Shown here: in pieces, positions 1-64,000 of the stretch
How the letters are laid out: the number at the start of each line of letters is the position of its first letter
How positions within the stretch are numbered: the first letter of the stretch is position 1
The notes under the pieces: model-generated
The model's input: only the letters and a program-made list of their open reading frames with translations
Told to the model about the DNA's origin: nothing
Database searches by the model: none
Translations under genes and position numbers: made by a program
Source of the DNA: Hyphomicrobiales bacterium
GTDB taxonomy: Bacteria; Pseudomonadota; Alphaproteobacteria; Rhizobiales; Rhizobiaceae
DNA: 64,000 nt
Direction of reading: 5' to 3'
Assembly (NCBI GenBank): GCA_900473915.1
Contig: UCNG01000003.1
Coordinates: 122,023-186,022 of the forward strand

Positions 1-1
1 C

Positions 2-409
2 CGCAGGCGCGGCCGCAAGAAGGCGCTCATGAGCGAAATCAACGTGACGCCGTTCGTCGACGTGATGCTCGTTCTCCTCATCATCTTCATGGTTTCCGCG
101 CCGCTTCTGACGGTTGGCGTGCCGATTGACCTGCCCGATACGCAGGCCAAGGCCATGAATGCCGACACGCAGCCGATCACCGTTTCGGTCAACAGCGAGG
201 GCAAGATCTACCTGCAGGAAACCGAAATTCCCATCGAAGAAGTGGTACCGAAACTCCAGGCCATCGCCAAGACGGGCTATGAGGAGCGCATTTTCGTGCG
301 CGGTGACAAGGCTGCCGATTACGGCACCGTCATGAAAGTCATGGCCCGCATTTCCGCCGCCGGTTTCAAGAATATCGGCCTTGTGACCCTCCAGGAGCAG
401 GATAGCTGA
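2..409 (+). CDS. tolR: TolR, Tol-Pal system inner-membrane protein (5' partial)
   Basis: Proton-channel subunit of the TolQ-TolR motor, which energises TolA and outer-membrane constriction at division. The reading frame is open from the window edge, so the true start lies upstream; an arginine/lysine-rich cytoplasmic tail precedes the first internal ATG at 29. The single N-terminal membrane segment carries the family motif TPFVDVMLVLLIIF with the conserved aspartate needed for proton use, followed by a periplasmic ExbD/TolR domain. The gene ends 7 bp before tolA. The paralogue ExbD lies at 39033; gene order, with tolA and tolB next, decides for TolR here. Confidence 0.95.
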   Translation, partial: RRRGRKKALMSEINVTPFVDVMLVLLIIFMVSAPLLTVGVPIDLPDTQAKAMNADTQPITVSVNSEGKIYLQETEIPIEEVVPKLQAIAKTGYEERIFVRGDKAADYGTVMKVMARISAAGFKNIGLVTLQEQDS

Positions 410-416
410 CGCCATC

Positions 417-1487
417 ATGAAGGCTGGCCTGACATCTTCTGTTGCCTTGCATGCCGTTGCGGTTGCGCTGGCAGTGGTTTCGTTTTCCTCGCCGAAGGCT
501 TTCGACGTGCAGGATTCGGAGTCATTTCCGGTCGATATCGTACCGATCGAGTCGATAACCCAAATCCAGCAGGGCGACAAAAAAGCGCCCATGAAGGAAA
601 AATCCGCGCCGATCCCGACGACGAAGCCGCAAACCGTTCCCGACGCCCAGAATGTCGGCGATCAGGACGTGGACACCACGACGCCCCCGAAGCCCGACCC
701 GAAGGCGAAACCGATTGAGGCGGCCGAGGAGCCGAAGGCGCAGCCGGAACCGGTGAAAAAGCCAGAGCCGAAGCCTGATCCCAAGCCGGAACCGAAGCCC
801 GAGGAAAAGCCGACGCCGGTTCCCGCGACCGAAGTTCAGACCAAACCCGAGCCGAAGCAGGAAGTGAAGCCTGACCCGGTCGCCGAAGCCATCGAAAAGC
901 AGGCTGAAGCACCGGATGCTGAGGCGCCGAAGCTGCCGGACAAGGTGCCTGCACCGGAGGCAAAGCCGAAACCGCCGCAGGCGCAGACGGCCAAGACCAA
1001 CGAGCGCAAGCAGCCGGAAGAAAAGAAGAAGACGCAAAGCGCCTCGCAGACTTCGCAGTCGAAGAATGATGCAATTGCCGATGAGGTCGCAGCCCTTCTC
1101 AACAAGCAGAAGGCGTCCGGCGGCGGCGCCAAGCGTTCCACCGATCAGGCATCGCTGGGCGGCAAGAAGAATACCGGCGGCTCCAAGCTCAGCCAGAGCG
1201 AAATGGACGCGCTGCGCGGTGCGATTTCGAAGTGCTGGAACGTTCCCGCCGGTGTGGCGGACGCGCCGGGACTGGTCGTGACCGTCAAGATGAAGCTCAA
1301 CCAGGATGGCTCCATTCAGGGGGTTCCGGAAGTGACATCGGGCGGCGGCGGTGATGGTGTGGGTCGTGCAGCAGCCGAGAGCGCCAAGCGCGCTGTCGCA
1401 CGCTGCGCACCGTACAATCTGCCAGTCGACAAATATGATTCATGGTCGGAAGTGATCGTCAATTTCGACCCAAGCGAAATGTTCTGA
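417..1487 (+). CDS. tolA: TolA-like energy-transducing protein
   Basis: Links the TolQR motor to TolB/Pal across the periplasm. The 356-residue protein has one N-terminal membrane anchor (about residues 5-25), a long middle rich in Pro, Lys and Glu (about 55-225) expected to span the periplasm, and a C-terminal domain with two cysteines (SKCW and ARCAPY) resembling the TolA/TonB C-terminal fold. The start lies 7 bp after tolR with AGGAG upstream. The low-complexity middle makes long open frames on both strands, which are shadows. Identity rests on gene order plus architecture, since the sequence itself is poorly conserved. Confidence 0.92.
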
Positions 1488-1545
1488 CCGGGTTTCCGGT
1501 CGCCAACCAAACTTACTTGCCAAGGACAAAGAGGTCCCAGAAGAC

Positions 1546-2877
1546 ATGAAAATCGGCATCATCAATACAAAGATCCGGACGGTCTTTTCGGCTTTCGCGT
1601 GTATGATTGCCGCAAGCCTTGTCTGCACCATGCCGGCGCGCGCCGTCGTGGAAATCAACATCAACAAGGGTGTGATCGAGCCGTTGCCGATCGCCATCAC
1701 CGATTTCCTTTCGGCCGACCAGCTCGGGCCGAATATCACCTCGGTCATCGCGGCCGATCTTGAGCGGTCTGGCCTGTTCGCGCCGATCGACAAGGGCGCC
1801 TTCATCGAGAAGATTTCCAATCCCGACGCGGCTCCGCGTTTCGAGGACTGGAAGGTCATCAACGCGCAGGCGCTGGTCACGGGCCGCATCACCAAGCAGC
1901 CGGATGGCCGTCTCAAGGCCGAGTTCCGCCTGTGGGATACGTTCGGCGGCCAGCAGATGATCGGCCAGCAGTTCTTCACCACGCCGGACAACTGGCGCCG
2001 CGTCGCGCATATCATCGCTGACGCCATCTATGAGCGCCTGACCGGTGAAAAGGGCTATTTCGATACGCGCGTCGTTTTCGTAGATGAATCCGGCCCGGCA
2101 CAGAAGCGCGTGAAGCGTCTGGCCATCATGGATCAGGATGGCGCCAATGTGCGTTACATTTCGGACGGCCGCTCCATTTCGCTGACGCCGCGTTTCTCGC
2201 CGAACCGTCAGGAAGTCACCTATATGTCGTATGAAGGCGGCTCGCCGAAAGTGTATCTGCTGCAGCTCGAAACGGGCCAGCGTGAGCTTGTCGGCAACTT
2301 CCCCGGCATGACGATTGCCCCGCGCTTCTCGCCGGATGGCCAGAAGGTGGTGATGAGCCTGCTTCAGGACGACGGCAGCGCCAATATCTATTCGATGGAC
2401 CTGCGCAATCGTTCGACCACACGCCTGACCAACAGCCAGGCGATCGATACGAGCGCGTCCTATTCGCCGGACGGTTCGCAGATCGTTTTCTCCTCCGACC
2501 GGGGCGGGCGTCCGCAGCTTTATGTCATGGGTGCCGATGGCTCCAATCCGCGCCGCATCTCGATGGGCGACGGCAGCTATAACACGCCGGTCTGGTCTCC
2601 GCGCGGCGATCTCATCGCCTTCACCAAGCAGTCGCAGGGCCAGTTCTCCATCGGCGTGATGAAGACGGACGGCTCGGGCGAACGCCTCTTGACCTCCGGC
2701 TTCCACAATGAAGGTCCGACCTGGGCACCGAACGGCCGCGTTCTGATGTTCTTCCGCAAGGCAGCCGGTGCCGGTGGCCCGAAACTCTTCACCATCGACC
2801 TGACCGGCCGCAACGAACGCCAGATCCAGACGCCGAACTTCTCGTCCGACCCGGCATGGTCGCCGCTGCTCGAATAG
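1546..2877 (+). CDS. tolB: TolB periplasmic beta-propeller protein
   Basis: Periplasmic partner of Pal and TolA in the Tol-Pal system. The 443-residue protein has a signal peptide ending near residue 30 (Ala-rich, MPARA), the TolB N-terminal domain, then a beta-propeller with recurring SPDG units ([35 protein letters not shown]). Length is typical for the family. It sits 58 bp after tolA with an AAGAGG ribosome site and ends at a strong terminator, so tolQRAB may form one unit with pal transcribed from its own promoter. Confidence 0.96.
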
Positions 2878-2905
2878 ACTTGCGCAAAGCGTTGCCAAAG
2901 TTGAA

Positions 2906-2935
2906 GGCGCGAAGCTTCGGTTTCGCGCCTTTTTT
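2906..2935 (+). terminator. Intrinsic terminator after tolB
   Basis: GGCGCGAA pairs with TTCGCGCC across a 7-8 base loop, followed by six T. It separates tolB from pal. Confidence 0.9.
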
Positions 2936-2937
2936 AT

Positions 2938-3081
2938 GCTGGAGCGGCTCCCGTTGAACCGGAATCGGAGAACCGCTTTGTTGTTTTATCGCATTATCCT
3001 CACGTATCGAAGCGGGATCAGAAATCAGTCCAGTGGACTGATTTCGCCGCGCAGGCGCTTCGCAGTTTTGCTGGAAATGCT
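2938..3081. repeat. Intergenic palindromic repeat (RIME-like), long form
   Basis: A mosaic repeat between tolB and pal. It begins near GGAGCGGCTCCCGTTGAACC, contains the perfect palindrome at 3022-3044 (arms AAATCAGTCCA around one G) and ends with CTTCGCAGTTTTGCTGGAAATGC. The closest copy in the window is at 7110-7255. It makes up most of the 368-bp tolB-pal gap; the remaining 160 bp should hold the pal promoter. Confidence 0.8.
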
Positions 3082-3245
3082 AAATTTGCCACAATCCTTG
3101 CCCGAAAGCCGTGTTTCTGCCGCATTTTGCCGCCAAGGGCTGGGACAGCAGGAATTCATTAACCATACTTCTTGAGCCTGTCTTAACCTCAATATGATTA
3201 TTGGGGGGTTACGCAGGAACATCAAATCTTAAGGAGCTCCGGCCC

Positions 3246-3755
3246 ATGCGCCGTATCCAGTCGATTGCACGTAGCCCGATCGCTATTGCCCTTTTCATGT
3301 CGCTCGCCGTTGCCGGCTGTGCGTCCAAGAAGAACCTTCCGAACAATGCCGGCGATCTTGGCCTCGGTGGTGCAGGCGCGGCAACGCCCGGCTCCGCGCA
3401 GGACTTCACCGTCAATGTCGGCGACCGCATCTTCTTCGATCTCGATTCTTCGCTGATCCGCGGCGATGCGCAGCAGACGCTTTCCAAGCAGGCCCAGTGG
3501 CTGCAGCGTTATCCGCAGTACTCGATCACGATCGAAGGCCATGCCGACGAACGCGGTACGCGTGAATACAACCTCGCTCTCGGCCAGCGCCGTGCAGCCG
3601 CCACCCGCGACTTCCTCGCTTCGCGCGGCGTGCCGACCAACCGCATGCGCACCATCTCCTACGGCAACGAACGTCCGGTCGCAGTCTGCGATGCCGACTC
3701 GTGCTGGTCGCAGAACCGCCGCGCCGTCACCGTTCTCAACGGTGCGGGCAGCTAA
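3246..3755 (+). CDS. pal: Pal / Omp16 peptidoglycan-associated lipoprotein
   Basis: Outer-membrane lipoprotein that binds peptidoglycan and TolB; in Brucella it is the immunogen Omp16. The start at 3246 has AAGGAG 7 bases upstream; an ATG 45 bp earlier lacks this and would spoil the signal peptide. The 169-residue product has a lipobox LAVAGC with the lipidated Cys at residue 25, a short Gly/Ala linker, and an OmpA-like domain with the peptidoglycan-binding stretch IEGHADERGTREYNLALG and NRRAV near the C terminus. Flanking tolB and cpoB confirm the assignment. Confidence 0.97.
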   Translation: MRRIQSIARSPIAIALFMSLAVAGCASKKNLPNNAGDLGLGGAGAATPGSAQDFTVNVGDRIFFDLDSSLIRGDAQQTLSKQAQWLQRYPQYSITIEGHADERGTREYNLALGQRRAAATRDFLASRGVPTNRMRTISYGNERPVAVCDADSCWSQNRRAVTVLNGAGS

Positions 3756-3781
3756 TCTGCGAACACCTGACAGTGTTACGG

Positions 3782-3807
3782 AAAAGCGGCTTTCGGGCCG
3801 CTTTTTT
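3782..3807 (+). terminator. Intrinsic terminator after pal
   Basis: AAAAGCGGC and GCCGCTTTT pair around TTTCGG and run into T residues. Confidence 0.9.
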
Positions 3808-3899
3808 CGTGTTGGGGCGCCTGTTTGGGCGCTTTGACAAACTTTGGCCGAAGTCACCCCTGTCATAGTGAGCGTCAGGATGCCTTCGCTTTTCGCATT

Positions 3900-3942
3900 T
3901 TGCGGCGCAAAACCGCTTCGCACTTTTGCTGGAAATGCTCTA
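3900..3942. repeat. Intergenic RIME-like repeat, short form
   Basis: Contains GCGCAAAACCGCTTCGCAC followed by TTTTGCTGGAAATGCTCTA, shared almost exactly with the copy at 5685-5723. It lies between pal and cpoB; the rest of this 300-bp gap (3808-4060) shows no gene. Confidence 0.75.
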
Positions 3943-4060
3943 AAAGCGGAGCTGATCGTGCGGCAAACGCATTCAGCGTCTGTTCAGGCGCGGCACTCGA
4001 TCATCCAGTTCGCATGAACCGGATGGGTGAATTTGCAGGGGCAAAGGAATGAGGAAACCA

Positions 4061-5527
4061 ATGAGGAAAGTGACGCTGGCAATTGCCATGCTGCCGCTTT
4101 TGGCGAGTGCTCCGGCTCTGGCGGCATCTGTTTCTTCGCAAGGGGAAATTCAGCTCGCGCAGGCAGGCGCTCCCGGCGGGGATCAGTTTTCGCAGCAGGT
4201 CTGCAATCTGGCGCATCAAAATGCCCAGTCATATGCACGCATCTTGCAGCTGCGCGACAAGATGCTCAAAATCCAGCGCGACAATGAAGCTCGTTTCCAG
4301 GCATTGGAAAAGGGTCGCGGCGGCGCGCAGAAACACGTCAGCGTCGGCTCGACGGCAATTCTCGACGAAGCCATGCGGGATAATGGCAGCGGCGGCGGGC
4401 AAGGTGGCGGCTATCAAAGCCCCGGCTTGCAGCAGGAACTGGTGCGCAACCTGACCGGCAAGGTCGAGGATGTGGACGCCCAGATTTCGTTCACCGACAA
4501 TCAGCTGCAAAAGACGCAGGAAGACAATGAGTTCCGGTTTGAAGAACTGGAAAAGAAGAATGGCGTTACCTCGCCTGCTTCCGGCGGTGGGTCCCAGCCC
4601 GCGCCCGTTGCGGCATCGCCGGGGGCTGATCTGTGCGCGCAGGGCATGGGCAATCCCGCCGGGATCGCCGAGGCGCTGAGTGCGCGCGCGGAAGCCATGA
4701 ACTTCCAGATCCTCGAAATGCAGGATCAGATGCAGAAGATGCAGGAAGCAAACGAAAACCGCTTCCAGTTTCTGGAAACCGGCAAGCGCGCCGATACGGA
4801 TGTTCAGCAGGCTGGCGGCGATACGTCGCTGGCCGCTGCCGATCCGGATCAGGGCAACAGCGGAAACCTCGATGGCGGGGTTTCCGAAGGCGCTTCGCAG
4901 ACGGCCGCCAGCCAGCCTTCTGGCGCCGATTCCATGGCTATTGGTTCGAATGCGCCCGCACAGGGTGGACCGGCACGTGGCGAACCGCCGCAAACGCTGG
5001 GCTCCATCCGCTTCGACGCCAATGGCAATGTAATCGGCGAAACACTCGACGCCACGCCGCGCACGGTACAGCCGGGCGCAGCACCGGGAACCGCCGCAGG
5101 CGGAACGGCAGCAGGCGATGCGGTTGCATCGCTTCCAACCGACGACAATCCCAATTCGCTCTATCAGGCATCCTATCAATATCTGATGTCGGGCGACTAC
5201 AAGGCGGCAGAAACCGGCTTTCGCGAGCATGTGAAGCGTTATCCGGCCGATCCGATGACGGCGGAAGCCCGTTTCTGGCTCGGAGAAACCCTTTACGGTC
5301 AGGGACGTTATCCGGAAGCCGCAACGGTTTTCATCGATACGCAACGCGACTATCCCGATTCGAAGCGTGCGCCGGAAAACATGTTCAAGCTCGGCATGAC
5401 GCTGGAAAAGATGGATAATCGCGATGTTGCCTGCGCCACCTTCAGGCAGATCCCCGAGCGTTACCCCAAGGCGGCGCCCGCCATATTGAAACGTGTTGCC
5501 GACGAGCGCAGCCGCGCAAAATGCTAA
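4061..5527 (+). CDS. cpoB: CpoB/YbgF, Tol-Pal associated cell-division coordinator
   Basis: Periplasmic TPR protein that couples Tol-Pal constriction with peptidoglycan synthesis. The start at 4061 is favoured over 4049 because GAGGAA sits 4-5 bases upstream. A signal peptide (cleavage near PALA-A) is followed by three related coiled-coil segments (about residues 60-86, 141-166, 216-242), a long low-complexity Gly/Ala/Gln linker, and C-terminal TPR repeats (about 370-485: ARFWLGETLYGQGRYPEA, AATVFIDTQRDYP). At 488 residues it is much longer than the roughly 260-residue E. coli protein because of the coiled-coil triplication and the linker. Confidence 0.93.
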   Translation: MRKVTLAIAMLPLLASAPALAASVSSQGEIQLAQAGAPGGDQFSQQVCNLAHQNAQSYARILQLRDKMLKIQRDNEARFQALEKGRGGAQKHVSVGSTAILDEAMRDNGSGGGQGGGYQSPGLQQELVRNLTGKVEDVDAQISFTDNQLQKTQEDNEFRFEELEKKNGVTSPASGGGSQPAPVAASPGADLCAQGMGNPAGIAEALSARAEAMNFQILEMQDQMQKMQEANENRFQFLETGKRADTDVQQAGGDTSLAAADPDQGNSGNLDGGVSEGASQTAASQPSGADSMAIGSNAPAQGGPARGEPPQTLGSIRFDANGNVIGETLDATPRTVQPGAAPGTAAGGTAAGDAVASLPTDDNPNSLYQASYQYLMSGDYKAAETGFREHVKRYPADPMTAEARFWLGETLYGQGRYPEAATVFIDTQRDYPDSKRAPENMFKLGMTLEKMDNRDVACATFRQIPERYPKAAPAILKRVADERSRAKC

Positions 5528-5620
5528 AGCGGTTCTGTTGAAACACAGGCCTCGAACCGCTCTATCCATTTGGTTTTACGCATGTCTTTAACTGGTTCAC
5601 CCTTTCGGGAGACATGCACT

Positions 5621-5723
5621 AGAGCATATCCAGATTAAGTTGAATCGTTGGAAATGCTCTATGTCTTTGTTTTTATGCATTATCCTACGCAAAACCGCTT
5701 CGCACTTTTGCTGGAAATGCTCT
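5621..5723. repeat. Intergenic RIME-like repeat
   Basis: Starts AGAGCATATCCAGATT, has an internal GGAAATGCTCTA, and ends with AAAACCGCTTCGCACTTTTG then CTGGAAATGCTCTA. It fills half of the cpoB-tilS gap and stops 17 bp before the tilS start. Confidence 0.8.
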
Positions 5724-5740
5724 AATAACGGAGTTATTTC

Positions 5741-7111
5741 GTGGGGCTTAGCCCGGCCAATATTTCCAGATTATTCCAGCCATTTGGATTTGAGCGGGTC
5801 AAGGCCGTTATTGCCGCCGTTTCGGGCGGCAGCGATTCTCTCGGCCTGCTTTTTCTCCTTCGGGATTATCTGGCGACGCTTCAGGAACCACCCCGGCTGA
5901 TCGCCGTGACGGTGGATCATCGGCTGCGTGCCGAATCGGAGGCCGAAGCCCGGAATGTCGGACGGCTCTGCCGGCAATACGGGATTGAGCACCGGGTTCT
6001 CGTCTGGGATGAGGCGAAGCCCGCAAGCGGGCTTGCCGCTGCGGCGCGTACGGCGCGCTATCGGCTACTGGTGCAGGCCGCGCACGAGGCAGGTGCGGGC
6101 ATCATCGCAACCGGCCATACCGAGGACGACCAGATCGAAACCTTTCTCATGCGCAAGGAGCGCAGCGCCCATGCCGAGGCGCGGGGACTTGCGGCGATGT
6201 CCTCACGCTCATGGCTGGAAGGCATGGGACTAGACGGCTCCATCGAGCTTGACCGCCCGCTGCTTTCCGTGTCCCGCACGGTGCTGCGGGATGAATTGCG
6301 GGGCAGGGGCATCCAGTGGGTCGACGATCCCAGCAATGCGAACACACAATATGAACGGCCGCGGATTCGTCTGGGTATTGCCGCGGTGGCCGACAGGCAG
6401 GCGGTTCTCGACCAGATTGCCGAAGCTGGAGCCGCGCGCGAGCGCGACAATGCGGCGCTGATTGCCGTGCTATCCGATCCGGCCAGCCTGCGCGTCGATG
6501 CGAACGGGACCTTGCAGGTCGATCCGCCGCTTTTTGCGGCGCTTGCCGATAATGCGCGGCGGCTGTTCTCCGGATTGCTGGCGGCCATTGCCGGGGGGCG
6601 CCGTTTCCTGCCGGGCGACAGCGAGCGCTCCCGCATCGAGCGGGTTCTTTCGGGAGAGGATGACCATCATCGTCTGACTGTTTTCGGCGCGCTTATCGAG
6701 CGCGGCGCGGACGGCTCGCCGCACCGGTTTCGTCGCGAAAAACGCAACCTCCCCAAGCTCCCCTTGGAGCCGGGCAAGCCAATCGTCTGGGATGGGCGCT
6801 TCCGTTTCTCGAATGAAGGCTCAATCGATTTCGAGGTCGCTGCGCCAGGACGGCAGGAGCTGACCGATTTCCTCAAGGCGCGGAACATCGAGATCGAATC
6901 TCGTAAACGTGAGGCCCTGCTGGTCTCGCCAGCCCTTTACAGGGATGGCGGGCTTTTTGCCTTGCCGTTCCTGCCGGATGGAAATGGTCCGCAAGGCATT
7001 CATATCGAACGGCATTTTGCGATTTTCGATCACGTGTTGCCGGGACATGATTTCGACCTTGCAAGGGCCGTTGAAGCTCGTATCGGGCGCGTCTGTGCGG
7101 AAATGTCCTAG
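5741..7111 (+). CDS. tilS: tRNA(Ile)-lysidine synthetase
   Basis: ATP-dependent enzyme that converts the wobble C34 of the AUA-reading tRNA-Ile to lysidine. The PP-loop motif SGGSDS is at residues 28-33 after a GTG start preceded by GGAG. The N-terminal N-type ATP pyrophosphatase domain and a TilS-like C-terminal region give 456 residues, normal for the family. It lies directly upstream of ftsH, as in many bacteria, but a 145-bp repeat intervenes, so co-transcription is uncertain. Confidence 0.93.
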
Positions 7112-7255
7112 AGCTGTTCCCGATTCAACAGAATCGCCGGGAACACTCCAACCTTGCTTTGACGCATTATCCCGCGCATCGAAGCGGGATAAGAAATCAG
7201 TCCAGTGGACTGATTTCCCCGCGCAGGCGCTTCGCACTTTTGCGGGAAATGCTCT
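7110..7255. repeat. Intergenic RIME-like repeat, long form
   Basis: Runs from AGAGCTGTTCCCGATT, overlapping the tilS stop, to TTTTGCGGGAAATGCTC. It contains the perfect palindrome at 7194-7216 identical to the one at 3022-3044. It lies between tilS and ftsH. Confidence 0.8.
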
Positions 7256-7389
7256 TTTTATAAACCAGAGTGCGAAGAATCGAGGATGCGGGGTCAAACG
7301 CGCCTTGGCAAGGCCATCCTTCGATCCTATGTTAGACTGCAACATCGTTCCGTGCCCGCGGAATGGCCGTGGTATCGATTGGACCCGAT

Positions 7390-9318
7390 ATGAATCCGAA
7401 CTATCGCAACTTCGCCCTGTGGGCGATCATTGCTCTTCTTTTGATCGCGCTGTTCAACCTGTTCCAAAGCCCAGGTCAGCGCTCCAATTCCCGTGAAGTT
7501 TCCTATTCGCAATTTATTGACGACGTATCCAATGGTCGCGTGAAATCGGTGACGATCACCGGCCAGCGGATCACCGGTACTTTTGCCGACAATGGTTCGA
7601 CCTTCCAGACCTATTCGCCGGGCGATACGGGTCTCGTCTCGCGCCTTGAAGGCAAGGACGTCGCTATCACCGCGCGCCCTGAAACTGACGGTTCCAGCTC
7701 GCTGATTGGTATTCTCCTGTCGTGGCTGCCGATGATCCTGATCCTCGGCGTGTGGATTTTCTTCATGCGCCAGATGCAGGGCGGCTCGCGCGGTGCGATG
7801 GGCTTTGGCAAGTCGAAGGCCAAGCTTTTGACCGAAGCGCATGGCCGCGTGACTTTCCAGGACGTCGCCGGCGTGGACGAAGCCAAGCAGGACCTTGAGG
7901 AAATCGTTGAATTCCTGCGCGATCCGCAGAAGTTCCAGCGTCTGGGCGGCAAGATTCCGCGCGGCGTGCTGCTCGTTGGCCCTCCCGGCACCGGTAAGAC
8001 GCTTCTGGCGCGTTCCGTTGCAGGCGAAGCCAATGTACCGTTCTTCACCATTTCCGGTTCTGACTTCGTTGAAATGTTTGTCGGTGTCGGCGCAAGCCGC
8101 GTCCGCGACATGTTCGAGCAGGCCAAGAAAAACGCGCCCTGCATCATCTTCATCGACGAAATCGATGCGGTCGGCCGTCATCGCGGCGCCGGTCTCGGCG
8201 GCGGCAATGACGAACGCGAACAGACGCTCAACCAGCTTCTGGTCGAGATGGACGGTTTTGAAGCCAACGAATCGATCATCCTGATCGCGGCGACCAACCG
8301 TCCTGACGTTCTCGATCCGGCACTTCTGCGTCCGGGCCGTTTCGACCGTCAGGTCGTGGTTCCGAACCCGGATATCGTCGGTCGCGAACAGATTCTCAAA
8401 GTGCATGTGCGCAATGTGCCGCTTGCTCCCAATGTCGATCTCAAGGTTGTCGCACGCGGCACGCCGGGCTTCTCCGGTGCCGATCTCGCCAACCTCGTCA
8501 ACGAAGCTGCCCTCATGGCCGCACGCCGCAACAAGCGTCTGGTGACCATGCAGGAATTCGAGGACGCCAAGGACAAGATCATGATGGGCGCGGAACGCCG
8601 CTCCGCCATGACGCAGGAAGAAAAGGCCAATACGGCCTATCACGAGGCAGGCCACGCCATCGTTGCGCTCAACGTGCCGAAGGCCGACCCTGTGCACAAG
8701 GCAACGATCATTCCGCGCGGTCGTGCGCTCGGCATGGTGATGCAGCTTCCCGAAGGTGACCGTTATTCGGCCACCTATACCTGGATGGTGTCGCGTCTTG
8801 CCATCATGATGGGCGGTCGTGTGGCGGAAGAGCTGAAATTCGGCAAGGAAAACATCACCTCCGGTGCGTCCTCCGATATTCAGCAGGCCACCAAGCTCGC
8901 CCGTTCGATGGTGACGCAGTGGGGCTATTCCGATAAGCTTGGCCGCGTGGCCTATGGCGACAACCAGGAAGAAGTCTTCCTTGGCCATTCGGTGTCCCGC
9001 ACGCAGAATATTTCGGAAGAGACCGCGCAGATCATCGATGCCGAAGTGCGCCGCCTGATCGACGAGGCCTATGCCGAGGCGACCCGCATCCTGACCAAGA
9101 AGAAGAAGGACTGGATCGCGCTTGCCGAAGGCCTGCTCGAATATGAAACGCTCTCCGGCGACGAGATCAAGGAACTGATTGCGGGCAACAAGCCATCGCG
9201 CGATCAGGGCAGCGATACGCCGTCGCGCGGTTCGGGCGTGCCGAAGGCCGGAAGCCCGCGCAAGCGCAAGGGCAGTGAGCCCGGCAGCGAACCGGGCATG
9301 GAACCGCAGCCGCAATAA
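7390..9318 (+). CDS. ftsH: FtsH ATP-dependent zinc metalloprotease
   Basis: Membrane-anchored AAA+ protease that degrades misfolded membrane proteins and regulators such as RpoH. Two membrane segments (about residues 8-25 and 105-122) flank a periplasmic domain. Then come Walker A GPPGTGKT, Walker [10 protein letters not shown], the SRH arginines and the zinc site HEAGH. The C-terminal tail is low-complexity Ser/Gly/Lys. I chose [11 protein letters not shown] at 7390, the usual family start; an in-frame ATG at 7363 would add 9 residues and cannot be excluded. A strong terminator follows. Confidence 0.96.
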
Positions 9319-9337
9319 GCTGCTCGAAAGTGAACAG

Positions 9338-9366
9338 AGAAAGCCGGGCTTGTCCCGGCTTTCTTG
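9338..9366 (+). terminator. Intrinsic terminator after ftsH
   Basis: AGAAAGCCGGG pairs with CCCGGCTTTCT around a 5-base loop. The rest of the 305-bp ftsH-glmM gap shows no gene and should hold the glmM promoter. Confidence 0.88.
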
Positions 9367-9623
9367 TTATCCAGCTTTGTGGGGCCTTGGCGCAAAGGCT
9401 CGTTAAGGATTTCGGCGCATCATATTGCACCAGCTTACGACTTTGGGTTCGGGAGCGTTGAACCTTCTGCCAAAGGCGAAATTGCATTCGTAAGGGTTTT
9501 TGCGTTAAGAACAGCGAAAATCCGCTGTCCGGTCAGCCGGCAGCAATTGTTTGCCTGCAAGTTCAGGCGGCATATATTGGAAGATATAGAGAGCGGTTCA
9601 TGGCTCAGCGCAAGGCGAAACAG

Positions 9624-10979
9624 ATGACACGGAAATATTTTGGAACCGATGGCATTCGCGGACAGGCAAACAGCTTTCCGATGACCCCGGAAATTGCCAT
9701 GAAAGTCGGCATGGCTGTGGGCCACATATTTCACCGCAAGGGTCACGCTTCGCGCGTGGTGATCGGCAAGGATACGCGCCGTTCGGGCTATATGCTTGAA
9801 AACGCGCTGGTGGCCGGTTTCACCGCTGCTGGCATGGATGTGTTCCTGCTCGGCCCGATCCCCACGCCTGCCGTTGCGATGCTTTGCCGCTCGCTGCGCG
9901 CCGATATCGGCGTGATGATCTCCGCGTCGCACAATCCATTCTACGATAACGGCATCAAGCTTTTCGGCCCGGATGGATACAAGCTTTCCGATGAGATCGA
10001 ACTGAAGATCGAGGCAATGATCGACGGCGATCTGACCCCATATCTCGCCAGCCATGGCGATGTCGGCCGCGCCAAGCGCGTCGATGGCGACATCTATCGC
10101 TATATCGAATTCGCCAAGCGCACGTTGCCGCGCAACATCGACCTGAACGGTTTGCGGGTCGTTGTCGATTGCGCCAATGGCGCGGGCTACAAGGTTGCCC
10201 CTGCCGCCCTGTGGGAACTGGGCGCGGAAGTCATCACCATCAACAACGAGCCGAATGGCATCAACATCAATGAGGATTGCGGTTCGACGCACCCGATCGG
10301 CCTGATGAAGAAGGTTCACGAAGTGCGCGCCGATGTCGGTATCGCGCTCGACGGCGATGCGGATCGCGTGTTGCTGGTCGATGAAAACGGCACCGTCATT
10401 GATGGCGACCAGCTGATGGCTGTGATTGCCGAAAGCTGGGCTGCTACCGACCGGCTCGAAGGCGGCGGCATCGTGGCGACCGTCATGTCCAATCTTGGAC
10501 TGGAGCGTTTCCTTGCCGACCGTCACCTGACGCTGGCCCGCACCAAGGTGGGCGACCGCTATGTGGTCGAGCATATGCGCGAGCATGGCTTCAATGTCGG
10601 CGGCGAGCAGTCCGGCCATATCGTCCTGTCCGATTTTGCGACGACGGGCGACGGCCTGATTTCCGCGCTGCAAATTCTTGCCGTCGCGCAGGAGCAGGGC
10701 AGGCCGATCAGCGAAGTCTGCCGCAAGTTCGATCCGGTACCGCAGCTTTTGAAGAATGTGCGCACCGCTGGCGGCAAGCCGCTGGAAAACAAGCGCGTGA
10801 AGAGCGCGATTGATGAGGCCACCGAGCGCCTTGGCGTGCAGGGCCGTCTGGTTATCCGTCCATCGGGCACGGAGCCGCTCATCCGCGTCATGGCGGAAGG
10901 CGACGACCGCGGTCTGGTGGAAAAGGTCGTCAACGACATCATCGACGTGATCTCGTCTGAAGGCAGCGCTGCGGCCTGA
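9624..10979 (+). CDS. glmM: Phosphoglucosamine mutase
   Basis: Interconverts glucosamine-6-phosphate and glucosamine-1-phosphate on the way to UDP-GlcNAc for peptidoglycan and LPS. The 451-residue product starts [13 protein letters not shown]. The phosphorylated active-site serine is Ser102 in SASHNP, the metal loop is DGDADR, and the phosphate-binding site RPSGTEP lies near the C terminus. The ATG at 9624 with AAGGCG 6 bases upstream gives the family's normal length; an ATG at 9600 adds 8 unlikely residues. Confidence 0.96.
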
Positions 10980-11005
10980 TCGCCTCCGGCGCAGTTTCAG
11001 CAAAG

Positions 11006-11030
11006 GCGCGGGTTCTGTCCCGCGCTTTTT
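11006..11030 (+). terminator. Intrinsic terminator after glmM
   Basis: GCGCGGG pairs with CCCGCGC across TTCTGT, followed by five T. Confidence 0.85.
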
Positions 11031-11175
11031 GTTTGGATTGTCTTCCGTATATTAGTAAATGTTAATGAATATGGTAAAAAAAATTTAACTTTTACCGCAT
11101 AGTCTTCCCCTCAAACATCCGTACCCGCCGCTTTTGGCGGCTTTTGGCGGCGCGAATCTTCGATGGGGCAGACCT

Positions 11176-11994
11176 ATGAAAAGTCTTACGAAAACTCTTT
11201 TTGCCGGTGTGGCGGCATCGGTTGCCCTCACGGTCTTGGCGCCCGTCGCGCTGGCCGCTGACATTATCGAGCCAGTTCCGGAAGTACCGGAAGTCGTTGT
11301 CGCTCCGCCTGCCGTTGGCGGCTGGTATCTGCGCGGCGACATCGGTTATTCGTGGAATAAATTCAAAGGCGCGAACTACTCGGTTGTCGGCAGTGCATGC
11401 GACCCATGCGGCAATGAAACTACTTTCGTCGACAAAAAGGACATCAAGGGCGGTGATCTCAAGGGTTCCTTCCTGATCGGCGGCGGTATCGGCTATCAGG
11501 TGACGGACTATTTCCGCACGGATTTCACGCTCGACTATATGACGCGCGCGAAATTCACCAGCGAGCGCGATGAAAGCCATCTGTCGGCCCTGTCGCTCCT
11601 CGCCAATGCCTATGTCGATCTCGGCAATTTCGGCGGCGTCACGCCTTATGTCGGCGCGGGTATCGGCGGCACGCGCATCAAATGGGCAGACCTTGTCGAT
11701 ACAACGAATGGCGGCGCCTTGCCCGGCGATGCCAACTGGCGTTTCACCTACGCCCTCATGGCGGGCGCGTCGGTCGATCTCACGCATAACCTGAAGCTGG
11801 ATGCCGGTTATCGATACCGCCATGTCAATGGCGGCAAGATGTTCGACGGCAAATACGGTCTCGGCGATGGTTACGACAAGGGCATGGACATTCACGATGT
11901 GCGTGTCGGCCTGCGTTACATGTTCGGCGGCGCGGCTCCCGTCTATGCCCCGCAGCAGGTTTCTACCATCGTGGACAGTCCGGTTTACAAGTAA
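11176..11994 (+). CDS. Outer-membrane beta-barrel protein
   Basis: A 272-residue exported protein with a signal peptide (about residues 1-27, ending PVALAA), a Pro/Val/Glu-rich linker, then GGWYLRGDIGYSW, the hallmark strand opening a family of small porin-like barrels in Brucella and rhizobia. Alternating beta strands follow, such as GGGIGYQVTDYFRTDFTLDY. It is distinct from the Omp25/Omp31 family, whose signature strands are absent. The barrel seems to end at VRVGLRYMF, followed by an unusual tail of about 20 residues. A related gene follows at 12137, suggesting tandem duplication. Specific function is unknown. Confidence 0.85.
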   Translation: MKSLTKTLFAGVAASVALTVLAPVALAADIIEPVPEVPEVVVAPPAVGGWYLRGDIGYSWNKFKGANYSVVGSACDPCGNETTFVDKKDIKGGDLKGSFLIGGGIGYQVTDYFRTDFTLDYMTRAKFTSERDESHLSALSLLANAYVDLGNFGGVTPYVGAGIGGTRIKWADLVDTTNGGALPGDANWRFTYALMAGASVDLTHNLKLDAGYRYRHVNGGKMFDGKYGLGDGYDKGMDIHDVRVGLRYMFGGAAPVYAPQQVSTIVDSPVYK

Positions 11995-12010
11995 AAAGCA
12001 AATCCCGAAA

Positions 12011-12044
12011 CGAACAAAGGCCCGGTTGTCCGGGCCTTTGTTCG
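12011..12044 (+). terminator. Strong intrinsic terminator between the two outer-membrane protein genes
   Basis: Perfect 15-bp stem (CGAACAAAGGCCCGG and its complement) around TTGT. It shows the two barrel genes are separate transcription units. Confidence 0.9.
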
Positions 12045-12136
12045 TTTAGAAATACGGTAAACATATCCCTATATTTATGTGATCTTAACCATGTTCATTC
12101 ATACATGATGATACATTCATAAGCGGGGGTTTCATC

Positions 12137-12826
12137 ATGTCCATGCAATGGCGTGCTTTCTGTTCGTCGGCTGCTTTGCTGGCCGGACTATGCGTCGCGT
12201 CGCAGTCTTTTGCCGCCGATCTCGATACGATCAGCTATGAGCCGGGCGCTGCGGCGCAACAGCCGGTAGAGGTCGGGTCGGGCTGGTATCTGCGCGGCGA
12301 TATCGGCTACAACATCTCCTCCAAGGCCCGGCTTCAGGTGGAGACACCTTTCGGGAGCGCGTCCGAGAGTTTTGACCTGGACAAGAATGTCGTGCCCTCC
12401 ATCGGCGTCGGCTATCAGTTCACGGATAATCTGCGCGGTGACGTGACGTTCGGCTATTCCAAACAGAGCTTCGACGACTATGACATCGATGTGCGCAGCT
12501 GGGACATGATGGCCAATGCCTATGTCGATATCGGCAATTATTACGGCTTCACGCCTTATCTGGGCGCGGGTCTCGGCTTTGCCAATGTGCGCTATTCGAT
12601 CGATACGGCCTATGGCGAATACAAATCGGACGATGATTATCGTCTTGCCTGGGCGCTGATGGCGGGTGTGGGCATCGATGTGACATCCAATATCAAGCTC
12701 GATGTGGGCTATCGCTATGGGGTTATCGAGGGTGCCGATATTGCAAGTTCGGCAGGGGGCACGCTAAGCGACAAGGACATGCGGTCCCATCAATTGCGTG
12801 CCGGCGTGCGCTTCACGACCTGGTAA
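12137..12826 (+). CDS. Outer-membrane beta-barrel protein, paralogue of the preceding gene
   Basis: A 229-residue product with a signal peptide (cleavage near QSFAA-D) and the same barrel opening GSGWYLRGDIGYN as its neighbour. It shares the segments VGYQFTDN, ANAYVDIGNYYGFTPYLGAG and LKLDVGYRY-like strands, and ends RAGVRFTTW with a terminal aromatic residue as expected for BAM-dependent barrels. The start is supported by a GGGGG-type ribosome site and a clean signal peptide. Probably a surface structural protein; ligand unknown. Confidence 0.85.
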   Translation: MSMQWRAFCSSAALLAGLCVASQSFAADLDTISYEPGAAAQQPVEVGSGWYLRGDIGYNISSKARLQVETPFGSASESFDLDKNVVPSIGVGYQFTDNLRGDVTFGYSKQSFDDYDIDVRSWDMMANAYVDIGNYYGFTPYLGAGLGFANVRYSIDTAYGEYKSDDDYRLAWALMAGVGIDVTSNIKLDVGYRYGVIEGADIASSAGGTLSDKDMRSHQLRAGVRFTTW

Positions 12827-12969
12827 GACCAAGTCTCATCGAGAATTGGTCTTTCGGCCCGCCTTGCAGTTATTGTTTCAGGTCTGGCGAATTTTTGGTT
12901 TTCATATACGGCCCAAATCCTTACAGGTGAACGAATGCGTCGAAAACGTGTCCTGAAAAGGGGAGGGTT

Positions 12970-13926
12970 ATGAAAGCAATCGCTGCACTATCGGATTTCG
13001 TCGGCCGCACCTTCGCGGTCTGGGTCATTGTCTTTGCCGTTCTGGGCTTCCTGCTGCCATCCACATTCAGCGTTTTTGCGCCATGGATCGTGGTCCTGCT
13101 CGGCATCATCATGTTCGGCATGGGCCTGACCATTTCCGGCAAGGATTTTGCCGAAGTCGCCAAGCGGCCTTTCGATGTCGCCATCGGCGTGCTGGCGCAG
13201 TTCATCATCATGCCGCTTCTTGCCGTGTTGCTGACGCGCATCATTCCCATGTCGCCGGAAGTGGCGGCGGGCGTGATCCTTGTCGGCTGCTGCCCCGGCG
13301 GCACGGCTTCCAACGTCATGACCTATCTGTCGAAGGGCGATGTGGCGCTGAGCGTCGCCTGCACCAGCGTCACCACGCTGCTGGCGCCGCTGGTCACGCC
13401 TTTCCTCGTCTGGTTCTTCGCCAGCCAGTATCTGCCAGTCGATGCGATGAGCATGTTCATCAGCATCGTGAAGGTGATCCTTGTGCCGCTGGCGCTCGGT
13501 TTCATTCTCCAGAAGCTTGTGCCGGGTGTGGTCAAGGCGGCTGTGCCCATGCTGCCGCTTGTGTCGGTCATCGGCATTGTGCTGATCGTCGCCGCCGTGG
13601 TCGCGGTCAACAAGGCGGCCATCGCCCAGTCCGGCCTGCTGATTTTCGCGGTCGTGGTGCTGCACAATTGCTGCGGACTGCTGCTCGGCTATTTTGCGGC
13701 GCGTTTTGCGGGGCTGTCGCTTGCCAAGCGCAAGGCGATCAGCATTGAGGTCGGCATGCAGAACAGCGGCCTTGGCGCTGCGCTCGCCAATGCGCATTTC
13801 TCGCCGCTGGCGGCGGTGCCGAGCGCCGTTTTCAGCGTGTGGCACAATATCTCCGGCGCGCTGATTGCAAGCTACTATGCGCGCATGGAAGAAGAGCCGT
13901 CGGAAACGCAGACGGCGACGCGATAA
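12970..13926 (+). CDS. Bile acid:sodium symporter (BASS) family transporter
   Basis: A 318-residue inner-membrane protein with about ten hydrophobic segments. The family hallmarks are GVILVGCCPGGTASNVMTYL in the middle and SIEVGMQNSGLGAALA near the end, the regions that form the crossover and sodium sites in BASS proteins. Members move organic anions such as pantoate, keto acids or steroids with sodium; the substrate here cannot be told. The start has GGGGAGG upstream. It is monocistronic, ending at a perfect hairpin before serC. Confidence 0.88.
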   Translation: MKAIAALSDFVGRTFAVWVIVFAVLGFLLPSTFSVFAPWIVVLLGIIMFGMGLTISGKDFAEVAKRPFDVAIGVLAQFIIMPLLAVLLTRIIPMSPEVAAGVILVGCCPGGTASNVMTYLSKGDVALSVACTSVTTLLAPLVTPFLVWFFASQYLPVDAMSMFISIVKVILVPLALGFILQKLVPGVVKAAVPMLPLVSVIGIVLIVAAVVAVNKAAIAQSGLLIFAVVVLHNCCGLLLGYFAARFAGLSLAKRKAISIEVGMQNSGLGAALANAHFSPLAAVPSAVFSVWHNISGALIASYYARMEEEPSETQTATR

Positions 13927-13936
13927 CGAAATTCCA

Positions 13937-13960
13937 CTCGCCCGGAGCAATCCGGGCGAG
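13937..13960 (+). terminator. Intrinsic terminator-like hairpin after the BASS gene
   Basis: CTCGCCCGGA pairs perfectly with TCCGGGCGAG around GCAA. The T tract is weak (GGGTAAAAATA follows). Confidence 0.65.
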
Positions 13961-14031
13961 CTGGGTAAAAATATTCCACGAATGGCGTATTGAGGAAGAA
14001 TGCGCTTTCGGCTATCCCGGTAAGTGGGCCA

Positions 14032-14069
14032 CGTCTCCCCAACGAGACGCGTGCTATCTGAGAGGATAG
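14032..14069 (+). promoter_or_regulatory. Structured serC leader (serC RNA motif candidate)
   Basis: Two adjacent hairpins lie directly before serC: CGTCTC/GAGACG (14032-14049, loop CCCAAC) and CTATC/GATAG (14054-14069, loop TGAGAG). The AGAGGA ribosome site lies partly in the loop and partly in the 3' arm of the second hairpin, 10 bases before the start codon, so folding could govern translation. A conserved 'serC' RNA motif upstream of serC-serA is known in Alphaproteobacteria; this element fits in position and size, but I cannot align it here. Confidence 0.6.
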
Positions 14070-14076
14070 AAACAAC

Positions 14077-15252
14077 ATGACGACGATTGCGAAGCCGGCA
14101 GTTCGCCCGGCTAATCCTAATTTTTCATCCGGTCCCTGTGCAAAACGTCCCGGCTGGTCGCTGAATGCGCTGGTCGATGCGGCGCTTGGCCGTTCGCACC
14201 GCGCGAAAATCGGCAAAACCAAGCTCAAAGAGGCCATCGACCTCACCCGCGAAGTGTTGCAGGTGCCTGCCGATTACCGCATCGGCATTGTTCCCGCATC
14301 CGACACCGGCGCTGTCGAAATGGCGCTGTGGTCCATGCTCGGCGCGCGCGGCGTCGATATGGTCGCCTGGGAAAGCTTCGGCGCGGGCTGGGTGACGGAC
14401 GTGACCAAGCAGCTCAAGCTCGAAGATGTGCGCACCTTTGAAGCGCCCTATGGCGAGATTGTCGATTTCAGCCAAGTCGATTTCGACCGCGACGTGGTCT
14501 TCACCTGGAACGGCACCACATCGGGCGCGCGCGTCCCGAACGGTGATTTCATTCCGGCTGACCGCAAGGGCCTGACCTTCTGCGACGCGACCTCCGCCGC
14601 TTTCGCGCAGCGTCTCGATTTCGCAAAACTCGATGTCGTCACCTTTTCCTGGCAGAAGGTGCTGGGCGGCGAGGGCGCGCATGGCATCCTGATCCTGTCT
14701 CCGCGTGCTGTCGAGCGGCTGGAAAGCTACAAGCCTGCATGGCCGCTGCCCAAGATTTTCCGCATGACTTCCGGCGGCAAGCTGATCGAAGGCATTTTTG
14801 TCGGCGAAACCATCAACACGCCGTCCATGCTCTGCGTGGAAGACTATCTCGATGCGCTGAAATGGGCGAAGTCGCTCGGCGGCCTCGATGCGCTGGTTGC
14901 GCGTGCCGACGCCAATTTCGCTGTCCTGAACGATTTCGTGGAAAGGACGCCGTGGATCGCCAATCTGGCCGTGAAGCCGGAAACGCGCTCCAACACCTCC
15001 GTCTGCCTGACGATTGTCGACCCGGAAGTCACTGCCCTGTCAGCCGACGAGCAGGCCGCTTTCGCCAAGGGCATCGTCACCGCGCTCGACAAGGAAGGCG
15101 TTGCCTATGATATCGGCGCCTATCGCGACGCGCCTTCGGGCCTGCGCATCTGGGCCGGTGCGACGGTGGAAGCTTCCGATCTGGAAGCGCTGACGCATTG
15201 GCTGGATTGGGCTTTTGCAACGCAAAAGGCTGCGCTGAAAGCTGCTGCCTGA
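14077..15252 (+). CDS. serC: Phosphoserine aminotransferase
   Basis: PLP enzyme converting 3-phosphohydroxypyruvate to phosphoserine in serine synthesis; it may also act in pyridoxine synthesis. The 391-residue product is of the alphaproteobacterial type, with [14 protein letters not shown] at the N terminus and the PLP lysine in [15 protein letters not shown]. The next gene, serA, supplies its substrate, so the pair forms the first two steps of the serine pathway. A structured leader precedes the start. Confidence 0.95.
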
Positions 15253-15317
15253 GCATTTCATGCATGACGCCGTGGTCCGCGTTGGGGCGGCCACGGTCCG
15301 CATTCCCCCATTACAGC

Positions 15318-15360
15318 GCATTTCCTGAATGAGAACGGTCTGCGTCATCGCAGGAAATGC
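15318..15360 (+). repeat. Inverted repeat between serC and serA
   Basis: GCATTTCCTG (15318-15327) and its exact complement CAGGAAATGC (15351-15360) flank 23 bases. The arms resemble the GGAAATGCTC ends of the RIME-like repeats, so this may be a degraded copy. No T tract follows. Confidence 0.6.
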
Positions 15361-15390
15361 ATGGTTTGAAAATGTTTGAAGGAGGCCTCA

Positions 15391-16992
15391 ATGGCACCTC
15401 GCGTTCTCGTATCCGATAAGCTTTCGCCCACTGCCGTCCAGATTTTCAAGGATCGCGGCGTGGAAGTCGATTACCTGCCTGATCTCGGCAAGGACAAGGA
15501 AAAGCTTCTCGAAGTCATCGGCGATTATGACGGTCTGGCGATCCGTTCGGCCACCAAGGTCACGGAAAAGCTGATCGCCGCCGCCAAGAAGCTCAAGGTG
15601 GTCGGTCGCGCCGGTATCGGCGTCGACAATGTCGATATTCCGGCGGCTTCGCGCCGTGGTATCATCGTCATGAACACGCCGTTCGGCAATTCGATCACCA
15701 CCGCGGAACACGCCATCGCGCTGATGTTCGCTGTCGCCCGCCAATTGCCGGAGGCCGACACATCCACCCGTGCAGGCAAGTGGGAAAAGAACCGCTTCAT
15801 GGGCGTGGAAATTACCGGCAAGACGCTGGGCGTCGTCGGCTGCGGCAATATCGGTTCGATTGTCGCGACCCGCGCCATCGGCCTGAAAATGCATGTGGTG
15901 GCCTTCGATCCTTTCCTGTCCGAAGCCCGCGCGCAGGAACTGGGCGTGGAAAAGGTCGAGCTGGACGAGCTGCTCGCCCGCGCCGATTTCATCACGCTGC
16001 ACACGCCATTGACCGACAAGACGCGGCATATCATCAACGCGGAAAACCTCGCCAAGACCAAACCGGGCGTGCGCATCGTCAATTGCGCGCGCGGCGGCCT
16101 GATCGTGGAAAAGGATCTGGTGGCGGCGCTGAAATCCGGCCATGTGGCGGGTGCCGGTATCGACGTCTATGAAACGGAACCGGCGACGGAAAACGAACTT
16201 TTCTCGCTGCCCAATGTCGTCTGCACGCCGCATCTCGGCGCGTCGACGGCGGAAGCGCAGGAAAATGTCGCGCTTCAGGTGGCCGAACAGATGTCGGACT
16301 ATCTGGTGAAGGGCGCCGTTTCCAATGCCATCAACATGCCGTCGATCACGGCTGAGGAAGCGCCGCGCCTGAAGCCGTTCGTCAAGCTTGCCGATGTGCT
16401 TGGCGCTTTCGTCGGTCAGGTCACGGACGAGCCGATCCAGGAAGTGGAAGTGCTGTTCGATGGCGCCACCGCCACCATGAACACGCGCGCATTGCTGAGT
16501 GCGGCGCTGGCCGGTCTCATCCGTCCGCAGGTTGCCGACGTCAACATGGTTTCCGCGCCGATCATGGTGAAGGAGCGCGGCATCATCGTCTCGGAAGTCA
16601 AGCGCGACAAATCCGGCATTTTCGATGGCTATATCAAGCTGACGGTGAAGACGACGCTGCGCGAGCGCTCCATCGCGGGCACCTGCTTCTCCGATGGCAA
16701 GCCGCGCTTCATCCAGATCAAGGGAATCAATCTCGACGCCGAGGTCGGCCCGCACATGCTTTACGTCACCAACAAGGACGTTCCGGGCATGATCGGCCTG
16801 CTTGGCACGATCTGCGGCAAGCACAATATCAACATCGCAAACTTCTCGCTCGGACGCGACCATCCGGGTGGCGACGCGATTGCCATGCTCTATGTGGATG
16901 AACAGATTCCACAGGCGGCACTTGACGAACTGACGGCTCAAGAGGCAATCAAGGCGGCAACACCGCTTGAGTTCAACGTCGGAGAAGTTTGA
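15391..16992 (+). CDS. serA: D-3-phosphoglycerate dehydrogenase
   Basis: Oxidises 3-phosphoglycerate to 3-phosphohydroxypyruvate with NAD, the first committed step of serine synthesis. The 533-residue long form has a D-isomer dehydrogenase core with the nucleotide fold GVVGCGNIGS, catalytic regions NCARGGLI and TPHLGAST, an intervening domain, and a C-terminal ACT domain (VTNKDVPGMIGLLG). The start at 15391 has AAGGAGG 6 bases upstream; an ATG 15 bp earlier would overlap that site. It follows serC and overlaps nothing. Confidence 0.96.
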   Translation: MAPRVLVSDKLSPTAVQIFKDRGVEVDYLPDLGKDKEKLLEVIGDYDGLAIRSATKVTEKLIAAAKKLKVVGRAGIGVDNVDIPAASRRGIIVMNTPFGNSITTAEHAIALMFAVARQLPEADTSTRAGKWEKNRFMGVEITGKTLGVVGCGNIGSIVATRAIGLKMHVVAFDPFLSEARAQELGVEKVELDELLARADFITLHTPLTDKTRHIINAENLAKTKPGVRIVNCARGGLIVEKDLVAALKSGHVAGAGIDVYETEPATENELFSLPNVVCTPHLGASTAEAQENVALQVAEQMSDYLVKGAVSNAINMPSITAEEAPRLKPFVKLADVLGAFVGQVTDEPIQEVEVLFDGATATMNTRALLSAALAGLIRPQVADVNMVSAPIMVKERGIIVSEVKRDKSGIFDGYIKLTVKTTLRERSIAGTCFSDGKPRFIQIKGINLDAEVGPHMLYVTNKDVPGMIGLLGTICGKHNINIANFSLGRDHPGGDAIAMLYVDEQIPQAALDELTAQEAIKAATPLEFNVGEV

Positions 16993-16996
16993 GAAC

Positions 16997-17506
16997 ATGG
17001 TTGAAGAGATGGTACAGCCGGAATGGCGGCGCATGCACGAGCAGGATATTGCGGGCGTGACTGCGGTTGCCAATGTTGTCCATCTCGATTTCTTCGAAGA
17101 TGAGGCGGTCTTCCGGGACCGCTTCAAGCTCTATCCGGCAGGCTGCTTCGTGCTGGCCCTCGAGAACGAGGTTTTGGGCTATGGCGTCAGCCACCCATGG
17201 AAGCTCGATACGGTTCCCGCTCTCAACGCCGTTCTGGGCGAACTGCCGGAAGATACCAACACCTACTACATCCACGATATCGCGCTTCTGCCCGAAGCCC
17301 GCTCCAGCGGGGCGGCGACCCGCGTCGTCGAACTGATGGCGACGCAAGCCGAACGCGACGGCTTTGTCACCATGTCGCTCGTTGCCGTCAACGGCTCGCA
17401 GGGTTTTTGGGAAAAGAAGGGCTTTGTCGTCCGCGACCTTCCGGCGCTTGAAGAAAAGCTGAAAAGCTATTCGGAGGATGCGCTCTATATGGTCCGCGCC
17501 GGCTAA
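16997..17506 (+). CDS. GNAT-family N-acetyltransferase
   Basis: A 169-residue acetyl-CoA dependent acetyltransferase. The core contains YYIHDIALLPEARSSGAATR, the acetyl-CoA binding loop (family pattern RxxGxA, here altered to RSSGAA), and NGSQGFWEKKGF, the usual last strand-helix of the fold. The start at 16997 lies 4 bp after the serA stop with GGAGA upstream, implying translation from the serA transcript. The substrate is unknown; the link to serine synthesis is only positional. Confidence 0.8.
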   Translation: MVEEMVQPEWRRMHEQDIAGVTAVANVVHLDFFEDEAVFRDRFKLYPAGCFVLALENEVLGYGVSHPWKLDTVPALNAVLGELPEDTNTYYIHDIALLPEARSSGAATRVVELMATQAERDGFVTMSLVAVNGSQGFWEKKGFVVRDLPALEEKLKSYSEDALYMVRAG

Positions 17507-17579
17507 GGTCGCCGATCGGGTCGGCGCCCCGCCTCTTTATCGCAGCATAATCTTATCGATGCTTTTTTCGAAGAACTTT

Positions 17580-19106
17580 TTATCCTTGGAAGATGCCCCG
17601 CATCTTGTGAAGATACGTGGCAATTTTCCAGCCTCTTGAATTGTGTATGCTCGCCAATTCGCGTTCCAGATTGTCGGCTCTTTTGGATTCGTGGAACCTG
17701 AACATTTCAGATTGCTGTAACATCAGGTTTTTTTCTTTTAATTCTTCTCGCAAAATATCGATATGAACTCTATGCTGGAACTCCGGTATCAGATTTCTTT
17801 CATTTATCTCTTCATGGAGATATTCACTCTGGTGGCTATATTGCTGATCCATTATCTTTTTGCGGGTGTTATCGTGATTTTCCTGAAGTATCGAATAATA
17901 GTATTTCTTTCTATTAACTGCGCTACCTATTATTCTAAATAGCTTCTCAGATTCTAGGAATATTTCTTTACTTATCATGCTAATTTTTGAGTATTCCGTG
18001 AATATATCGTAAAGTATTGTTTGATTTGGTGGGGGTAAGTCGTATGTCCACCCTTCGAATCTCAACCAAAGCGCGCGTCCATCGCATTCTTTTGTTACAA
18101 GAGCATGGAGATCCTCGGCTGGTTGATTTCTATGGTCGGAGATTCGCTCACTTCTAGAGAAATATTCTTCATCGACATTTTCCAAAGAGCGGCCTGAAAA
18201 ATTGGTTTTCATCGCCTGATAGAAGTTTGAGGGTTTAATAAAACCCTTCACGCCATCGTAGCCTACGAGGATTACCGGTTTTTTTGAAGCCAGTCCCTCA
18301 AGGGCAACGCGCCCCATACCCGCAACGCCAGCGAATCTGGCCATGTAGGAATGCACGCCAGTTTTGGTGCCGAGAAACTCAACGAAGTCCGCGAGTCCGT
18401 TATCTGCGAGTTTTCCCATCAGAGTGGTACGAGCTGGTCCATCGCCAATAATTACTATACCTGGCAGGTGGAGGGACTTGGCGATCGTTATAAACTCATA
18501 AATTCCGACGATTTTGAATTCGTCGAGCCGGGAGACAACCAGCCATCGTGGGTCAGGCACCTCGTGGCTAACGGCAGCTTGGGAAAAAACAGATAAATCT
18601 ATAGAATTTGGAAGTATTTTGACAGTATCTGGGCTGGTATAAACTTCGACAAGTTGGGCGACTTCTTCCGAGACAGCCAAAATCAGCGGTGTGTGTGGTA
18701 GTATAACCTGCTTCAGGAGGAATTCGTGTAGTGGGCTATAACTTGCAATGGAAGTGGGACCGTGCAGAGTAATTACGAAACCAGTTCTCTCAAATTCTGC
18801 AGCAATGAAGGCAGCAAAAATCGAAATAAATGGATGCGCGTGCACTAAGTCGATTTTATTGGTGCGGATCAGTTTCCTCAAACAATGGACAGTTTCCCAA
18901 AGATTCTCGATCGATTGGGAAGGTTCGAAATTCAAGTCTCTTGTTATCGACGCTATCCCATCTGGAAGAAGTGCATCATCAAATTGTTTTCCAACTGCGA
19001 GATGCACTTTCCAGCCGTCTTCAGTCAGTTGCCGAATCTCTCCAGACAGGTAAGTTTCCAAGCCGCCAACAGTGAAATTCTCAGTGACTATAAGTATATT
19101 CTTCAT
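17580..19106 (-). CDS. Glycosyltransferase (family 4-like) with C-terminal coiled coil
   Basis: A 508-residue protein starting MKNILIVTENFTVGGLETYL, the typical opening of GT-B glycosyltransferases, with a middle LVVSRLDEFKIVGIYEFI and GDGPARTTL, and a donor-site region GMGRVALEGLASKKPVILVG. After about residue 400 comes a coiled-coil-rich region ending HNSRGWKIATYLHKMRG, a tail pattern found on many surface-polysaccharide glycosyltransferases. The frame stays open to 19235 (43 more residues), but the start at 19106 fits the fold. Its base composition is much more AT-rich than the neighbours, and it lies between core genes on the opposite strand, so horizontal gain is likely. The sugar is unknown. 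Confidence 0.82.
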   Translation of the reverse strand: MKNILIVTENFTVGGLETYLSGEIRQLTEDGWKVHLAVGKQFDDALLPDGIASITRDLNFEPSQSIENLWETVHCLRKLIRTNKIDLVHAHPFISIFAAFIAAEFERTGFVITLHGPTSIASYSPLHEFLLKQVILPHTPLILAVSEEVAQLVEVYTSPDTVKILPNSIDLSVFSQAAVSHEVPDPRWLVVSRLDEFKIVGIYEFITIAKSLHLPGIVIIGDGPARTTLMGKLADNGLADFVEFLGTKTGVHSYMARFAGVAGMGRVALEGLASKKPVILVGYDGVKGFIKPSNFYQAMKTNFSGRSLENVDEEYFSRSERISDHRNQPAEDLHALVTKECDGRALWLRFEGWTYDLPPPNQTILYDIFTEYSKISMISKEIFLESEKLFRIIGSAVNRKKYYYSILQENHDNTRKKIMDQQYSHQSEYLHEEINERNLIPEFQHRVHIDILREELKEKNLMLQQSEMFRFHESKRADNLERELASIHNSRGWKIATYLHKMRGIFQG

Positions 19107-19551
19107 TCGCCTATCATCAGAAACTTTTTTTGATTTCGTTAGAGTCGGCGGTCTAATGATCTGCGCTATCTTCGCGTATAGCTCGAATGGCTTGTGCCCC
19201 AATCCCCAAACCCATTCCGTCCCCTCTTTGATCATTGCATGAAATTCGGGACCCGATCAATAGCTCCAGACATAAGTTGAGCATGGTAGTGGGTGTGAGA
19301 AACCTGTTAGCAGCAGGAATTCCGGTCTCGAATCTACCATTTTCGCCTCTCCAGAGACTGAACCTCTACCGACCCTAAGCGCCCTTCGTTCAAGAGGTGT
19401 TCAAAAATCGCGAATTTCTTGCACGAAAGAGTCGCGCAATCCCGTTTCAATCTGTATAGAGACGAGGGATCAGCACCCCGTTGCCCTTGATGGCGATGAC
19501 CGGGCCGCTTTGATCCTTGGATTTTCAAATAGAAGCCAAGGAGTTTCTTCA
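19107..19551. other. Gap between glycosyltransferase and purA
   Basis: No convincing gene. The 129 bp upstream of the glycosyltransferase start stay open in its frame (to 19235) and read GTEWVWGLGHKPFELYAK, which looks protein-like and may be a longer or remnant N terminus. The purA promoter must lie in the last 200 bp. The ribosome site AAGGAG sits at 19537-19542. Confidence 0.5.
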
Positions 19552-20841
19552 ATGGCAAATGTGGTTGTCGTCGGGTCGCAATGGGGCGACGAGGGCAAGG
19601 GTAAGATCGTTGACTGGCTGTCCGAACGCGCCGATGTCATCGTGCGCTACCAGGGCGGGCATAACGCAGGTCATACGCTGGTCATCGACGGCATCAGCTA
19701 CAAGCTTTCGCTGCTGCCATCCGGCCTCGTGCGCGGCAAGCTCAGCGTCATCGGCAATGGCGTCGTTGTCGATCCGCATCATTTCGTCGCCGAAGTCGAA
19801 AAGCTGCGCGCGCAGGGCATCGACATCAATCCGGACGTGCTGCGCATTGCCGAAAATGCACCGCTCATCCTCTCCATCCATCGCGATCTCGACGCCATGC
19901 GCGAAGGCTCCAATTCGGGCCTTAAGATCGGCACCACCAAGCGCGGCATCGGCCCTGCCTATGAAGACAAGGTTGGCCGTCGCGCCATCCGCGTCATCGA
20001 TCTGGCCGAGCCGGAAACGCTGGAGCCGAAGGTCGAACGCCTGCTCGCGCACCACAATCTGCTGCGTCGCGGCATGGGTCTTGAGGAAATCGCGGTCGAA
20101 ACCATTCTGACCGAACTGACCTCGGTTGCCGATCAGATCCTGCCCTATATCGATCAGGTCTGGCGCGTGCTCGACGAACGCCGCAAGGCTGGCGACCGCA
20201 TCCTGTTCGAAGGTGCACAGGGCGCGCTGCTCGACAACGACCACGGCACCTATCCGTTCGTGACCTCCTCCAACACGGTTGCCGGTCAGGCTGCCGCCGG
20301 TTCGGGCCTCGGCCCGACGGCCATCGGCTATGTGCTGGGCATCACCAAGGCCTACACGACCCGCGTCGGCGAAGGTCCGTTCCCGACCGAACTGAACGAC
20401 GAGATCGGCGAATTCCTCGGCACCAAGGGCCATGAATTCGGCGTGGTGACAGGCCGCAAGCGCCGCTGCGGCTGGTTCGACGCCGTGATCGTGCGCCAGA
20501 CGGTTCGTACCTCCGGCATTACCGGCATCGCGCTGACCAAGCTCGACGTTCTCGATGGTCTGGACGAAATCAAGATCTGTGTCGCCTATGAACTCGATGG
20601 CAAGCGCATCGATTATCTGCCTTCCTCCATGGGCGCGCAGGCACGCGTGAAGCCGATCTATGAAACGCTGCCCGGCTGGTCGGAGACGACCGCTGGCGCG
20701 CGTTCGTGGAACGATCTTCCGGCGCAGGCGGTCAAATATGTCCGCCACATCGAAGAACTGATCGGCGCGCCGGTGGCGATGCTCTCCACCAGCCCGGAAC
20801 GCGAGGACACCATTCTCGTCACCGATCCGTTCCACGACTGA
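19552..20841 (+). CDS. purA: Adenylosuccinate synthetase
   Basis: Joins IMP and aspartate with GTP in the first step of AMP synthesis. The 429-residue product starts [18 protein letters not shown], containing the GTP-binding loop GDEGKGK; other family stretches are [25 protein letters not shown] and [11 protein letters not shown]. The start at 19552 has AAGGAG upstream; an ATG 42 bp earlier would add a non-family leader. A strong terminator follows, so it is monocistronic. Confidence 0.97.
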
Positions 20842-20868
20842 CCGGCTGTAATAGCTGATCGAAAGGTT

Positions 20869-20903
20869 CGGAGCAGCTTTGCCAAGAGCTGCTCCGATTT
20901 TGT
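20869..20903 (+). terminator. Intrinsic terminator after purA
   Basis: CGGAGCAGCT pairs with AGCTGCTCCG across 8 bases and runs into ATTTTGTTTT. The remaining 200 bp to the next gene show no ORF. Confidence 0.88.
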
Positions 20904-21109
20904 TTTGACCGCCGGACAAGGAACGCGATCGGCTGCATAAAGCTTCGAAACAGGGTGATTTTTGCCACTATTTTACCGCATCGTTTTGAAAGTCTTCGCT
21001 AAATCGTAGCCGGAGACTTTGCTTTCCCTTGATTATTGTGATTATTGGGACATTTATTGCATCCTGTGCTTATTGTTCATCTGGACGGGCGGAAACCGGG
21101 TAAGACGGA

Positions 21110-22540
21110 ATGGCGGATTTTGTAGCGGTACTGAAAAAGACGATCGATGCGCAGGCGGACAAATCGCCGGAGTTGCGCCAGCGCGTTTATGCGAAAGCGC
21201 GCGCCACGATCGAGCAGAAGCTTGTCACGGCAAATGCCTCGCAGGCTGTGGCTGTCCGCCAGCGCAATATCCTAGAAGACGCCATTGCCGAGGTCGAAGC
21301 CTTTTATGCGCCGCCAGCCGCCGTGCCGGAGCCGCCGGTCGAGGATGCGCTGGATGATTTTCTGCAGGAGGCGAATCGCGCTGCGGAAGACCGCGTCCCG
21401 TCCCATGATGACGACGAGCCTGCATTTTCCCACGCGCCGCGGGGTGAGCGCCGCGACAGCACCAGCGACGATGAGGATGCACCGGCTTTCGTGGCCGAGC
21501 GCAACGATGACTGGAAGCTGGACCGCGCCAAGGAAAAGGCTCAGGCCCGCCGCAGCGAATATATCGAGCGCACGGCCCGCAAAGAACAGCGCTCCTATAA
21601 GGGGCTGGTTGTCGCGTTGATCGCAGTTCTTGCTCTCGGAACCGCCGGCTACGTCGTCTGGAACAACAAGGACAAGATTCAGGAACTGGCATCGAGCCTT
21701 GGGCGCAGCGATGCGCCTGCGACCGGTTCCGACACCCAAACACATCCTGAAGAAGGCACGACGCCGCCAGCCGACAGCAATACGGCGACCACGGGCGGCG
21801 AACAGAAGCCGGAACAGCCGCAGCAGCCTGCGGGCGAACCGAAGCTGACGCAGCGGCTGATGCCGGATGGCAGCGAAACCGATAGCGGGCCTGCCGGTGG
21901 TGCGAATGGCATCGGGGAGGGCACGTCGACCGCCGCTTCCACCCCGGCCCCTGCCGAAACGAATCCGCCGACGGGCGCGCAGCCCGGACAGAACCAGACC
22001 GTTGCCGTTGGCCAGCAGGCCCTTCTTTATGAAGAACGCGGCGGCGCGGGATCGGATTCGGTCGAGCGCGGCAATGTTGTCTGGTCGACGATCGAGGAAA
22101 GCCTGGAAGACGGCCAGCCTGCCCAGCCCGCCGTGCGCGCCACGGTCACGATGCCGACCAGCAAGGTCGAGCTGAAGATGACGATCCGCAAGAATACGGA
22201 CCAGTCCATCCCGGCGAGCCATCTGATCGAAATGGTCTTCACCGTGCCGGAAGGCTTCCCCGGCGGCGTGGTGGATAATGTGCAGCGCGTCACCTTCAAG
22301 GATACGGAACAGGCGGCGGGCAATCCGCTGGTCGCCGTGCCATCGAAGATCGGCGACAACTTCTTCATCGTATGGCTGAACGACGCCCGCACCGCGCAGG
22401 ACACCAATCTTTCGCTGATGCGCCGTTTGCAGTGGATCGATATTCCGATCTCCTACCGCAATGGCCGTCGCGCGCTTATCAGTCTGGAAAAAGGCGTGCC
22501 GGGCGAGAAGGTATTCAACGAGGTTCTGGGTACGAATTAG
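21110..22540 (+). CDS. Conserved membrane protein of unknown function
   Basis: A 476-residue protein I cannot name. Residues 1-65 form a charged helical region starting MADFVAVLKKTIDAQ. Then comes an acidic low-complexity stretch (70-135), a single membrane helix at about 164-185 (LVVALIAVLALGTAGYVVW), and a long Pro/Thr/Gln-rich periplasmic linker. The C-terminal domain (about 300-476) is compact and well ordered: VVWSTIEESL, MIRKNTDQSIPASHLIEMVF-like text, and a closing RRALISLEKGVPGEKVFNEVL. The topology suggests an envelope protein with a cytoplasmic helical domain and a periplasmic globular domain. Confidence 0.75.
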   Translation: MADFVAVLKKTIDAQADKSPELRQRVYAKARATIEQKLVTANASQAVAVRQRNILEDAIAEVEAFYAPPAAVPEPPVEDALDDFLQEANRAAEDRVPSHDDDEPAFSHAPRGERRDSTSDDEDAPAFVAERNDDWKLDRAKEKAQARRSEYIERTARKEQRSYKGLVVALIAVLALGTAGYVVWNNKDKIQELASSLGRSDAPATGSDTQTHPEEGTTPPADSNTATTGGEQKPEQPQQPAGEPKLTQRLMPDGSETDSGPAGGANGIGEGTSTAASTPAPAETNPPTGAQPGQNQTVAVGQQALLYEERGGAGSDSVERGNVVWSTIEESLEDGQPAQPAVRATVTMPTSKVELKMTIRKNTDQSIPASHLIEMVFTVPEGFPGGVVDNVQRVTFKDTEQAAGNPLVAVPSKIGDNFFIVWLNDARTAQDTNLSLMRRLQWIDIPISYRNGRRALISLEKGVPGEKVFNEVLGTN

Positions 22541-22640
22541 AGCGCGTTTCGATCTGATTGGATCCGATCGGCGCTCTAACTATTTATTTTACCGCGCATT
22601 TTTTCCGAAAACCGTTTCACACTTTCCGGAATGCGCTCTA
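22539..22640. repeat. Intergenic RIME-like repeat
   Basis: Begins AGAGCGCGTTTCGATCTG, with GCGCTCT closing the first hairpin, and ends CCGGAATGCGCTCTAG. It overlaps the stop of the preceding gene. The first half matches 26508-26545. Confidence 0.8.
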
Positions 22641-22654
22641 GCCCGCCACGAAAC

Positions 22655-22682
22655 GAAAAAGGCCGCTCGAAGCGGCCTTTTT
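22655..22682. terminator. Bidirectional terminator between convergent genes
   Basis: AAAAAGGCCGCT pairs with AGCGGCCTTTTT around a CGA loop, with A and T tracts on the two sides, so it can serve both the membrane-protein gene (+) and the pyrophosphatase gene (-). Confidence 0.88.
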
Positions 22683-22701
22683 GTTGGCGAGCAGTCGGGG
22701 A

Positions 22702-23304
22702 TTACTTCTTTTCAGCGAAGGCCTTGATAGCCTTGGCGACTTCGTTCTGCGCAGCTTGCGCACTGTCGAAGCCAGCCAGTTCAACGACCTTGCGGCCTTC
22801 CGGCAACTGCTTGTAGACGCGGAAGAAGGCTTCCAGACGCTGCTGTTCGATCTTCGGCAGGTCGGTGATTTCCTTGATGTTGTCATAGGTCGGATCGATG
22901 TCCGTGGTCGGCACGGCGACGATCTTGTCGTCCTGGTCGCCGCCGTCGATCATCTTGAGCACGCCGATGGGGCGAACCTTGATGATCGCGCCCGGAACAA
23001 TCGGCTCGCGCGTATAGATGATTGCGTCGAGCGGATCGCCGTCACCGGCAAGCGTGCTGGTGATCGAGCCGTAATTGGCCGGATAGATCACGGGCATGGA
23101 CTGGTAGCGGTCGACCACGATGTGACCGGTCTTGTCGTCGATTTCATATTTGGTGAAGCTGCCCTGCGGGATTTCGATGGCCGTGAAGAACTCCTTCCCG
23201 TCCTGCTCCTTCTGCGGATAATCGAGGAAGGAGACGTAGTCGGAAGCAGATGCGGCAGTGGCGGCGGTGAGCGCGAGAGCTGCGGCGAGCAGGAGCTTTT
23301 TCAT
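22702..23304 (-). CDS. ppa: Inorganic pyrophosphatase with signal peptide
   Basis: Family I inorganic pyrophosphatase that hydrolyses PPi to phosphate. The signature DGDPLDAIIY carries the metal-binding aspartates, and PANYGSI and KVRPIGVLKM are further family stretches. Unlike the usual cytoplasmic enzyme it begins MKKLLLAAALALTAATAASA, a clean Sec signal peptide, so the mature 180-residue enzyme should be periplasmic. A separate cytoplasmic housekeeping copy is expected elsewhere. Two neighbours are unrelated. The symbol is by family only. Confidence 0.85.
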   Translation of the reverse strand: MKKLLLAAALALTAATAASASDYVSFLDYPQKEQDGKEFFTAIEIPQGSFTKYEIDDKTGHIVVDRYQSMPVIYPANYGSITSTLAGDGDPLDAIIYTREPIVPGAIIKVRPIGVLKMIDGGDQDDKIVAVPTTDIDPTYDNIKEITDLPKIEQQRLEAFFRVYKQLPEGRKVVELAGFDSAQAAQNEVAKAIKAFAEKK

Positions 23305-23485
23305 GGAATGACCTTGAAGCTTGGGTGAAACACGCCCTCGTCCCTAAAGCCAATCCATTACAGTTGTTTGACGGTTTTATATCGGTTGCATGACGGTTTC
23401 GGCGAGGAGGCGCCTCGCGATCCTCTGCCGGGCTGATGCAAACCTTCCTGCAAAACCGGTTTCCATTTTGCTGCCCCAAACAATA

Positions 23486-23518
23486 CTGCCGCAAAATGGC
23501 GTTCCCATCTTGCGGCAG
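23486..23518 (-). terminator. Hairpin downstream of rpoH
   Basis: CTGCCGCAA and TTGCGGCAG pair across 15 bases. On the minus strand it is followed by TATTGTTTGG, so it may terminate rpoH weakly; it could also be a repeat remnant. Confidence 0.5.
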
Positions 23519-23541
23519 TAAAAGGATCAATAGTGCAACTG

Positions 23542-24453
23542 TTAAGCGTGCGCTTCCTCGACTTGATTCAGCGCCTTCTGCTGCTTGAAAGCGGCGGCCT
23601 TAACCGCCGCCTGCACCTTTTCAAACGCACGCACTTCGATCTGGCGGACACGCTCGCGGCTGATATCGAATTCGCTGGAAAGATCCTCCAGCGTCATCGG
23701 GTCATCCGAAAGGCGGCGGGCCTGAAAAATGCGGCGTTCGCGGTCGTTCAGCGTATCCATCGCCTGTTCCAGCATGGAGCGGCGGTTTTCCAGTTCGTCC
23801 TGCTCGATCAGGATCTGCTCCTGGCTGCTGCTGTCATCGACCAGCCAATCCTGCCATTCGCCGGATTCACCTTCGGAAGCGCGCAGCGGCGCATTCAGCG
23901 AAGCGTCACCGGACAGACGGCGGTTCATGGAAACCACTTCGTCCTCGCTGACATTGAGCTTGGTCGCGATCTGCTTGACCTGATCGGGGTTGAGATCGCC
24001 GTCGTCGAGCGCCTGAATCTTGCTCTTCATCTTGCGCAGATTGAAGAACAGGCGCTTCTGATTGGCGGTCGTCCCCATCTTCACAAGGCTCCACGAGCGC
24101 AGGATATATTCCTGGATCGAAGCCTTGATCCACCACATGGCATAGGTGGCAAGACGGAAACCGCGTTCAGGCTCGAAACGCTTGACGGCCTGCATGAGAC
24201 CGACATTGCCTTCCGAAATGACTTCACCGATCGGCAGGCCATAGCCGCGATAGCCCATGGCGATCTTGGCCACGAGACGCAGATGGCTCGTCACCAGCTT
24301 GTGGGCGGCCTTGGGGTCGGTATGTTCGTGATAGCGCTTGGCCAGCATATATTCTTCCTGCGGCTCAAGCATGGGAAAACGGCGGATTTCTTCCAGATAA
24401 CGGGTAAGGCCACCGTCACCTGACGTGATGCTTGGGAGATTCATCTGGGCCAT
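23542..24453 (-). CDS. rpoH: RNA polymerase sigma-32 factor (RpoH1 type)
   Basis: Heat-shock sigma factor directing chaperone and protease transcription. The 303-residue product has region 1.2/2 with HLRLVAKIAMGYRGYGLP and ATYAMWWIKASIQEYILRSW, the RpoH-box stretch NQKRLFFNLRK specific to sigma-32, and region 4.2 with DISRERVRQIE. Alphaproteobacteria of this group usually carry two RpoH proteins; this resembles the main one. FtsH, the protease that degrades RpoH in other bacteria, is encoded at 7390. Confidence 0.95.
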   Translation of the reverse strand: MAQMNLPSITSGDGGLTRYLEEIRRFPMLEPQEEYMLAKRYHEHTDPKAAHKLVTSHLRLVAKIAMGYRGYGLPIGEVISEGNVGLMQAVKRFEPERGFRLATYAMWWIKASIQEYILRSWSLVKMGTTANQKRLFFNLRKMKSKIQALDDGDLNPDQVKQIATKLNVSEDEVVSMNRRLSGDASLNAPLRASEGESGEWQDWLVDDSSSQEQILIEQDELENRRSMLEQAMDTLNDRERRIFQARRLSDDPMTLEDLSSEFDISRERVRQIEVRAFEKVQAAVKAAAFKQQKALNQVEEAHA

Positions 24454-24764
24454 AGAGCACCCTCCTTTATGATTTCAGGTTCCCGTCTGGCGAACCTGTC
24501 GCGGGGGCTGCCTCCTGCACTTCCCTCTCGCGAGCCTCCATATATAGGCATGATTTTGGCGAAAACACGATCCTTTAACTCATGAAACAAACTGTCACTA
24601 CAATGTGAACGCAGCTCCCGGTCAAAGGTTTCGTGAAATCGTCTGAAATGAATTGCGTGTTGTGAGAGAGCGGCTTTCACCGCGACCGCGCCCCCGGTCC
24701 TGATACTGAAAAGCCGAGATTAATCAGCAATCCATTCTTTCGCCAACCATGATAGTTGCCAGTA
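24454..24764. other. rpoH upstream region
   Basis: A 311-bp gap between rluD and rpoH, both on the minus strand. GGAGGG lies just upstream of the rpoH start. No gene and no clear terminator for rluD were found. The region should contain the rpoH promoter(s), which I could not place with confidence. Confidence 0.5.
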
Positions 24765-25769
24765 TTATATAGAATGCTTGCGGAAATTTTCCAGAAGGTG
24801 CTCCATATCTTCCGGCACCGGCGCTTCAAAACGCATCAGTTCCTCGGTGGACGGATGGGTGAAGGCGAGCAGCCATGCATGCAGTGCCTGCCGGTGGAAA
24901 CCGCGCACGGCCTCTTTCAAGGGGTCCGGCAGCTTGTTGGCCTTGGTCTTGTAGGCGCTGCCATAATCCATGTCGCCGACAAGCGGATGGCCGATATGGG
25001 CCATGTGCACGCGGATCTGGTGTGTCCGGCCTGTCTCTAAGCGGCATTCGACGAGCGAGGCGAGCGCGGTCGCGTCTTCGCGGGGCCCGAATTTTTCGAC
25101 CGTGGCATAATGGGTGACGGCGTGGCGGGCATCTTCCCGCTCTTCATTGACAACGGCCTGCTTGGTGCGGTCGCGATGCGAGCGCCCCAGATGGGCGTCG
25201 ATATAGCCCTGCGGGCGTTCAGTCATGCCCCAGACGAGCGCGAGATAGGCGCGCTCCAGATCGCCGGTGCGGCCATGGTCGGCAAACTGTTCGCTCAGAT
25301 GCCGGTGCGAAAGATCGTTCTTGGCAACGACCATGACGCCGCTCGTATCCTTGTCGAGACGATGCACAATGCCCGGGCGGCGGATTCCGCCGATGCCCGA
25401 CAAGCTATCGCCACAATGATATATGAGGGCATTGACGAGTGTTCCCGTCCAGTTGCCGTTGCCGGGGTGAACGACAAGCCCGGCAGGCTTGTTGATCACG
25501 ATGAGATCGTCGTCCTCGTAAAGAATATCGAGCGGTATATTCTCGGCAATCGGCTCGGCTGGCTCCGGCTCAGGCAGCACGATGGCGATTGTCATGCCTT
25601 CGCGCAGCTTCTGCTTGGCTTCACGGGCGGGCGCGCCGTCGATGGTCACATGGCCTTCGGCGATAAGGGATTGAACGCGGCTGCGCGAGAGTTCCTGCCC
25701 CAATGCTGCGGCCAGCCACTGGTCGAGACGCTTGCCTGTGGCATCGGAGTCGGTTGTTAGCTCTTTCAC
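24765..25769 (-). CDS. rluD: RluA/RluD-family pseudouridine synthase
   Basis: Isomerises uridines in 23S rRNA (in E. coli RluD, helix 69 positions 1911/1915/1917). The 334-residue protein has an N-terminal S4 RNA-binding domain (RLDQWLAAALGQELSRSRVQ) and the catalytic motif GIVHRLDKDTSGVMVVAK with the essential Asp. HQIRVHMAHIGHPLVGD closes the core. The N terminus up to about residue 90 and the overall length fit RluD better than RluA or RluC. It is divergent from the next gene. Confidence 0.88.
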   Translation of the reverse strand: MKELTTDSDATGKRLDQWLAAALGQELSRSRVQSLIAEGHVTIDGAPAREAKQKLREGMTIAIVLPEPEPAEPIAENIPLDILYEDDDLIVINKPAGLVVHPGNGNWTGTLVNALIYHCGDSLSGIGGIRRPGIVHRLDKDTSGVMVVAKNDLSHRHLSEQFADHGRTGDLERAYLALVWGMTERPQGYIDAHLGRSHRDRTKQAVVNEEREDARHAVTHYATVEKFGPREDATALASLVECRLETGRTHQIRVHMAHIGHPLVGDMDYGSAYKTKANKLPDPLKEAVRGFHRQALHAWLLAFTHPSTEELMRFEAPVPEDMEHLLENFRKHSI

Positions 25770-25819
25770 TCGTGTTTTCCTTCTTGAGAGCTGTTCTGCC
25801 GTGACGAAATCGTCAGAAC

Positions 25820-25888
25820 TGCCTGTCTCTAGATTTTACCGCATTTATGCGGCCTCAAATGTTTCCATTTGGCCGCAAAATGCTCTAT
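25820..25888. repeat. RIME-like repeat fragment in the rluD upstream gap
   Basis: Contains TTTTACCGCATTTATGCGG and ends GGCCGCAAAATGCTCTA, like the ends of the other copies. It lies between divergent genes. Confidence 0.55.
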
Positions 25889-25935
25889 CACCCGCACACG
25901 CCTTAACACGGCGAAGTTCGAACCGGAGTCGTTGA

Positions 25936-26412
25936 ATGCAGGATCCACACTATCCCAGATACCAGAATCATCAGGATTCAGGCTATCAGGACTATCAGCA
26001 GGGCTATTACCCCGATGAACAGGCCGAGCCCCCGCTTGATCCAGCCATGGAACGTGTGCGCCGCAAAATGATCCGGCTTCTGGCCGTCTCCATCGGTGTC
26101 ATGCTGATCGGTCTTATGGCTGTGCTTGTCGCCGTTGTCTACAAAATCAATCGCGCGCCGGAAACCCCGGTTGACGAAGCCCGGTCCGATATTCCCGGAC
26201 AGGCCGCGCCGGTACCCGCAAAGCCGGAGCCGCCGAAGCTGATCGAATCGCAGATCAACCTGACGCCGGGCACCCGCCTTCTTTCGCAAAGCCTTTCGGG
26301 CAACGAGCTTTCACTGGAAACGCTTCTGCCGGATGGCGGTACGGAACTCATCATCTATGATTATCGCGAGTCGCGCATCATCGGCCGCATCAAGCTCGGC
26401 AATGTCGAGTAG
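25936..26412 (+). CDS. Small single-pass membrane protein, unknown function
   Basis: A 158-residue protein not recognised beyond a general resemblance to conserved alphaproteobacterial proteins. Residues 1-30 are rich in Tyr, Gln, His and Pro, a basic segment MERVRRKMIR follows, and one membrane helix spans about 48-69. The remaining 90 residues are probably periplasmic, with a Pro/Lys linker and a short beta-like domain (TRLLSQSLSGNELSLETLLPDG). It is divergent from rluD and ends at a hairpin terminator. Confidence 0.75.
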   Translation: MQDPHYPRYQNHQDSGYQDYQQGYYPDEQAEPPLDPAMERVRRKMIRLLAVSIGVMLIGLMAVLVAVVYKINRAPETPVDEARSDIPGQAAPVPAKPEPPKLIESQINLTPGTRLLSQSLSGNELSLETLLPDGGTELIIYDYRESRIIGRIKLGNVE

Positions 26413-26425
26413 GGTGAACTGATCA

Positions 26426-26455
26426 GGGCGGCATGATTGCCGCCCATTTGTTCTG
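26426..26455 (+). terminator. Intrinsic terminator
   Basis: GGGCGGCA pairs with TGCCGCCC around TGAT, followed by ATTTGTTCT. It lies after the small membrane-protein gene. Confidence 0.75.
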
Positions 26456-26507
26456 TCTTCGAGGATTGCGCTTTTTCCTTTTGGCGCTTATATCAGCGAT
26501 GTGGCCT

Positions 26508-26545
26508 GGAGCGCGTTTCGATTTGATTGAATCAATCTGTGCTCC
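26508..26545. repeat. RIME-like repeat, half copy
   Basis: GGAGCGCGTTTCGATTTGATT closing with GCTCC, matching the first half of the copy at 22539. It lies 65 bp before the tRNA. Confidence 0.6.
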
Positions 26546-26609
26546 CGGTTCTCGTGTTTCAAGCATAAGCTTGTCGATCCTGTTTCACTCCGGTCGGCTT
26601 GTGCTCCAA

Positions 26610-26684
26610 GCGCCCATCGTCTAGCGGTCAGGACGGCGCCCTCTCACGGCGCAAACAGGGGTTCGATTCCCCTTGGGCGTACCA
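26610..26684 (+). tRNA. tRNA-Glu (anticodon CTC)
   Basis: A full cloverleaf. The acceptor GCGCCCA pairs with TGGGCGT (the last pair is G-U). The anticodon stem GCGCC/GGCGC encloses loop CTCTCAC with anticodon CTC, and the T arm contains GGTTCGATTCC. The discriminator is A and the CCA end is encoded (26682-26684). It reads GAG codons. Confidence 0.95.
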
Positions 26685-26771
26685 GCATAATTCAATCCTG
26701 CCTGAACAAACTGCAATCATCCCGTGTTTGCGGGATATGAATGCCGCGTATGGTGGTGTTATTGTTCAGGC

Positions 26772-27038
26772 ATGTGGAAAATTGGGTCGAATATCTATCC
26801 TCAAATCCATAATGCGGTCAGGGTGAAAGGCATTCTTGCCGAGCCTTTCACGCCGCGAGACGTGCGGCGCGTCGCTCCGGGCTGGCCTTACTCCCGATAC
26901 TTCTCGTTTCTTGCTGAAAACTGCACCGCCAATCAACCGGAAGGCCATGCGCTTTTCGTGCGCGTGGGCAGGGGGCAATATCATCTGAACGACAGGGCGA
27001 CAGCATCCGAGCCCGATCAGTGCGCGCATTCACGATAA
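26772..27038 (+). CDS. Small protein with helix-turn-helix-like domain (tentative)
   Basis: An 88-residue frame between tRNA-Glu and the Fur gene. From residue 22 on it reads like a folded domain: AEPFTPRDVRRVAPGWPYSR, then FLAENCTANQPEGHALFVRV and GRGQYHLN. From memory this resembles short DNA-binding-like domains of the form FTxxDVxxxxPGWxxxTYxxFLxxH...NP...LFxRVxxGxYxL in small proteobacterial proteins; I cannot name the family. Codon choice is GC-rich at third positions like its neighbours. The ATG at 26772 has only a weak ribosome site, and the first 20 residues look less certain. It could be a decayed gene. Confidence 0.5.
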   Translation: MWKIGSNIYPQIHNAVRVKGILAEPFTPRDVRRVAPGWPYSRYFSFLAENCTANQPEGHALFVRVGRGQYHLNDRATASEPDQCAHSR

Positions 27039-27061
27039 CGGCTGGGGAGATCGGCGCGTGT

Positions 27062-27085
27062 CCAGTTGCAAAAAATTGCAACTGG
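27062..27085 (+). promoter_or_regulatory. Palindromic operator upstream of the Fur/Mur gene
   Basis: Perfect 10-bp arms CCAGTTGCAA and TTGCAACTGG around AAAA, 25 bp before the start codon. The TTGCAA...TTGCAA core resembles Mur/Fur-responsive sites of rhizobia (TGCAA-rich palindromes), suggesting autoregulation. Confidence 0.7.
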
Positions 27086-27110
27086 CGGCGAGACGGTGCA
27101 TAATCGAACC

Positions 27111-27536
27111 ATGAGTGAATCGTACAAGAAACCCGATTATGAACAGGAACTGCGCCAGGCAGGTGTCCGCATCACGCGGCCGCGCCGGATCATCCTGAAC
27201 ATATTGACCGAAACGGAAGATCACCCCGACGCGCTGGAGATTTTTCGCCGGGCGGTGGAGATCGATGACAGCATTTCGCTGTCGACCGTCTATCGCACGA
27301 TGAAGCTTCTGGAAGAGCGCGGCGCTATCCACCGCCACGCCTTTGCCGGAGGGCCGTCGCGTTTTGAACAGGCGAGCGGCGCGCATCACGACCATATCAT
27401 CGACATGGATTCCGGCGATGTGGTGGAATTTCGCTCCGATAAGATCGAAAAACTGCAGGAAGAAATCGCCCGGTCGCTCGGTTACGAGATCGTGCATCAC
27501 CGGCTCGAACTTTATTGCAAAAAAATTCAAAACTGA
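27111..27536 (+). CDS. fur: Fur-family metal regulator (Fur/Mur type)
   Basis: A metal-responsive repressor; in many Hyphomicrobiales the Fur orthologue senses manganese and is called Mur. The 141-residue product has the Fur winged helix ([30 protein letters not shown]) and metal-site histidines in [18 protein letters not shown] and [10 protein letters not shown]. The CXXC pairs of zinc-structured Fur proteins are missing, as usual in this group. A Zur or Irr identity seems less likely because the heme-binding HxH/GIH pattern of Irr is not seen. The start at 27111 follows an obvious operator. Confidence 0.88.
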
Positions 27537-27537
27537 C

Positions 27538-27562
27538 GGAACCAAGTTTCGTCTGCTGCGTT
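27538..27562 (+). promoter_or_regulatory. EcfG-type promoter for the small-RNA candidate
   Basis: GGAAC (27538-27542), 16 bases, CGTT (27559-27562): an exact match to the general-stress sigma factor consensus. It starts 2 bp after the fur stop and points away from any protein gene. Confidence 0.7.
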
Positions 27563-27568
27563 TAGCGC

Positions 27569-27746
27569 CCATGAAGGTCGTGACCCCGCCCCCACAACGC
27601 GGCCTTCACAGTTCGCCTCAACCTCCCCGCACGAGGCGAGCGGCGAGAATGCCGCGCTGATGTCAGCATCAAGCAGCAGGCGTTCCGCAAATTCAGAGCA
27701 AGCCGCTGTGGTTCAGGCTGATCGCCGGACCATGGCGGCTTTTTTC
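27569..27746 (+). ncRNA. Candidate EcfG-controlled small RNA with C-rich hairpin loops
   Basis: No protein gene fits here, but the strand reads as a complete sRNA unit: a stress promoter, then hairpin 1 (27572-27608, 11-bp stem with G-U pairs, 15-base loop ACCCCGCCCCCACAA), hairpin 2 (27613-27639, 7-bp stem TCGCCTC/GAGGCGA, loop AACCTCCCCGCAC), hairpin 3 (27640-27655, GCGGC/GCCGC) and a strong terminator. The C-rich loops CCCCGCCCCC and CCTCCCC are complementary to Shine-Dalgarno sequences, as in many mRNA-binding sRNAs. Caulobacter GsrN, a sigma-T dependent sRNA with a C-rich loop, is a functional analogue. The 5' end is inferred from promoter spacing. Length is about 178 nt. Confidence 0.7.
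27700..27745 (+). terminator. Intrinsic terminator of the small-RNA candidate
   Basis: AAGCCGCTGTGG pairs with CCATGGCGGCTT (12 bp, two G-U pairs) over an 18-base loop, ending in six T. It is over 160 bp past fur and points away from the convergent kinase gene. Confidence 0.8.
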
Positions 27747-27763
27747 ATGTCGATCGGGTTCTA

Positions 27764-28774
27764 TCAGGCGTCGAACTGCTCTGTCGGGATGATGAGGGAA
27801 TAAATAGCGCCGGTTCCATCGATGCGATAATCGGCATGGCCGTTGACGGAGGCGGGAACGATGCGCTGCAGCACGGCGCTGCCAAAGCGCGGATCGTGCT
27901 CGAAAACCTCGGGCATTGCCGGATTGGTTTCTTCCCAGTGGAATTCCAGCCTGTCATCGCCGCTGGCCACATGCGTGACCCTGGCGGAAATCCTCACCCG
28001 GCCATAGGGTATGGACAGGCCGCCGAAGGAGGTGGCGTTCACTACCAGCTCGTGCAGCGCGAGGCCGACATGCAGCGCCGCGCCGGGGAAAAGATAGGGG
28101 TTGTCTCCCTCGATGCTCACGCGTTCGTCGGTAACGTCGATATATTTCTCGACCTGCGAATGCACGAGATCGCGAAACAACGCGCCGCGCCAGTTGGAAT
28201 CGGTCACCAGATCCTGCGAATAGGACAGCGACTGGATGCGTCCGCGAAATTTCAGCAGGAAATCATCGATGGAGTCGGTGAAGCGCGCGGTCTGGCTGGC
28301 GATGCTCTGCACGATGGCAAGCAGGTTCTTGGAGCGATGGCTCACTTCGCGCAAGAGCGTCTTCAGCACCTGTTCGCGCCGCTTCAACTCGCTGATTTCG
28401 ATGGCCGTGGTGACGAGGCCCAGAATATTGCCCTCGTCGTCGCGGTCGCAATCGACGTGAAATTCGATCCAGCGCAGCTTGTCGCCGTCATTGATGGCGA
28501 TTTCCACATTCTGCGCTTCGCCCGTGGCCAGCGCCGCTTGCTTGGCGCTGTCGAGCTTGTGCAGGGCGGCGGAAAAGATGAAATCGCAGTCGCTTCCGCC
28601 GACTTTCCACTTTTCCTGCCAGTAGAGCGGGATATTTTCCCCCCATGAATAGAGGAGATCGGGCCGCTGATAGAGAACGCAGACATTGCTGTTGCGCACG
28701 GCCCGCAACAGCGCCCGCAAACGGGCTGCGTCCGGTTCGGTTTCTTGCAGGTTGAATTTTGCGCCAGCCGCCAT
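27764..28774 (-). CDS. HWE-family sensor histidine kinase with PAS domain
   Basis: A soluble 336-residue kinase with no membrane segment. Residues 20-130 form a PAS-like sensor ending RDDEGNILGLVTTAIEISELK. The kinase core has the phospho-histidine in LREVSHRSKNLLAIVQSIAS, the N box LALHELVVNA, and the diagnostic HWE feature in EFHWEETNPAMPEV. HWE/HisKA_2 kinases commonly feed the PhyR general stress pathway, and phyR lies less than 2 kb away, so it is a good candidate activator. No transmitter-linked receiver is present. Confidence 0.88.
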   Translation of the reverse strand: MAAGAKFNLQETEPDAARLRALLRAVRNSNVCVLYQRPDLLYSWGENIPLYWQEKWKVGGSDCDFIFSAALHKLDSAKQAALATGEAQNVEIAINDGDKLRWIEFHVDCDRDDEGNILGLVTTAIEISELKRREQVLKTLLREVSHRSKNLLAIVQSIASQTARFTDSIDDFLLKFRGRIQSLSYSQDLVTDSNWRGALFRDLVHSQVEKYIDVTDERVSIEGDNPYLFPGAALHVGLALHELVVNATSFGGLSIPYGRVRISARVTHVASGDDRLEFHWEETNPAMPEVFEHDPRFGSAVLQRIVPASVNGHADYRIDGTGAIYSLIIPTEQFDA

Positions 28775-28967
28775 GTCTGCCTCGATTATCCCGCAACCGC
28801 ACTCGATCCGCCCATGGGCAACACCCCTAAAACCCCGGAAATGCTGATTGGAAGTTTACGTGCCATGGCGTCCATTTTCACTGACAGGCTGACGGATCTC
28901 GGTCGAGCAATCATCATTCGATCCCTGGACTTGCCTACTTTGGCTGGCCCGAATTCTGAAACCGGTA

Positions 28968-28994
28968 AACCGCCGCATGGCTCATGCGGCGGTT
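28968..28994. terminator. Hairpin after the DUF1328 gene
   Basis: A perfect 12-bp stem AACCGCCGCATG/CATGCGGCGGTT with a 3-base loop. It probably terminates the minus-strand DUF1328 gene. The gap 28775-29062 is otherwise empty. Confidence 0.7.
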
Positions 28995-29062
28995 ATTTCC
29001 ATTGAGACGTAATATAGGCTGGTGCTTCAGGAGGTCAAAAACTGCCTTTGATTTTGTGCCGG

Positions 29063-29227
29063 TTATGCCTTGCGGATCGCCGAGGCGATGAGCGAAATCA
29101 CCAGCAGGGCAAGGAACACGAAGAATAGAATCTGCGCTATGCCAGCCGACGCACCGGCGATGCCGCCGAACCCGAGCGCACCTGCCACAAGTGCTACCAC
29201 AAGAAATACGAGCGCATAATAAAGCAT
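29063..29227 (-). CDS. DUF1328 / UPF0391 small membrane protein
   Basis: A 54-residue hydrophobic protein with the family pattern [20 protein letters not shown] then [17 protein letters not shown] and two membrane helices, ending SAIRKA. Members are widespread small envelope proteins often induced by stress; their biochemical role is unknown. The ATG at 29227 is preceded by AGGAGA; the frame is open further upstream but the family start is clear. An exact EcfG-type promoter lies 32 bp upstream. Confidence 0.88.
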
Positions 29228-29258
29228 GTTCGGTCTCCTCTTTATTGTGTGCAAGAAT

Positions 29259-29284
29259 AACGGGATCAAGACCGTATTTGTTCC
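29259..29284 (-). promoter_or_regulatory. EcfG-type promoter upstream of the DUF1328 gene
   Basis: On the minus strand GGAAC (29284-29280), 17 bases, CGTT (29262-29259). It points to the DUF1328 start at 29227. Confidence 0.65.
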
Positions 29285-29418
29285 GTGCTTCCGGGAGAAT
29301 TAACGCGTTCACAACTCTAAATACTCATGACGTGCCGTAAGGCGGCGTGACCGGGCGAATAGATGGCGAAACCCGCAACCGAACTCCCGAAAGTTCTTTG
29401 CCTTTCGGGAGTGTTTGC

Positions 29419-29460
29419 GCACGCAAAACCGTTTCACAGTTTTGCTCGGAAATGCTCTAG
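29419..29460. repeat. RIME-like repeat end
   Basis: CGCACGCAAAACCGTTTCAC then AGTTTTGCTCGGAAATGCTCTAG. Its last bases form the phyR stop codon. Confidence 0.65.
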
Positions 29461-30251
29461 GCCGCGACCTGCGAGGCTTCCTCGAAAAAGAGCGCCTGGC
29501 TGATCAGGGCCTTCACCATGTCGGGATTGAACGGCTTGGTGACGAGGAAGGTCGGCTCGGGGCGCTCGCCCGTCAGCAGCCGTTCCGGGAAGGCGGTGAT
29601 GAAAATGACGGGTATGGTGTCATTTTGCAGGATTTCGTTCACCGCATCGATGCCCGAGCTTCCATCGGCAAGCTGGATATCAGCCAGCACCATGCGCGGC
29701 TTTTCCTGCTTGTAGAGTGCCAGCGCCTCGTCCCTGGTGCGCGCGATGCCCACCACTTCGTGGCCAAGGCTTTCCACCATCTGCTCGATATCCATCGCGA
29801 TCAGCGGCTCGTCCTCGATAATCATGATGCGCGTTGCCACCTGGCGCGAGATTTCGGCCGATGCGACCGAGAGAACGCGGCTCAGTTCAGCGTCGTCCAG
29901 TTCGAGAATTTCGGCGGCTTCCCGGTCGGAAAAGCCTTCCACCGCCACAAGCAGGAACGCTTGTCGCGGCAAGGGGGCGATATTGGAAAGGTTTCTTGCC
30001 GCACGCTGTTCCCATGCAAAATCCGATGCCGGTTCCGGCACGCGGACCGAGGCCGTCTTGTAGAGATCGCAGAAAAGGCGATAGAGCCCGATCCGGTCGG
30101 ATGAAGCGTCCGGAAATATGCTCACATCGGCAATCAGGGCTTCGAGGGCAGCCGCCACATAGGCGTCCCCGGACGATTGCGAGCCGGTAAGGGCGCGGGA
30201 AAAACGACGAAGATAGGGAAGATGCGGCGCGATACGCGTCGATAACGTCAT
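29457..30251 (-). CDS. phyR: PhyR, general stress response anti-anti-sigma response regulator
   Basis: The central switch of the alphaproteobacterial general stress response. The N-terminal sigma-like domain (about residues 1-125, with LYKTASVRVP and REAAEILELDDAELSRVLS) mimics EcfG. When the C-terminal receiver (about 135-264, phospho-acceptor Asp in VLADIQLADG) is phosphorylated, PhyR binds NepR and frees EcfG. The start at 30251 has GAGGAG upstream and gives 264 residues, the usual length; a longer frame to 30344 lacks support. It is divergent from nepR-ecfG with an EcfG promoter between them. Confidence 0.95.
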   Translation of the reverse strand: MTLSTRIAPHLPYLRRFSRALTGSQSSGDAYVAAALEALIADVSIFPDASSDRIGLYRLFCDLYKTASVRVPEPASDFAWEQRAARNLSNIAPLPRQAFLLVAVEGFSDREAAEILELDDAELSRVLSVASAEISRQVATRIMIIEDEPLIAMDIEQMVESLGHEVVGIARTRDEALALYKQEKPRMVLADIQLADGSSGIDAVNEILQNDTIPVIFITAFPERLLTGERPEPTFLVTKPFNPDMVKALISQALFFEEASQVAA

Positions 30252-30257
30252 GGTAAT

Positions 30258-30283
30258 GGAACTCCTCAACTGCCGCTTTCGTT
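30258..30283 (+). promoter_or_regulatory. Second EcfG-like promoter pointing toward nepR (tentative)
   Basis: GGAAC (30258-30262), 17 bases, CGTT (30280-30283) on the plus strand, 205 bp before nepR inside the phyR leader. It could be a distal nepR promoter or coincidence. Confidence 0.35.
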
Positions 30284-30356
30284 CATTTATGCATTTCGGG
30301 CGGACCGAAACCGGCCCTCTCCACCCATGCCTTGAGCGCAGCATTATGGTACTCTA

Positions 30357-30381
30357 AACGGGACGTTTGGAAAAAAGTTCC
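30357..30381 (-). promoter_or_regulatory. EcfG-type promoter of phyR
   Basis: On the minus strand GGAAC (30381-30377), 16 bases, CGTT (30360-30357). It lies about 105 bp upstream of the phyR start and implies positive feedback. Confidence 0.75.
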
Positions 30382-30401
30382 GTGACGGAGAAATATATTC
30401 G

Positions 30402-30426
30402 GGAACTTTTTGGAAACCTGCGCATT
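30402..30426 (+). promoter_or_regulatory. EcfG-like promoter of nepR-ecfG
   Basis: GGAAC (30402-30406), 16 bases, CATT (30423-30426), one mismatch to CGTT in the -10. It is 61 bp before nepR. Confidence 0.55.
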
Positions 30427-30487
30427 TCCCGCTGAAGCAGGGGCTTAGATTAATAGGGTAGGGCACTCAGCCCGGAACGATCAAGAT

Positions 30488-30715
30488 ATGGCAGAAAAAG
30501 AAAACCTTCACATGAACGGAGCCGGGGTCAGGTCACCCCGCCGCGTTCAGAAGGATGTATTGGGACCAAATTGTGAAGTCGGATTGAAACTGAAGGCACT
30601 GTACGCCTCGATACAGGACGAGACGATCCCGGATCGCTTCCTCGATCTTCTTGAAAAACTCGATCAGGCTGAACAGGAGAGTATGCGTGAACACAGCACC
30701 CGGTCCGTCGGTTGA
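30488..30715 (+). CDS. nepR: NepR anti-sigma factor
   Basis: Small anti-sigma factor that sequesters EcfG until phosphorylated PhyR captures it. The 75-residue product has a disordered start and the NepR core LKALYASIQDETIPDRFLDL followed by LLEKLDQ, which contacts EcfG and PhyR. It is divergent from phyR and overlaps ecfG by 29 bp, so the two are translationally coupled. Confidence 0.93.
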   Translation: MAEKENLHMNGAGVRSPRRVQKDVLGPNCEVGLKLKALYASIQDETIPDRFLDLLEKLDQAEQESMREHSTRSVG

Positions 30716-31259
30716 AAGCAACGCGCAGTTCAAGCGGGAACTTCTGTCCTCGCTGCCGAGCTTGCGCGCCTTTGCGGTGTCGCTGATCGGCCAGCATGAC
30801 AAGGCGGACGATCTCGTCCAGGATACGATCATGAAAGCGTGGGCCAAGCAGGAGTCCTTCGAGATGGGGACCAATATGAAAGCATGGCTCTTCACCATCC
30901 TGCGCAATGAATTCTACACGCAGATGCGCAAGCGCGGCCGCGAGGTGCAGGACACCGACGGCGTGTTCAGCGAACAGCTCGCCGTGCATCCCTCGCAATA
31001 TGGCACGCTCGACTTGCAGGATTTCCGTGCCGCGCTGGAGCAGTTGCCTGACGATCAGCGCGAGGCGATCATTCTGATCGGCGCATCGGGCTTTGCCTAT
31101 GAGGAAGCTGCGGAAATCTGCGGCTGTGCGGTCGGCACAATCAAGAGCCGTGTCAGCCGCGCCCGCACGCGCTTGCAGGAAATTCTCAAGATCGAGGGCG
31201 AAAGCGATTACGGTCCCGATGCCGATTCATCGCGTGCGACCTTGCGAAGTTTTGCGTAA
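30687..31259 (+). CDS. ecfG: EcfG general stress sigma factor
   Basis: ECF sigma factor that transcribes the general stress regulon from GGAAC-N16/17-CGTT promoters. The 190-residue product has region 2 (HDKADDLVQDTIMKAW, with MKAWLFTILRNEF) and region 4 (LPDDQREAIILIGASGFAYE with IKSRVSRAR). I prefer the GTG at 30687, which has AGGAGA upstream and lies within the end of nepR; an ATG at 30651 overlaps nepR further and lacks a ribosome site. It is sometimes annotated rpoE1. Confidence 0.93.
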   Translation: MNTAPGPSVESNAQFKRELLSSLPSLRAFAVSLIGQHDKADDLVQDTIMKAWAKQESFEMGTNMKAWLFTILRNEFYTQMRKRGREVQDTDGVFSEQLAVHPSQYGTLDLQDFRAALEQLPDDQREAIILIGASGFAYEEAAEICGCAVGTIKSRVSRARTRLQEILKIEGESDYGPDADSSRATLRSFA

Positions 31260-31375
31260 TCCCCGATAATTTCGCCCTCTTTCCCACCGGAAAGGGGGCT
31301 TGAAGTGCGGCGGGCCGAGCCTGCTGTTTTTGCCTGCGGCGATTGCTTTTTGTTCAGTCAACTGTAGGTTAGTAT

Positions 31376-32833
31376 TTGCTGATATTTCTTGTCGGCAAAG
31401 TGATTGTCTGTTTGTGGGTTGCGTCCTTGCCATCGGCCTTGTTGCAAAAACTGCTCCGATCGTCATCGAAGCCGGTTGCGGTTATCGTGTCGCTTGGCCT
31501 TGTGCTGCTGTCGGCGATCATGACGCTGTTTCTGTCGTCCGGCGTCAACCATCAGGTCGTCGATATTTCCCGCAACTACGCCCTGCGCCAGCAGGTCGAC
31601 AAGGTTGCGCGCCTTGCCAGCAATATGGAGATGAGCCGGCGCGGCTATCTTCTCACGCTCGATGAGAGCTATCTCGATCTCTATCGCAACACGATCCTGA
31701 GCGTCGACAACACGCTGGAAGCGCTGGAAGCCCTGACCGGCCAGAACCCGGTGCAGGATGCGCGGGTGAAGCAGATCCGGGCGCTGGTCGAGCGCGGACA
31801 GGAAGATGTGCGCGAGACGGTCGACCTTGCCCGGTCGGGCAATGTGGCGGCGGCGGTTGAAAAAGTACGCGGCGACGAGGGCAAGGTGCTGATGGACCAG
31901 CTTGCCAGCACGGTGACGCAATTCATCGACGCGGAGGAACAGCAGCTTCTGGAACGCAACGAGCGCATCAACCGCATGCGCTACTGGATGACGGCGACCT
32001 CCATCGTGGCGCTGGCATCGGCTGCCATGCTGGCGCTTTTGCTGTTCAGCCGCGTGCAGCGCTATGCGCGATCCATGTTCGAGGGGCAGACGGCGCTTCT
32101 GTCGGAAAAGCAATTGCTGGAACAGCGCGTGAAGGAACGCACCGCCGAGCTTGAAGAAGAGCGCCGCATCGCCGAGCGCGAGCGCCAGCGGGTCGAGCTG
32201 CTGTTGCAGGACACCAATCATCGCATCGGCAATTCGCTGGCAACGGTTTCCTCCCTGCTTGGCCTCCAGATGCGGCAGACGCGCAGCGAGGATGCCCGTG
32301 CCGCCCTTGCCGCCGCCCGCGACCGTGTCCAGACCGTATCGACGGCGCATCGGCGCCTGCGTCTGGGCGAGGATATGGAAACAGCCCGCCTCGACGAGTT
32401 TCTGGAAACCGTCATCGATGACATCCGAAATGCTGTCGGTCAGGACCGCAGGATCGAATTTTCCACCGATTTCGCGCCGCTCGATCTGAAGGCGCGCGAC
32501 GTGACGACCATCGGCATCATTCTGGGCGAGCTTGTCACCAATGCGATCAAGCACGCTTTCAAGGGCCGTCCGGAAGGGCATATCCGCATCAGCCTGAAGC
32601 CGGGTGAAGAGACTGTCCCGGTGCTGATTGTGGAAGATGACGGCGTGGGCCTGGACGCGGATCAGCAAAAGTCGGGCGAAAAGAACGGTCTGGGGACGCT
32701 GGTCATCGAGCAGCTTTGCATGCAGTTCGGCGAAAAGCCGGTTTACTGCAAGACGGATGATGGGGTGGGAACCAGAGTGATCGTCCGCCTGTCTTCGCTC
32801 CTTGGAGAAAGCGAAAGGTCGGTCGGCACATAG
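31376..32833 (+). CDS. Membrane sensor histidine kinase (CHASE3, HisKA_2)
   Basis: A candidate PhyR kinase next to ecfG. The 485-residue protein has a first membrane helix (about residues 32-53), a helical periplasmic CHASE3-like sensor (about 55-200; SRRGYLLTLDESYLDLYRNT), a second helix (about 205-226), a coiled coil, and a HisKA_2 core. The phospho-histidine lies in DTNHRIGNSLATVSSLL, with N box LGELVTNAIKHAF and G box NGLGTLVIEQL. The start is uncertain: the frame opens with TTG at 31376, and a GTG at 31400 is an alternative. Kinases adjacent to phyR-ecfG in relatives act on PhyR. Confidence 0.85.
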   Translation: MLIFLVGKVIVCLWVASLPSALLQKLLRSSSKPVAVIVSLGLVLLSAIMTLFLSSGVNHQVVDISRNYALRQQVDKVARLASNMEMSRRGYLLTLDESYLDLYRNTILSVDNTLEALEALTGQNPVQDARVKQIRALVERGQEDVRETVDLARSGNVAAAVEKVRGDEGKVLMDQLASTVTQFIDAEEQQLLERNERINRMRYWMTATSIVALASAAMLALLLFSRVQRYARSMFEGQTALLSEKQLLEQRVKERTAELEEERRIAERERQRVELLLQDTNHRIGNSLATVSSLLGLQMRQTRSEDARAALAAARDRVQTVSTAHRRLRLGEDMETARLDEFLETVIDDIRNAVGQDRRIEFSTDFAPLDLKARDVTTIGIILGELVTNAIKHAFKGRPEGHIRISLKPGEETVPVLIVEDDGVGLDADQQKSGEKNGLGTLVIEQLCMQFGEKPVYCKTDDGVGTRVIVRLSSLLGESERSVGT

Positions 32834-32899
32834 GCGCTTCGCCCGATGCGGAGCCTCAACAGGTAGTCTCGGTAGAGAGCGAGGCGACGGATTGGAGTT

Positions 32900-33820
32900 T
32901 CACTCTGCTTTCTCGCTCGCAAGCCCGGCCCGCTCCATCGTGAACAAATTATCAGCCATGAAGTCCACGAAGACGCGAATCTTCGGTGACAGATAACGGC
33001 TCGTCGGCCAAAGAATACGGAAGATACCCGCTTCTGCCGTGAATCCGTCGAGGATCGATACCAGCTTCCCCTCTTTTATCTGTTGGGCCACTGCGAAATG
33101 GGGCAAGCAGGTTATGCCAAAACCGTTCTCGGCAAGGTGGATCAGCGGCTCAAGCGTGCTGGCCACCGTCGTTGTCGGCAGCGTGACACGCAGGTCTTTG
33201 CCGTCCCTGGCCAGCGGCCATGGCTCCAGCTTGCCCGAATTGGCATATCGGTGGTGCATGCAGCAATGACGTCGCAGGTCTTCAGGCGCCAGCGGCACGC
33301 CTTCTCTTTGCAAATATTCAGGCGAGGCCACTATCCGGTGCCGGAAGGAGCCAAGTTTGCGGCTCATCAATCGCGTGTCACGCATTTCACCGGTGCGGAC
33401 AACGGCATCGAAACCTTCTTCGATCACATCGACCAGCCGGTCGGTGAAATCGAGGTCGAGGGTGATTTCGGGGTAGGCTTTCATGAATGCCGATATCGCC
33501 GGCATCAGCAGCACGCCCGTCAGCGGAAAACTCACGCGCAACAGGCCATGAGGCTTGCTGCGGGACCGTGAAAGCTGCGCCTGCGCCACATCCAGTTCAG
33601 ACAGAATACGCCGGCAGGTATCAAGAAAAAAGCTGCCTTCCTCCGTCAGCGTCATGCTGCGCGTCGAGCGATGGAAGAGGCGCACCCCCATCTCCTGTTC
33701 AAGACGCGCGATTGCCTTGCCAACCGCCGAGCTGGAGAGACCCAGCCGCTGAGAGGCCGCGACAAAGCTGCCGCCTTCCGCCGCCTGAACGAAAATGCCC
33801 AACGCACCAAGCTTGTCCAT
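32900..33820 (-). CDS. LysR-family transcriptional regulator
   Basis: A 306-residue regulator. The N-terminal winged helix (MDKLGALGIFVQAAEGGSFV, then SQRLGLSSSAVGKAIARLE) and a C-terminal effector domain place it with the CrgA/DmlR-like branch that often controls a divergent efflux or oxidoreductase operon. The start at 33820 is the family start; the frame is open to 33871. It is divergent from the ABM-domain/MFS pair, which it probably controls. Confidence 0.92.
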   Translation of the reverse strand: MDKLGALGIFVQAAEGGSFVAASQRLGLSSSAVGKAIARLEQEMGVRLFHRSTRSMTLTEEGSFFLDTCRRILSELDVAQAQLSRSRSKPHGLLRVSFPLTGVLLMPAISAFMKAYPEITLDLDFTDRLVDVIEEGFDAVVRTGEMRDTRLMSRKLGSFRHRIVASPEYLQREGVPLAPEDLRRHCCMHHRYANSGKLEPWPLARDGKDLRVTLPTTTVASTLEPLIHLAENGFGITCLPHFAVAQQIKEGKLVSILDGFTAEAGIFRILWPTSRYLSPKIRVFVDFMADNLFTMERAGLASEKAE

Positions 33821-33858
33821 GTCTATCCTATTAAGGAATAATTTTCCGCTCTTACTGG

Positions 33859-33883
33859 AATACCAGACCATTTATCCGGTATT
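33859..33883. promoter_or_regulatory. LysR-type operator candidate
   Basis: Inverted repeat AATACC, 13 bases, GGTATT midway between the LysR start and the divergent operon, where LysR regulators normally bind. Confidence 0.5.
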
Positions 33884-33942
33884 GCACAGTCCATATCAAG
33901 CCTCTCACGGCAGCCAATGCCGGTTTCATCAGAGGAAGACAC

Positions 33943-34299
33943 ATGGATATGAAGTTCGCCGCCGGATTTTGCGCCTCTCCCGAACCAACCACTTTTATCG
34001 TCAACGTCATTCATGCCCATCCGGGCAAGCAGGATGAAGCGTTTCAAATCATTCAGGACGTGGTCCACTACGTGGCGGAGAGAAAGTCGGGGTTTCTCTG
34101 GAGCAATCTTGCCAAGAGCACCGACGGGCTGACCGTGGTCAACATTGAAGCAATTCAGGGTGCAGGCAATGTAGACGAGTTCTTTTCCGATCCGGTTTTC
34201 GTTGAAAAATTCCGTAAGCTGGATGCCGTCTCAACCAGCGAATTTCATACCTATAGCGTCGGCGATCTGGTTCTGCCCAAACGCGGACAGAAGGGTTGA
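33943..34299 (+). CDS. Antibiotic-biosynthesis-monooxygenase-like (ABM) domain protein
   Basis: A 118-residue protein with the dimeric alpha/beta ferredoxin-like pattern of ABM proteins: FIVNVIHAHPGKQDEAFQII, then a helix and GFLWSNLAKSTDGLTVVNIE. Members are cofactor-free monooxygenases or small-molecule binding proteins; no catalytic residue can be assigned here. The gene lies in an operon with the MFS exporter (start 5 bp after this stop), so it may modify or bind a compound that the exporter removes. Confidence 0.75.
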   Translation: MDMKFAAGFCASPEPTTFIVNVIHAHPGKQDEAFQIIQDVVHYVAERKSGFLWSNLAKSTDGLTVVNIEAIQGAGNVDEFFSDPVFVEKFRKLDAVSTSEFHTYSVGDLVLPKRGQKG

Positions 34300-34304
34300 A
34301 CACC

Positions 34305-35516
34305 ATGACCCATTCGACTTTGTACCACCGCACGGTGGGCGAAAGGGCGGACGATGCTCGCTTTCCGATGTCAGCCCTTCTTGCCCTTGCCATGGCTGGT
34401 TTCATCACCATCCTGACAGAGGCCCTGCCAGCGGGGCTTCTTCCGCAAATGAGCGCGGAGCTAGGCGTCACCCCCTCCGTTGCCGGCCAACTCATTACGG
34501 TATACGCCATCGGCTCGCTGGTGGCGGCCATGCCGCTAACCGCGGCCACCCAGCATTTCCCGCGCAAGCCGCTTCTCCTTTGCGCCATTGCGGGCTTCGC
34601 GGTGGTCAACACGATAACGGCGATCACCGGGAGCTTCGCTATCATGCTCCTGGCACGTTTCTTTGCAGGCGTTTGCGCCGGGCTGTTGTGGGCGATGATC
34701 GCCGGATATGCGGCGCGCATGGTTTCAGACCAGCAAAAAGGGCGCGCCATCGCAGTTGCGATGGTGGGTACGCCACTGGCCTTGTCTTTGGGAATTCCGG
34801 CAGGAACCCTGATGGGCTCCGTCATCGGGTGGCGCAGTACATTTTTGCTGATGACCGCGCTCACCGCGATTCTGATAGGGTGGGTCCAGGCAAAGGTGCC
34901 GGGTTATCCGGGCACGGCGATCAATGACCGGTCTTCCATCAGGGGCACTTTGGCAATCGGTGGAATCAAGTCGGTGCTGATGGTTACCCTGCTGTTCGTC
35001 CTGGCCCACAACATCCTTTATACCTATATCGCTCCGCTCGTGGTTCCTGCCGGGCTGGAGCGGAAACTCGACGTCGTTCTGCTGATGTTTGGTCTGGCGG
35101 CAATCGCAGGGATCGTTATTGTCGGTTATCTGGTCGGCCGATGGCTGCGGGCGCTGGTGCTTGCCAGCATTATGCTGTTCGCCGCCGCTGCATTCATATT
35201 TGGCATCGGGGGTGAGGTGCCCGCACTGTTCTGGCTGGCGGCGGGCGTGTGGGGATTGGCGTTCGGAGGCGCCGCCACCCTGTTTCAGACGGCAGCCGCC
35301 AATACTTCGGGGCGGGCTTCTGATGTAGCGCAGTCGATGATCGTCACAGTCTGGAATCTGGCGATTGCGGGTGGAGGCATCGTCGGCGGCCTGTTGCTTG
35401 AGCACGCCGATATCGGTTGGCTCCCCTGGTCGGTTTTGGCATTGTTGCTACCCGCCTGTTGGATCGCTTTCGCGGCAAAAGACACGGCCTTCCCGCCGGG
35501 CAACCGAGCCTTGTAA
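34305..35516 (+). CDS. MFS efflux transporter (DHA1/AraJ-like)
   Basis: A 403-residue, 12-helix drug/metabolite exporter. MFS marks include LLARFFAGVCAGLLWAMIAG (motif C-like) and RMVSDQQKGRAIAVAM in the first half. The ATG at 34305 with AGAAGG upstream is better than the TTG at 34296, which overlaps the previous stop. It is co-transcribed with the ABM-domain gene and divergent from a LysR regulator, a common arrangement for inducible efflux. The substrate is unknown. Confidence 0.88.
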   Translation: MTHSTLYHRTVGERADDARFPMSALLALAMAGFITILTEALPAGLLPQMSAELGVTPSVAGQLITVYAIGSLVAAMPLTAATQHFPRKPLLLCAIAGFAVVNTITAITGSFAIMLLARFFAGVCAGLLWAMIAGYAARMVSDQQKGRAIAVAMVGTPLALSLGIPAGTLMGSVIGWRSTFLLMTALTAILIGWVQAKVPGYPGTAINDRSSIRGTLAIGGIKSVLMVTLLFVLAHNILYTYIAPLVVPAGLERKLDVVLLMFGLAAIAGIVIVGYLVGRWLRALVLASIMLFAAAAFIFGIGGEVPALFWLAAGVWGLAFGGAATLFQTAAANTSGRASDVAQSMIVTVWNLAIAGGGIVGGLLLEHADIGWLPWSVLALLLPACWIAFAAKDTAFPPGNRAL

Positions 35517-35525
35517 TGCGCCGAG

Positions 35526-35587
35526 GGCGTTTCCAAGCCAAAAGTGTGGAACGCCCACGCGGGGAAATCAGTCCACCGGACTGATTT
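35526..35587. repeat. Repeat with two palindromes between convergent genes
   Basis: First hairpin GGGCGTTTCCA/TGGAACGCCC (35525-35556), which may also terminate the MFS gene; second palindrome AAATCAGTCC-ACC-GGACTGATTT (35565-35587), the same element as at 3022 and 7194 with a changed centre. Confidence 0.7.
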
Positions 35588-36019
35588 CTAATCCCGCTTC
35601 TTCTTGTCCGACAGCAGCGAGACCAGAGCGATGCCCGCAAGCGGCAAGGCGGCGGCCAGTATGGGCCGCTTGAGGATGGCGGGTACGGTTGCGATTGCCG
35701 CCGCCGCCATCATGGCCGACTTGTCCGCTTCCATTTTCTGCTTGCGCTTTTTCGCCTCGGCAGCCGCCTGAATTTTCAGCACCGCGAGAATGAGCAGCGC
35801 CACGATCAGCGACAGGCCAGCGAGAATGAGCGCGGCCAGTGGTCCGCCATAGCTTTGCGCAAGCGCCAGAAAAGCGGCAACACAGAAAAAGGTGATTGCG
35901 ATGATCGCGAAGATCGCGATGGCTGCGCCGAAAATCGCCGCGCGTTTCGTTTGACCCGCGACGAATTTCAGTTCTTCGCCTGCCATGGCAGACAACAGGG
36001 GCATCAGGGCTTTCAGCAT
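35588..36019 (-). CDS. Phage-holin-family-like inner-membrane protein
   Basis: A 143-residue protein with a short amphipathic start, two adjacent membrane helices (about residues 28-52 and 57-80), a charged cytoplasmic Lys-rich segment (AEAKKRKQKMEADK) and a third hydrophobic stretch near the end. It resembles the putative holin-superfamily (DUF1469-like) proteins encoded beside DUF883 proteins in many Proteobacteria; these are chromosomal envelope proteins, not phage lysis proteins. The next gene upstream ends 8 bp away, so the two form an operon. Confidence 0.72.
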   Translation of the reverse strand: MLKALMPLLSAMAGEELKFVAGQTKRAAIFGAAIAIFAIIAITFFCVAAFLALAQSYGGPLAALILAGLSLIVALLILAVLKIQAAAEAKKRKQKMEADKSAMMAAAAIATVPAILKRPILAAALPLAGIALVSLLSDKKKRD

Positions 36020-36027
36020 GGCGCGCC

Positions 36028-36381
36028 TCAGCGGCGGGAGAGCAGGGCCAGCAGATAGCCGATGCCGAGTGCGGTGGCGAGCGAGGTGATCGGGCGCTCA
36101 CGCACCGTTGCCGTCAGTTGGGCTTCGAGATCCTGCGCCTTGTTGCGCAGATCATCGATTGCGTCTTCGCCCTGGATATAAGCGCTTTTGTAGGTTTCCC
36201 TCGCGCTACGTTTGGCGTCGCGGACCGTCTGTGAACCGAGATTGGCCAGTGTCGCCGCGATGGCGGCAATATCTTCCTTCAGTTGCTCGACCTGCGCCTG
36301 AAGGTCTTGCGCGCTGGCATCGGTCAGCGCTTCCTCGATCTTGTCTTCGATCCTGCTCGTTTTCGCGGATGCACGCGCCAT
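36028..36381 (-). CDS. DUF883/ElaB-like membrane-anchored protein
   Basis: A 117-residue protein with a long helical region rich in Ala, Gln, Glu and Lys (about 15-95; DLQAQVEQLKEDIAAIAATL) and a C-terminal membrane helix with the family ending RERPITSLATALGIGYLLAL then LSRR. This matches ElaB/YqjD/DUF883 proteins, which bind the inner membrane by the tail and in E. coli associate with ribosomes in stationary phase. The start at 36381 has AGGAGA upstream. It is first in an operon with the holin-like gene. Confidence 0.82.
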   Translation of the reverse strand: MARASAKTSRIEDKIEEALTDASAQDLQAQVEQLKEDIAAIAATLANLGSQTVRDAKRSARETYKSAYIQGEDAIDDLRNKAQDLEAQLTATVRERPITSLATALGIGYLLALLSRR

Positions 36382-36557
36382 ATGGGCTCTCCTGTTCATT
36401 CTCGGGTTATCGTTCGGATGGGTTGTCCGGATAACGTGCGGCTGGCCTAATGGTTGCATGCGAAGCCAGTGGCGGCAACACGGCCAGCCGCCTGTTGCAA
36501 GTCATGGTAAATCACGGCGTAAATCGGGAGGTAAATCAGGGGGAGTAAATCCGGGTG

Positions 36558-37412
36558 TCACTCCGCTTCGCCGTGCAGGATCGTGCCTTCCGGGTCCTTC
36601 TTGTAGGCTGCTTCCGAATAGGCGGGCTGCGCCTGCAACTGTTCCTTGGTGAACTGCGTGAAGACATTCACCTTGTCGTCCTTGCCGGTCGCCACGTCGA
36701 GATTGGCGATGGAAACGGCCACAGGCTTGGAATTGATGCCAAGGAAACCACCCACATCCACCACGAAAGCCTCGGTCTGGCCGTCGGCGGACATCAGCAC
36801 ATCGCCCACCGTTCCGATCTTTGTTTCATCTGCGCCGAAAACCGTCGCGCCAATCAGCTTGTCGGCGCTCAGGCCCTCGGAGGGCACCGGCTTCATGCCC
36901 TCGGGCATGAGCCTGTCGGCCTTTTGCGTCGTAATCGTCTTTTCGGCGGCGGGCGGTTCGGCACGCGGCGCGCCGTCTGCAGCGAAAGCCGCATTGCGGT
37001 CGAAGGCCGGTGCCTTTTCGAGCTGTTCCTTGGTGGCGTCCACGATCAGCCAGCGCTCGCCGTCGCCACGAACCACCCAGGACAGATGGTCGAAGCCGAT
37101 GGCGACATCCTTTTCGCCCACGCCCAGAAAACCGCCGACCCCGATCACCACCGCCTGCGGGCTGCCATCCGCGCCGAGAATCACGTCATTGACCGTGCCG
37201 ATATTGGCGGCATTGTCCGAGGGGCCGTTATAGACCGCTTGCCCGATGAAGCCCGACACAAGAAGCTGGCCCGGCGATGCAACGAAATATCCATTCTCGC
37301 TGGCGATCGGCTTTTCCTGTTTCTCATTGGAGAAAATCGGCGAACGGTCCTGGGCAAAAGCGGGCAGGGCGATCAGCGCGGCAAGAGCCGTGGAGGCGAG
37401 AAATCGTTTCAT
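36558..37412 (-). CDS. Exported PRC-barrel protein with two PRC domains
   Basis: A 284-residue protein with a signal peptide (MKRFLASTALAALIALPAFA). It carries two PRC-barrel domains, each with the same core: VNDVILGADGSPQAVVIGVG-GFLGVGEKDVAI in the first and VGDVLMSADGQTEAFVVDVG-GFLGINSKPVAV in the second. A Pro/Lys linker separates them (about residues 125-165). PRC-barrels bind RNA or polypeptides in other proteins; exported ones are common stress-inducible proteins in this group. An exact EcfG-type promoter lies upstream. Confidence 0.85.
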   Translation of the reverse strand: MKRFLASTALAALIALPAFAQDRSPIFSNEKQEKPIASENGYFVASPGQLLVSGFIGQAVYNGPSDNAANIGTVNDVILGADGSPQAVVIGVGGFLGVGEKDVAIGFDHLSWVVRGDGERWLIVDATKEQLEKAPAFDRNAAFAADGAPRAEPPAAEKTITTQKADRLMPEGMKPVPSEGLSADKLIGATVFGADETKIGTVGDVLMSADGQTEAFVVDVGGFLGINSKPVAVSIANLDVATGKDDKVNVFTQFTKEQLQAQPAYSEAAYKKDPEGTILHGEAE

Positions 37413-37479
37413 GAAAACTCCTGTCGGTAATTAAGGCAAACCGAAGGCGAGAGCCAATCTCGCCGTCAACAGGAGAAAA

Positions 37480-37504
37480 AACGAGGGGAAACGTATTCAG
37501 TTCC
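37480..37504 (-). promoter_or_regulatory. EcfG-type promoter upstream of the PRC-barrel gene
   Basis: On the minus strand GGAAC (37504-37500), 16 bases, CGTT (37483-37480), 68 bp before the start codon. Confidence 0.65.
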
Positions 37505-37605
37505 GCTCAAATTCCGTGTTATTCGAGCGTTAAAATTATGAATCTGCCGTCTTTTTCATGGCAAAAATGTGATGACAGCAACCTATGATTGATATCTTGC
37601 CTTAT

Positions 37606-37770
37606 TCAGGTGAGCAGTAGATAGGCTGCCCCAGCCAGCATGATGAAGGCCAGTCCGACATGCTTCGGCTTCAGCGAGCGCGGCTGTACCGGCAGCGGAT
37701 CGTCATTTCCTGCCATGGCAGTGCGCGCCGCATGTTCAAGCGTCTGGATATCCTTGAGCATCATTGGCAT
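37606..37770 (-). CDS. Small membrane-anchored protein (54 residues)
   Basis: A short gene with a good ribosome site (GGAGGG 3 bases before ATG). The product begins MPMMLKDIQTLEHAARTAMA, has a polar middle NDDPLPVQPRSLKPK, and ends with one hydrophobic helix HVGLAFIMLAGAAYLLLT. Codon usage matches the neighbours. It is tail-anchored, with function unknown; similar small proteins are easily missed in annotation. It lies alone between the PRC-barrel gene and the exbB operon. Confidence 0.68.
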   Translation of the reverse strand: MPMMLKDIQTLEHAARTAMAGNDDPLPVQPRSLKPKHVGLAFIMLAGAAYLLLT

Positions 37771-37976
37771 GTCCCTCCAGAGTCCGGCTCAATTCCGCTT
37801 CGCGCGGAACTGCATATCCTCCCCCGCGCCGGAATTTGTTTTTAAAACCAATCCCGAAGCGCTTCGGTCATCCTATCAGGTCTGATTTGACGCGAATGTG
37901 CAACTGGCAAAAGGGCGGGAGCCGAAAAATCTTCCCGGACCCCAATTTGGCATGATGAAAATGCCTTCAGAACAAA

Positions 37977-37999
37977 AACATGACTTGCGTCATCATGTT
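37977..37999 (+). promoter_or_regulatory. RirA-type iron-responsive operator upstream of exbB
   Basis: Perfect inverted repeat AACATGA, 9 bases, TCATGTT, containing TGA-N9-TCA, the RirA operator form described in rhizobia. It lies 96 bp before exbB. The rest of the 324-bp gap 37771-38094 shows no gene. Confidence 0.75.
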
Positions 38000-38094
38000 A
38001 TTGGGAGTTAAGAAGAAGCCAACAGGCGGCGCGACGGCCTGCATGAAGGTTTGGTCATGTGCGCGCGGATTTGAACAATCAAAAGGCGAACAAA

Positions 38095-39027
<933 letters not shown>

Positions 39028-39032
39028 GCGCC

Positions 39033-39536
39033 ATGGCTGGTAAAGTTCGCGAAGGCGGCGGCGACGATCTCGAGCTGAACCACGAGATCAATGTGACGCC
39101 GTTCATCGACGTCATGCTGGTTCTGCTCATCATTTTCATGGTGGCGGCACCACTGGCCACGGTTGACGTGAAGGTGGACCTGCCTGCCTCGACGGCGGCG
39201 CCTGCGCCGCGTCCCGACAAGCCGCTTTATGTGACCTTGAAGGAAGACCTCAGCGTCAGCGTCGGCAACGATGTGGTGGAGCGCGAGCGCCTCGGCGGAG
39301 CGCTCGACGTCCTGTCGGAAAAAAACAAGGAAGCGCGCATCTTCCTGCGCGCCGACAAGAATGTCGGTTACGGCGAGCTGATGGGGGTGATGAACCTTCT
39401 GCGTGAAGCGGGCTATCTGAAGATCGCGCTGGTAGGGCTTGAAACCGTCGGCGCAAACGCCACCGGAACCGCTCCGGCGGCTGCGACACCTGGAACGGCA
39501 CCTTCCTCGCCGGCACCGCAGGGAGCCGCGCAATGA
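39033..39536 (+). CDS. exbD: ExbD, TonB-system motor subunit
   Basis: Partner of ExbB; its single membrane helix carries the proton-conducting aspartate. The 167-residue product has INVTPFIDVMLVLLIIFMV near the N terminus and the periplasmic ExbD domain (FLRADKNVGYGELMGVMNLL), with a Pro/Ala/Thr tail. It starts 5 bp after exbB, and its stop overlaps the tonB start by 4 bp (ATGA), showing tight operon coupling. TolR at the start of the window is its paralogue. Confidence 0.95.
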   Translation: MAGKVREGGGDDLELNHEINVTPFIDVMLVLLIIFMVAAPLATVDVKVDLPASTAAPAPRPDKPLYVTLKEDLSVSVGNDVVERERLGGALDVLSEKNKEARIFLRADKNVGYGELMGVMNLLREAGYLKIALVGLETVGANATGTAPAAATPGTAPSSPAPQGAAQ

Positions 39537-40504
39537 ATGCACTCCCGCCCGAGCATCCCCCGATAAAGGTGGCTTCAGCCGACGTTCACCATCATTCCTT
39601 CTGGCATGATGCGGGGCGCTGGCTCGGCGCGGGCATTCTTGTTCTGACCGTTCATGCCGCCGGTGCCTATGCCATCCACATGGCACAGGAGGAAGACCAG
39701 CCCGATGGCACGCAGGTTGCCGCCATGGTGGTGGAACTTGCGCCGGAGCCGGAAGCGCCGATGGAAGAGCAGGTTGCGGAAGAAGCCCAGCCGGAAACCG
39801 CTGAAGCGCCGCAGGAACAGGCGGAACCTGCCCCGCAGCCGGAACCCGTGCAGGAAGAACCGACGCCGCCCGAACCGGAAGAGGTGACGCCGCCCGAGCC
39901 TGCGCCGGAACCGCAGGCGGTTCAGGAACCGGAAGAAGTCATCCCGGATGTGGTCGAGGCCGAAAAGCCGGAAGTTGCGGTGCCCATGCCGGTTGAAAAG
40001 CCGGAAGTGAAGCCGGAGCCCAAACGCGAGCCGAAGCCGGAACCGAAAAAGGTCGAGAAGCCAAAACCGGAAAAACCCAAGCAGCCCAAGGCCGAAAAGC
40101 CGAAGCCAAAGAAGGCTGAAAAGGCACCGGAAACCCGTCAGGCCGCTGCGCCGCAGATGGATGCTGACAACGGCGCGCGAGCCGCAGCCAATCGCAGAGG
40201 CGAAAACTCTGCATCCGCCGGTGTCAGTTCCGCCAAATGGACATCGAAACTCCAGTCCCATATGGCGCGCAATGTGCGTTTCCTGCAGCGCAAATCGCGG
40301 AATGCCAAGGGACTTGTTCAGGTTACTTTCGTGATTGATCCTTCGGGCAATGTGCTTTCGGCTCGTCTGGCCGGTTCGTCGGGTAATCCAGACGTGGACC
40401 AGCTGGCACTGGAAGCGGCACGTCGGGCTTCGCCGGTGCCTGCCCCGCCAGCAGCCATTGCCAAGGCGCGTATGCCGATCACCTTGCCGCTGCTGTTCAA
40501 GTAG
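39533..40504 (+). CDS. tonB: TonB energy-transducing protein
   Basis: Spans the periplasm to deliver motor energy to outer-membrane TonB-dependent receptors. The 323-residue protein has one membrane helix (about 27-45), a very long Pro-Glu/Pro-Lys region (about 65-200) and the TonB C-terminal domain (about 235-323: LVQVTFVIDPSGNVLSARLA then GSSGNPDVDQLALEAARRAS). The composition resembles TolA, but the C-terminal domain and the exbB-exbD neighbours decide. The operon ends at a strong terminator. Confidence 0.94.
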   Translation: MNALPPEHPPIKVASADVHHHSFWHDAGRWLGAGILVLTVHAAGAYAIHMAQEEDQPDGTQVAAMVVELAPEPEAPMEEQVAEEAQPETAEAPQEQAEPAPQPEPVQEEPTPPEPEEVTPPEPAPEPQAVQEPEEVIPDVVEAEKPEVAVPMPVEKPEVKPEPKREPKPEPKKVEKPKPEKPKQPKAEKPKPKKAEKAPETRQAAAPQMDADNGARAAANRRGENSASAGVSSAKWTSKLQSHMARNVRFLQRKSRNAKGLVQVTFVIDPSGNVLSARLAGSSGNPDVDQLALEAARRASPVPAPPAAIAKARMPITLPLLFK

Positions 40505-40526
40505 CACCATGAAGCAAGCGCGGTTT

Positions 40527-40559
40527 GAAAGGCCGGTCTGGTAATCAGACTGGCCTTTC
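40527..40559. terminator. Terminator between tonB and the LRR gene
   Basis: GAAAGGCCGGTCTG pairs with CAGACTGGCCTTTC (one G-U) around GTAAT, at the junction of convergent genes. Confidence 0.85.
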
Positions 40560-40562
40560 TAG

Positions 40563-41276
40563 TTATTTGGACGCTAGGCTACGGTATCGTGCGAGATGCT
40601 TGTTTAAGCGTTCTATATCGCACTTGGGGCAACACAGTCTGAGCCCTTTACCAGTTAGCATGGCCTGCGCACTTCCGCAGGATGGACATTTCATTACCGA
40701 AGGGTTCACATCGTAGTCGACACCACCTTTCCAGCAGAATTGGACGGCTGGCTGATTTGCCTCGAACTTTGCGAACTCTTCCCATGAAAAGGCATTTGAA
40801 AGATAAAGAGTTTCAAGTTGAGGTAATTTTTGCAGTGCTGTCAAAGAGCCATCCCTTGCCCGGCCGGCAAAGATGAACTCCCTAAGTGTTTTGATATTTC
40901 TCAGCGGATCTAGAGTTTCGAGTGTGATTTGGCTCGAGAATGATGGCCAGATAGTCAGATATTTCAGTGCGCTAAGAGACTGAATTCCATCAATGCTGGC
41001 CAAGCGGTCACTTTCATATATCCACAGTGACTTAAGATTTGGGAAGCGTTCAATTCCAGCAAGTGCTTTGAGTTTACCACAGTTGACCAGATAGAGATGT
41101 GTAAGGTGCTCGAGTGGTGGAAGGCTGGCTAAAGTGTCCAGAGCAATATTCTCGAGACACCATTCCTGTTCATTTGGATTGGGGCGGCGTTCAACTCTTT
41201 TTATGGAGCAATAAAGGCCAGTTTTACCTTGGTGAAGGATACCCAAGGTTTTTACAATTCGTGCAAATGCATCCAT
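40563..41276 (-). CDS. Leucine-rich-repeat protein with C-terminal zinc ribbon
   Basis: A 237-residue protein that I do not recognise by name. Residues 40-165 form about five leucine-rich repeats (LEHLTHLYLVNCGKLKALAG, FPNLKSLWIYESDRLASIDG, LSALKYLTIWPSF), then LPQLETLYLSNAFSWEEFAK. The C terminus is a zinc ribbon with CPSCGS and CCPKC. The DNA is clearly more AT-rich than its neighbours and lies between tonB and core genes on the minus strand. LRRs suggest protein binding, and such stand-alone bacterial LRR proteins are sometimes immunity or antidote proteins, but no partner toxin is seen next to it. Confidence 0.75.
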   Translation of the reverse strand: MDAFARIVKTLGILHQGKTGLYCSIKRVERRPNPNEQEWCLENIALDTLASLPPLEHLTHLYLVNCGKLKALAGIERFPNLKSLWIYESDRLASIDGIQSLSALKYLTIWPSFSSQITLETLDPLRNIKTLREFIFAGRARDGSLTALQKLPQLETLYLSNAFSWEEFAKFEANQPAVQFCWKGGVDYDVNPSVMKCPSCGSAQAMLTGKGLRLCCPKCDIERLNKHLARYRSLASK

Positions 41277-41361
41277 GTCAGTTCTTAAATGATAAGCTAA
41301 GAAAATTGTGTCGTTTGAGCGATTTTAAATAGTATTTCCATTGAATACTAGCGCTGTGCCA

Positions 41362-42132
41362 TCACTCCACAAATCCGAACATCGGGCCATAGCCGCCATG
41401 CCAGGATATATCGTTCCGCTCCAGCGCCGGGACGTGAATGCCTGCGCCGCCGCCGCCATCCAGAAACAGCGCGTTCGGGCATTGAAGATGGTCTCGAAAC
41501 AATCTTGCGAAGTCGTGGAAGTTGACCGCATCCTCGCTGACCGCGAAGCGGATCGCGCCGCCATCGCAAACGCCGACGCCGCTTCGCCGCGTCCTGTCGG
41601 TTGAGCCAAGGATAAAAATCGGATTGATCCGGTTGCCGATGACCAGCATCGGGCCGGACTGGGTTGCCAGTCGCGGCTTCATTTCCTGTTTCATGAAACG
41701 GTCAGTCGGCAGGATTCCAGCGCCCTTTTCGTCGAGATAGAAGATGCCGTTCGGCTTCTTGTAGAAGTTCGGCACAGGGCCGGAGCCGCGCGGCGGTGTG
41801 GCCTTGCTGACGGGGCGAAGCTCGCGGCCATCCTCGACATAAAGGCCCATCGGCGCGAAATCAGGCTGATACATTCCGGCATTGAGCGCGAAAACCAGAT
41901 TTTTGCCCCGGCTTGCGGCAGCATCGGCCAGTTTTGAAAAATTGCGATAGGGCTCGCCATCCGCATTCTTCCAGAACAGGCGCAAACCATCCGCCTTTGC
42001 CTCGCAGATGATATAGTTCGTGTTTTCAAAGGTTTGGCTGTTGCATGCTTCAGCCCGGACAGATTGTGCCAGGGCGAGCGTTGCAGCAAATGTCAGGGCA
42101 GCTGCGGACAGGTGTCTCTTGAAGCGAATCAT
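41362..42132 (-). CDS. Exported phosphodiester glycosidase-family protein (NAGPA/DUF2233)
   Basis: A 256-residue protein with a signal peptide (ending SVRA-E) and the NAGPA-like domain: VFALNAGMYQPDFAPMGLYV, then KPNGIFYLDEKGAGILPTDR and NALFLDGGGGAGIHVP. Family members cleave phosphodiester-linked sugars (mammalian uncovering enzyme, bacterial surface-polymer enzymes). The DGGGG and NAGMY stretches are family signatures. It precedes the MacB-like exporter by 28 bp in reverse order, both on the minus strand, which suggests a shared unit, but no substrate can be named. Confidence 0.85.
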   Translation of the reverse strand: MIRFKRHLSAAALTFAATLALAQSVRAEACNSQTFENTNYIICEAKADGLRLFWKNADGEPYRNFSKLADAAASRGKNLVFALNAGMYQPDFAPMGLYVEDGRELRPVSKATPPRGSGPVPNFYKKPNGIFYLDEKGAGILPTDRFMKQEMKPRLATQSGPMLVIGNRINPIFILGSTDRTRRSGVGVCDGGAIRFAVSEDAVNFHDFARLFRDHLQCPNALFLDGGGGAGIHVPALERNDISWHGGYGPMFGFVE

Positions 42133-42160
42133 CGCTGTGCTGCCTCCCGTCAGTGTTTTG

Positions 42161-44131
42161 CTATTCGGACGACAGTGCCACAGCGGGGAGCAGCCGGGAA
42201 GCCTTGCGCGCCGGCAGGAAGCCGAAGATCAGGCCGGTGGCGAAAGCGCAGGCGAAGGCCAGCAGGACCGGCCCGACGCTATAGCCGACCGAAAGACCGG
42301 CCCAGCCCGCGATGGCCGCAGCGCCGAGCCCGATCACGACGCCAAATGCGCCGCCAATGGCCGAGACGGTCAGCGCCTCGGTGATGAATTGCAGCAGGAT
42401 ATCGCGCCGCCTTGCGCCGGTTGCCATCCGCACGCCAATCTCGCGGGTGCGCTCGGTCACGCTCACCAGCATGATGTTCATGACGCCGATGCCGCCGACC
42501 AGAAGCGAGATCGCCGCCACGGACCCCAGAAACAGGGTCATCGTGTTGCCCATCGCCGTCGCGTCCTCGCGGATGGAGGACATGTTGGTTATCATCGTGT
42601 CGCGCTTCTTGTGGCGCTGGTCGAGCAGGTCCTGAATTTGTTCCTGGGTCGTGTTGATGAGATCGGAATCCTTCACCTGCACGGTGATGGTGCGCACATA
42701 TTTCTGGCCGAACAGCCGCAGATTGCCGGTCGAAAGCGGCACGACCACCACATCGTCCTGATCCGCGCCGCCAAAGCCAGCGCCCTTCGGCTCCAAGGTT
42801 CCGATCACCTGAAACGGAATTTTCTGGATCAGGATATATTGGCCGATGGGATTGCCGCCGTCCGGGAACAAGGTGTTGACGACGGTTTTGCCGAGCACGG
42901 CAACGGGCGCATAATTGTTGATATCGCTCTGGCTGATGAAATCGCCGGTCGCCACCTTCCAGGATTTGGCTTCGGAAAAGGCGGGAACAGTGCCATTTGC
43001 CTGCGACTGGTAATCGACATTGCCGCGCCGCAGCGTCACCGTGCCGGTGACTTCCGGGACGGCGGTCTTGATGTTCGGCAGTTCCAGAATTGCGGTGGCG
43101 TCTTCGGGGACCAGTGTCACTATCGAGCCTGTTCCACGGAAACCAGCCATGGAGGGGCGAACCAGAATGAGATCGGTGCCCATGGCATTGATACGGTCGA
43201 GAATGGAATTCTGCGCGCCGGTGCCGATGGCGAGCATCGTCACCACGGAACTGACGCCGATGATGATGCCGAGCAGGGTGAGGATGGTGCGGAAGATGTT
43301 GGCCTTCAGCGCGCGCATCGCCATCTTCACCGCTTCCGAAACATCGGCGATGCGGGCGGAATTGCCTTCAAGGCTCTCCTGCAGCCGGAAGGGAGCCTGC
43401 GTATCGGGGATGGCGCGCTTGACCGTGTCGGAAAGAATCTGCCCGTCGCGGATTTCGATCAGCCGGTCGGCGCGTTCGGCCACTTCGCGGGCATGGGTGA
43501 TGACGATGACCGTATGACCCTGCTGGTGCATGGAGCGGAGCAGTTCCATCACGTCTTCGCCGCTCTGGCTGTCGAGCGCGCCGGTCGGCTCATCCGCAAG
43601 GATGATGCGCCCGCCATTCATGAGAGCGCGGGCGATGGAAACGCGCTGCTGCTGGCCGCCGGAAAGCTGGTTCGGGCGATGGTCAAGGCGGTCGCCGAGT
43701 TTCAGCTGGTTGAGCAGTTCGGCGGCGCGCGCATGGCGTTCGGATGTGGGCAGGCCCGCATAGATCGCCGGAACCTCGACGTTTTCCTGGGCCGTCGAGG
43801 TCGAGATGAGGTTGTAGCTCTGGAAGACGAAGCCGAAAGTGCGGCGGCGCAATGCGGCAAGCGCATCGGCATCCAGTGTCGACACATCCTCGCCATCGAG
43901 CAGATATTGCCCGCCGCTCGGACTGTCGAGACAGCCCAGAATGTTCATCAGCGTTGATTTGCCGGAGCCGGACGCGCCCATGATCGCGACGAATTCGCCA
44001 GCCTGAATGTCGAGCGTGATGCCGTGCAGCACCTCAACGGCGAGATCGCCATTGTGATAGGTCTTGCGGATATCATCCAGTCTTATGAGCGGCGTGCCGG
44101 ACTTGGGATTGTCGGTCATGGGGCGGCTCAT
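42161..44131 (-). CDS. macB: MacB-type ABC exporter (ATPase fused to permease)
   Basis: Non-canonical ABC protein that drives tripartite export of macrolides, peptides or toxins. The N-terminal ATPase has Walker [10 protein letters not shown], signature [15 protein letters not shown] and Walker [14 protein letters not shown]. The C-terminal half has one helix near residue 275, a large periplasmic domain and three helices near the end. The 656-residue size matches MacB. Its start overlaps the macA stop by one base, and an in-frame ATG 12 bp later is also possible. The outer-membrane partner is not in the window. Confidence 0.93.
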
Positions 44132-45414
44132 CAGAATAGGCGCATGCCGGGCCTGCGGCCGCGCTGCCCTGCGGCGGCTTCGGCACCGCTGGAAGCGCTG
44201 GTGACGATGACCTTGTCGCCTTCCTCAAGGCCGCTTTTGATCTCGGTCTGCACGCGATTGCGCACGCCGATTTCGACTTGACGTTCGGTGACCGCACCAT
44301 TGTCGCTCACGACCTTGACCGAAATCTGCGGCTTGGCTTTCTGGCTCTGGCCTTTCTGGTTCTGGTCGGCACGCTTGTAGTTCAGCGCCGAGGAGGGGAC
44401 GATCAGCACGTCCTTTGCCTCGTCGAGAATGAAATAGACCTGCGTGCTCATATTGATCATCAGTTCGCCGGTCGGGTTCGGGACGTCGAACAGCGCATAA
44501 TAGAGAACAACATTGTTCTCGGTCGCGGGCGTCGGCTTGATCTGGCGCAGCGTGCCGGCGAAACGTTTTTCCGGCTGGCCGAGCAAGGTGAAATAGACCG
44601 GCATTCCGGGCTTGAGCCTGCCGATATCAGCCTCCGAAACCTGCGCTTCCACGGTCATCACCTTGAGATCGGCTACAGTCACGATGGTCGGCGCGCTCTG
44701 CACGGCATTCAGCGTTTCGCCCTCCTTGGCGGCCTGGTCGACGACCGTGCCTTCCATGGGGCTGTAAATCTTGGTGTAGCCGAGATCGACCTTGTCGCTG
44801 GCAAGCTGGGCTTCCTGCTGGCGGATTTGCGCGCCGAGTGCCTTCACGTCAGCCTCGGCCATGGCAAGATCGGCATCGGCCTGATCGACGGTGGCTTGCG
44901 ACACGCCGCGCGTGGCCAGAAGCGAGCGCTGGCGCGCCGCATTGGCTTTCTTGAGCGTGAGCTGCGCCTGTTTGCTCAAAAGCTGCGCCTTGAGATTGTC
45001 GAGCTGGGCGCTGGCGATTTCCACTTTCTTCTCGAAAGGCGACGGGTCGATTTCCGCGATCAACTGGCCCTGCTTGACCTGATCGCCCACCTCGACCTTC
45101 ACGCTTTTAAGCTGGCCGGAAACCTGCGCGCCGACATTGATGCTGCGTAGCGCGCTGAGCGTGCCGACGGCGGTAATGGCGTTTTCGATGTCGCCGCGCG
45201 TGACCGTTTCGGCAAGGTAGTTCGTCTTCTGGCCGCCAGCTTCGCCCGAGCCGTAAAAATACCAGCCCGCGCCCGCAGCGATTGCCGCCAGCGCAAGCCA
45301 GAGCCACCAGCGGCGCGCGCTCTTCGGCGACGGTGCCTTGCGCTGCCCGGTTTTGGACGAATCGGAAGATGTAAGCACCGTCAAACCCTCAAAACTTTCA
45401 GAACCGCCGCTCAT
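44131..45414 (-). CDS. macA: MacA-type periplasmic adaptor protein
   Basis: Membrane-fusion protein linking MacB to an outer-membrane channel. The 427-residue product has a membrane anchor ([19 protein letters not shown]), lipoyl half-motifs ([19 protein letters not shown] and [20 protein letters not shown]), a long coiled coil ([19 protein letters not shown]) and beta-barrel domains, ending [13 protein letters not shown] chose the ATG at 45414 ([10 protein letters not shown]); the frame is open to 45462 with a longer leader. The overlapping stop with macB shows one operon. Confidence 0.92.
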
Positions 45415-45879
45415 CGGAGATTCATCACTGTGTCCCGCATAATTTTTGCCCCATGCAACCAAAGCGGGTCAGCGCGCGCTCGGATGGCACAGTGCATCCG
45501 GATATCTATGCTTCCCGGCTCAGGATTTCATCTTAATTATTTGTCATGCAATAATTGCCGTCGGCACAATGGCTGGAGGTTCGCCAGCGCCATTGCCAAT
45601 TCACTCCACGCAGGCGATGCAGTGAAGAAAAGCTGACGTCAAGATACAACTTGCGGTTATTCTTTTCAGTTTTGACGGATGCAGCCCAATTATTAGTCAA
45701 ATTAAGTGTTCTTAAATTATATATCGGTTAAATAAGGCCGGAAAAGCACAATCTAAAAGTAGAAATAATAATCCGGAACGTGATCTGTCCGCAAAGGCGG
45801 GTGGTCGGCGCATGCATGATGCATGTTGCTTGGAAATGGCATGGGAATAAGGTTTCGATGCTCTTGGACGGGAGGGCAA
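45415..45879. other. AT-rich gap between macA and the TadE-like gene
   Basis: A 465-bp divergent gap with no convincing ORF. It holds the macA upstream region and, nearer the right end, AT-rich sequence and a GCATGCATGATGCATG palindrome (about 45810-45825). Promoters for both sides are expected but not placed. Confidence 0.5.
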
Positions 45880-46365
45880 ATGGCTTACCTTATTATGGGG
45901 CGAAAAAGGTTTTCATTCGTAACGAACAGGTTTCGAAGAATACCATTATTGTTGTTTTTAAATCGAAATAAAAGCGGTACGGCGGCGGTCGAGTTCGCAA
46001 TATTGGCGCCGGTTTTTCTTCTGATCCTGATGGGCATGATTGCGTTCGGCCTTTATCTGGGCGTGGCGAACGCCGTGCAGCAGCTTGCGGCCGATGCAAC
46101 ACGGACGGCATTGGCCGGCATCGATCCGCCGGAGCGGCTCGCGCTGGCGACCAGCTATATCCAGAAAAACGCGGCGAAATACTCGCTGATCGATCCTGAA
46201 AAGATGCAGGTGAATGTCGACAATGCCCAGTCCGACCCGAACCAGTTTACCGTGACGATCCAATATGACGCGGAGAACCTGCCGATCTGGAACCTGATGA
46301 CGGGGCTGCCGCTTCCGGACACGACCATCACAAGGGCATCGACAATCAGGCTCGGCGGAATCTGA
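45880..46365 (+). CDS. TadE-like pseudopilin-family protein
   Basis: A 161-residue protein with a basic N terminus and the TadE-like hydrophobic core SGTAAVEFAILAPVFLLILM after a prepilin-like leader, followed by a periplasmic region. The EF in AVEFAI with a preceding Gly/Ala fits prepilin-type processing. The start at 45880 has GGGAGGG upstream; the longer frame to 45823 is unlikely. It lies 20 bp before a TadG-like gene, but no tad ATPase or secretin genes are nearby, so the role in pilus assembly is inferred only. Confidence 0.8.
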   Translation: MAYLIMGRKRFSFVTNRFRRIPLLLFLNRNKSGTAAVEFAILAPVFLLILMGMIAFGLYLGVANAVQQLAADATRTALAGIDPPERLALATSYIQKNAAKYSLIDPEKMQVNVDNAQSDPNQFTVTIQYDAENLPIWNLMTGLPLPDTTITRASTIRLGGI

Positions 46366-46385
46366 GACGGGGCGGGGGATAAGTC

Positions 46386-48125
46386 ATGCGGGGTTTTGTA
46401 TCGCGTTTTCTGCGGGCGCGGGGCGGCAATCTGGCGACGATGGCGGCGCTGGTCTCTCCGCTGTTCCTGGCGGTGGCGGCATTTTGCGTGGACACGAGTT
46501 CACTGTTTCTGGAGCGGCGCCAGTTGCAGAACATGGCCGATCTTGCGGCCGTCGCCGGTGCTTCCTCTCTTTCGCAGGCCGATGATGCGGTGCTGCGGCA
46601 ATTGCGGGCAAATGGCGTCGATCCGGTGCTGATGAGCGGCAGCTACGACCCGTCCGTTGTCGACGGAAAGACCGACGACAAAACGCGGGTCTGGGTGGAG
46701 AAGGGCAACTATTTTCCCGACAAGAACCGCGCGGTGGAAAACCGTTTCGTGGCGGGCGGTGCAAACCCGGATGCGGTTCGCGTTCGGCTGGCGCGCCCCG
46801 GCAATCTCTATTTCGGCCAGTCCTTCATCGACCGGCCCGCGCTCGGCGCAACCGGCATGGCCGCGACGAAGGCAGAGGCGGCATTTTCGATCGGTTCGCG
46901 ATTGTTGAGCCTGAACACCGACCAGAGCGTGCTGAATGGCCTTCTGGGTGGGCTTCTGGGAACCTCCCTCAACCTGAAGCTTGTTGACTACAATGCCCTG
47001 GCTGCGACCGATATCAACCTTCTCGGCTTTCTGGACAAGCTTGCTCCCAAAGTAGGGCTGACGGCTGGTACCTATGAGCAGTTGTTGAATACGGATGTTT
47101 CAGTCGGCATGTTGGCGACTGTGCTGGCCGAGGTGGTGACGAACAATCCGACAGCCAAAGCAGCACTCGGTATTCTGGGCAAGGATGCGGCAGCCCTTGC
47201 TGCGAAACTGCCGGTGGGAAAATTGCTCGGGCTTGGGTCGTTGGCAAACGCTTCGATAGGTTCCGGTTCGGGATACAACATAACCGCCAATGTTCTGCAG
47301 ATGGTTTCGGCTGCTGTCATGATTGGAGGCAAGCACCAAGTCGACATTGGGTCGGGATTGAATGTCCCGGGATTACTAGGTGTTACCTTGGAAGTGCTGG
47401 TGGGAGAACCGCCGCTGAACACTCCTTTTTTCCGTGTTGGCGCGGCAGGTTCTTTCGTTCGTACCGCGCAGGTTCGATTGAAACTTGGTATCCGTGTGGG
47501 TGGCGAGTCGGGCAGCCCGTTGATCGGGGTTAAACTTCTTGATCTCAATCTTCCCCTTGCAATCGATATTGCCTCGGCCGAGGGAGAACTCAAGAGCATA
47601 AGCTGTCCAGCAGGCCCGACGAGCGCCAATGTCGCGATTGCAGCGAAACCCGGTATTGCCGGTATCTATCTCGGAGAAATCAGCTCCTTTCAAGACTTGA
47701 ACCGGAAGCCCACCGTGAGCCGAACGAAGATAGCAAATGCAAAGCTATATCTCTTGGGCGTTCCCATTGATCTTATCGATCTTGAAGCGAAAGCTGAAGT
47801 GAAACTGGGGGAAAAGACGACTTCCCTGTCATTCATTTACAGCGATATACAGAATAAAAAGATCAAGACCGCTTATTCAAGTAATCTGGTTTCCTCTCTG
47901 TCGAGTTCTCTTCTGAAGAACATGGAGATAGATCTTAATCTGCTGGGAATAATCAAGCTGCCGCTGGGTGACGTGGTGGGACTGGTGGGGGTCTTGCTGA
48001 CCCCGGTAGCGCCTCTGATCGACAACCTTGTTTTCGGAGTTCTCGACTTGCTCGGTGTAAAACTGGGGGAGGCCGACGTTCAGGTCACCGGTGTCCTCTG
48101 CCAGCGCGCCGTTCTTACACAGTGA
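46386..48125 (+). CDS. TadG-like large pilus/adhesion-associated protein
   Basis: A 579-residue protein whose N terminus (RGGNLATMAALVSPLFLAVA, then FCVDTSSLFLERRQLQNMAD) is the TadG/TadE-type membrane anchor seen in Tad pilus minor proteins. The long C-terminal region (about 130-579) has alternating hydrophobic stretches, many Leu-Gly motifs (NGLLGGLLGTSLNLKLVD) and two late cysteines; it does not match a domain I know. The gene follows the TadE-like gene by 20 bp. The rest of the Tad machinery must be encoded elsewhere. Confidence 0.72.
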   Translation: MRGFVSRFLRARGGNLATMAALVSPLFLAVAAFCVDTSSLFLERRQLQNMADLAAVAGASSLSQADDAVLRQLRANGVDPVLMSGSYDPSVVDGKTDDKTRVWVEKGNYFPDKNRAVENRFVAGGANPDAVRVRLARPGNLYFGQSFIDRPALGATGMAATKAEAAFSIGSRLLSLNTDQSVLNGLLGGLLGTSLNLKLVDYNALAATDINLLGFLDKLAPKVGLTAGTYEQLLNTDVSVGMLATVLAEVVTNNPTAKAALGILGKDAAALAAKLPVGKLLGLGSLANASIGSGSGYNITANVLQMVSAAVMIGGKHQVDIGSGLNVPGLLGVTLEVLVGEPPLNTPFFRVGAAGSFVRTAQVRLKLGIRVGGESGSPLIGVKLLDLNLPLAIDIASAEGELKSISCPAGPTSANVAIAAKPGIAGIYLGEISSFQDLNRKPTVSRTKIANAKLYLLGVPIDLIDLEAKAEVKLGEKTTSLSFIYSDIQNKKIKTAYSSNLVSSLSSSLLKNMEIDLNLLGIIKLPLGDVVGLVGVLLTPVAPLIDNLVFGVLDLLGVKLGEADVQVTGVLCQRAVLTQ

Positions 48126-48139
48126 GAAAAACCGCAATA

Positions 48140-48163
48140 AAAAGCCCGGAGAACCGGGCTTTT
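48140..48163. terminator. Bidirectional terminator between tadG-like and dut
   Basis: AAAAGCCCGG pairs with CCGGGCTTTT around AGAA, between convergent genes. Confidence 0.88.
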
Positions 48164-48178
48164 CCTGCGATATGGGGC

Positions 48179-48652
48179 TTATGCCGTGCCGGTCGAACCG
48201 AAGCCGCCGGCGCCGCGCGCCGTATCGGTCACTTCCGCGCGCTCTTCAATCTTCGGCCGGACGACCGGCGCGAAGACGGCCTGTGCAATGCGCATGCCGC
48301 GTTCGATGCGGAAATCGTCGTCGCCGAGATTGATAAGCAGCACCTTCACCTCGCCACGATAGTCGGAATCGATGGTGCCGGGCGTATTGAGGCAGGTGAT
48401 GCCGTTCTTGAAGGCAAGGCCGGAGCGCGGGCGAATCTGCACCTCGAAGCCTGCCGGAATCTCGAAGATCAATCCGGTCGGGACCAGTGTACGGCGCCCC
48501 GGCAGGAGAACGATCTGGCGGTCTTCGGCAACGGCTGCACGCAAGTCCATGCCTGCCGAGCCGGACGTCTCATAGGCCGGTAGTTCAAGGCCCTTGGCAT
48601 GTTCGAGGCGGATGATGCCGAGCGTTGGCGCGGAAGAGGATGCTGCGGTCAT
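48179..48652 (-). CDS. dut: Deoxyuridine 5'-triphosphate nucleotidohydrolase (dUTPase)
   Basis: Trimeric dUTPase that hydrolyses dUTP to dUMP and PPi, keeping uracil out of DNA. The 157-residue product has all five motifs: [39 protein letters not shown] and the C-terminal [10 protein letters not shown] that closes over the active site. Length is normal. It is convergent with the tadG-like gene. Confidence 0.96.
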
Positions 48653-48694
48653 GAGGGAGCCTTTCCTGCGAGTTCAGTTGGCCTGCGAGAGACA

Positions 48695-48750
48695 TTGTTT
48701 TCTCGCGCATCTGTCTGAAAAACGTTTACACTTTTCCGGATGCGCTCAAA
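48695..48750. repeat. RIME-like repeat fragment
   Basis: TTTTCTCGCGCATCTGTCTG, then AAAAACGTTTACACTTTTCC and GGATGCGCTC, related to the end of the copy at 22539. It lies in the dut upstream gap. Confidence 0.55.
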
Positions 48751-48878
48751 CTGGCGACGCTCATACGTGAAAACCAAAGAAAGGTGTACCGCCTATTTGG
48801 CGTTTTGCAATGATAGTACGGCACAGGGTCATGCAATTTGCACCGGGAATAGTGCGCGAGGGATGAAAAGCGGCTGAT

Positions 48879-48918
48879 GGAACAAATCCATTCTTCGTCT
48901 GTTGGACCTTGTGTCCAA
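48879..48918 (+). promoter_or_regulatory. Possible promoter and palindrome before the copper-storage-like gene
   Basis: GGAAC (48879-48883), 16 bases, TGTT (48900-48903) is a one-mismatch EcfG-type promoter. The inverted repeat TTGGAC/GTCCAA (48902-48907, 48913-48918) overlaps it and may be an operator of a metal regulator. Both are weak calls. Confidence 0.3.
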
Positions 48919-48935
48919 GGATAAGGATTTGAAAA

Positions 48936-49265
48936 ATGCCGAGCCCGGAAATGACCAGATGTATCGACGCCTGTCTCGATTGCTATCGTATTTGCCTCGA
49001 CACGGCCTCCAACCACTGCCTTGAAGAAGGCGGGGCGCATGTCGAACCGAAACATTACCGTATCATGCTGGCCTGTGTGGAAAGCTGCCGGACGGCAGCG
49101 CACATAATGCTGCTCAACACGCCCCTTCATCGGGAAAGCTGCGGGGCATGCGCGAAGATTTGCGAAGCCTGTGCCCAATCCTGCCGGGAGGTCGGCGGCA
49201 TGGAAAAATGCGTCGAAGCATGCGAGCAGTGTGCGGCGCTGTGCCACGAAATGGCTGGCCATTAA
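48936..49265 (+). CDS. Cys-rich four-helix copper-storage-like protein (DUF326/Csp)
   Basis: A 109-residue protein with 16 cysteines in repeated CxxxC and CxxC spacing on helices: CIDACLDCYRIC, CGACAKICEACAQSC and CVEACEQCAALC. This is the pattern of copper storage proteins (Csp), which line a four-helix bundle with thiolates binding many Cu(I) ions. No signal peptide is present, so it is probably the cytosolic type that buffers copper. The start follows AAGGAT. It is convergent with the Lrp gene. Confidence 0.86.
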   Translation: MPSPEMTRCIDACLDCYRICLDTASNHCLEEGGAHVEPKHYRIMLACVESCRTAAHIMLLNTPLHRESCGACAKICEACAQSCREVGGMEKCVEACEQCAALCHEMAGH

Positions 49266-49281
49266 TCTCACGCACGCGCCG

Positions 49282-49749
49282 CTATTCCTTCAGCGGCACG
49301 GCAGTCGTTTCCTTGATCTCTTCCATCACGAAAGAGGCCGAAACGTCCGAGAGCGGTACGCTGGCAATCAGCCGCTGGTAAAGGCGGTCATAGGCCTTGA
49401 CGTCGGAAACGCGGGCTTTCAGCACATAATCCAGATCGCCGGTCATGCGATAAACGCCGACGATTTCCGGAAAGCGCGCCATGGCGCTGCGAAACTTGCC
49501 AAGCCAGTCGGGATCGTGGCTCGACGTGCGCACGAGGATGAAGACGGAAAGGCCGCATCCGGCAAGTTCCGCGTCGACCAGGGCGACGCGGCCCTTGATG
49601 ATCCCTTCGTCTTCCATGCGCTTCACGCGTCGCCAGCAGGCGTTGCGCGAGAGATTGACCCTTTCGGACAGGGAATCGACCGACAGGGTGCCGTCACTTT
49701 GCAGCTCGGCAAGAATTTTCCGGTCCATATCATCCATATTTGCGCTCAT
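49282..49749 (-). CDS. Lrp/AsnC-family transcriptional regulator
   Basis: A 155-residue regulator with the helix-turn-helix (DMDRKILAELQSDGTLSVDSL and NLSRNACWRRVKRMEDEGII) and a C-terminal RAM/ACT-like sensor domain (VYRMTGDLDYVLKARVSDVK). Lrp-family proteins respond to amino acids and often control neighbouring transport or metabolism genes. The start at 49749 gives MSANMDDMDRK; slightly shorter starts are possible. The target is unclear because neighbours on both sides are unrelated. Confidence 0.9.
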   Translation of the reverse strand: MSANMDDMDRKILAELQSDGTLSVDSLSERVNLSRNACWRRVKRMEDEGIIKGRVALVDAELAGCGLSVFILVRTSSHDPDWLGKFRSAMARFPEIVGVYRMTGDLDYVLKARVSDVKAYDRLYQRLIASVPLSDVSASFVMEEIKETTAVPLKE

Positions 49750-49892
49750 TGTGGGATGATTGTCCCAACATTGAGCTGAATGCAAGGATAATTTGAGATT
49801 TCATCTCCGCGGGTTTTGTTAAAATGATTTTTCAGAAAGATGCTTCTGCGTCCGATAAACGGGAACGATTTGCTCAATATGGGAGTTTTTTG

Positions 49893-50108
49893 ATGACGAC
49901 ACGTATTACCCGCCTCTTCACCGACCATCCTTCTTCGGTCGATGAAACCTATTTTGAGCATATGCTTTTTGCATCACGTTTTTCGGCAAAATTGCTTGGA
50001 GCGGCGCTTGCCGCGCTGATCCATGCAATTTTGCCATTTTTATTCGAGAAGACGGCGAGCACGATCGTTCGCCAGCTTTATGAGCGGACGCATAACCGGG
50101 GCCGGTAA
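49893..50108 (+). CDS. Small DUF6356-like membrane protein
   Basis: A 71-residue protein: TRITRLFTDHPSSVDETYFE, then HMLFASRFSAKLLGAALAAL and IHAILPFLFEKTAST, with one hydrophobic helix (about 30-52). It resembles the short DUF6356 proteins of alphaproteobacteria, which have no known function. The start at 49893 has GGAG upstream. It lies 14 bp before the glutamine amidotransferase gene, so the two are probably co-transcribed. Confidence 0.72.
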   Translation: MTTRITRLFTDHPSSVDETYFEHMLFASRFSAKLLGAALAALIHAILPFLFEKTASTIVRQLYERTHNRGR

Positions 50109-50122
50109 AAGCCGGATCAAAA

Positions 50123-50935
50123 ATGTGTCGTTGGGCCGCCTATCTCGGACCTGAAACCTATCTGGAAGACATCATATCGTCTCCCTGCCATTCGCTCGTG
50201 GCGCAAAGCCACGATGCGCATGAAGCCAAAACGCGCACCAATGGCGACGGGTTCGGCGTTGCCTGGTATGGGCATCGCGATGAGCCGGGCCTCTATCGGG
50301 ACATACTTCCCGCATGGTCGGACCAGAACCTCCGCAGTCTGGCGCGGCAGATACGCTCGCGCCTATTTCTCGCGCATGTGCGCGCCTCCACCGGCGGGCT
50401 TACCAGCCGTTCCAACTGCCATCCCTTCGTTTCCGGTCGCTGGAGCTTCATGCATAACGGCCAGATCGGTCATTTCGACCGGCTGCGCCGCAGGCTGGAA
50501 AGCCATTTGAGCGATGCGATCTATGGCCAGAAACACGGCGCAACCGATTCGGAACTGATTTTTCTGCTGCTGCTGGAATTTGGTCTCGACAGTGATCCGG
50601 TTCTGGCGATGAAGCGCATGGTGGCAACGGTTGTCGAAGAAGCGGTTTGCGCCAGCGTGCCGCCATTTCTGCGGCTGACAGCCGCCTTCTCCGACGGAGA
50701 CCAGCTTTACGCGATCCGCTATGCGACCGATGCCTTCGCGCCGACGCTTTATACGGCGACGCTGGGCGGGTCCTCGGGCATATGCGTGGTGTCGGAGCCG
50801 CTGGACGGCGAATCGGCCAACTGGATGGCCGTTCCCGCCAACAGTTTCGTCACCGTCTCGCGGCGGGGACGCATCGCTATCGAGACTTTCGAGGAACCGG
50901 TATCGCGCCCGCAGGAAGCTGTCGTGCGGGCGTGA
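50123..50935 (+). CDS. Class II glutamine amidotransferase (YafJ/EgtC-like)
   Basis: A 270-residue Ntn-type amidotransferase; the catalytic Cys is residue 2 (MCRWAAYLG), exposed when Met is removed. Further signatures are DGFGVAWYG, ARASTGGLTSRSNCHPF-like text (FLAHVRASTG, NCHPFVSGRWSFMHNGQIG) and the late TDSELIF. It releases ammonia or hydrolyses gamma-glutamyl compounds; relatives include EgtC of ergothioneine synthesis. No egt genes are nearby, so the substrate is open. It is convergent with mbfA. Confidence 0.88.
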   Translation: MCRWAAYLGPETYLEDIISSPCHSLVAQSHDAHEAKTRTNGDGFGVAWYGHRDEPGLYRDILPAWSDQNLRSLARQIRSRLFLAHVRASTGGLTSRSNCHPFVSGRWSFMHNGQIGHFDRLRRRLESHLSDAIYGQKHGATDSELIFLLLLEFGLDSDPVLAMKRMVATVVEEAVCASVPPFLRLTAAFSDGDQLYAIRYATDAFAPTLYTATLGGSSGICVVSEPLDGESANWMAVPANSFVTVSRRGRIAIETFEEPVSRPQEAVVRA

Positions 50936-50953
50936 ATTTGAAGCGAAGCGGTG

Positions 50954-51937
50954 TCAGGCGCTGCCGATCAATATGCCTGCCGCCAGAACCAGCCCGCCGC
51001 CAAGCACCACCTGTAGCACCGAACGGAAAAACGGGGTTTCCATATAACGGTTCTGGATGAAGGCGATGGCCCAGAGTTCGAAGAAGACCAGGATCGCGGC
51101 GATGCTGGTTGCCGTCCAGAAATCCTGGATCAGATAGGGCAGGGTGTGGCCGAGACCGCCCAGCGTCGTCATGATGCCGCAGGACAGGCCGCGCTTGACC
51201 GGCGATCCGCGGCCCGACAGCTTGCCGTCATCGTGGATTGCTTCGGTGAAACCCATCGAGATACCGGCGCCGACCGAGGCGGACAGGCCGACCAGAAAGG
51301 TCTGCCATGTATCCTGTGTCGCGAAGGCGGCGGCGAAGATCGGGGCAAGCGTTGAGACAGAGCCGTCCATCAGGCCGGCAAGGCCGGGCTGGACATAGGT
51401 GAGGATGAATTGCTTGCGCTCCAGCGCGCGTTCCTCATCCTGCACGTGGTTCGGGGTCAGCGTATTTTCCAGCGATTCGGCTTTTGCTTCGTGCTGCTTT
51501 TCCTGCTGGGCGAGATCGCCCAACAGCTTGCGCGTGTCGGCATCGCTGACGCGCTTTGCGGCCTCGATATAGAACCGATACGCCTGTTCTTCCATTTCCG
51601 ATGCGGCTTCGCGCACCTTGTCGATGCCAAGCGGACGCACCAGCCAGTCCGGCTTGCGGTCGTAATAACCGCTGACATGCTCGCGGCGGATCAGCGGAAT
51701 CCGGTCGCCGAAGCGGGCCTTGTGCCGTTCGATCAGCGCATCGCGGTGGCCGTGTTCTTCCGCCGCCATCTGCTCGAAGATTTTCGCCGATTGCGGGAAT
51801 TCATCGCGCAGGCCATCGGCGTAGGCGAGATAGATGCGCGCGTCATCCTCCTCGGAGGATATGGCAAGGGCCAGGATTTCCTGTTCGGAAAGCGAATCGA
51901 ATGGGCGGCGGTCGTTGCGGAAGAATCGGCTCAACAT
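50954..51937 (-). CDS. mbfA: MbfA, membrane-bound ferritin / iron exporter
   Basis: Exports or sequesters iron and protects against iron and peroxide stress in rhizobia and Agrobacterium. The 327-residue protein has an N-terminal ferritin-like domain with metal-site motifs (EEDDARIYLAYADGL, MAAEEHGHRDALIER, and EEQAYRFYIEAAKRV with QQEKQHEAKAESLE) joined to a C-terminal VIT1/CCC1-like membrane domain with about five helices. An Irr-type box lies 18 bp upstream of its start, matching known Irr control of mbfA. Confidence 0.93.
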   Translation of the reverse strand: MLSRFFRNDRRPFDSLSEQEILALAISSEEDDARIYLAYADGLRDEFPQSAKIFEQMAAEEHGHRDALIERHKARFGDRIPLIRREHVSGYYDRKPDWLVRPLGIDKVREAASEMEEQAYRFYIEAAKRVSDADTRKLLGDLAQQEKQHEAKAESLENTLTPNHVQDEERALERKQFILTYVQPGLAGLMDGSVSTLAPIFAAAFATQDTWQTFLVGLSASVGAGISMGFTEAIHDDGKLSGRGSPVKRGLSCGIMTTLGGLGHTLPYLIQDFWTATSIAAILVFFELWAIAFIQNRYMETPFFRSVLQVVLGGGLVLAAGILIGSA

Positions 51938-51954
51938 TTATCAAATCCATTAGT

Positions 51955-51969
51955 TTAGAATAATTCTAA
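51955..51969 (-). promoter_or_regulatory. Irr-type iron control element upstream of mbfA
   Basis: TTAGAATAATTCTAA, a perfect palindrome around one A, matching the ICE/Irr-box form (TTAGAA-N3-TTCTAA). It is 18 bp before the mbfA start, placed to block transcription. Confidence 0.78.
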
Positions 51970-52181
51970 GATATGCTTTGACGCCCGGAAGTCAAGTCTT
52001 GCAGAACTGGCGCATTTGGCGCATTAAAACGCACCCCAAAAGATTGGGGAATGCAGACAAACGACTGGAGCGCCGTGCCCCCGGCGGGATGCAAGGGGCG
52101 CTCTGCACATCTAAACCACGCATCGCGCTTTCCGAAAATCGACGATGATTTGCGGCCGATGCGATAGAAAGAATCGGATCG

Positions 52182-53534
52182 ATGGCATCGACGAATCTCC
52201 ACGCAAATAATAGTCCGCGTCCGCTCAACCGGCAGGATTTCCGCACGCTCGGCCTGTCGGCCCTTGGCGGCGCGCTGGAGTTTTATGATTTCATCATCTT
52301 CGTGTTCTTTGCGAGCGTCATCGGCCATCTGTTTTTCCCGCCGGATATGCCGGACTGGCTGGTGACGATCCAGACTTTCGGCATCTTTGCGGCGGGCTAT
52401 CTGGTGCGTCCGGTGGGCGGCATCGTGCTGGCGCATTTCGGCGACAAGTTCGGGCGCAAGCGCGTCTTCGCCTTCTCCGTCTTTCTCATGTCCATCTCGA
52501 CGCTGGCCATGGCCTGCCTGCCAACCTATGCGACGCTGGGTGTCGGCGCGCCGGTCCTGCTGATTGTCTTCCGCATGTTGCAGGGGGCTGCCATTGGCGG
52601 CGAGGTTCCGGGCGCGTGGACCTTTGTGGCCGAACACGTTCCGGCCAACCGGGTCGGCATGGCGTGCGGCTTTCTTTGCTCGGGCCTGACACTCGGCATC
52701 ATGATCGGCTCGCTGATCGCGACTGCCATCAACTGGATTTTCACGCCGGAAGAATTGTCTGCCTATGCGTGGCGCATTCCGTTCTTCATCGGCGGCATAT
52801 TTGGCCTGCTCGCCGTTTATCTGCGCCGCTGGCTGGTGGAAACGCCGATCTTCACCGAAATGAAGAACAGCCATCTGCTGAAGGACAAGCTGCCGCTCGG
52901 CACGGTGCTGCGCAACCACATGCACGGCGTCGTCATTTCCGTGCTGCTGACATGGATATTGTCGGCAGGCATCGTCGTCACCACGCTGATGACGGCGACC
53001 TTCCTGCAGAAGCTCTACGGCTACACGCCGCTGCAATCGCTTGCTGCGACAAGCTTCGGGACGCTGTTCCTGATGTTCGGCACGGTTGCCGCAGGCGCCA
53101 TCGTGGACCGCATCGGCAGCGGGCGCTTCTTTGCCGTTGCCGGCATTTTCTTCGGTGTTGCGACCTTCGTGTTCTACACTTATGCGGCGGTTTCCTTGCC
53201 CATCCTCTTCACGCTTTATGCGGTGATGGGGCTTTCGGTCGGCATGGTCGGCGCGGTGCCTTACGTGATGGTACGCGCTTTTCCGGCCCCGGTGCGCTTC
53301 TCCGGCCTGTCGTTTTCCTACAATGTTTCCTACGCGGTTTTTGGCGGGCTGACGCCGGTGATCGTGACCTCGTTTCTGGCGGTCAATCCGATGGCCCATG
53401 CGTGGTATCTGGTATTCATCGCCGCGCTGACCTGCGGGCTTGGCCTTTACCTGATGGCCCGCAGCGACCAGCTCGAAGGCGAGATCGGCCTGACGGCACT
53501 ACCGACCGGAACCGCGGTTCCACAGGCAAACTGA
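52182..53534 (+). CDS. MFS transporter, metabolite:H+ symporter (MHS) family
   Basis: A 450-residue 12-helix symporter. The MHS signature GALEFYDFIIFVFFASVIG opens the first helix, FGDKFGRKRVFAFSVFLM is MFS motif A, and RMLQGAAIGGEVPGAWTFVA is the MHS motif. The family imports carboxylates, such as proline/betaine (ProP), citrate or shikimate; the substrate here is not certain. It is divergent from mbfA and ends 36 bp before the convergent acetyltransferase gene. The ATG at 52182 is the earliest plausible start. Confidence 0.9.
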   Translation: MASTNLHANNSPRPLNRQDFRTLGLSALGGALEFYDFIIFVFFASVIGHLFFPPDMPDWLVTIQTFGIFAAGYLVRPVGGIVLAHFGDKFGRKRVFAFSVFLMSISTLAMACLPTYATLGVGAPVLLIVFRMLQGAAIGGEVPGAWTFVAEHVPANRVGMACGFLCSGLTLGIMIGSLIATAINWIFTPEELSAYAWRIPFFIGGIFGLLAVYLRRWLVETPIFTEMKNSHLLKDKLPLGTVLRNHMHGVVISVLLTWILSAGIVVTTLMTATFLQKLYGYTPLQSLAATSFGTLFLMFGTVAAGAIVDRIGSGRFFAVAGIFFGVATFVFYTYAAVSLPILFTLYAVMGLSVGMVGAVPYVMVRAFPAPVRFSGLSFSYNVSYAVFGGLTPVIVTSFLAVNPMAHAWYLVFIAALTCGLGLYLMARSDQLEGEIGLTALPTGTAVPQAN

Positions 53535-53570
53535 TGAAAATGGCCGCGAAAGCGGCTCTTCTCATATCGA

Positions 53571-54065
53571 TCAGAGAATCTTCTGCATGAAGGTGAGATC
53601 GAGCCAGCGCCCGAATTTCTGGCCGACTTGCTTCAAGGTGCCGCAATCCTCAAAACCCTGCGATTGATGCAGCGCGATGGAGGCAGCATTGCCAGCTTCG
53701 ATGCCGGCAATCAGCACATGTACCTGGCGTTCGCGTGCTTCCTCCACCAGCTCGGCCAGAAGGGCGCGCCCGATGCCGCCGCCGCGCGCATCGCTCGCCA
53801 CATAGATCGAAAGCTCGGAGGAATGGCGGAACCCCTCGAACGGGCGGAAGGGGCCATAGCTCGCATATCCCTGTACAGCGCCGTCACGCTCGGCAACCAG
53901 CACCGGAAAGCCGTCGCGGTTTCGGGCTTTCAGCCACTGGCGGCGGTTCTCCAAATCGACGAGCGTTTCGTTCCAGATGGCAAGCGTGTTCTCCACCGCG
54001 TCATTATAGATGGCGAGCAGGGCAGGAAGATCGGCTTCCGTCGCGTGGCGGATGAGGAGGGTCAT
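53571..54065 (-). CDS. GNAT acetyltransferase, phosphinothricin-type
   Basis: A 164-residue acetyltransferase of the Pat/YncA type (IYNDAVENTLAIWNETLVDL, then YVASDARGGGIGRALLAELV with the acetyl-CoA loop GGGIGRA, and SQGFEDCGTLKQVGQKFGRW). Members acetylate methionine sulfoximine or phosphinothricin-like compounds and related amines. The start at 54065 lies within the stop of the upstream acetyltransferase gene (ATGA overlap), so it is the last gene of the XRE-cupin/GNAT/GNAT operon. The exact substrate is unknown. Confidence 0.88.
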   Translation of the reverse strand: MTLLIRHATEADLPALLAIYNDAVENTLAIWNETLVDLENRRQWLKARNRDGFPVLVAERDGAVQGYASYGPFRPFEGFRHSSELSIYVASDARGGGIGRALLAELVEEARERQVHVLIAGIEAGNAASIALHQSQGFEDCGTLKQVGQKFGRWLDLTFMQKIL

Positions 54066-54577
54066 TGCGAGAGGCCTTTGTAAAAGAGCGTGGTGGCACA
54101 GGAGCTGCCATCGGGAAAGAGCGCATAATTGGGAATGGTGCCGACACGTTGCCACCCGAAATGCGTATAGATCGCTTCGGCGGGACTTCCGCTGGCGGTA
54201 TCGAGGCAGATCAGCGTTTTGCCATGCATGCGGGCCTGCGCTTCCGCCGCATCCATCAGCTTGCGCGCGAGACCGAGGCCACGCGCCTTGCGGTGGATGA
54301 GCAGTTTTTTCAGGTCGGCGCGATGCGGCTGATTGGGCATTTGGGCGAGGCCAAGCTGCACCGTTCCGACGATTTCGCCGTCATGTTCGGCAACGAGAAG
54401 CAGCGTGTCGCCGCTCTCGATTTCATGGGCAATGCGGGTCCAGTAAGGGGGGAAATCCTGCGGTTCGCATGGCGCCATAAAGCCGACCGATGCGCCACCC
54501 ATGACGCAGTCGGCCAGAATTTCGGCAAGCGCGGGAATGGTGCGCCTCGCTTCTTCGGCATCAAGAATGTGAATCAT
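54062..54577 (-). CDS. GNAT-family acetyltransferase
   Basis: A 171-residue acetyltransferase with GTVQLGLAQMPNQPHRADLK, then KLLIHRKARGLGLARKLMDA (acetyl-CoA loop RKARGLGLA) and YTHFGWQRVGTIPNYALFPD near the end. It belongs to the branch often found with small-molecule detoxification genes. The start at 54577 is 12 bp after the XRE-cupin stop, giving one operon. The frame upstream (to 54688) is a shadow of the regulator gene. The substrate is unknown. Confidence 0.87.
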   Translation of the reverse strand: MIHILDAEEARRTIPALAEILADCVMGGASVGFMAPCEPQDFPPYWTRIAHEIESGDTLLLVAEHDGEIVGTVQLGLAQMPNQPHRADLKKLLIHRKARGLGLARKLMDAAEAQARMHGKTLICLDTASGSPAEAIYTHFGWQRVGTIPNYALFPDGSSCATTLFYKGLSQ

Positions 54578-54588
54578 CGGTCTGTCTT

Positions 54589-55170
54589 TCAGAGAGCGCC
54601 GCGGCGTTCGAGCACAATGGCGTAGCGCGCGGGGGTCGAGCCAGGATTGTGAAAGGTGATGCCCGCCATGACGGGCATATAGAGGCAATCGCCGGGACGG
54701 AGGCTGTATTGCGTGTCACCGACAGTCATTTCCATCTCACCAGCAAACAGCCACATATGCTGGGTGATACCGGCATTGGCAGTCTGCGGCGCGAAAGCCA
54801 CTTTGGCGCCTGCCGGAAACTCGACCTCGATCAGATCGACATTTGAACCGGTGCCGGGCGGAGAAACTGACCGGCGCACATAGCCGGTGTCGGGATCGCG
54901 CCAAATTGGCTGGCGGTCGCGGACAAGCAGTGGCGAGGGGGGCGCCTCCGCATCGCTGAAAAAGGCTGAAAGCGACGTACCAAGGGCAGCGCAAATGCGC
55001 GCCAGAAGCTGGGCGGTCGGACTGGTCTCGCCGCGTTCGATCCGCGAGATCATGGCGCGGCTGACCCCGGACGCATCGCCCAGCGCATCCAGCGTCATGC
55101 CTTGCGCCAGACGCAGGCGGCGCAGGTTTTCGCCAATGGCGTTGTCTAGCTGCTCGATTGCATTTTCCAT
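54589..55170 (-). CDS. XRE-family regulator with cupin sensor domain
   Basis: A 193-residue regulator with an N-terminal helix-turn-helix (LRRLRLAQGMTLDALGDASG, then VSRAMISRIERGETSP) and a C-terminal cupin domain (QHMWLFAGEMEMTVGDTQYS, LRPGDCLYMPVMAGITFHN) that probably senses a small ligand. It heads an operon with two acetyltransferases, suggesting ligand-induced detoxification or modification. The start at 55170 gives MENAIEQLDN; the long frame reaching 56052 is a shadow through glcB. Promoter sequence lies within 55171-55355. Confidence 0.9.
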   Translation of the reverse strand: MENAIEQLDNAIGENLRRLRLAQGMTLDALGDASGVSRAMISRIERGETSPTAQLLARICAALGTSLSAFFSDAEAPPSPLLVRDRQPIWRDPDTGYVRRSVSPPGTGSNVDLIEVEFPAGAKVAFAPQTANAGITQHMWLFAGEMEMTVGDTQYSLRPGDCLYMPVMAGITFHNPGSTPARYAIVLERRGAL

Positions 55171-55224
55171 TATGTTAGAAATAATATCTATTATAATGGA
55201 GTCAAGCGATTTCGGAAACGAAAA

Positions 55225-55244
55225 CGGCGGGATTTCTCCCGCCG
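55225..55244 (-). terminator. Intrinsic terminator after glcB
   Basis: On the minus strand CGGCGGGA pairs with TCCCGCCG around a short loop and runs into GTTTTCGTTT. Confidence 0.8.
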
Positions 55245-55355
55245 CAATCAATTTCTCTGCACGATAAAAGTCTGAAGCTTTGGCTGATGCCTCTTCCCGC
55301 CGGTGCGAAGCACCATGTCGAAGGGCGAGGGCAGGCGATAGGCTCGCTTTACCGA

Positions 55356-57527
55356 TCAGCCTTGCGCCTTCAGCTCCAGGCGGCGGCGATGCAGGACCGG
55401 CTCGGTATAGCCGTTCGGCTGTTCGCGGCCCTTGAAGACCAGGTCGCAGGCCGCCTGAAACGCAATCGACTTGTCGAAGTCGGCAGCCATCGGGCGATAA
55501 AGCGGGTCGCCTTCGTTCTGCTTGTCGACGACGGCTGCCATGCGCTTCATGGTTTCCATCACCTGCGCTTCCGTGACAACGCCGTGATAGAGCCAGTTTG
55601 CGATGTGCTGCGCCGAGATACGCAGCGTTGCGCGGTCTTCCATCAGGCCGACATTGTTGATGTCCGGCACCTTGGAGCAGCCGACGCCCTGATCGACCCA
55701 GCGCACGACATAGCCCAGAATGCCTTGCGCGTTGTTGTCGATTTCCTTCTGGATGTCTTCCGGCGTCCAGTTCGGGCGCACGGCAACCGGCACCGACAGG
55801 ATATCGTCGAGCTTGGCGCGCGGGCGGCTCTTCAGCTTTTCCTGAACGGCGGCAACGTCGATCTGGTGATAGTGGGTCGCATGCAGCGTGGCGGCGGTCG
55901 GCGACGGCACCCAGGCGGTGTTGGCGCCAGCCTTCGGATGCGCGATCTTCTGTTCCAGCATCGCGGCCATCATGTCGGGCATGGCCCACATGCCCTTGCC
56001 GATCTGCGCATGGCCGGAAAGGCCGCATTCCAGACCGATATCGACGTTCCACTGCTCATAAGCGCCGATCCATGCGGCCTGCTTCATGTCGCCCTTGCGG
56101 ATCATCGGGCCTGCTTCCATGGAGGTGTGGATTTCGTCGCCGGTGCGGTCGAGGAAGCCGGTATTGATGAAGACCACGCGATCCTTGGCGGCGCGGATCG
56201 CCTCCTTGAGATTGACGGTCGTGCGGCGTTCCTCGTCCATCACACCCATCTTGAGGGTGTTGGGCTTCATGCCGAGCATTTCTTCCGTGCGGGTGAAAAG
56301 CTCGTTGGCGAAAGCCACTTCTTCCGGACCGTGCATCTTCGGCTTGACGATATAGACGGAGCCTTCGCGCGAATTCATGTGGCGGCCATTGGGGCCGATG
56401 TCGTGCAGCGCGATCAGGCTGGTGAAGGCCGCATCCATGATGCCTTCCGGCACTTCATTGCCTTCGGCATCGAGAATGGCCGGGTTGGTCATCAGGTGGC
56501 CGACATTGCGCACCAGCATGAGCGAACGGCCCTTGAGCGTCAGATCGGAACCGTCGGCAGCCTTGTAGGTGCGATCGCCGTTGAGGCGGCGCGTCATCTG
56601 CTTGCCGTTCTTCTCGAACGTATCTTCCAGCTTGCCGTTCATCAGGCCGAGCCAGTTGCGATAGACGGCAACCTTGTCTTCGGCATCGACGGCGGCAATG
56701 GAATCCTCGCAATCCTGGATCGTGCTGACAGCCGATTCCAGAACCACATCGGCGATGTGCGCCGGATCGGTCTTGCCGATCGGGTGATCCGCATTGACGA
56801 CGATGTCGACATGCATATTGTTCTTGGCGAGAAGCACATTCGTCGGGGCGGCGGCATCGCCATTATAACCCTTGAACTGGCTTTCATCCTTCAATGCGGT
56901 TGCCGATCCGTCGGTCAGCCTGATTTCAAGCTTGCCGTCCTTGACGGCGAGACCGGCGACATTGGCCCATTTGCCAGCCGCGAGCGGCGCGCTTTCGTCC
57001 AGGAAGTTCTTTGCCCAGGCAATGACCTTCTCGCCGCGCTTCGGATTGTAGCCCTTGCCCTTTTCCGCGCCATCGGCTTCCGAAATGGCATCGGTGCCGT
57101 AGAGCGCATCGTAGAGCGAACCCCAGCGCGCATTGGCGGCATTGAGTGCATAGCGGGCGTTCATGACCGGAACGACGAGCTGCGGACCGGCAATATGGGT
57201 GATTTCCGGGTCGACATTGGTGGTGGAAACCGAAAACTCTCCGCCTTCCGGCAGGAGATAGCCGATATCCTTCAGGAACTGCTGGTAATCGGCCTGGCTG
57301 TAACCCTTGTCACGGTTTTGCTTGTACCAGGCATCGATCTTGGCTTGCAGGTCGTCGCGCTTGGCAAGGAGGGCGCGGTTCTTCGGTGCCAGATCGCGGA
57401 TGATGGCGGCGAGGCCCTTCCAGAACTTTTCCGGCTCCACGCCGGTACCGGGCGCGGCTTCCCTGGCCAGAAACTCCACGAGTTCAGGGGCAACACGCAG
57501 ACCTTCGATCTCGACGTAATTGCTCAT
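55356..57527 (-). CDS. glcB: Malate synthase G
   Basis: Condenses glyoxylate with acetyl-CoA to malate in the glyoxylate pathway and glycolate use. The 723-residue monomeric form G is recognised by length and by segments such as [60 protein letters not shown] and [20 protein letters not shown]. The start at 57527 begins [13 protein letters not shown]. It is monocistronic with its own terminator. It supports growth on two-carbon compounds, consistent with intracellular lifestyles of this group. Confidence 0.96.
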
Positions 57528-57666
57528 TGCTTGGCCTCCTTCAGAATAAACGAATACATTGCCGCATTTTTCAATGCGGCTCCATGCGGTCTTTCAACCC
57601 TTTTGCCGTGTTCCCGTCAATCAGTGCGCGGGCACATCATCTGTGACGCTGCGGCGAAAATAGTGC

Positions 57667-58560
57667 TTATAACGACAGTCTGGCGCGGATATCGGCGGGC
57701 GAAACGCCCTGTTCGCGCAAGGATGCGAGCGCCGTATCCTGGCGGCTTTTCGACAGTTTCAACCCGTCGTCGCCCAGCACCAGATCATGGTGATGGTAGA
57801 GCGGTTCCGGCAGGTTGAGCAGTTTCTGCAGGAGCCGGTGCACGGAGGTCGCGTGAAACAGATCGCGCCCGCGCACGACATGGGTAATGCCTTGCAATGC
57901 GTCGTCCACCACCACGGAAAGGTGATAGCTGGTCGGCGTGTCCTTGCGCGCAATCACCACGTCGCCCCAGCGGGCAGGGTTGGCGGCAATGCGCCCTGGC
58001 GCTTTTTGATTCAGGCGCTCGCTATCCGGGCCTGCGCCGCTTTCGCTCCAGAACAGCGGCTCGCCAGCGGTGGCAAGCGCCTTGTCCATATTGAGCCGCC
58101 AGGCATAGGGCACGCCCGAGGCGATGCGCTCCATCTGTTCCTTTTCGGTCAGATCGCGTTCGCCCTGCGGATAAAGCGGCGTGCCATCCGGGTCGGACGG
58201 CCAGTCATCCCCCTTGGCGAAGGCTTCGCCGATACGCTCGCGCACCTCCCCTCGGCTGAGGAAGGCCGGATAGACAAGCCCCTTGTCGGCAAGTTTGGTG
58301 AGGGCGTTTCGATATTCGCCGAAATGTTCCGACTGGCGGCGCACAGGGGTTTCCCATGTCAGGCCAAGCCAGCGCAGGTCGTCATAAATGCCCTGTTCCA
58401 GTGCAGGCGTGCAGCGTGCCGTGTCGATGTCTTCCATGCGCAGCAGGAAGCGGCCGCCGCTTCGTTTGGCCATATCCGCGTTCAAAAGCGCGGAATAGGC
58501 ATGGCCGAGATGCAACTGGCCATTGGGGCTGGGAGCGAAGCGGAACACAGGTACGGTCAT
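57667..58560 (-). CDS. gluQ: Glutamyl-Q tRNA(Asp) synthetase
   Basis: A GluRS paralogue lacking the anticodon domain that charges glutamate onto queuosine of tRNA-Asp. The 297-residue product has the HIGH-type motif FAPSPNGQLHLGHAYSAL and the KMSKS-type motif DDGLKLSKSRQD. The zinc-binding CxC...C cluster of E. coli YadB is not present; the only cysteine is in ARCTP. It is convergent with nothing near it and divergent from the DNA glycosylase gene. Confidence 0.9.
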   Translation of the reverse strand: MTVPVFRFAPSPNGQLHLGHAYSALLNADMAKRSGGRFLLRMEDIDTARCTPALEQGIYDDLRWLGLTWETPVRRQSEHFGEYRNALTKLADKGLVYPAFLSRGEVRERIGEAFAKGDDWPSDPDGTPLYPQGERDLTEKEQMERIASGVPYAWRLNMDKALATAGEPLFWSESGAGPDSERLNQKAPGRIAANPARWGDVVIARKDTPTSYHLSVVVDDALQGITHVVRGRDLFHATSVHRLLQKLLNLPEPLYHHHDLVLGDDGLKLSKSRQDTALASLREQGVSPADIRARLSL

Positions 58561-58634
58561 GGCAGCTTGTTGTCAGTTGAATGTCATCTGATTCCATTGG
58601 TACGTTGTGCGCCAAGAGAATGAAAGGCCAAGGG

Positions 58635-59279
58635 ATGCGGCGGATCGATACATTGAGCGATATTGAGGCGGGGCTGGAGGCTTTGATCCTTGCTGATACG
58701 CGGCTCGCCGACATTCGCAGCCGCTCCCATGCGGTGCCGCTGCGCCGGTCCGAACCCGGATTTGAAAGTCTCGCCTCCATCATTGTCGCGCAGCAGGTTT
58801 CGACAGCCAGCGCTGCCGCAATCTGGGCGCGGCTGAAACAGGCCATCGATCCGCTGACGCCGGAAGCCTATATTGCGGGCGGGGAGGAGGTCTGGCGTTT
58901 TGCCGGTCTCTCGCGGCCCAAGCAGAGAACGCTTCTGGCAGTCGCGCAAGCGCTTGCCCAAGATGGCCTCGACCTGCACGGGCTTTGCGATCTTCCTGCC
59001 GGGGAGGCGATTGCCCGGCTTACGGCGATCAAGGGAATCGGCCCGTGGACGGCGGAGGTCTATCTTCTGTTTGCTGCCGGTCATCCGGATGTGTTTCCGG
59101 CGGGCGATGTGGCCTTGCAGACGGCTGTTGGCCATGCCTTCGCCCATGAAATCCGGCCCGATGCCGTTGCCCTTCGCAAGCTGGCGGAAGACTGGGCGCC
59201 GTGGCGCGGCGTGGCGGCGCGGCTGTTCTGGGCCTATTATGCGGCCATCAAGGGACGCGAGGCGGCGCCGCTTCTGTAA
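58635..59279 (+). CDS. alkA: DNA-3-methyladenine glycosylase II (AlkA-like)
   Basis: Removes alkylated bases in base excision repair. The 214-residue HhH-GPD protein has the hairpin-helix LTAIKGIGPWTAEVYLLFAA and the catalytic Asp in VFPAGDVALQTAVG. It lacks the E. coli N-terminal domain, as is usual for short AlkA forms. The ATG at 58635 (MRRIDTLSD, with AAGG 8 bases upstream) is preferred; an ATG at 58620 has no ribosome site. Confidence 0.9.
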   Translation: MRRIDTLSDIEAGLEALILADTRLADIRSRSHAVPLRRSEPGFESLASIIVAQQVSTASAAAIWARLKQAIDPLTPEAYIAGGEEVWRFAGLSRPKQRTLLAVAQALAQDGLDLHGLCDLPAGEAIARLTAIKGIGPWTAEVYLLFAAGHPDVFPAGDVALQTAVGHAFAHEIRPDAVALRKLAEDWAPWRGVAARLFWAYYAAIKGREAAPLL

Positions 59280-59537
59280 ATGTTGCGTGTTTCCCGAATC
59301 ACAATTGCGTTTCCGCTTCACAATACTGTCACGTCGGGCTTACATTATCCGTATCGGCTGATGATGGAATTTCGATTCGCAGAAGCTTGATTTTCTGCTG
59401 ATTGCAGTCCCGTCCTCACGAGATTGGAGCGTCGTTGTTGCGCCCAGAATGGACGCGCGGCGCTTCGATGAAAAGCGCAATTCCGCATGGAGAGCCATTT
59501 CGCCCTTTTTCGGAGTTGCTCTGAAGGAGGTGCGCCC

Positions 59538-60110
59538 TTGACTGTTGCCGTCTCGCCCAGAACCGTGTCAACCAGTGGCTTGCCCGCGCTGGTGCTGAAC
59601 GCGGATTACCGCCCGCTCAGCTATTATCCCCTGTCGCTCTGGTCCTGGCAGGATGCGATCAAGGCGGTGTTTCTCGAACGCGTGAATATCGTGGCGGAAT
59701 ACGATCACATCGTATCCTCGCCATCGTTTTCCATGCGCGTTCCGAGCGTCATCTGCCTGAAGGATTATGTGAAGCCGCCGCGCTACCCCGCGTTCACGCG
59801 CTTCAATGTTTTCCTGCGTGATCGTTTCGAGTGCCAGTATTGCGGCTCGCCGCATGACCTGACCTTCGATCACGTTACCCCGCGTTGCCATGGCGGCGAG
59901 ACGACGTGGGAAAATGTGGTCGCCGCCTGTTCACCATGCAATCTGCGCAAGGGCGGCATGATGCCTGCCGTCGCGCATATGTGGCCGCGTCAGAAGCCGG
60001 CCATGCCGACCGTGCAGGATCTGCACAATAATGGCCGCCTTTTCCCGCCGAACCATCTGCACGACAGCTGGCTCGATTTTCTCTATTGGGATGTCGAACT
60101 GGAGCCGTAA
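59538..60110 (+). CDS. HNH endonuclease
   Basis: A 190-residue HNH nuclease with the metal-binding HNH core and zinc cysteines: CQYCGSPHDLTFDHVTPRCH, then GGETTWENVVAACSPCNLRK. The N-terminal part (LVLNADYRPLSYYPLSLWSW) is conserved in the common alphaproteobacterial version. I chose the TTG at 59538 because a near-perfect AAGGAGGT lies 6 bases upstream, while an ATG at 59487 has none. Its role is unclear; this form is widespread in chromosomes and is not part of an intron or phage here. Confidence 0.88.
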   Translation: MTVAVSPRTVSTSGLPALVLNADYRPLSYYPLSLWSWQDAIKAVFLERVNIVAEYDHIVSSPSFSMRVPSVICLKDYVKPPRYPAFTRFNVFLRDRFECQYCGSPHDLTFDHVTPRCHGGETTWENVVAACSPCNLRKGGMMPAVAHMWPRQKPAMPTVQDLHNNGRLFPPNHLHDSWLDFLYWDVELEP

Positions 60111-60111
60111 A

Positions 60112-60160
60112 GCATGTTGCGCAAAAATGCGCAGCGGTTTTGCGATAACAACGTGCGATA
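60112..60160. repeat. RIME-like repeat fragment
   Basis: AAAGCATGTTGCGCAAAAAT then GCGCAGCGGTTTTGCGATAA, in reverse orientation to most copies. It lies between the convergent HNH and dsbB genes. Confidence 0.6.
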
Positions 60161-60192
60161 AAAGAAGAAACAGCCCCTACAGTTTTCCGCTC

Positions 60193-60714
60193 TTACTTCC
60201 CACTTTTCGCAAAAGCGCCGTAGTAGCCGATGGCTGCAAAGAGCAGGCTTGCCAAGACGTTCCATCCGGCAAAGGACAGGCCGAGGAAGTGCCCCGGCGC
60301 GCTGTCGCATGCAGGCGGATGCGTGTTGAGCTCGTTCAGGAGATTGCCCGCATCGAGCGTGACCTTCATCGTCGCCGCGCTGCAATCAATCGGCCCCGGC
60401 CAGTATTTCAGTTCAACGCCGGTGTGGTAGATGGCGAGCGCCAGCCCAAAGGTCATCAGCAGCGCGCCGATCAGGATCAGGCCGCGCGTCAGGATCGGTG
60501 GCCATTTCAGGCCGTAGGAGACCCACGCCGCCGCCAGAACCGGGACGCCGATATAATAAGGCGTGCGCTGTTCGAGGCAGAGCTTGCAGGGCATGAAGCC
60601 AGCCAGATGTTCGAAACCCAGCGCCGTGCCGACAGTCGCGGCAAGGCCGATGGTCATTATGCCTGCGGTCCATGCCTGTACCTTGCCGACCGGATTATTG
60701 AGTGCAAACGCCAT
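60193..60714 (-). CDS. dsbB: DsbB-family disulfide bond formation protein
   Basis: Inner-membrane quinone reductase that reoxidises DsbA-type oxidases. The 173-residue protein has four helices, the first CxxC-type pair in FMPCKLCLEQRTPYYIGV and the second pair as Cys in GPIDCSAATMK and THPPACDSAPG. Length and layout match DsbB/DsbI. No dsbA partner is next to it. Confidence 0.92.
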   Translation of the reverse strand: MAFALNNPVGKVQAWTAGIMTIGLAATVGTALGFEHLAGFMPCKLCLEQRTPYYIGVPVLAAAWVSYGLKWPPILTRGLILIGALLMTFGLALAIYHTGVELKYWPGPIDCSAATMKVTLDAGNLLNELNTHPPACDSAPGHFLGLSFAGWNVLASLLFAAIGYYGAFAKSGK

Positions 60715-60805
60715 TTGGGTTTCCTTGCAAAGGCTCTCTTATTCTTAAGGCAAACTGCCAGCTTGTCTCCAAGCAATTTATTTTGATCGGGATTGGGCGA
60801 ACCGC

Positions 60806-61396
60806 TCAGGCATGAAGATATTTCACAGCAAAGAAGAGCGCGATCAAGACCACCGCGACGAGACTTGCAATCAGGCCGAGGCGCTTTTCGATGAAATCGC
60901 GGATCGGCTCGCCATAACGGCGCAGCAGCCAGGCCAGAAAATAGTAACGCGCGCCGCGGGCAACGATTGCGGATGCGATAAAGAGCCAGATATCGATCCC
61001 GGCCGCACCTGACAGGATTGTCACCACCTTGATCGGCGGCAGATGCGCCAGGCCGGAGGTGATCAGCATCAGCAGGATGGCGTCGGCGCTGGTCGTGCCG
61101 CGCAAATGCTCGAACGAGTCAAGCTTGCCGTACATTTCGAGCACCGGCTTGGCGATCTGCTCATAGGCATGATAGCCGAGATACCAGCCCGCAATGCCGC
61201 CGAGGACGGAGGCAACCGTTGCGATGAATGCATAGCGCCAGGCGCGCTCCGGGCGGGCAAGCGCCATGGGCAGGAACAGGACATCGGCGGGAACAAGAAA
61301 GACCGAGCTTTCCACAAAGGCGATGATGGCAAGCCACCATTCGGCGGATTTTCTTGCGGCAAGCGAAATCGTCCAGTCGTAAAGGCGGCGCAGCAT
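60806..61396 (-). CDS. DedA/YqaA-like SNARE-associated membrane protein
   Basis: A 196-residue inner-membrane protein with the VTT/DedA-type core: FVESSVFLVPADVLFLPMAL, then VASVLGGIAGWYLGYHAYEQ and further helices. It resembles E. coli YqaA. DedA-family proteins act as lipid flippases or proton-dependent membrane proteins; the specific role is not known. The start at 61396 has AATAT upstream and family length. It precedes dsbB in the same direction. Confidence 0.87.
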   Translation of the reverse strand: MLRRLYDWTISLAARKSAEWWLAIIAFVESSVFLVPADVLFLPMALARPERAWRYAFIATVASVLGGIAGWYLGYHAYEQIAKPVLEMYGKLDSFEHLRGTTSADAILLMLITSGLAHLPPIKVVTILSGAAGIDIWLFIASAIVARGARYYFLAWLLRRYGEPIRDFIEKRLGLIASLVAVVLIALFFAVKYLHA

Positions 61397-61451
61397 ATAT
61401 TTTCCGGAATTCCTTGGCCGAAGCCATATTAGCGATTGCACCGTCTATAGA

Positions 61452-61485
61452 TAAAAAAGATGGCGCGAACAATGCGCGCCATCTT
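61452..61485 (-). terminator. Strong terminator after gabD
   Basis: On the minus strand AAGATGGCGCG pairs with CGCGCCATCTT around 7 bases and runs into six T. Confidence 0.9.
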
Positions 61486-61529
61486 CTTTGATACTGCTTT
61501 CGGGGGAACGGTATGGAAAGCAGTGTTTG

Positions 61530-62981
61530 CTAGCGCTTGTAGGCGCTGCAAATGTATTTGGTTTCGAGATATTCCTCGATGCCGTATTTCGAACCCTCAC
61601 GGCCAAGGCCCGACTGCTTCACGCCGCCAAACGGCGCGACTTCGTTGGAAATGAGGCCGGTATTGTGCCCGACCATGCCGTATTCCAGCCCTTCGCTGAC
61701 ACGAATCGCGCGGCTGAAATTCTCCGTATAGAAATAAGCGGCCAGACCGAAGATCGTGTCATTGGCCATGGCAATGACTTCTTCTTCCGTATCGAAGGCA
61801 AAGAGCGGAGCCAGCGGGCCAAAAGTTTCTTCCCTGGCCACGATCATGTCGGTGGTTACGCCCGTCAGCACGCCGGGTTCAAAGAACAGGCCGCCCAGTT
61901 CCTTGCCGCCGGTGATGAGCTTCGCACCCTTGGAAACGGCATCGTCAATATGCGCCTTGACCTTGGTAATGGCTTTCGGCTCGATCATCGGGCCGATGAC
62001 GACGCCCGGTTCGGTGCCATTGCCGACCTTGAGCTCCTTGACCTTGGCCGCGAGCTTTTCGGCGAACTTGTCGTAAATCCCGCGCTGCACATAGATGCGG
62101 TTGGCGCAGACACAGGTCTGGCCCGCATTGCGGTATTTGGAAATCATGGCGCCATCAACGGCGGCATCGAGATCGGCGTCATCAAAGACGATGAACGGCG
62201 CATTGCCGCCCAGTTCCAGCGAAATGCGCTTGATGGTCGGGGCACACTGCGCCATCAGCAGGCGGCCAACTTCCGTCGACCCGGTGAAGGAGAGCTTGCG
62301 CACCGTTTCATTGCTCGTCAGCTCGGCGCCGATTTCGCGCGCCTTGCCGGTTACGATCTGCAGGACGCCTGCCGGGATGCCGGCCTTTTCAGCGAGAACA
62401 CCGAGCGCCAGCGCCGTCAGCGGCGTGAGGTCTGCGGGGCGGACGATCATGGTGCAACCGGCGGCGAGGGCAGGTGCAGCCTTGCGGGTGATCATCGCAG
62501 CCGGGAAGTTCCATGGCGTGATTGCTGCCGTCACGCCAACCGGCTGGCGGATGACGGTCAGGCGCTGCCCGGCCTGCGGGGCAGGAATGGTGTCGCCATA
62601 GACGCGCTTTGCTTCTTCGGCGAACCACTCGATGAAGGATGCCGCATAGAGAACCTCGCCGCGTGCCTCAGCAAGCGGCTTGCCCTGTTCGGATGTCATG
62701 ATAAGAGCAATGTCGTCGGCATTGGCAACGATGAGATCGAACCATTTGCGCAAGGTAGCCGCGCGCTCCTTGGCGGTCTTGGCGGCCCATGCCGGAAAAG
62801 CCTTGGCGGAGGCGTCGATGGCTTCCTTGATGGTCGCGACAGAAAGGGAGGGAACCGTGCCGATGACCGAACCGTCTGCCGGGTTGGTCACGTCGATCTT
62901 GGCGCCGTCCGTGGCGTCTATCCAGCGCCCGTCAACAAGGCATTGCGATTTGAGCAGCGAAGGGTCTTTCAAAGCGAGCAT
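61530..62981 (-). CDS. gabD: Succinate-semialdehyde dehydrogenase
   Basis: Oxidises succinate semialdehyde to succinate with NAD(P), the last step of GABA use. The 483-residue product has the catalytic ELGGNAPFIVFDDADLDAAV with the active Glu and the active Cys in AGQTCVCANRIYVQRG; FTGSTEVGRLL binds the cofactor. This subgroup (GabD/DavD) may also oxidise glutarate semialdehyde. A divergent IclR regulator may control it. A strong terminator follows. Confidence 0.92.
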   Translation of the reverse strand: MLALKDPSLLKSQCLVDGRWIDATDGAKIDVTNPADGSVIGTVPSLSVATIKEAIDASAKAFPAWAAKTAKERAATLRKWFDLIVANADDIALIMTSEQGKPLAEARGEVLYAASFIEWFAEEAKRVYGDTIPAPQAGQRLTVIRQPVGVTAAITPWNFPAAMITRKAAPALAAGCTMIVRPADLTPLTALALGVLAEKAGIPAGVLQIVTGKAREIGAELTSNETVRKLSFTGSTEVGRLLMAQCAPTIKRISLELGGNAPFIVFDDADLDAAVDGAMISKYRNAGQTCVCANRIYVQRGIYDKFAEKLAAKVKELKVGNGTEPGVVIGPMIEPKAITKVKAHIDDAVSKGAKLITGGKELGGLFFEPGVLTGVTTDMIVAREETFGPLAPLFAFDTEEEVIAMANDTIFGLAAYFYTENFSRAIRVSEGLEYGMVGHNTGLISNEVAPFGGVKQSGLGREGSKYGIEEYLETKYICSAYKR

Positions 62982-63110
62982 AGTGGTTTTCCATCCCAGT
63001 CTTGCAGAGAAAGCTTGTTCATTATATTGAACAGCTTACGATATTTCGAATTAAACAGGCCGCAACATTCAAAGTCAAACGGTTAATCAGGCGGTCGATC
63101 AGGTGAAGCT

Positions 63111-63926
63111 ATGACGAAAACGGCGAGCGACGAAGAGAGTTCCCAGAAACTGGTTCCGGCAGTCATGCGCGCGGCGCAAATTCTCGATCAGATCGCGAAA
63201 TGCGCGCAGGAAGGCGGCAAGGGGACTGGGGACGGACTCAAGCTTTCCGATCTTGCGCGCCGGACCGGCTTGCCGAAAAGCAGTGTGCACGGACTTTGCC
63301 AGACGCTGGTGCATCTCAAGCTTTTAAAGCTCAACAGCGACGGAAGCTTCACCATGGGATCGCAATCGGTGCGCTGGGCCAATGTGTTCATGGCAGGCAG
63401 CGACATTGTCGATGCGTTTCATGAAGCTGTAGCGGAGGCCGATGGGCTGGGCGCGCACACATTGACGCTTTCGCATCTGGAAGGTCCGGATGTCATTTAT
63501 CTTTCCTGCCGCAACTCGACGGCGCCGCTCGGAATCACATTTCGCATCGGCATGCGGGTTCCGGCTGTCTTTACCGCGACCGGCAAGGCCATGCTGGCCG
63601 CGATGTCCCCGCAGGAACTGGCCCGTCATCTGCCGTCCGAATGGCCGGAACTGATCACCCCGGCCAGCGCGCCTTCATTCAAGGTTCTGGAAGCGGAAAT
63701 GGCAGAAGTGAAGGCAAGAGGCTATTCACTGGATAATGGCCAGTTGCGCGAAGGCATGTTCTGCATAGGCGCTGCGATCTGCGACCGGCCGTTTCATCCA
63801 ACCGCCGGTATTGCCCTGTCGATGATGGCGGCGGAGGCTCGCCCCGACATTATAGAAGACATGGGAAGGCGCGTGCGGGCACTTGCCAATGATGTCGCGG
63901 ACCGTATGGGATGGCTCTCTGCGTGA
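63111..63926 (+). CDS. IclR-family transcriptional regulator
   Basis: A 271-residue regulator with an N-terminal winged helix (LKLSDLARRTGLPKSSVHGL, then CQTLVHLKLLKLNSDGSFTM) and the IclR effector domain (TFRIGMRVPAVFTATGKAML and RGYSLDNGQLREGMFCIGAA). IclR proteins typically repress or activate nearby catabolic genes; the divergent gabD is the obvious target. The 129-bp intergenic region includes a TTCGAA palindrome. The window ends 74 bp after the stop with no further gene start. Confidence 0.9.
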   Translation: MTKTASDEESSQKLVPAVMRAAQILDQIAKCAQEGGKGTGDGLKLSDLARRTGLPKSSVHGLCQTLVHLKLLKLNSDGSFTMGSQSVRWANVFMAGSDIVDAFHEAVAEADGLGAHTLTLSHLEGPDVIYLSCRNSTAPLGITFRIGMRVPAVFTATGKAMLAAMSPQELARHLPSEWPELITPASAPSFKVLEAEMAEVKARGYSLDNGQLREGMFCIGAAICDRPFHPTAGIALSMMAAEARPDIIEDMGRRVRALANDVADRMGWLSA

Positions 63927-64000
63927 AGCCGGAGCGACGCTTATATATAGGGCCGCTTTGATCGGTCCTTTTGACTTGGTGCCTGTGGAAAGAAATTTTG

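What the first reader, a model, noticed from the sequence alone, without database searches (positions are those of the whole stretch)
27538..27746. Unannotated small RNA with C-rich loops behind an exact EcfG promoter
An exact GGAAC-N16-CGTT promoter starts 2 bp after the fur stop and points into 200 bp with no protein gene. The sequence folds into an 11-bp hairpin with loop ACCCCGCCCCCACAA, a second hairpin with loop AACCTCCCCGCAC, a third hairpin, and a 12-bp intrinsic terminator ending in six T. C-rich loops of this kind pair with ribosome-binding sites. It sits in the same cluster as the HWE kinase, phyR, nepR and ecfG, like a Caulobacter GsrN analogue. This is the most promising new element in the window.
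Basis: partly seen in the sequence, partly recalled or inferred. Interest (0 to 1): 0.88.

Follow-up and report, generated by a model that had tools for sequence, protein, structure and literature searches.

The report
Stress-sigma-driven small RNA beside mur
Next to the master switch of the bacterial general stress response sits a short non-coding RNA with two C-rich loops, kept for its folded shape in most Brucella/Ochrobactrum relatives and matched by look-alike RNAs at the same spot in a number of other rhizobia; it is very probably a stress-induced regulator of the already known GsrN kind, with targets still unknown.

Summary
An exact GGAAC-N16-CGTT box (27538-27562) begins 2 nt after the mur ("fur") stop and precedes a 178-nt RNA of four hairpins ending in six T (z = -6.7). 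Of 30 mur loci of the Brucella/Ochrobactrum/Falsochrobactrum group, 26 keep the box. In 23 aligned copies 15 of 43 pairs show compensatory changes (0 of 500 shuffles); the C-rich loop cores are 88-91% identical. A model of the RNA scores strongly in 31 of 35 genus genomes.
Added here: in 20 other Rhizobiaceae stress loci, an EcfG box plus C-rich-loop RNA faces the 3' end of phyK/phyR in 10 (strict rule), against 0 of 506 other tiles. The closest Rfam family is ar7, a separate gene with another promoter.
It works like Caulobacter GsrN, but GsrN's target katG is missing from 27 of 35 genus genomes. It is probably not new to print: a B. abortus gsrN homologue was predicted in 2018, and the RpoE1-dependent sRNA Bsr6 has been blotted; neither could be tied to this locus. 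Targets are unproven.

The parts
27111..27536 (+). mur (Fur-family metal regulator), upstream gene
   Evidence: Pfam FUR 5e-40; orthologous place named mur in B. ovis (PMC12354254, passages)
27538..27562 (+). EcfG-type promoter GGAAC-N16-CGTT
   Evidence: kept in 26 of 30 mur loci
27569..27746 (+). small RNA (5' end near 27569 inferred from the box, 3' end from the T run)
27572..27608 (+). hairpin 1, 11 bp, C-rich loop ACCCCGCCCCCACAA
   Evidence: 6 of 9 consensus pairs with two-sided changes
27611..27641 (+). hairpin 2, 9 bp, C-rich loop AACCTCCCCGCAC
   Evidence: 5 of 8 consensus pairs with two-sided changes
27643..27688 (+). hairpin 3: the most conserved stem of the RNA (96% identity), variable tip, enlarged in three Falsochrobactrum copies
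27700..27745 (+). intrinsic terminator: hairpin and six T
27764..28774 (-). phyK, HWE histidine kinase, convergent neighbour
   Evidence: Pfam HWE_HK 9e-26
29457..30344 (-). phyR (start uncertain)
   Evidence: Pfam PhyR_sigma2, PhyR_sigma-like, Response_reg
30488..30715 (+). nepR
   Evidence: Pfam NepR
30687..31259 (+). ecfG (start uncertain)
46369..46388 (+). candidate target site: G tract GGGGCGGGGG just before the ATG of a TadG-like gene (46386-48125)
   Evidence: post hoc

Best explanation
A trans-acting small RNA of the alphaproteobacterial general stress response. Stress frees EcfG (PhyR sequesters NepR); EcfG transcribes the RNA from its own promoter directly behind mur; the transcript stops at the terminator before phyK. 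Two long hairpins hold C-rich loops (cores around CCCGCCCC and CUCCCC) open, and these pair by short G-C duplexes with G-rich stretches in 5' leaders or ribosome-binding sites of several mRNAs, changing translation or stability. Shown here: promoter sequence, predicted fold, covariation, loop conservation, lack of a kept frame, recurrence at the same place of the stress locus. Established elsewhere: the PhyR-NepR-EcfG switch, and EcfG-type control and C-loop pairing for GsrN. Inferred: transcription in this organism, trans action, targets, sign of regulation.
For: Box kept in 26 of 30 mur loci, spacer free to vary. 15 of 43 pairs with two-sided changes; 98.7% of cells paired against 33-50% when the 3' partners are slid. 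Loop cores 88% and 91% identical, stems of hairpins 1 and 2 84% and 78%. Frame from ATG 27571 not kept: the same 29 codons in 7 of 23 rows, all close relatives; in the rest other lengths, a stop codon or no start. Box + C-loop RNA facing the 3' end of phyK/phyR in 10 of 20 other Rhizobiaceae loci (strict) or 13 of 20 (relaxed), against 0 and 4 of 506 tiles and 0 of 20 on the opposite strand. In print: GsrN acts through a C-rich 5' loop on katG, and a B. abortus homologue was predicted at the GSR locus (PMC5869019, passages and section 14); Bsr6 needs RpoE1 and has an RpoE1 box (PMC12772402, passages).
Against: No transcript data for this organism in my tools. Lacking in four of 30 group loci (L021, L024, L027, L039), three of which keep mur, phyK and phyR, so it is dispensable. 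Apart from the RNA gene itself, exact 11-nt complements of loop 1 and loop 2 number 6 and 5 in 8 genomes, against 16 and 6 for the reversed control, so no single long-duplex target stands out. Loop 1 drifts (CCCCGCCCCC in the window, AAGCCCCGC in L030), and the stem of hairpin 3 (96%) and the terminator stem (92%) are more conserved than the loops, which a loop-only mechanism does not explain. 7 of 20 other loci show no such RNA even by the relaxed rule.
Confidence: 0.74

Rival explanations
1. It is a second, EcfG-driven relative of the ar7 (Smr7C) sRNA: similar loops put under a stress sigma factor, competing for or adding to ar7 targets.
For: Distant hits of the model R1 in Rhizobiaceae (best E 2.4e-8 outside the genus) are ar7 in 9 of 9 loci that I gave to Rfam (78-127 bits, cut-off 60). 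ar7 is a separate gene in 34 of 35 genus genomes and has C-rich loops in the same order. A review table lists RpoD and RpoH1/2 promoters for S. meliloti smrC7 (PMC7143759, passages).
Against: The ar7 model scores the window RNA only 21.4 bits, cut-off 60. Of 30 Brucella-group ar7 loci fetched (of 34), none has an EcfG box and 26 have a CTTGA-type one. Some R1 hits (L110, L111, L115) do not look like ar7, so R1's reach is not specific. C-rich loops on GC-rich stems can arise twice.
Confidence: 0.3
2. Its main job is local: the RNA or read-through past the terminator acts on the convergent phyK mRNA or as the 3' UTR of mur.
For: Fixed convergent position next to phyK, or phyR where phyK is not adjacent. 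Among 62 window ORFs the phyK 5' region ranks 5th for loop 1 pairing, -24.7 kcal/mol.
Against: The RNA ends before the phyK stop codon and does not overlap the coding region. Own promoter and terminator, covarying stems and kept loops point to a free RNA. About 4% of random 110-nt stretches of the window pair at -24 or better.
Confidence: 0.1
3. The transcript encodes a small leaderless peptide from ATG 27571.
For: ATG lies 2 nt after the expected start and is kept in 20 of 23 aligned rows; a 29-codon frame is shared by 7 of 23 rows.
Against: Outside those 7 close relatives the frame is not kept: indels not in threes, 24-59 codons, a stop codon in L031, no start in L030. Substitutions follow base pairing. 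The ATG is at the foot of stem 1.
Confidence: 0.03

Closest known systems
GsrN of Caulobacter (and the GsrN-like RNAs predicted in R. etli, S. meliloti, A. radiobacter, B. abortus; PMC5869019)
   Same: EcfG-type promoter, place at the GSR locus, exposed C-rich loop in the 5' hairpin; the paper names B. abortus among predicted homologues
   Different: The authors' own BLASTn found no GsrN hits outside Caulobacteraceae; katG, the proven target, is absent from 27 of 35 genus genomes; here two C-rich hairpins plus a third hairpin
Bsr6 of B. abortus (PMC12772402)
   Same: RpoE1 (EcfG)-dependent by Northern blot, RpoE1 box in its promoter; role unknown; deletion without effect on mouse spleen counts
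   Different: Its place in the genome is not in the passages that I could read, so identity with this locus is likely but unverified
Bmsr1 of B. melitensis (table in review PMC9751625)
   Same: 121 nt; the orientation of the three genes fits mur-sRNA-phyK
   Different: That its flanking tags BME_RS01840/01835 are mur and phyK is my rough interpolation of tag numbers and may be off by several genes; the reported deletion phenotype (attenuation) differs from that of Bsr6 (none)
ar7 / Smr7C (RF02342)
   Same: Hairpins with C-rich loops then a terminator; best Rfam match at the RNA, below cut-off
   Different: 21.4 bits against a cut-off of 60; other locus, other promoter; both genes coexist in most genus genomes

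Membership tests
GsrN-like RNA of the general stress response | EcfG-type box at the promoter | tested here: met
   Exact box, kept in 26 of 30 loci
GsrN-like RNA of the general stress response | Lies near ecfG-nepR-phyR | tested here: met
   About 3 kb from ecfG; tblastn and Pfam on neighbours
GsrN-like RNA of the general stress response | Exposed C-rich loop in a 5' hairpin | tested here: met
   Predicted fold and covariation; no probing data
GsrN-like RNA of the general stress response | EcfG-dependent transcript | not testable with these tools
   Bsr6 in print needs RpoE1; identity with this locus unverified
GsrN proper (Caulobacteraceae) | Sequence or structure homology to Caulobacter GsrN | tested here: inconclusive
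   R1 in 190 sampled genomes of the class: nearest genome plus one weak hit, E 6e-5, not followed up; the GsrN sequence itself was not compared
GsrN proper (Caulobacteraceae) | Activates katG by pairing with its leader | tested here: not met
   Peroxidase PF00141 in 8 of 35 genus genomes; 23 of 31 strong-R1 genomes lack it, so katG cannot be the general target; pairing with the 8 katG leaders was not tested
GsrN proper (Caulobacteraceae) | Hfq-dependent, processed to a stable 5' isoform | not testable with these tools
   Needs RNA work
ar7 (RF02342) | Score over the Rfam gathering cut-off of 60 bits | tested here: not met
   21.4 bits on the window
ar7 (RF02342) | RpoD/RpoH-type promoter (CTTGAA...) | tested here: not met
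   EcfG box instead; of 30 true ar7 loci 26 have CTTGA and none an EcfG box. That CTTGAA...CCAAAT is RpoD/RpoH-type is recalled; the S. meliloti entry is from PMC7143759
Small protein gene | Reading frame kept among relatives | tested here: not met
   Same frame in 7 of 23 rows only

The most novel reading that the evidence does not exclude
The RNA is an old, vertically inherited part of the Rhizobiaceae general-stress locus (RNA, phyK, phyR, nepR, ecfG in a fixed order), and it is the EcfG-driven sister of the housekeeping/heat-shock RNA ar7: two kinds of sigma factor deliver similar C-rich loops to an overlapping set of G-rich ribosome-binding sites, so that the set of targets, not one mRNA such as katG, is what evolution keeps.
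Probability: 0.28. Interest if true: 0.65.

Novelty: new member of a known kind. Interest (0 to 1): 0.45.

Why it matters
It gives the post-transcriptional arm of the general stress response in the Brucella/Ochrobactrum clade a precise candidate gene, structure and promoter, and supports with comparative data and controls the 2018 proposal that such RNAs are common at alphaproteobacterial stress loci. It also argues that the one proven GsrN target, katG, is not what keeps this RNA, which makes target finding the open question.

Tried and rejected
Rfam at gathering scores: no family at the RNA. Small-protein reading: rejected. Long anti-loop sites as targets (11-nt exact, 8 genomes): 14 and 13 matches, 8 of each being the RNA gene itself, against 16 and 6 for the reversed patterns; whether the few other sites are orthologous was not tested (contexts). 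katG as the general target: mostly absent. GGGGCGGGG-N2-14-ATG in the same kind of sample (8 genomes): 69 matches, 8 of them the RNA gene itself, against 14 for the reversed pattern; 30 sites were fetched and, by eye, few stand at evident gene starts (one pleD-like gene in L308). Two leaders recur in 4 of 8 genomes each, before a membrane-protein gene next to a recJ-like gene and before secA (names by eye, no family search); left as leads. TadG-like gene: second of 62 window ORFs for pairing, the first being the RNA's own antisense; 15 of 17 orthologues pair at -23.0 or better (random 5% level -23.5); the exceptions are L279, from genome G417, which has no R1 hit, and L281, whose anchor is off. 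A regular G tract was matched in 11 of 17, in L270 not at the start. 18 other genus genomes gave no match for the gene, so it is not a general target, and the test is post hoc. R1 on the GSR-locus RNAs of other genera: with default filters on all 20 loci the one hit at the RNA's place is L213 (14.1 bits, E 0.044); with filters off on 5 of them L200 (20.4 bits, E 1.7e-4), L206 (13.0, 0.024), L201 (10.4, 0.13), L215 (8.0, 0.63), L207 (4.2, 7.8) at the place, but elsewhere in these loci hits as good occur (L215:3924, E 6e-4). So homology there rests on place, promoter and layout, not on R1. Placing Bsr6 and Bmsr1 by text search failed. One search was a useless alignment (wrong second reference).

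Full report
What is there. The gene before the RNA is a Fur-family regulator (Pfam FUR); in B. ovis the gene at the 3' side of phyK is called mur, the manganese uptake regulator (PMC12354254, passages). One base after its stop codon stands GGAAC-N16-CGTT (27538-27562). The 178 nt from 27569 fold into four hairpins with z = -6.67: hairpin 1 with loop ACCCCGCCCCCACAA, hairpin 2 with loop AACCTCCCCGCAC, a third hairpin, and a terminator with six T. The next gene, phyK, an HWE kinase, comes from the other side and ends at 27764; phyR, nepR, ecfG and a second HWE-type kinase follow.

Organism. The nearest named locus is B. pseudintermedia, at about 90% identity over 12 kb. The own assembly is not held.

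Conservation. 80 loci with a mur relative were fetched (the best 80 of 102). I took 29 of them, chosen by record title and identity, as the Brucella/Ochrobactrum/Falsochrobactrum/Paenochrobactrum group, and added the window: 30. 26 have the box 1 nt behind the stop (25 CGTT, one CATT), with 25 different spacers among 26 (for all 30; for 29, without L039). The four without it are L021 (B. gallinifaecis), L024 (a MAG), L027 and L039 (Paenochrobactrum); L021, L024 and L039 still have mur, phyK, phyR, nepR and ecfG, while L027 has nepR directly behind mur. On a quick four-gene protein tree L021 lies inside the RNA-bearing group, so at least that loss is separate. The other 51 loci were not counted; in the downstream stretches that I saw I noticed no such RNA behind mur.

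Structure test. 23 of the 26 copies were aligned; the three Falsochrobactrum copies (L028, L029, L033) with an enlarged hairpin 3 were left out. 15 of 43 pairs have two-sided changes, 57 cells against a shuffle mean of 15.9; 0 of 500 shuffles reach any of the five measures. Sliding the partners drops paired cells from 98.7% to 33-50%. MAFFT made the alignment without the structure, but the structure was derived from that alignment. Loop cores are 88% and 91% identical, the stems of hairpins 1 and 2 84% and 78%; the stem of hairpin 3 (96%) and that of the terminator (92%) are more conserved still, so hairpin 3 may have a role that I cannot name. A reading frame from ATG 27571 is the same in 7 of 23 rows and not kept in the rest.

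Distribution. A covariance model R1 of these 23 finds the three left-out Falsochrobactrum copies at 87-114 bits and scores 63 bits or more in 31 of 35 genus genomes (many of these species are also in the training set, so the number is not independent); G397, G411 and G415 have weak hits only, G417 none. In 190 sampled genomes of the class only the nearest genome and one weak hit passed 1e-4, under stricter filters.

Same place in other rhizobia. EcfG was found in 50 of 61 sampled family genomes. I fetched 11-15 kb around it from the 20 best-scoring genomes outside the genus (20 of 48). In 10 of 20 an exact box is followed by an RNA with at least one hairpin loop holding four or more C and at least two C runs, within 1 kb of and facing the 3' end of phyK, or of phyR where phyK is not adjacent, on the strand of nepR-ecfG; with a relaxed box 13 of 20. 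The same regions on the other strand gave 0 of 20; other 1-kb tiles of the same loci gave 0 of 506 (strict) and 4 of 506 (relaxed). An earlier control: of 95 exact boxes in these loci 8 were followed by a C-rich hairpin loop and 6 by two; of 108 scrambled boxes 2 and 0. The criteria were set after first seeing some of these RNAs, so the contrast is stronger than a blind test would give, though the tiles were scored by the same rule. Seven of 20 gave none: L202, L209, L211, L212, L213, L218, L219; L209 and L212 are AT-rich there, while L202 and L213 have C-rich hairpins by eye without a box that fits the rule. R1 gives little help: L200 20.4 bits (E 1.7e-4, filters off), L206 13.0, L213 14.1 (default filters) at the right place, but hits as good occur elsewhere in the same loci.

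ar7. R1's distant hits in the family (57 genomes outside the genus at E <= 0.01) include Rfam ar7: 9 of 9 loci that I gave to Rfam exceed its cut-off; others look alike by eye, and at least L110, L111 and L115 do not. ar7 is a separate gene in 34 of 35 genus genomes. Of 30 such loci fetched, 26 have a CTTGA-type promoter and none an EcfG box, in line with the RpoD/RpoH1/2 entry for S. meliloti smrC7 in a review table (PMC7143759, passages). The window RNA scores 21.4 bits with the ar7 model against a cut-off of 60. So it is not an ar7; common origin remains possible.

Targets. GsrN of Caulobacter activates katG through its C-rich 5' loop (PMC5869019, passages and section 14). Here PF00141 peroxidases occur in 8 of 35 genus genomes, all of them RNA-bearing; 23 of the 31 RNA-bearing genomes have none. 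Exact 11-nt complements of either loop, the RNA gene apart, are no commoner than the reversed pattern (6 against 16, 5 against 6). In the window the best partner of loop 1 outside the RNA's own antisense is the start region of a TadG-like gene at 46386 (-30.6 kcal/mol; 0.17% of 2979 random 110-nt stretches pair at -30 or better). A G-rich stretch before or just after the start codon recurs in its orthologues (15 of 17 pair at -23.0 or better), and the orthologue from the one of these genomes without an R1 hit, G417, lacks it; but 18 genus genomes have no such gene by this search. These are leads, not results; energies ignore accessibility.

Prior print. Tien et al. 2018 predicted a gsrN homologue in B. 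abortus from GSR-dependent expression, nearness to the GSR locus and an EcfG site (Figure 9 legend; figure not seen; authors' names recalled). Bsr6 of B. abortus requires RpoE1 by Northern blot and carries an RpoE1 box; its deletion left mouse spleen colonisation unchanged (PMC12772402, passages). Bmsr1 in the table of PMC9751625 has a fitting gene orientation (passages); that its flanking tags are mur and phyK is only a rough interpolation of mine. BMEI0375 is named a ferric uptake regulation protein (PMC10582347, one passage). None of these could be tied to mur-phyK from the text held. Searches that bear on novelty. I saw no covariation analysis and no family-wide position analysis of this RNA in what these returned; most papers were seen as listings only.

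Verdict. Very probably a real, EcfG-driven, GsrN-like small RNA; a new member of a known kind for this organism, probably already glimpsed in B. abortus. 

Noticed in passing
window 29259-29284 (-) and 30357-30381 (-): Further exact EcfG boxes before a DUF1328 small membrane protein gene (29063-29269) and before phyR.
   Followed up: partly
window 30258-30283 (+), 37480-37504 (-), 62194-62217 (-), 63119-63143 (-): Other matches to GGAAC-N15-18-CGTT (7 in all, about 2 expected by chance); genes behind them not examined.
   Followed up: no
window 14022-14074 (+): serC leader (RF00517), 63.5 bits, over the gathering score.
   Followed up: no
window 27643-27688 (+): The stem of hairpin 3 is the most conserved part of the RNA (96% identity over 23 copies, 7 of 14 pairs never vary), more so than the C-rich loops; no explanation.
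   Followed up: no
window 46369-46388 (+): G tract GGGGCGGGGG at the start of a TadG-like gene; a G-rich stretch before or just after the start codon recurs in most orthologues and is missing in the one from a genome without the RNA.
   Followed up: partly
L028, L029, L033: Falsochrobactrum copies carry an enlarged tip of hairpin 3; the whole RNA is about 40-95 nt longer than in the other copies.
   Followed up: partly
L292, L298, L289, L311 near the middle: A G-rich leader (GAGGGGCGGGGGC) in 4 of 8 genomes, before a membrane-protein gene next to a recJ-like gene; a similar one before secA in 4 of 8 (L287 and L304 fetched; gene names by eye).
   Followed up: partly
G017:C4:287657-287796: A second, weak ar7-model match (34.2 bits) that is neither the ar7 gene nor the EcfG-driven RNA.
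   Followed up: no
L027: nepR-ecfG follows mur directly; phyK, phyR and the RNA are not in this 12-kb locus.
   Followed up: no
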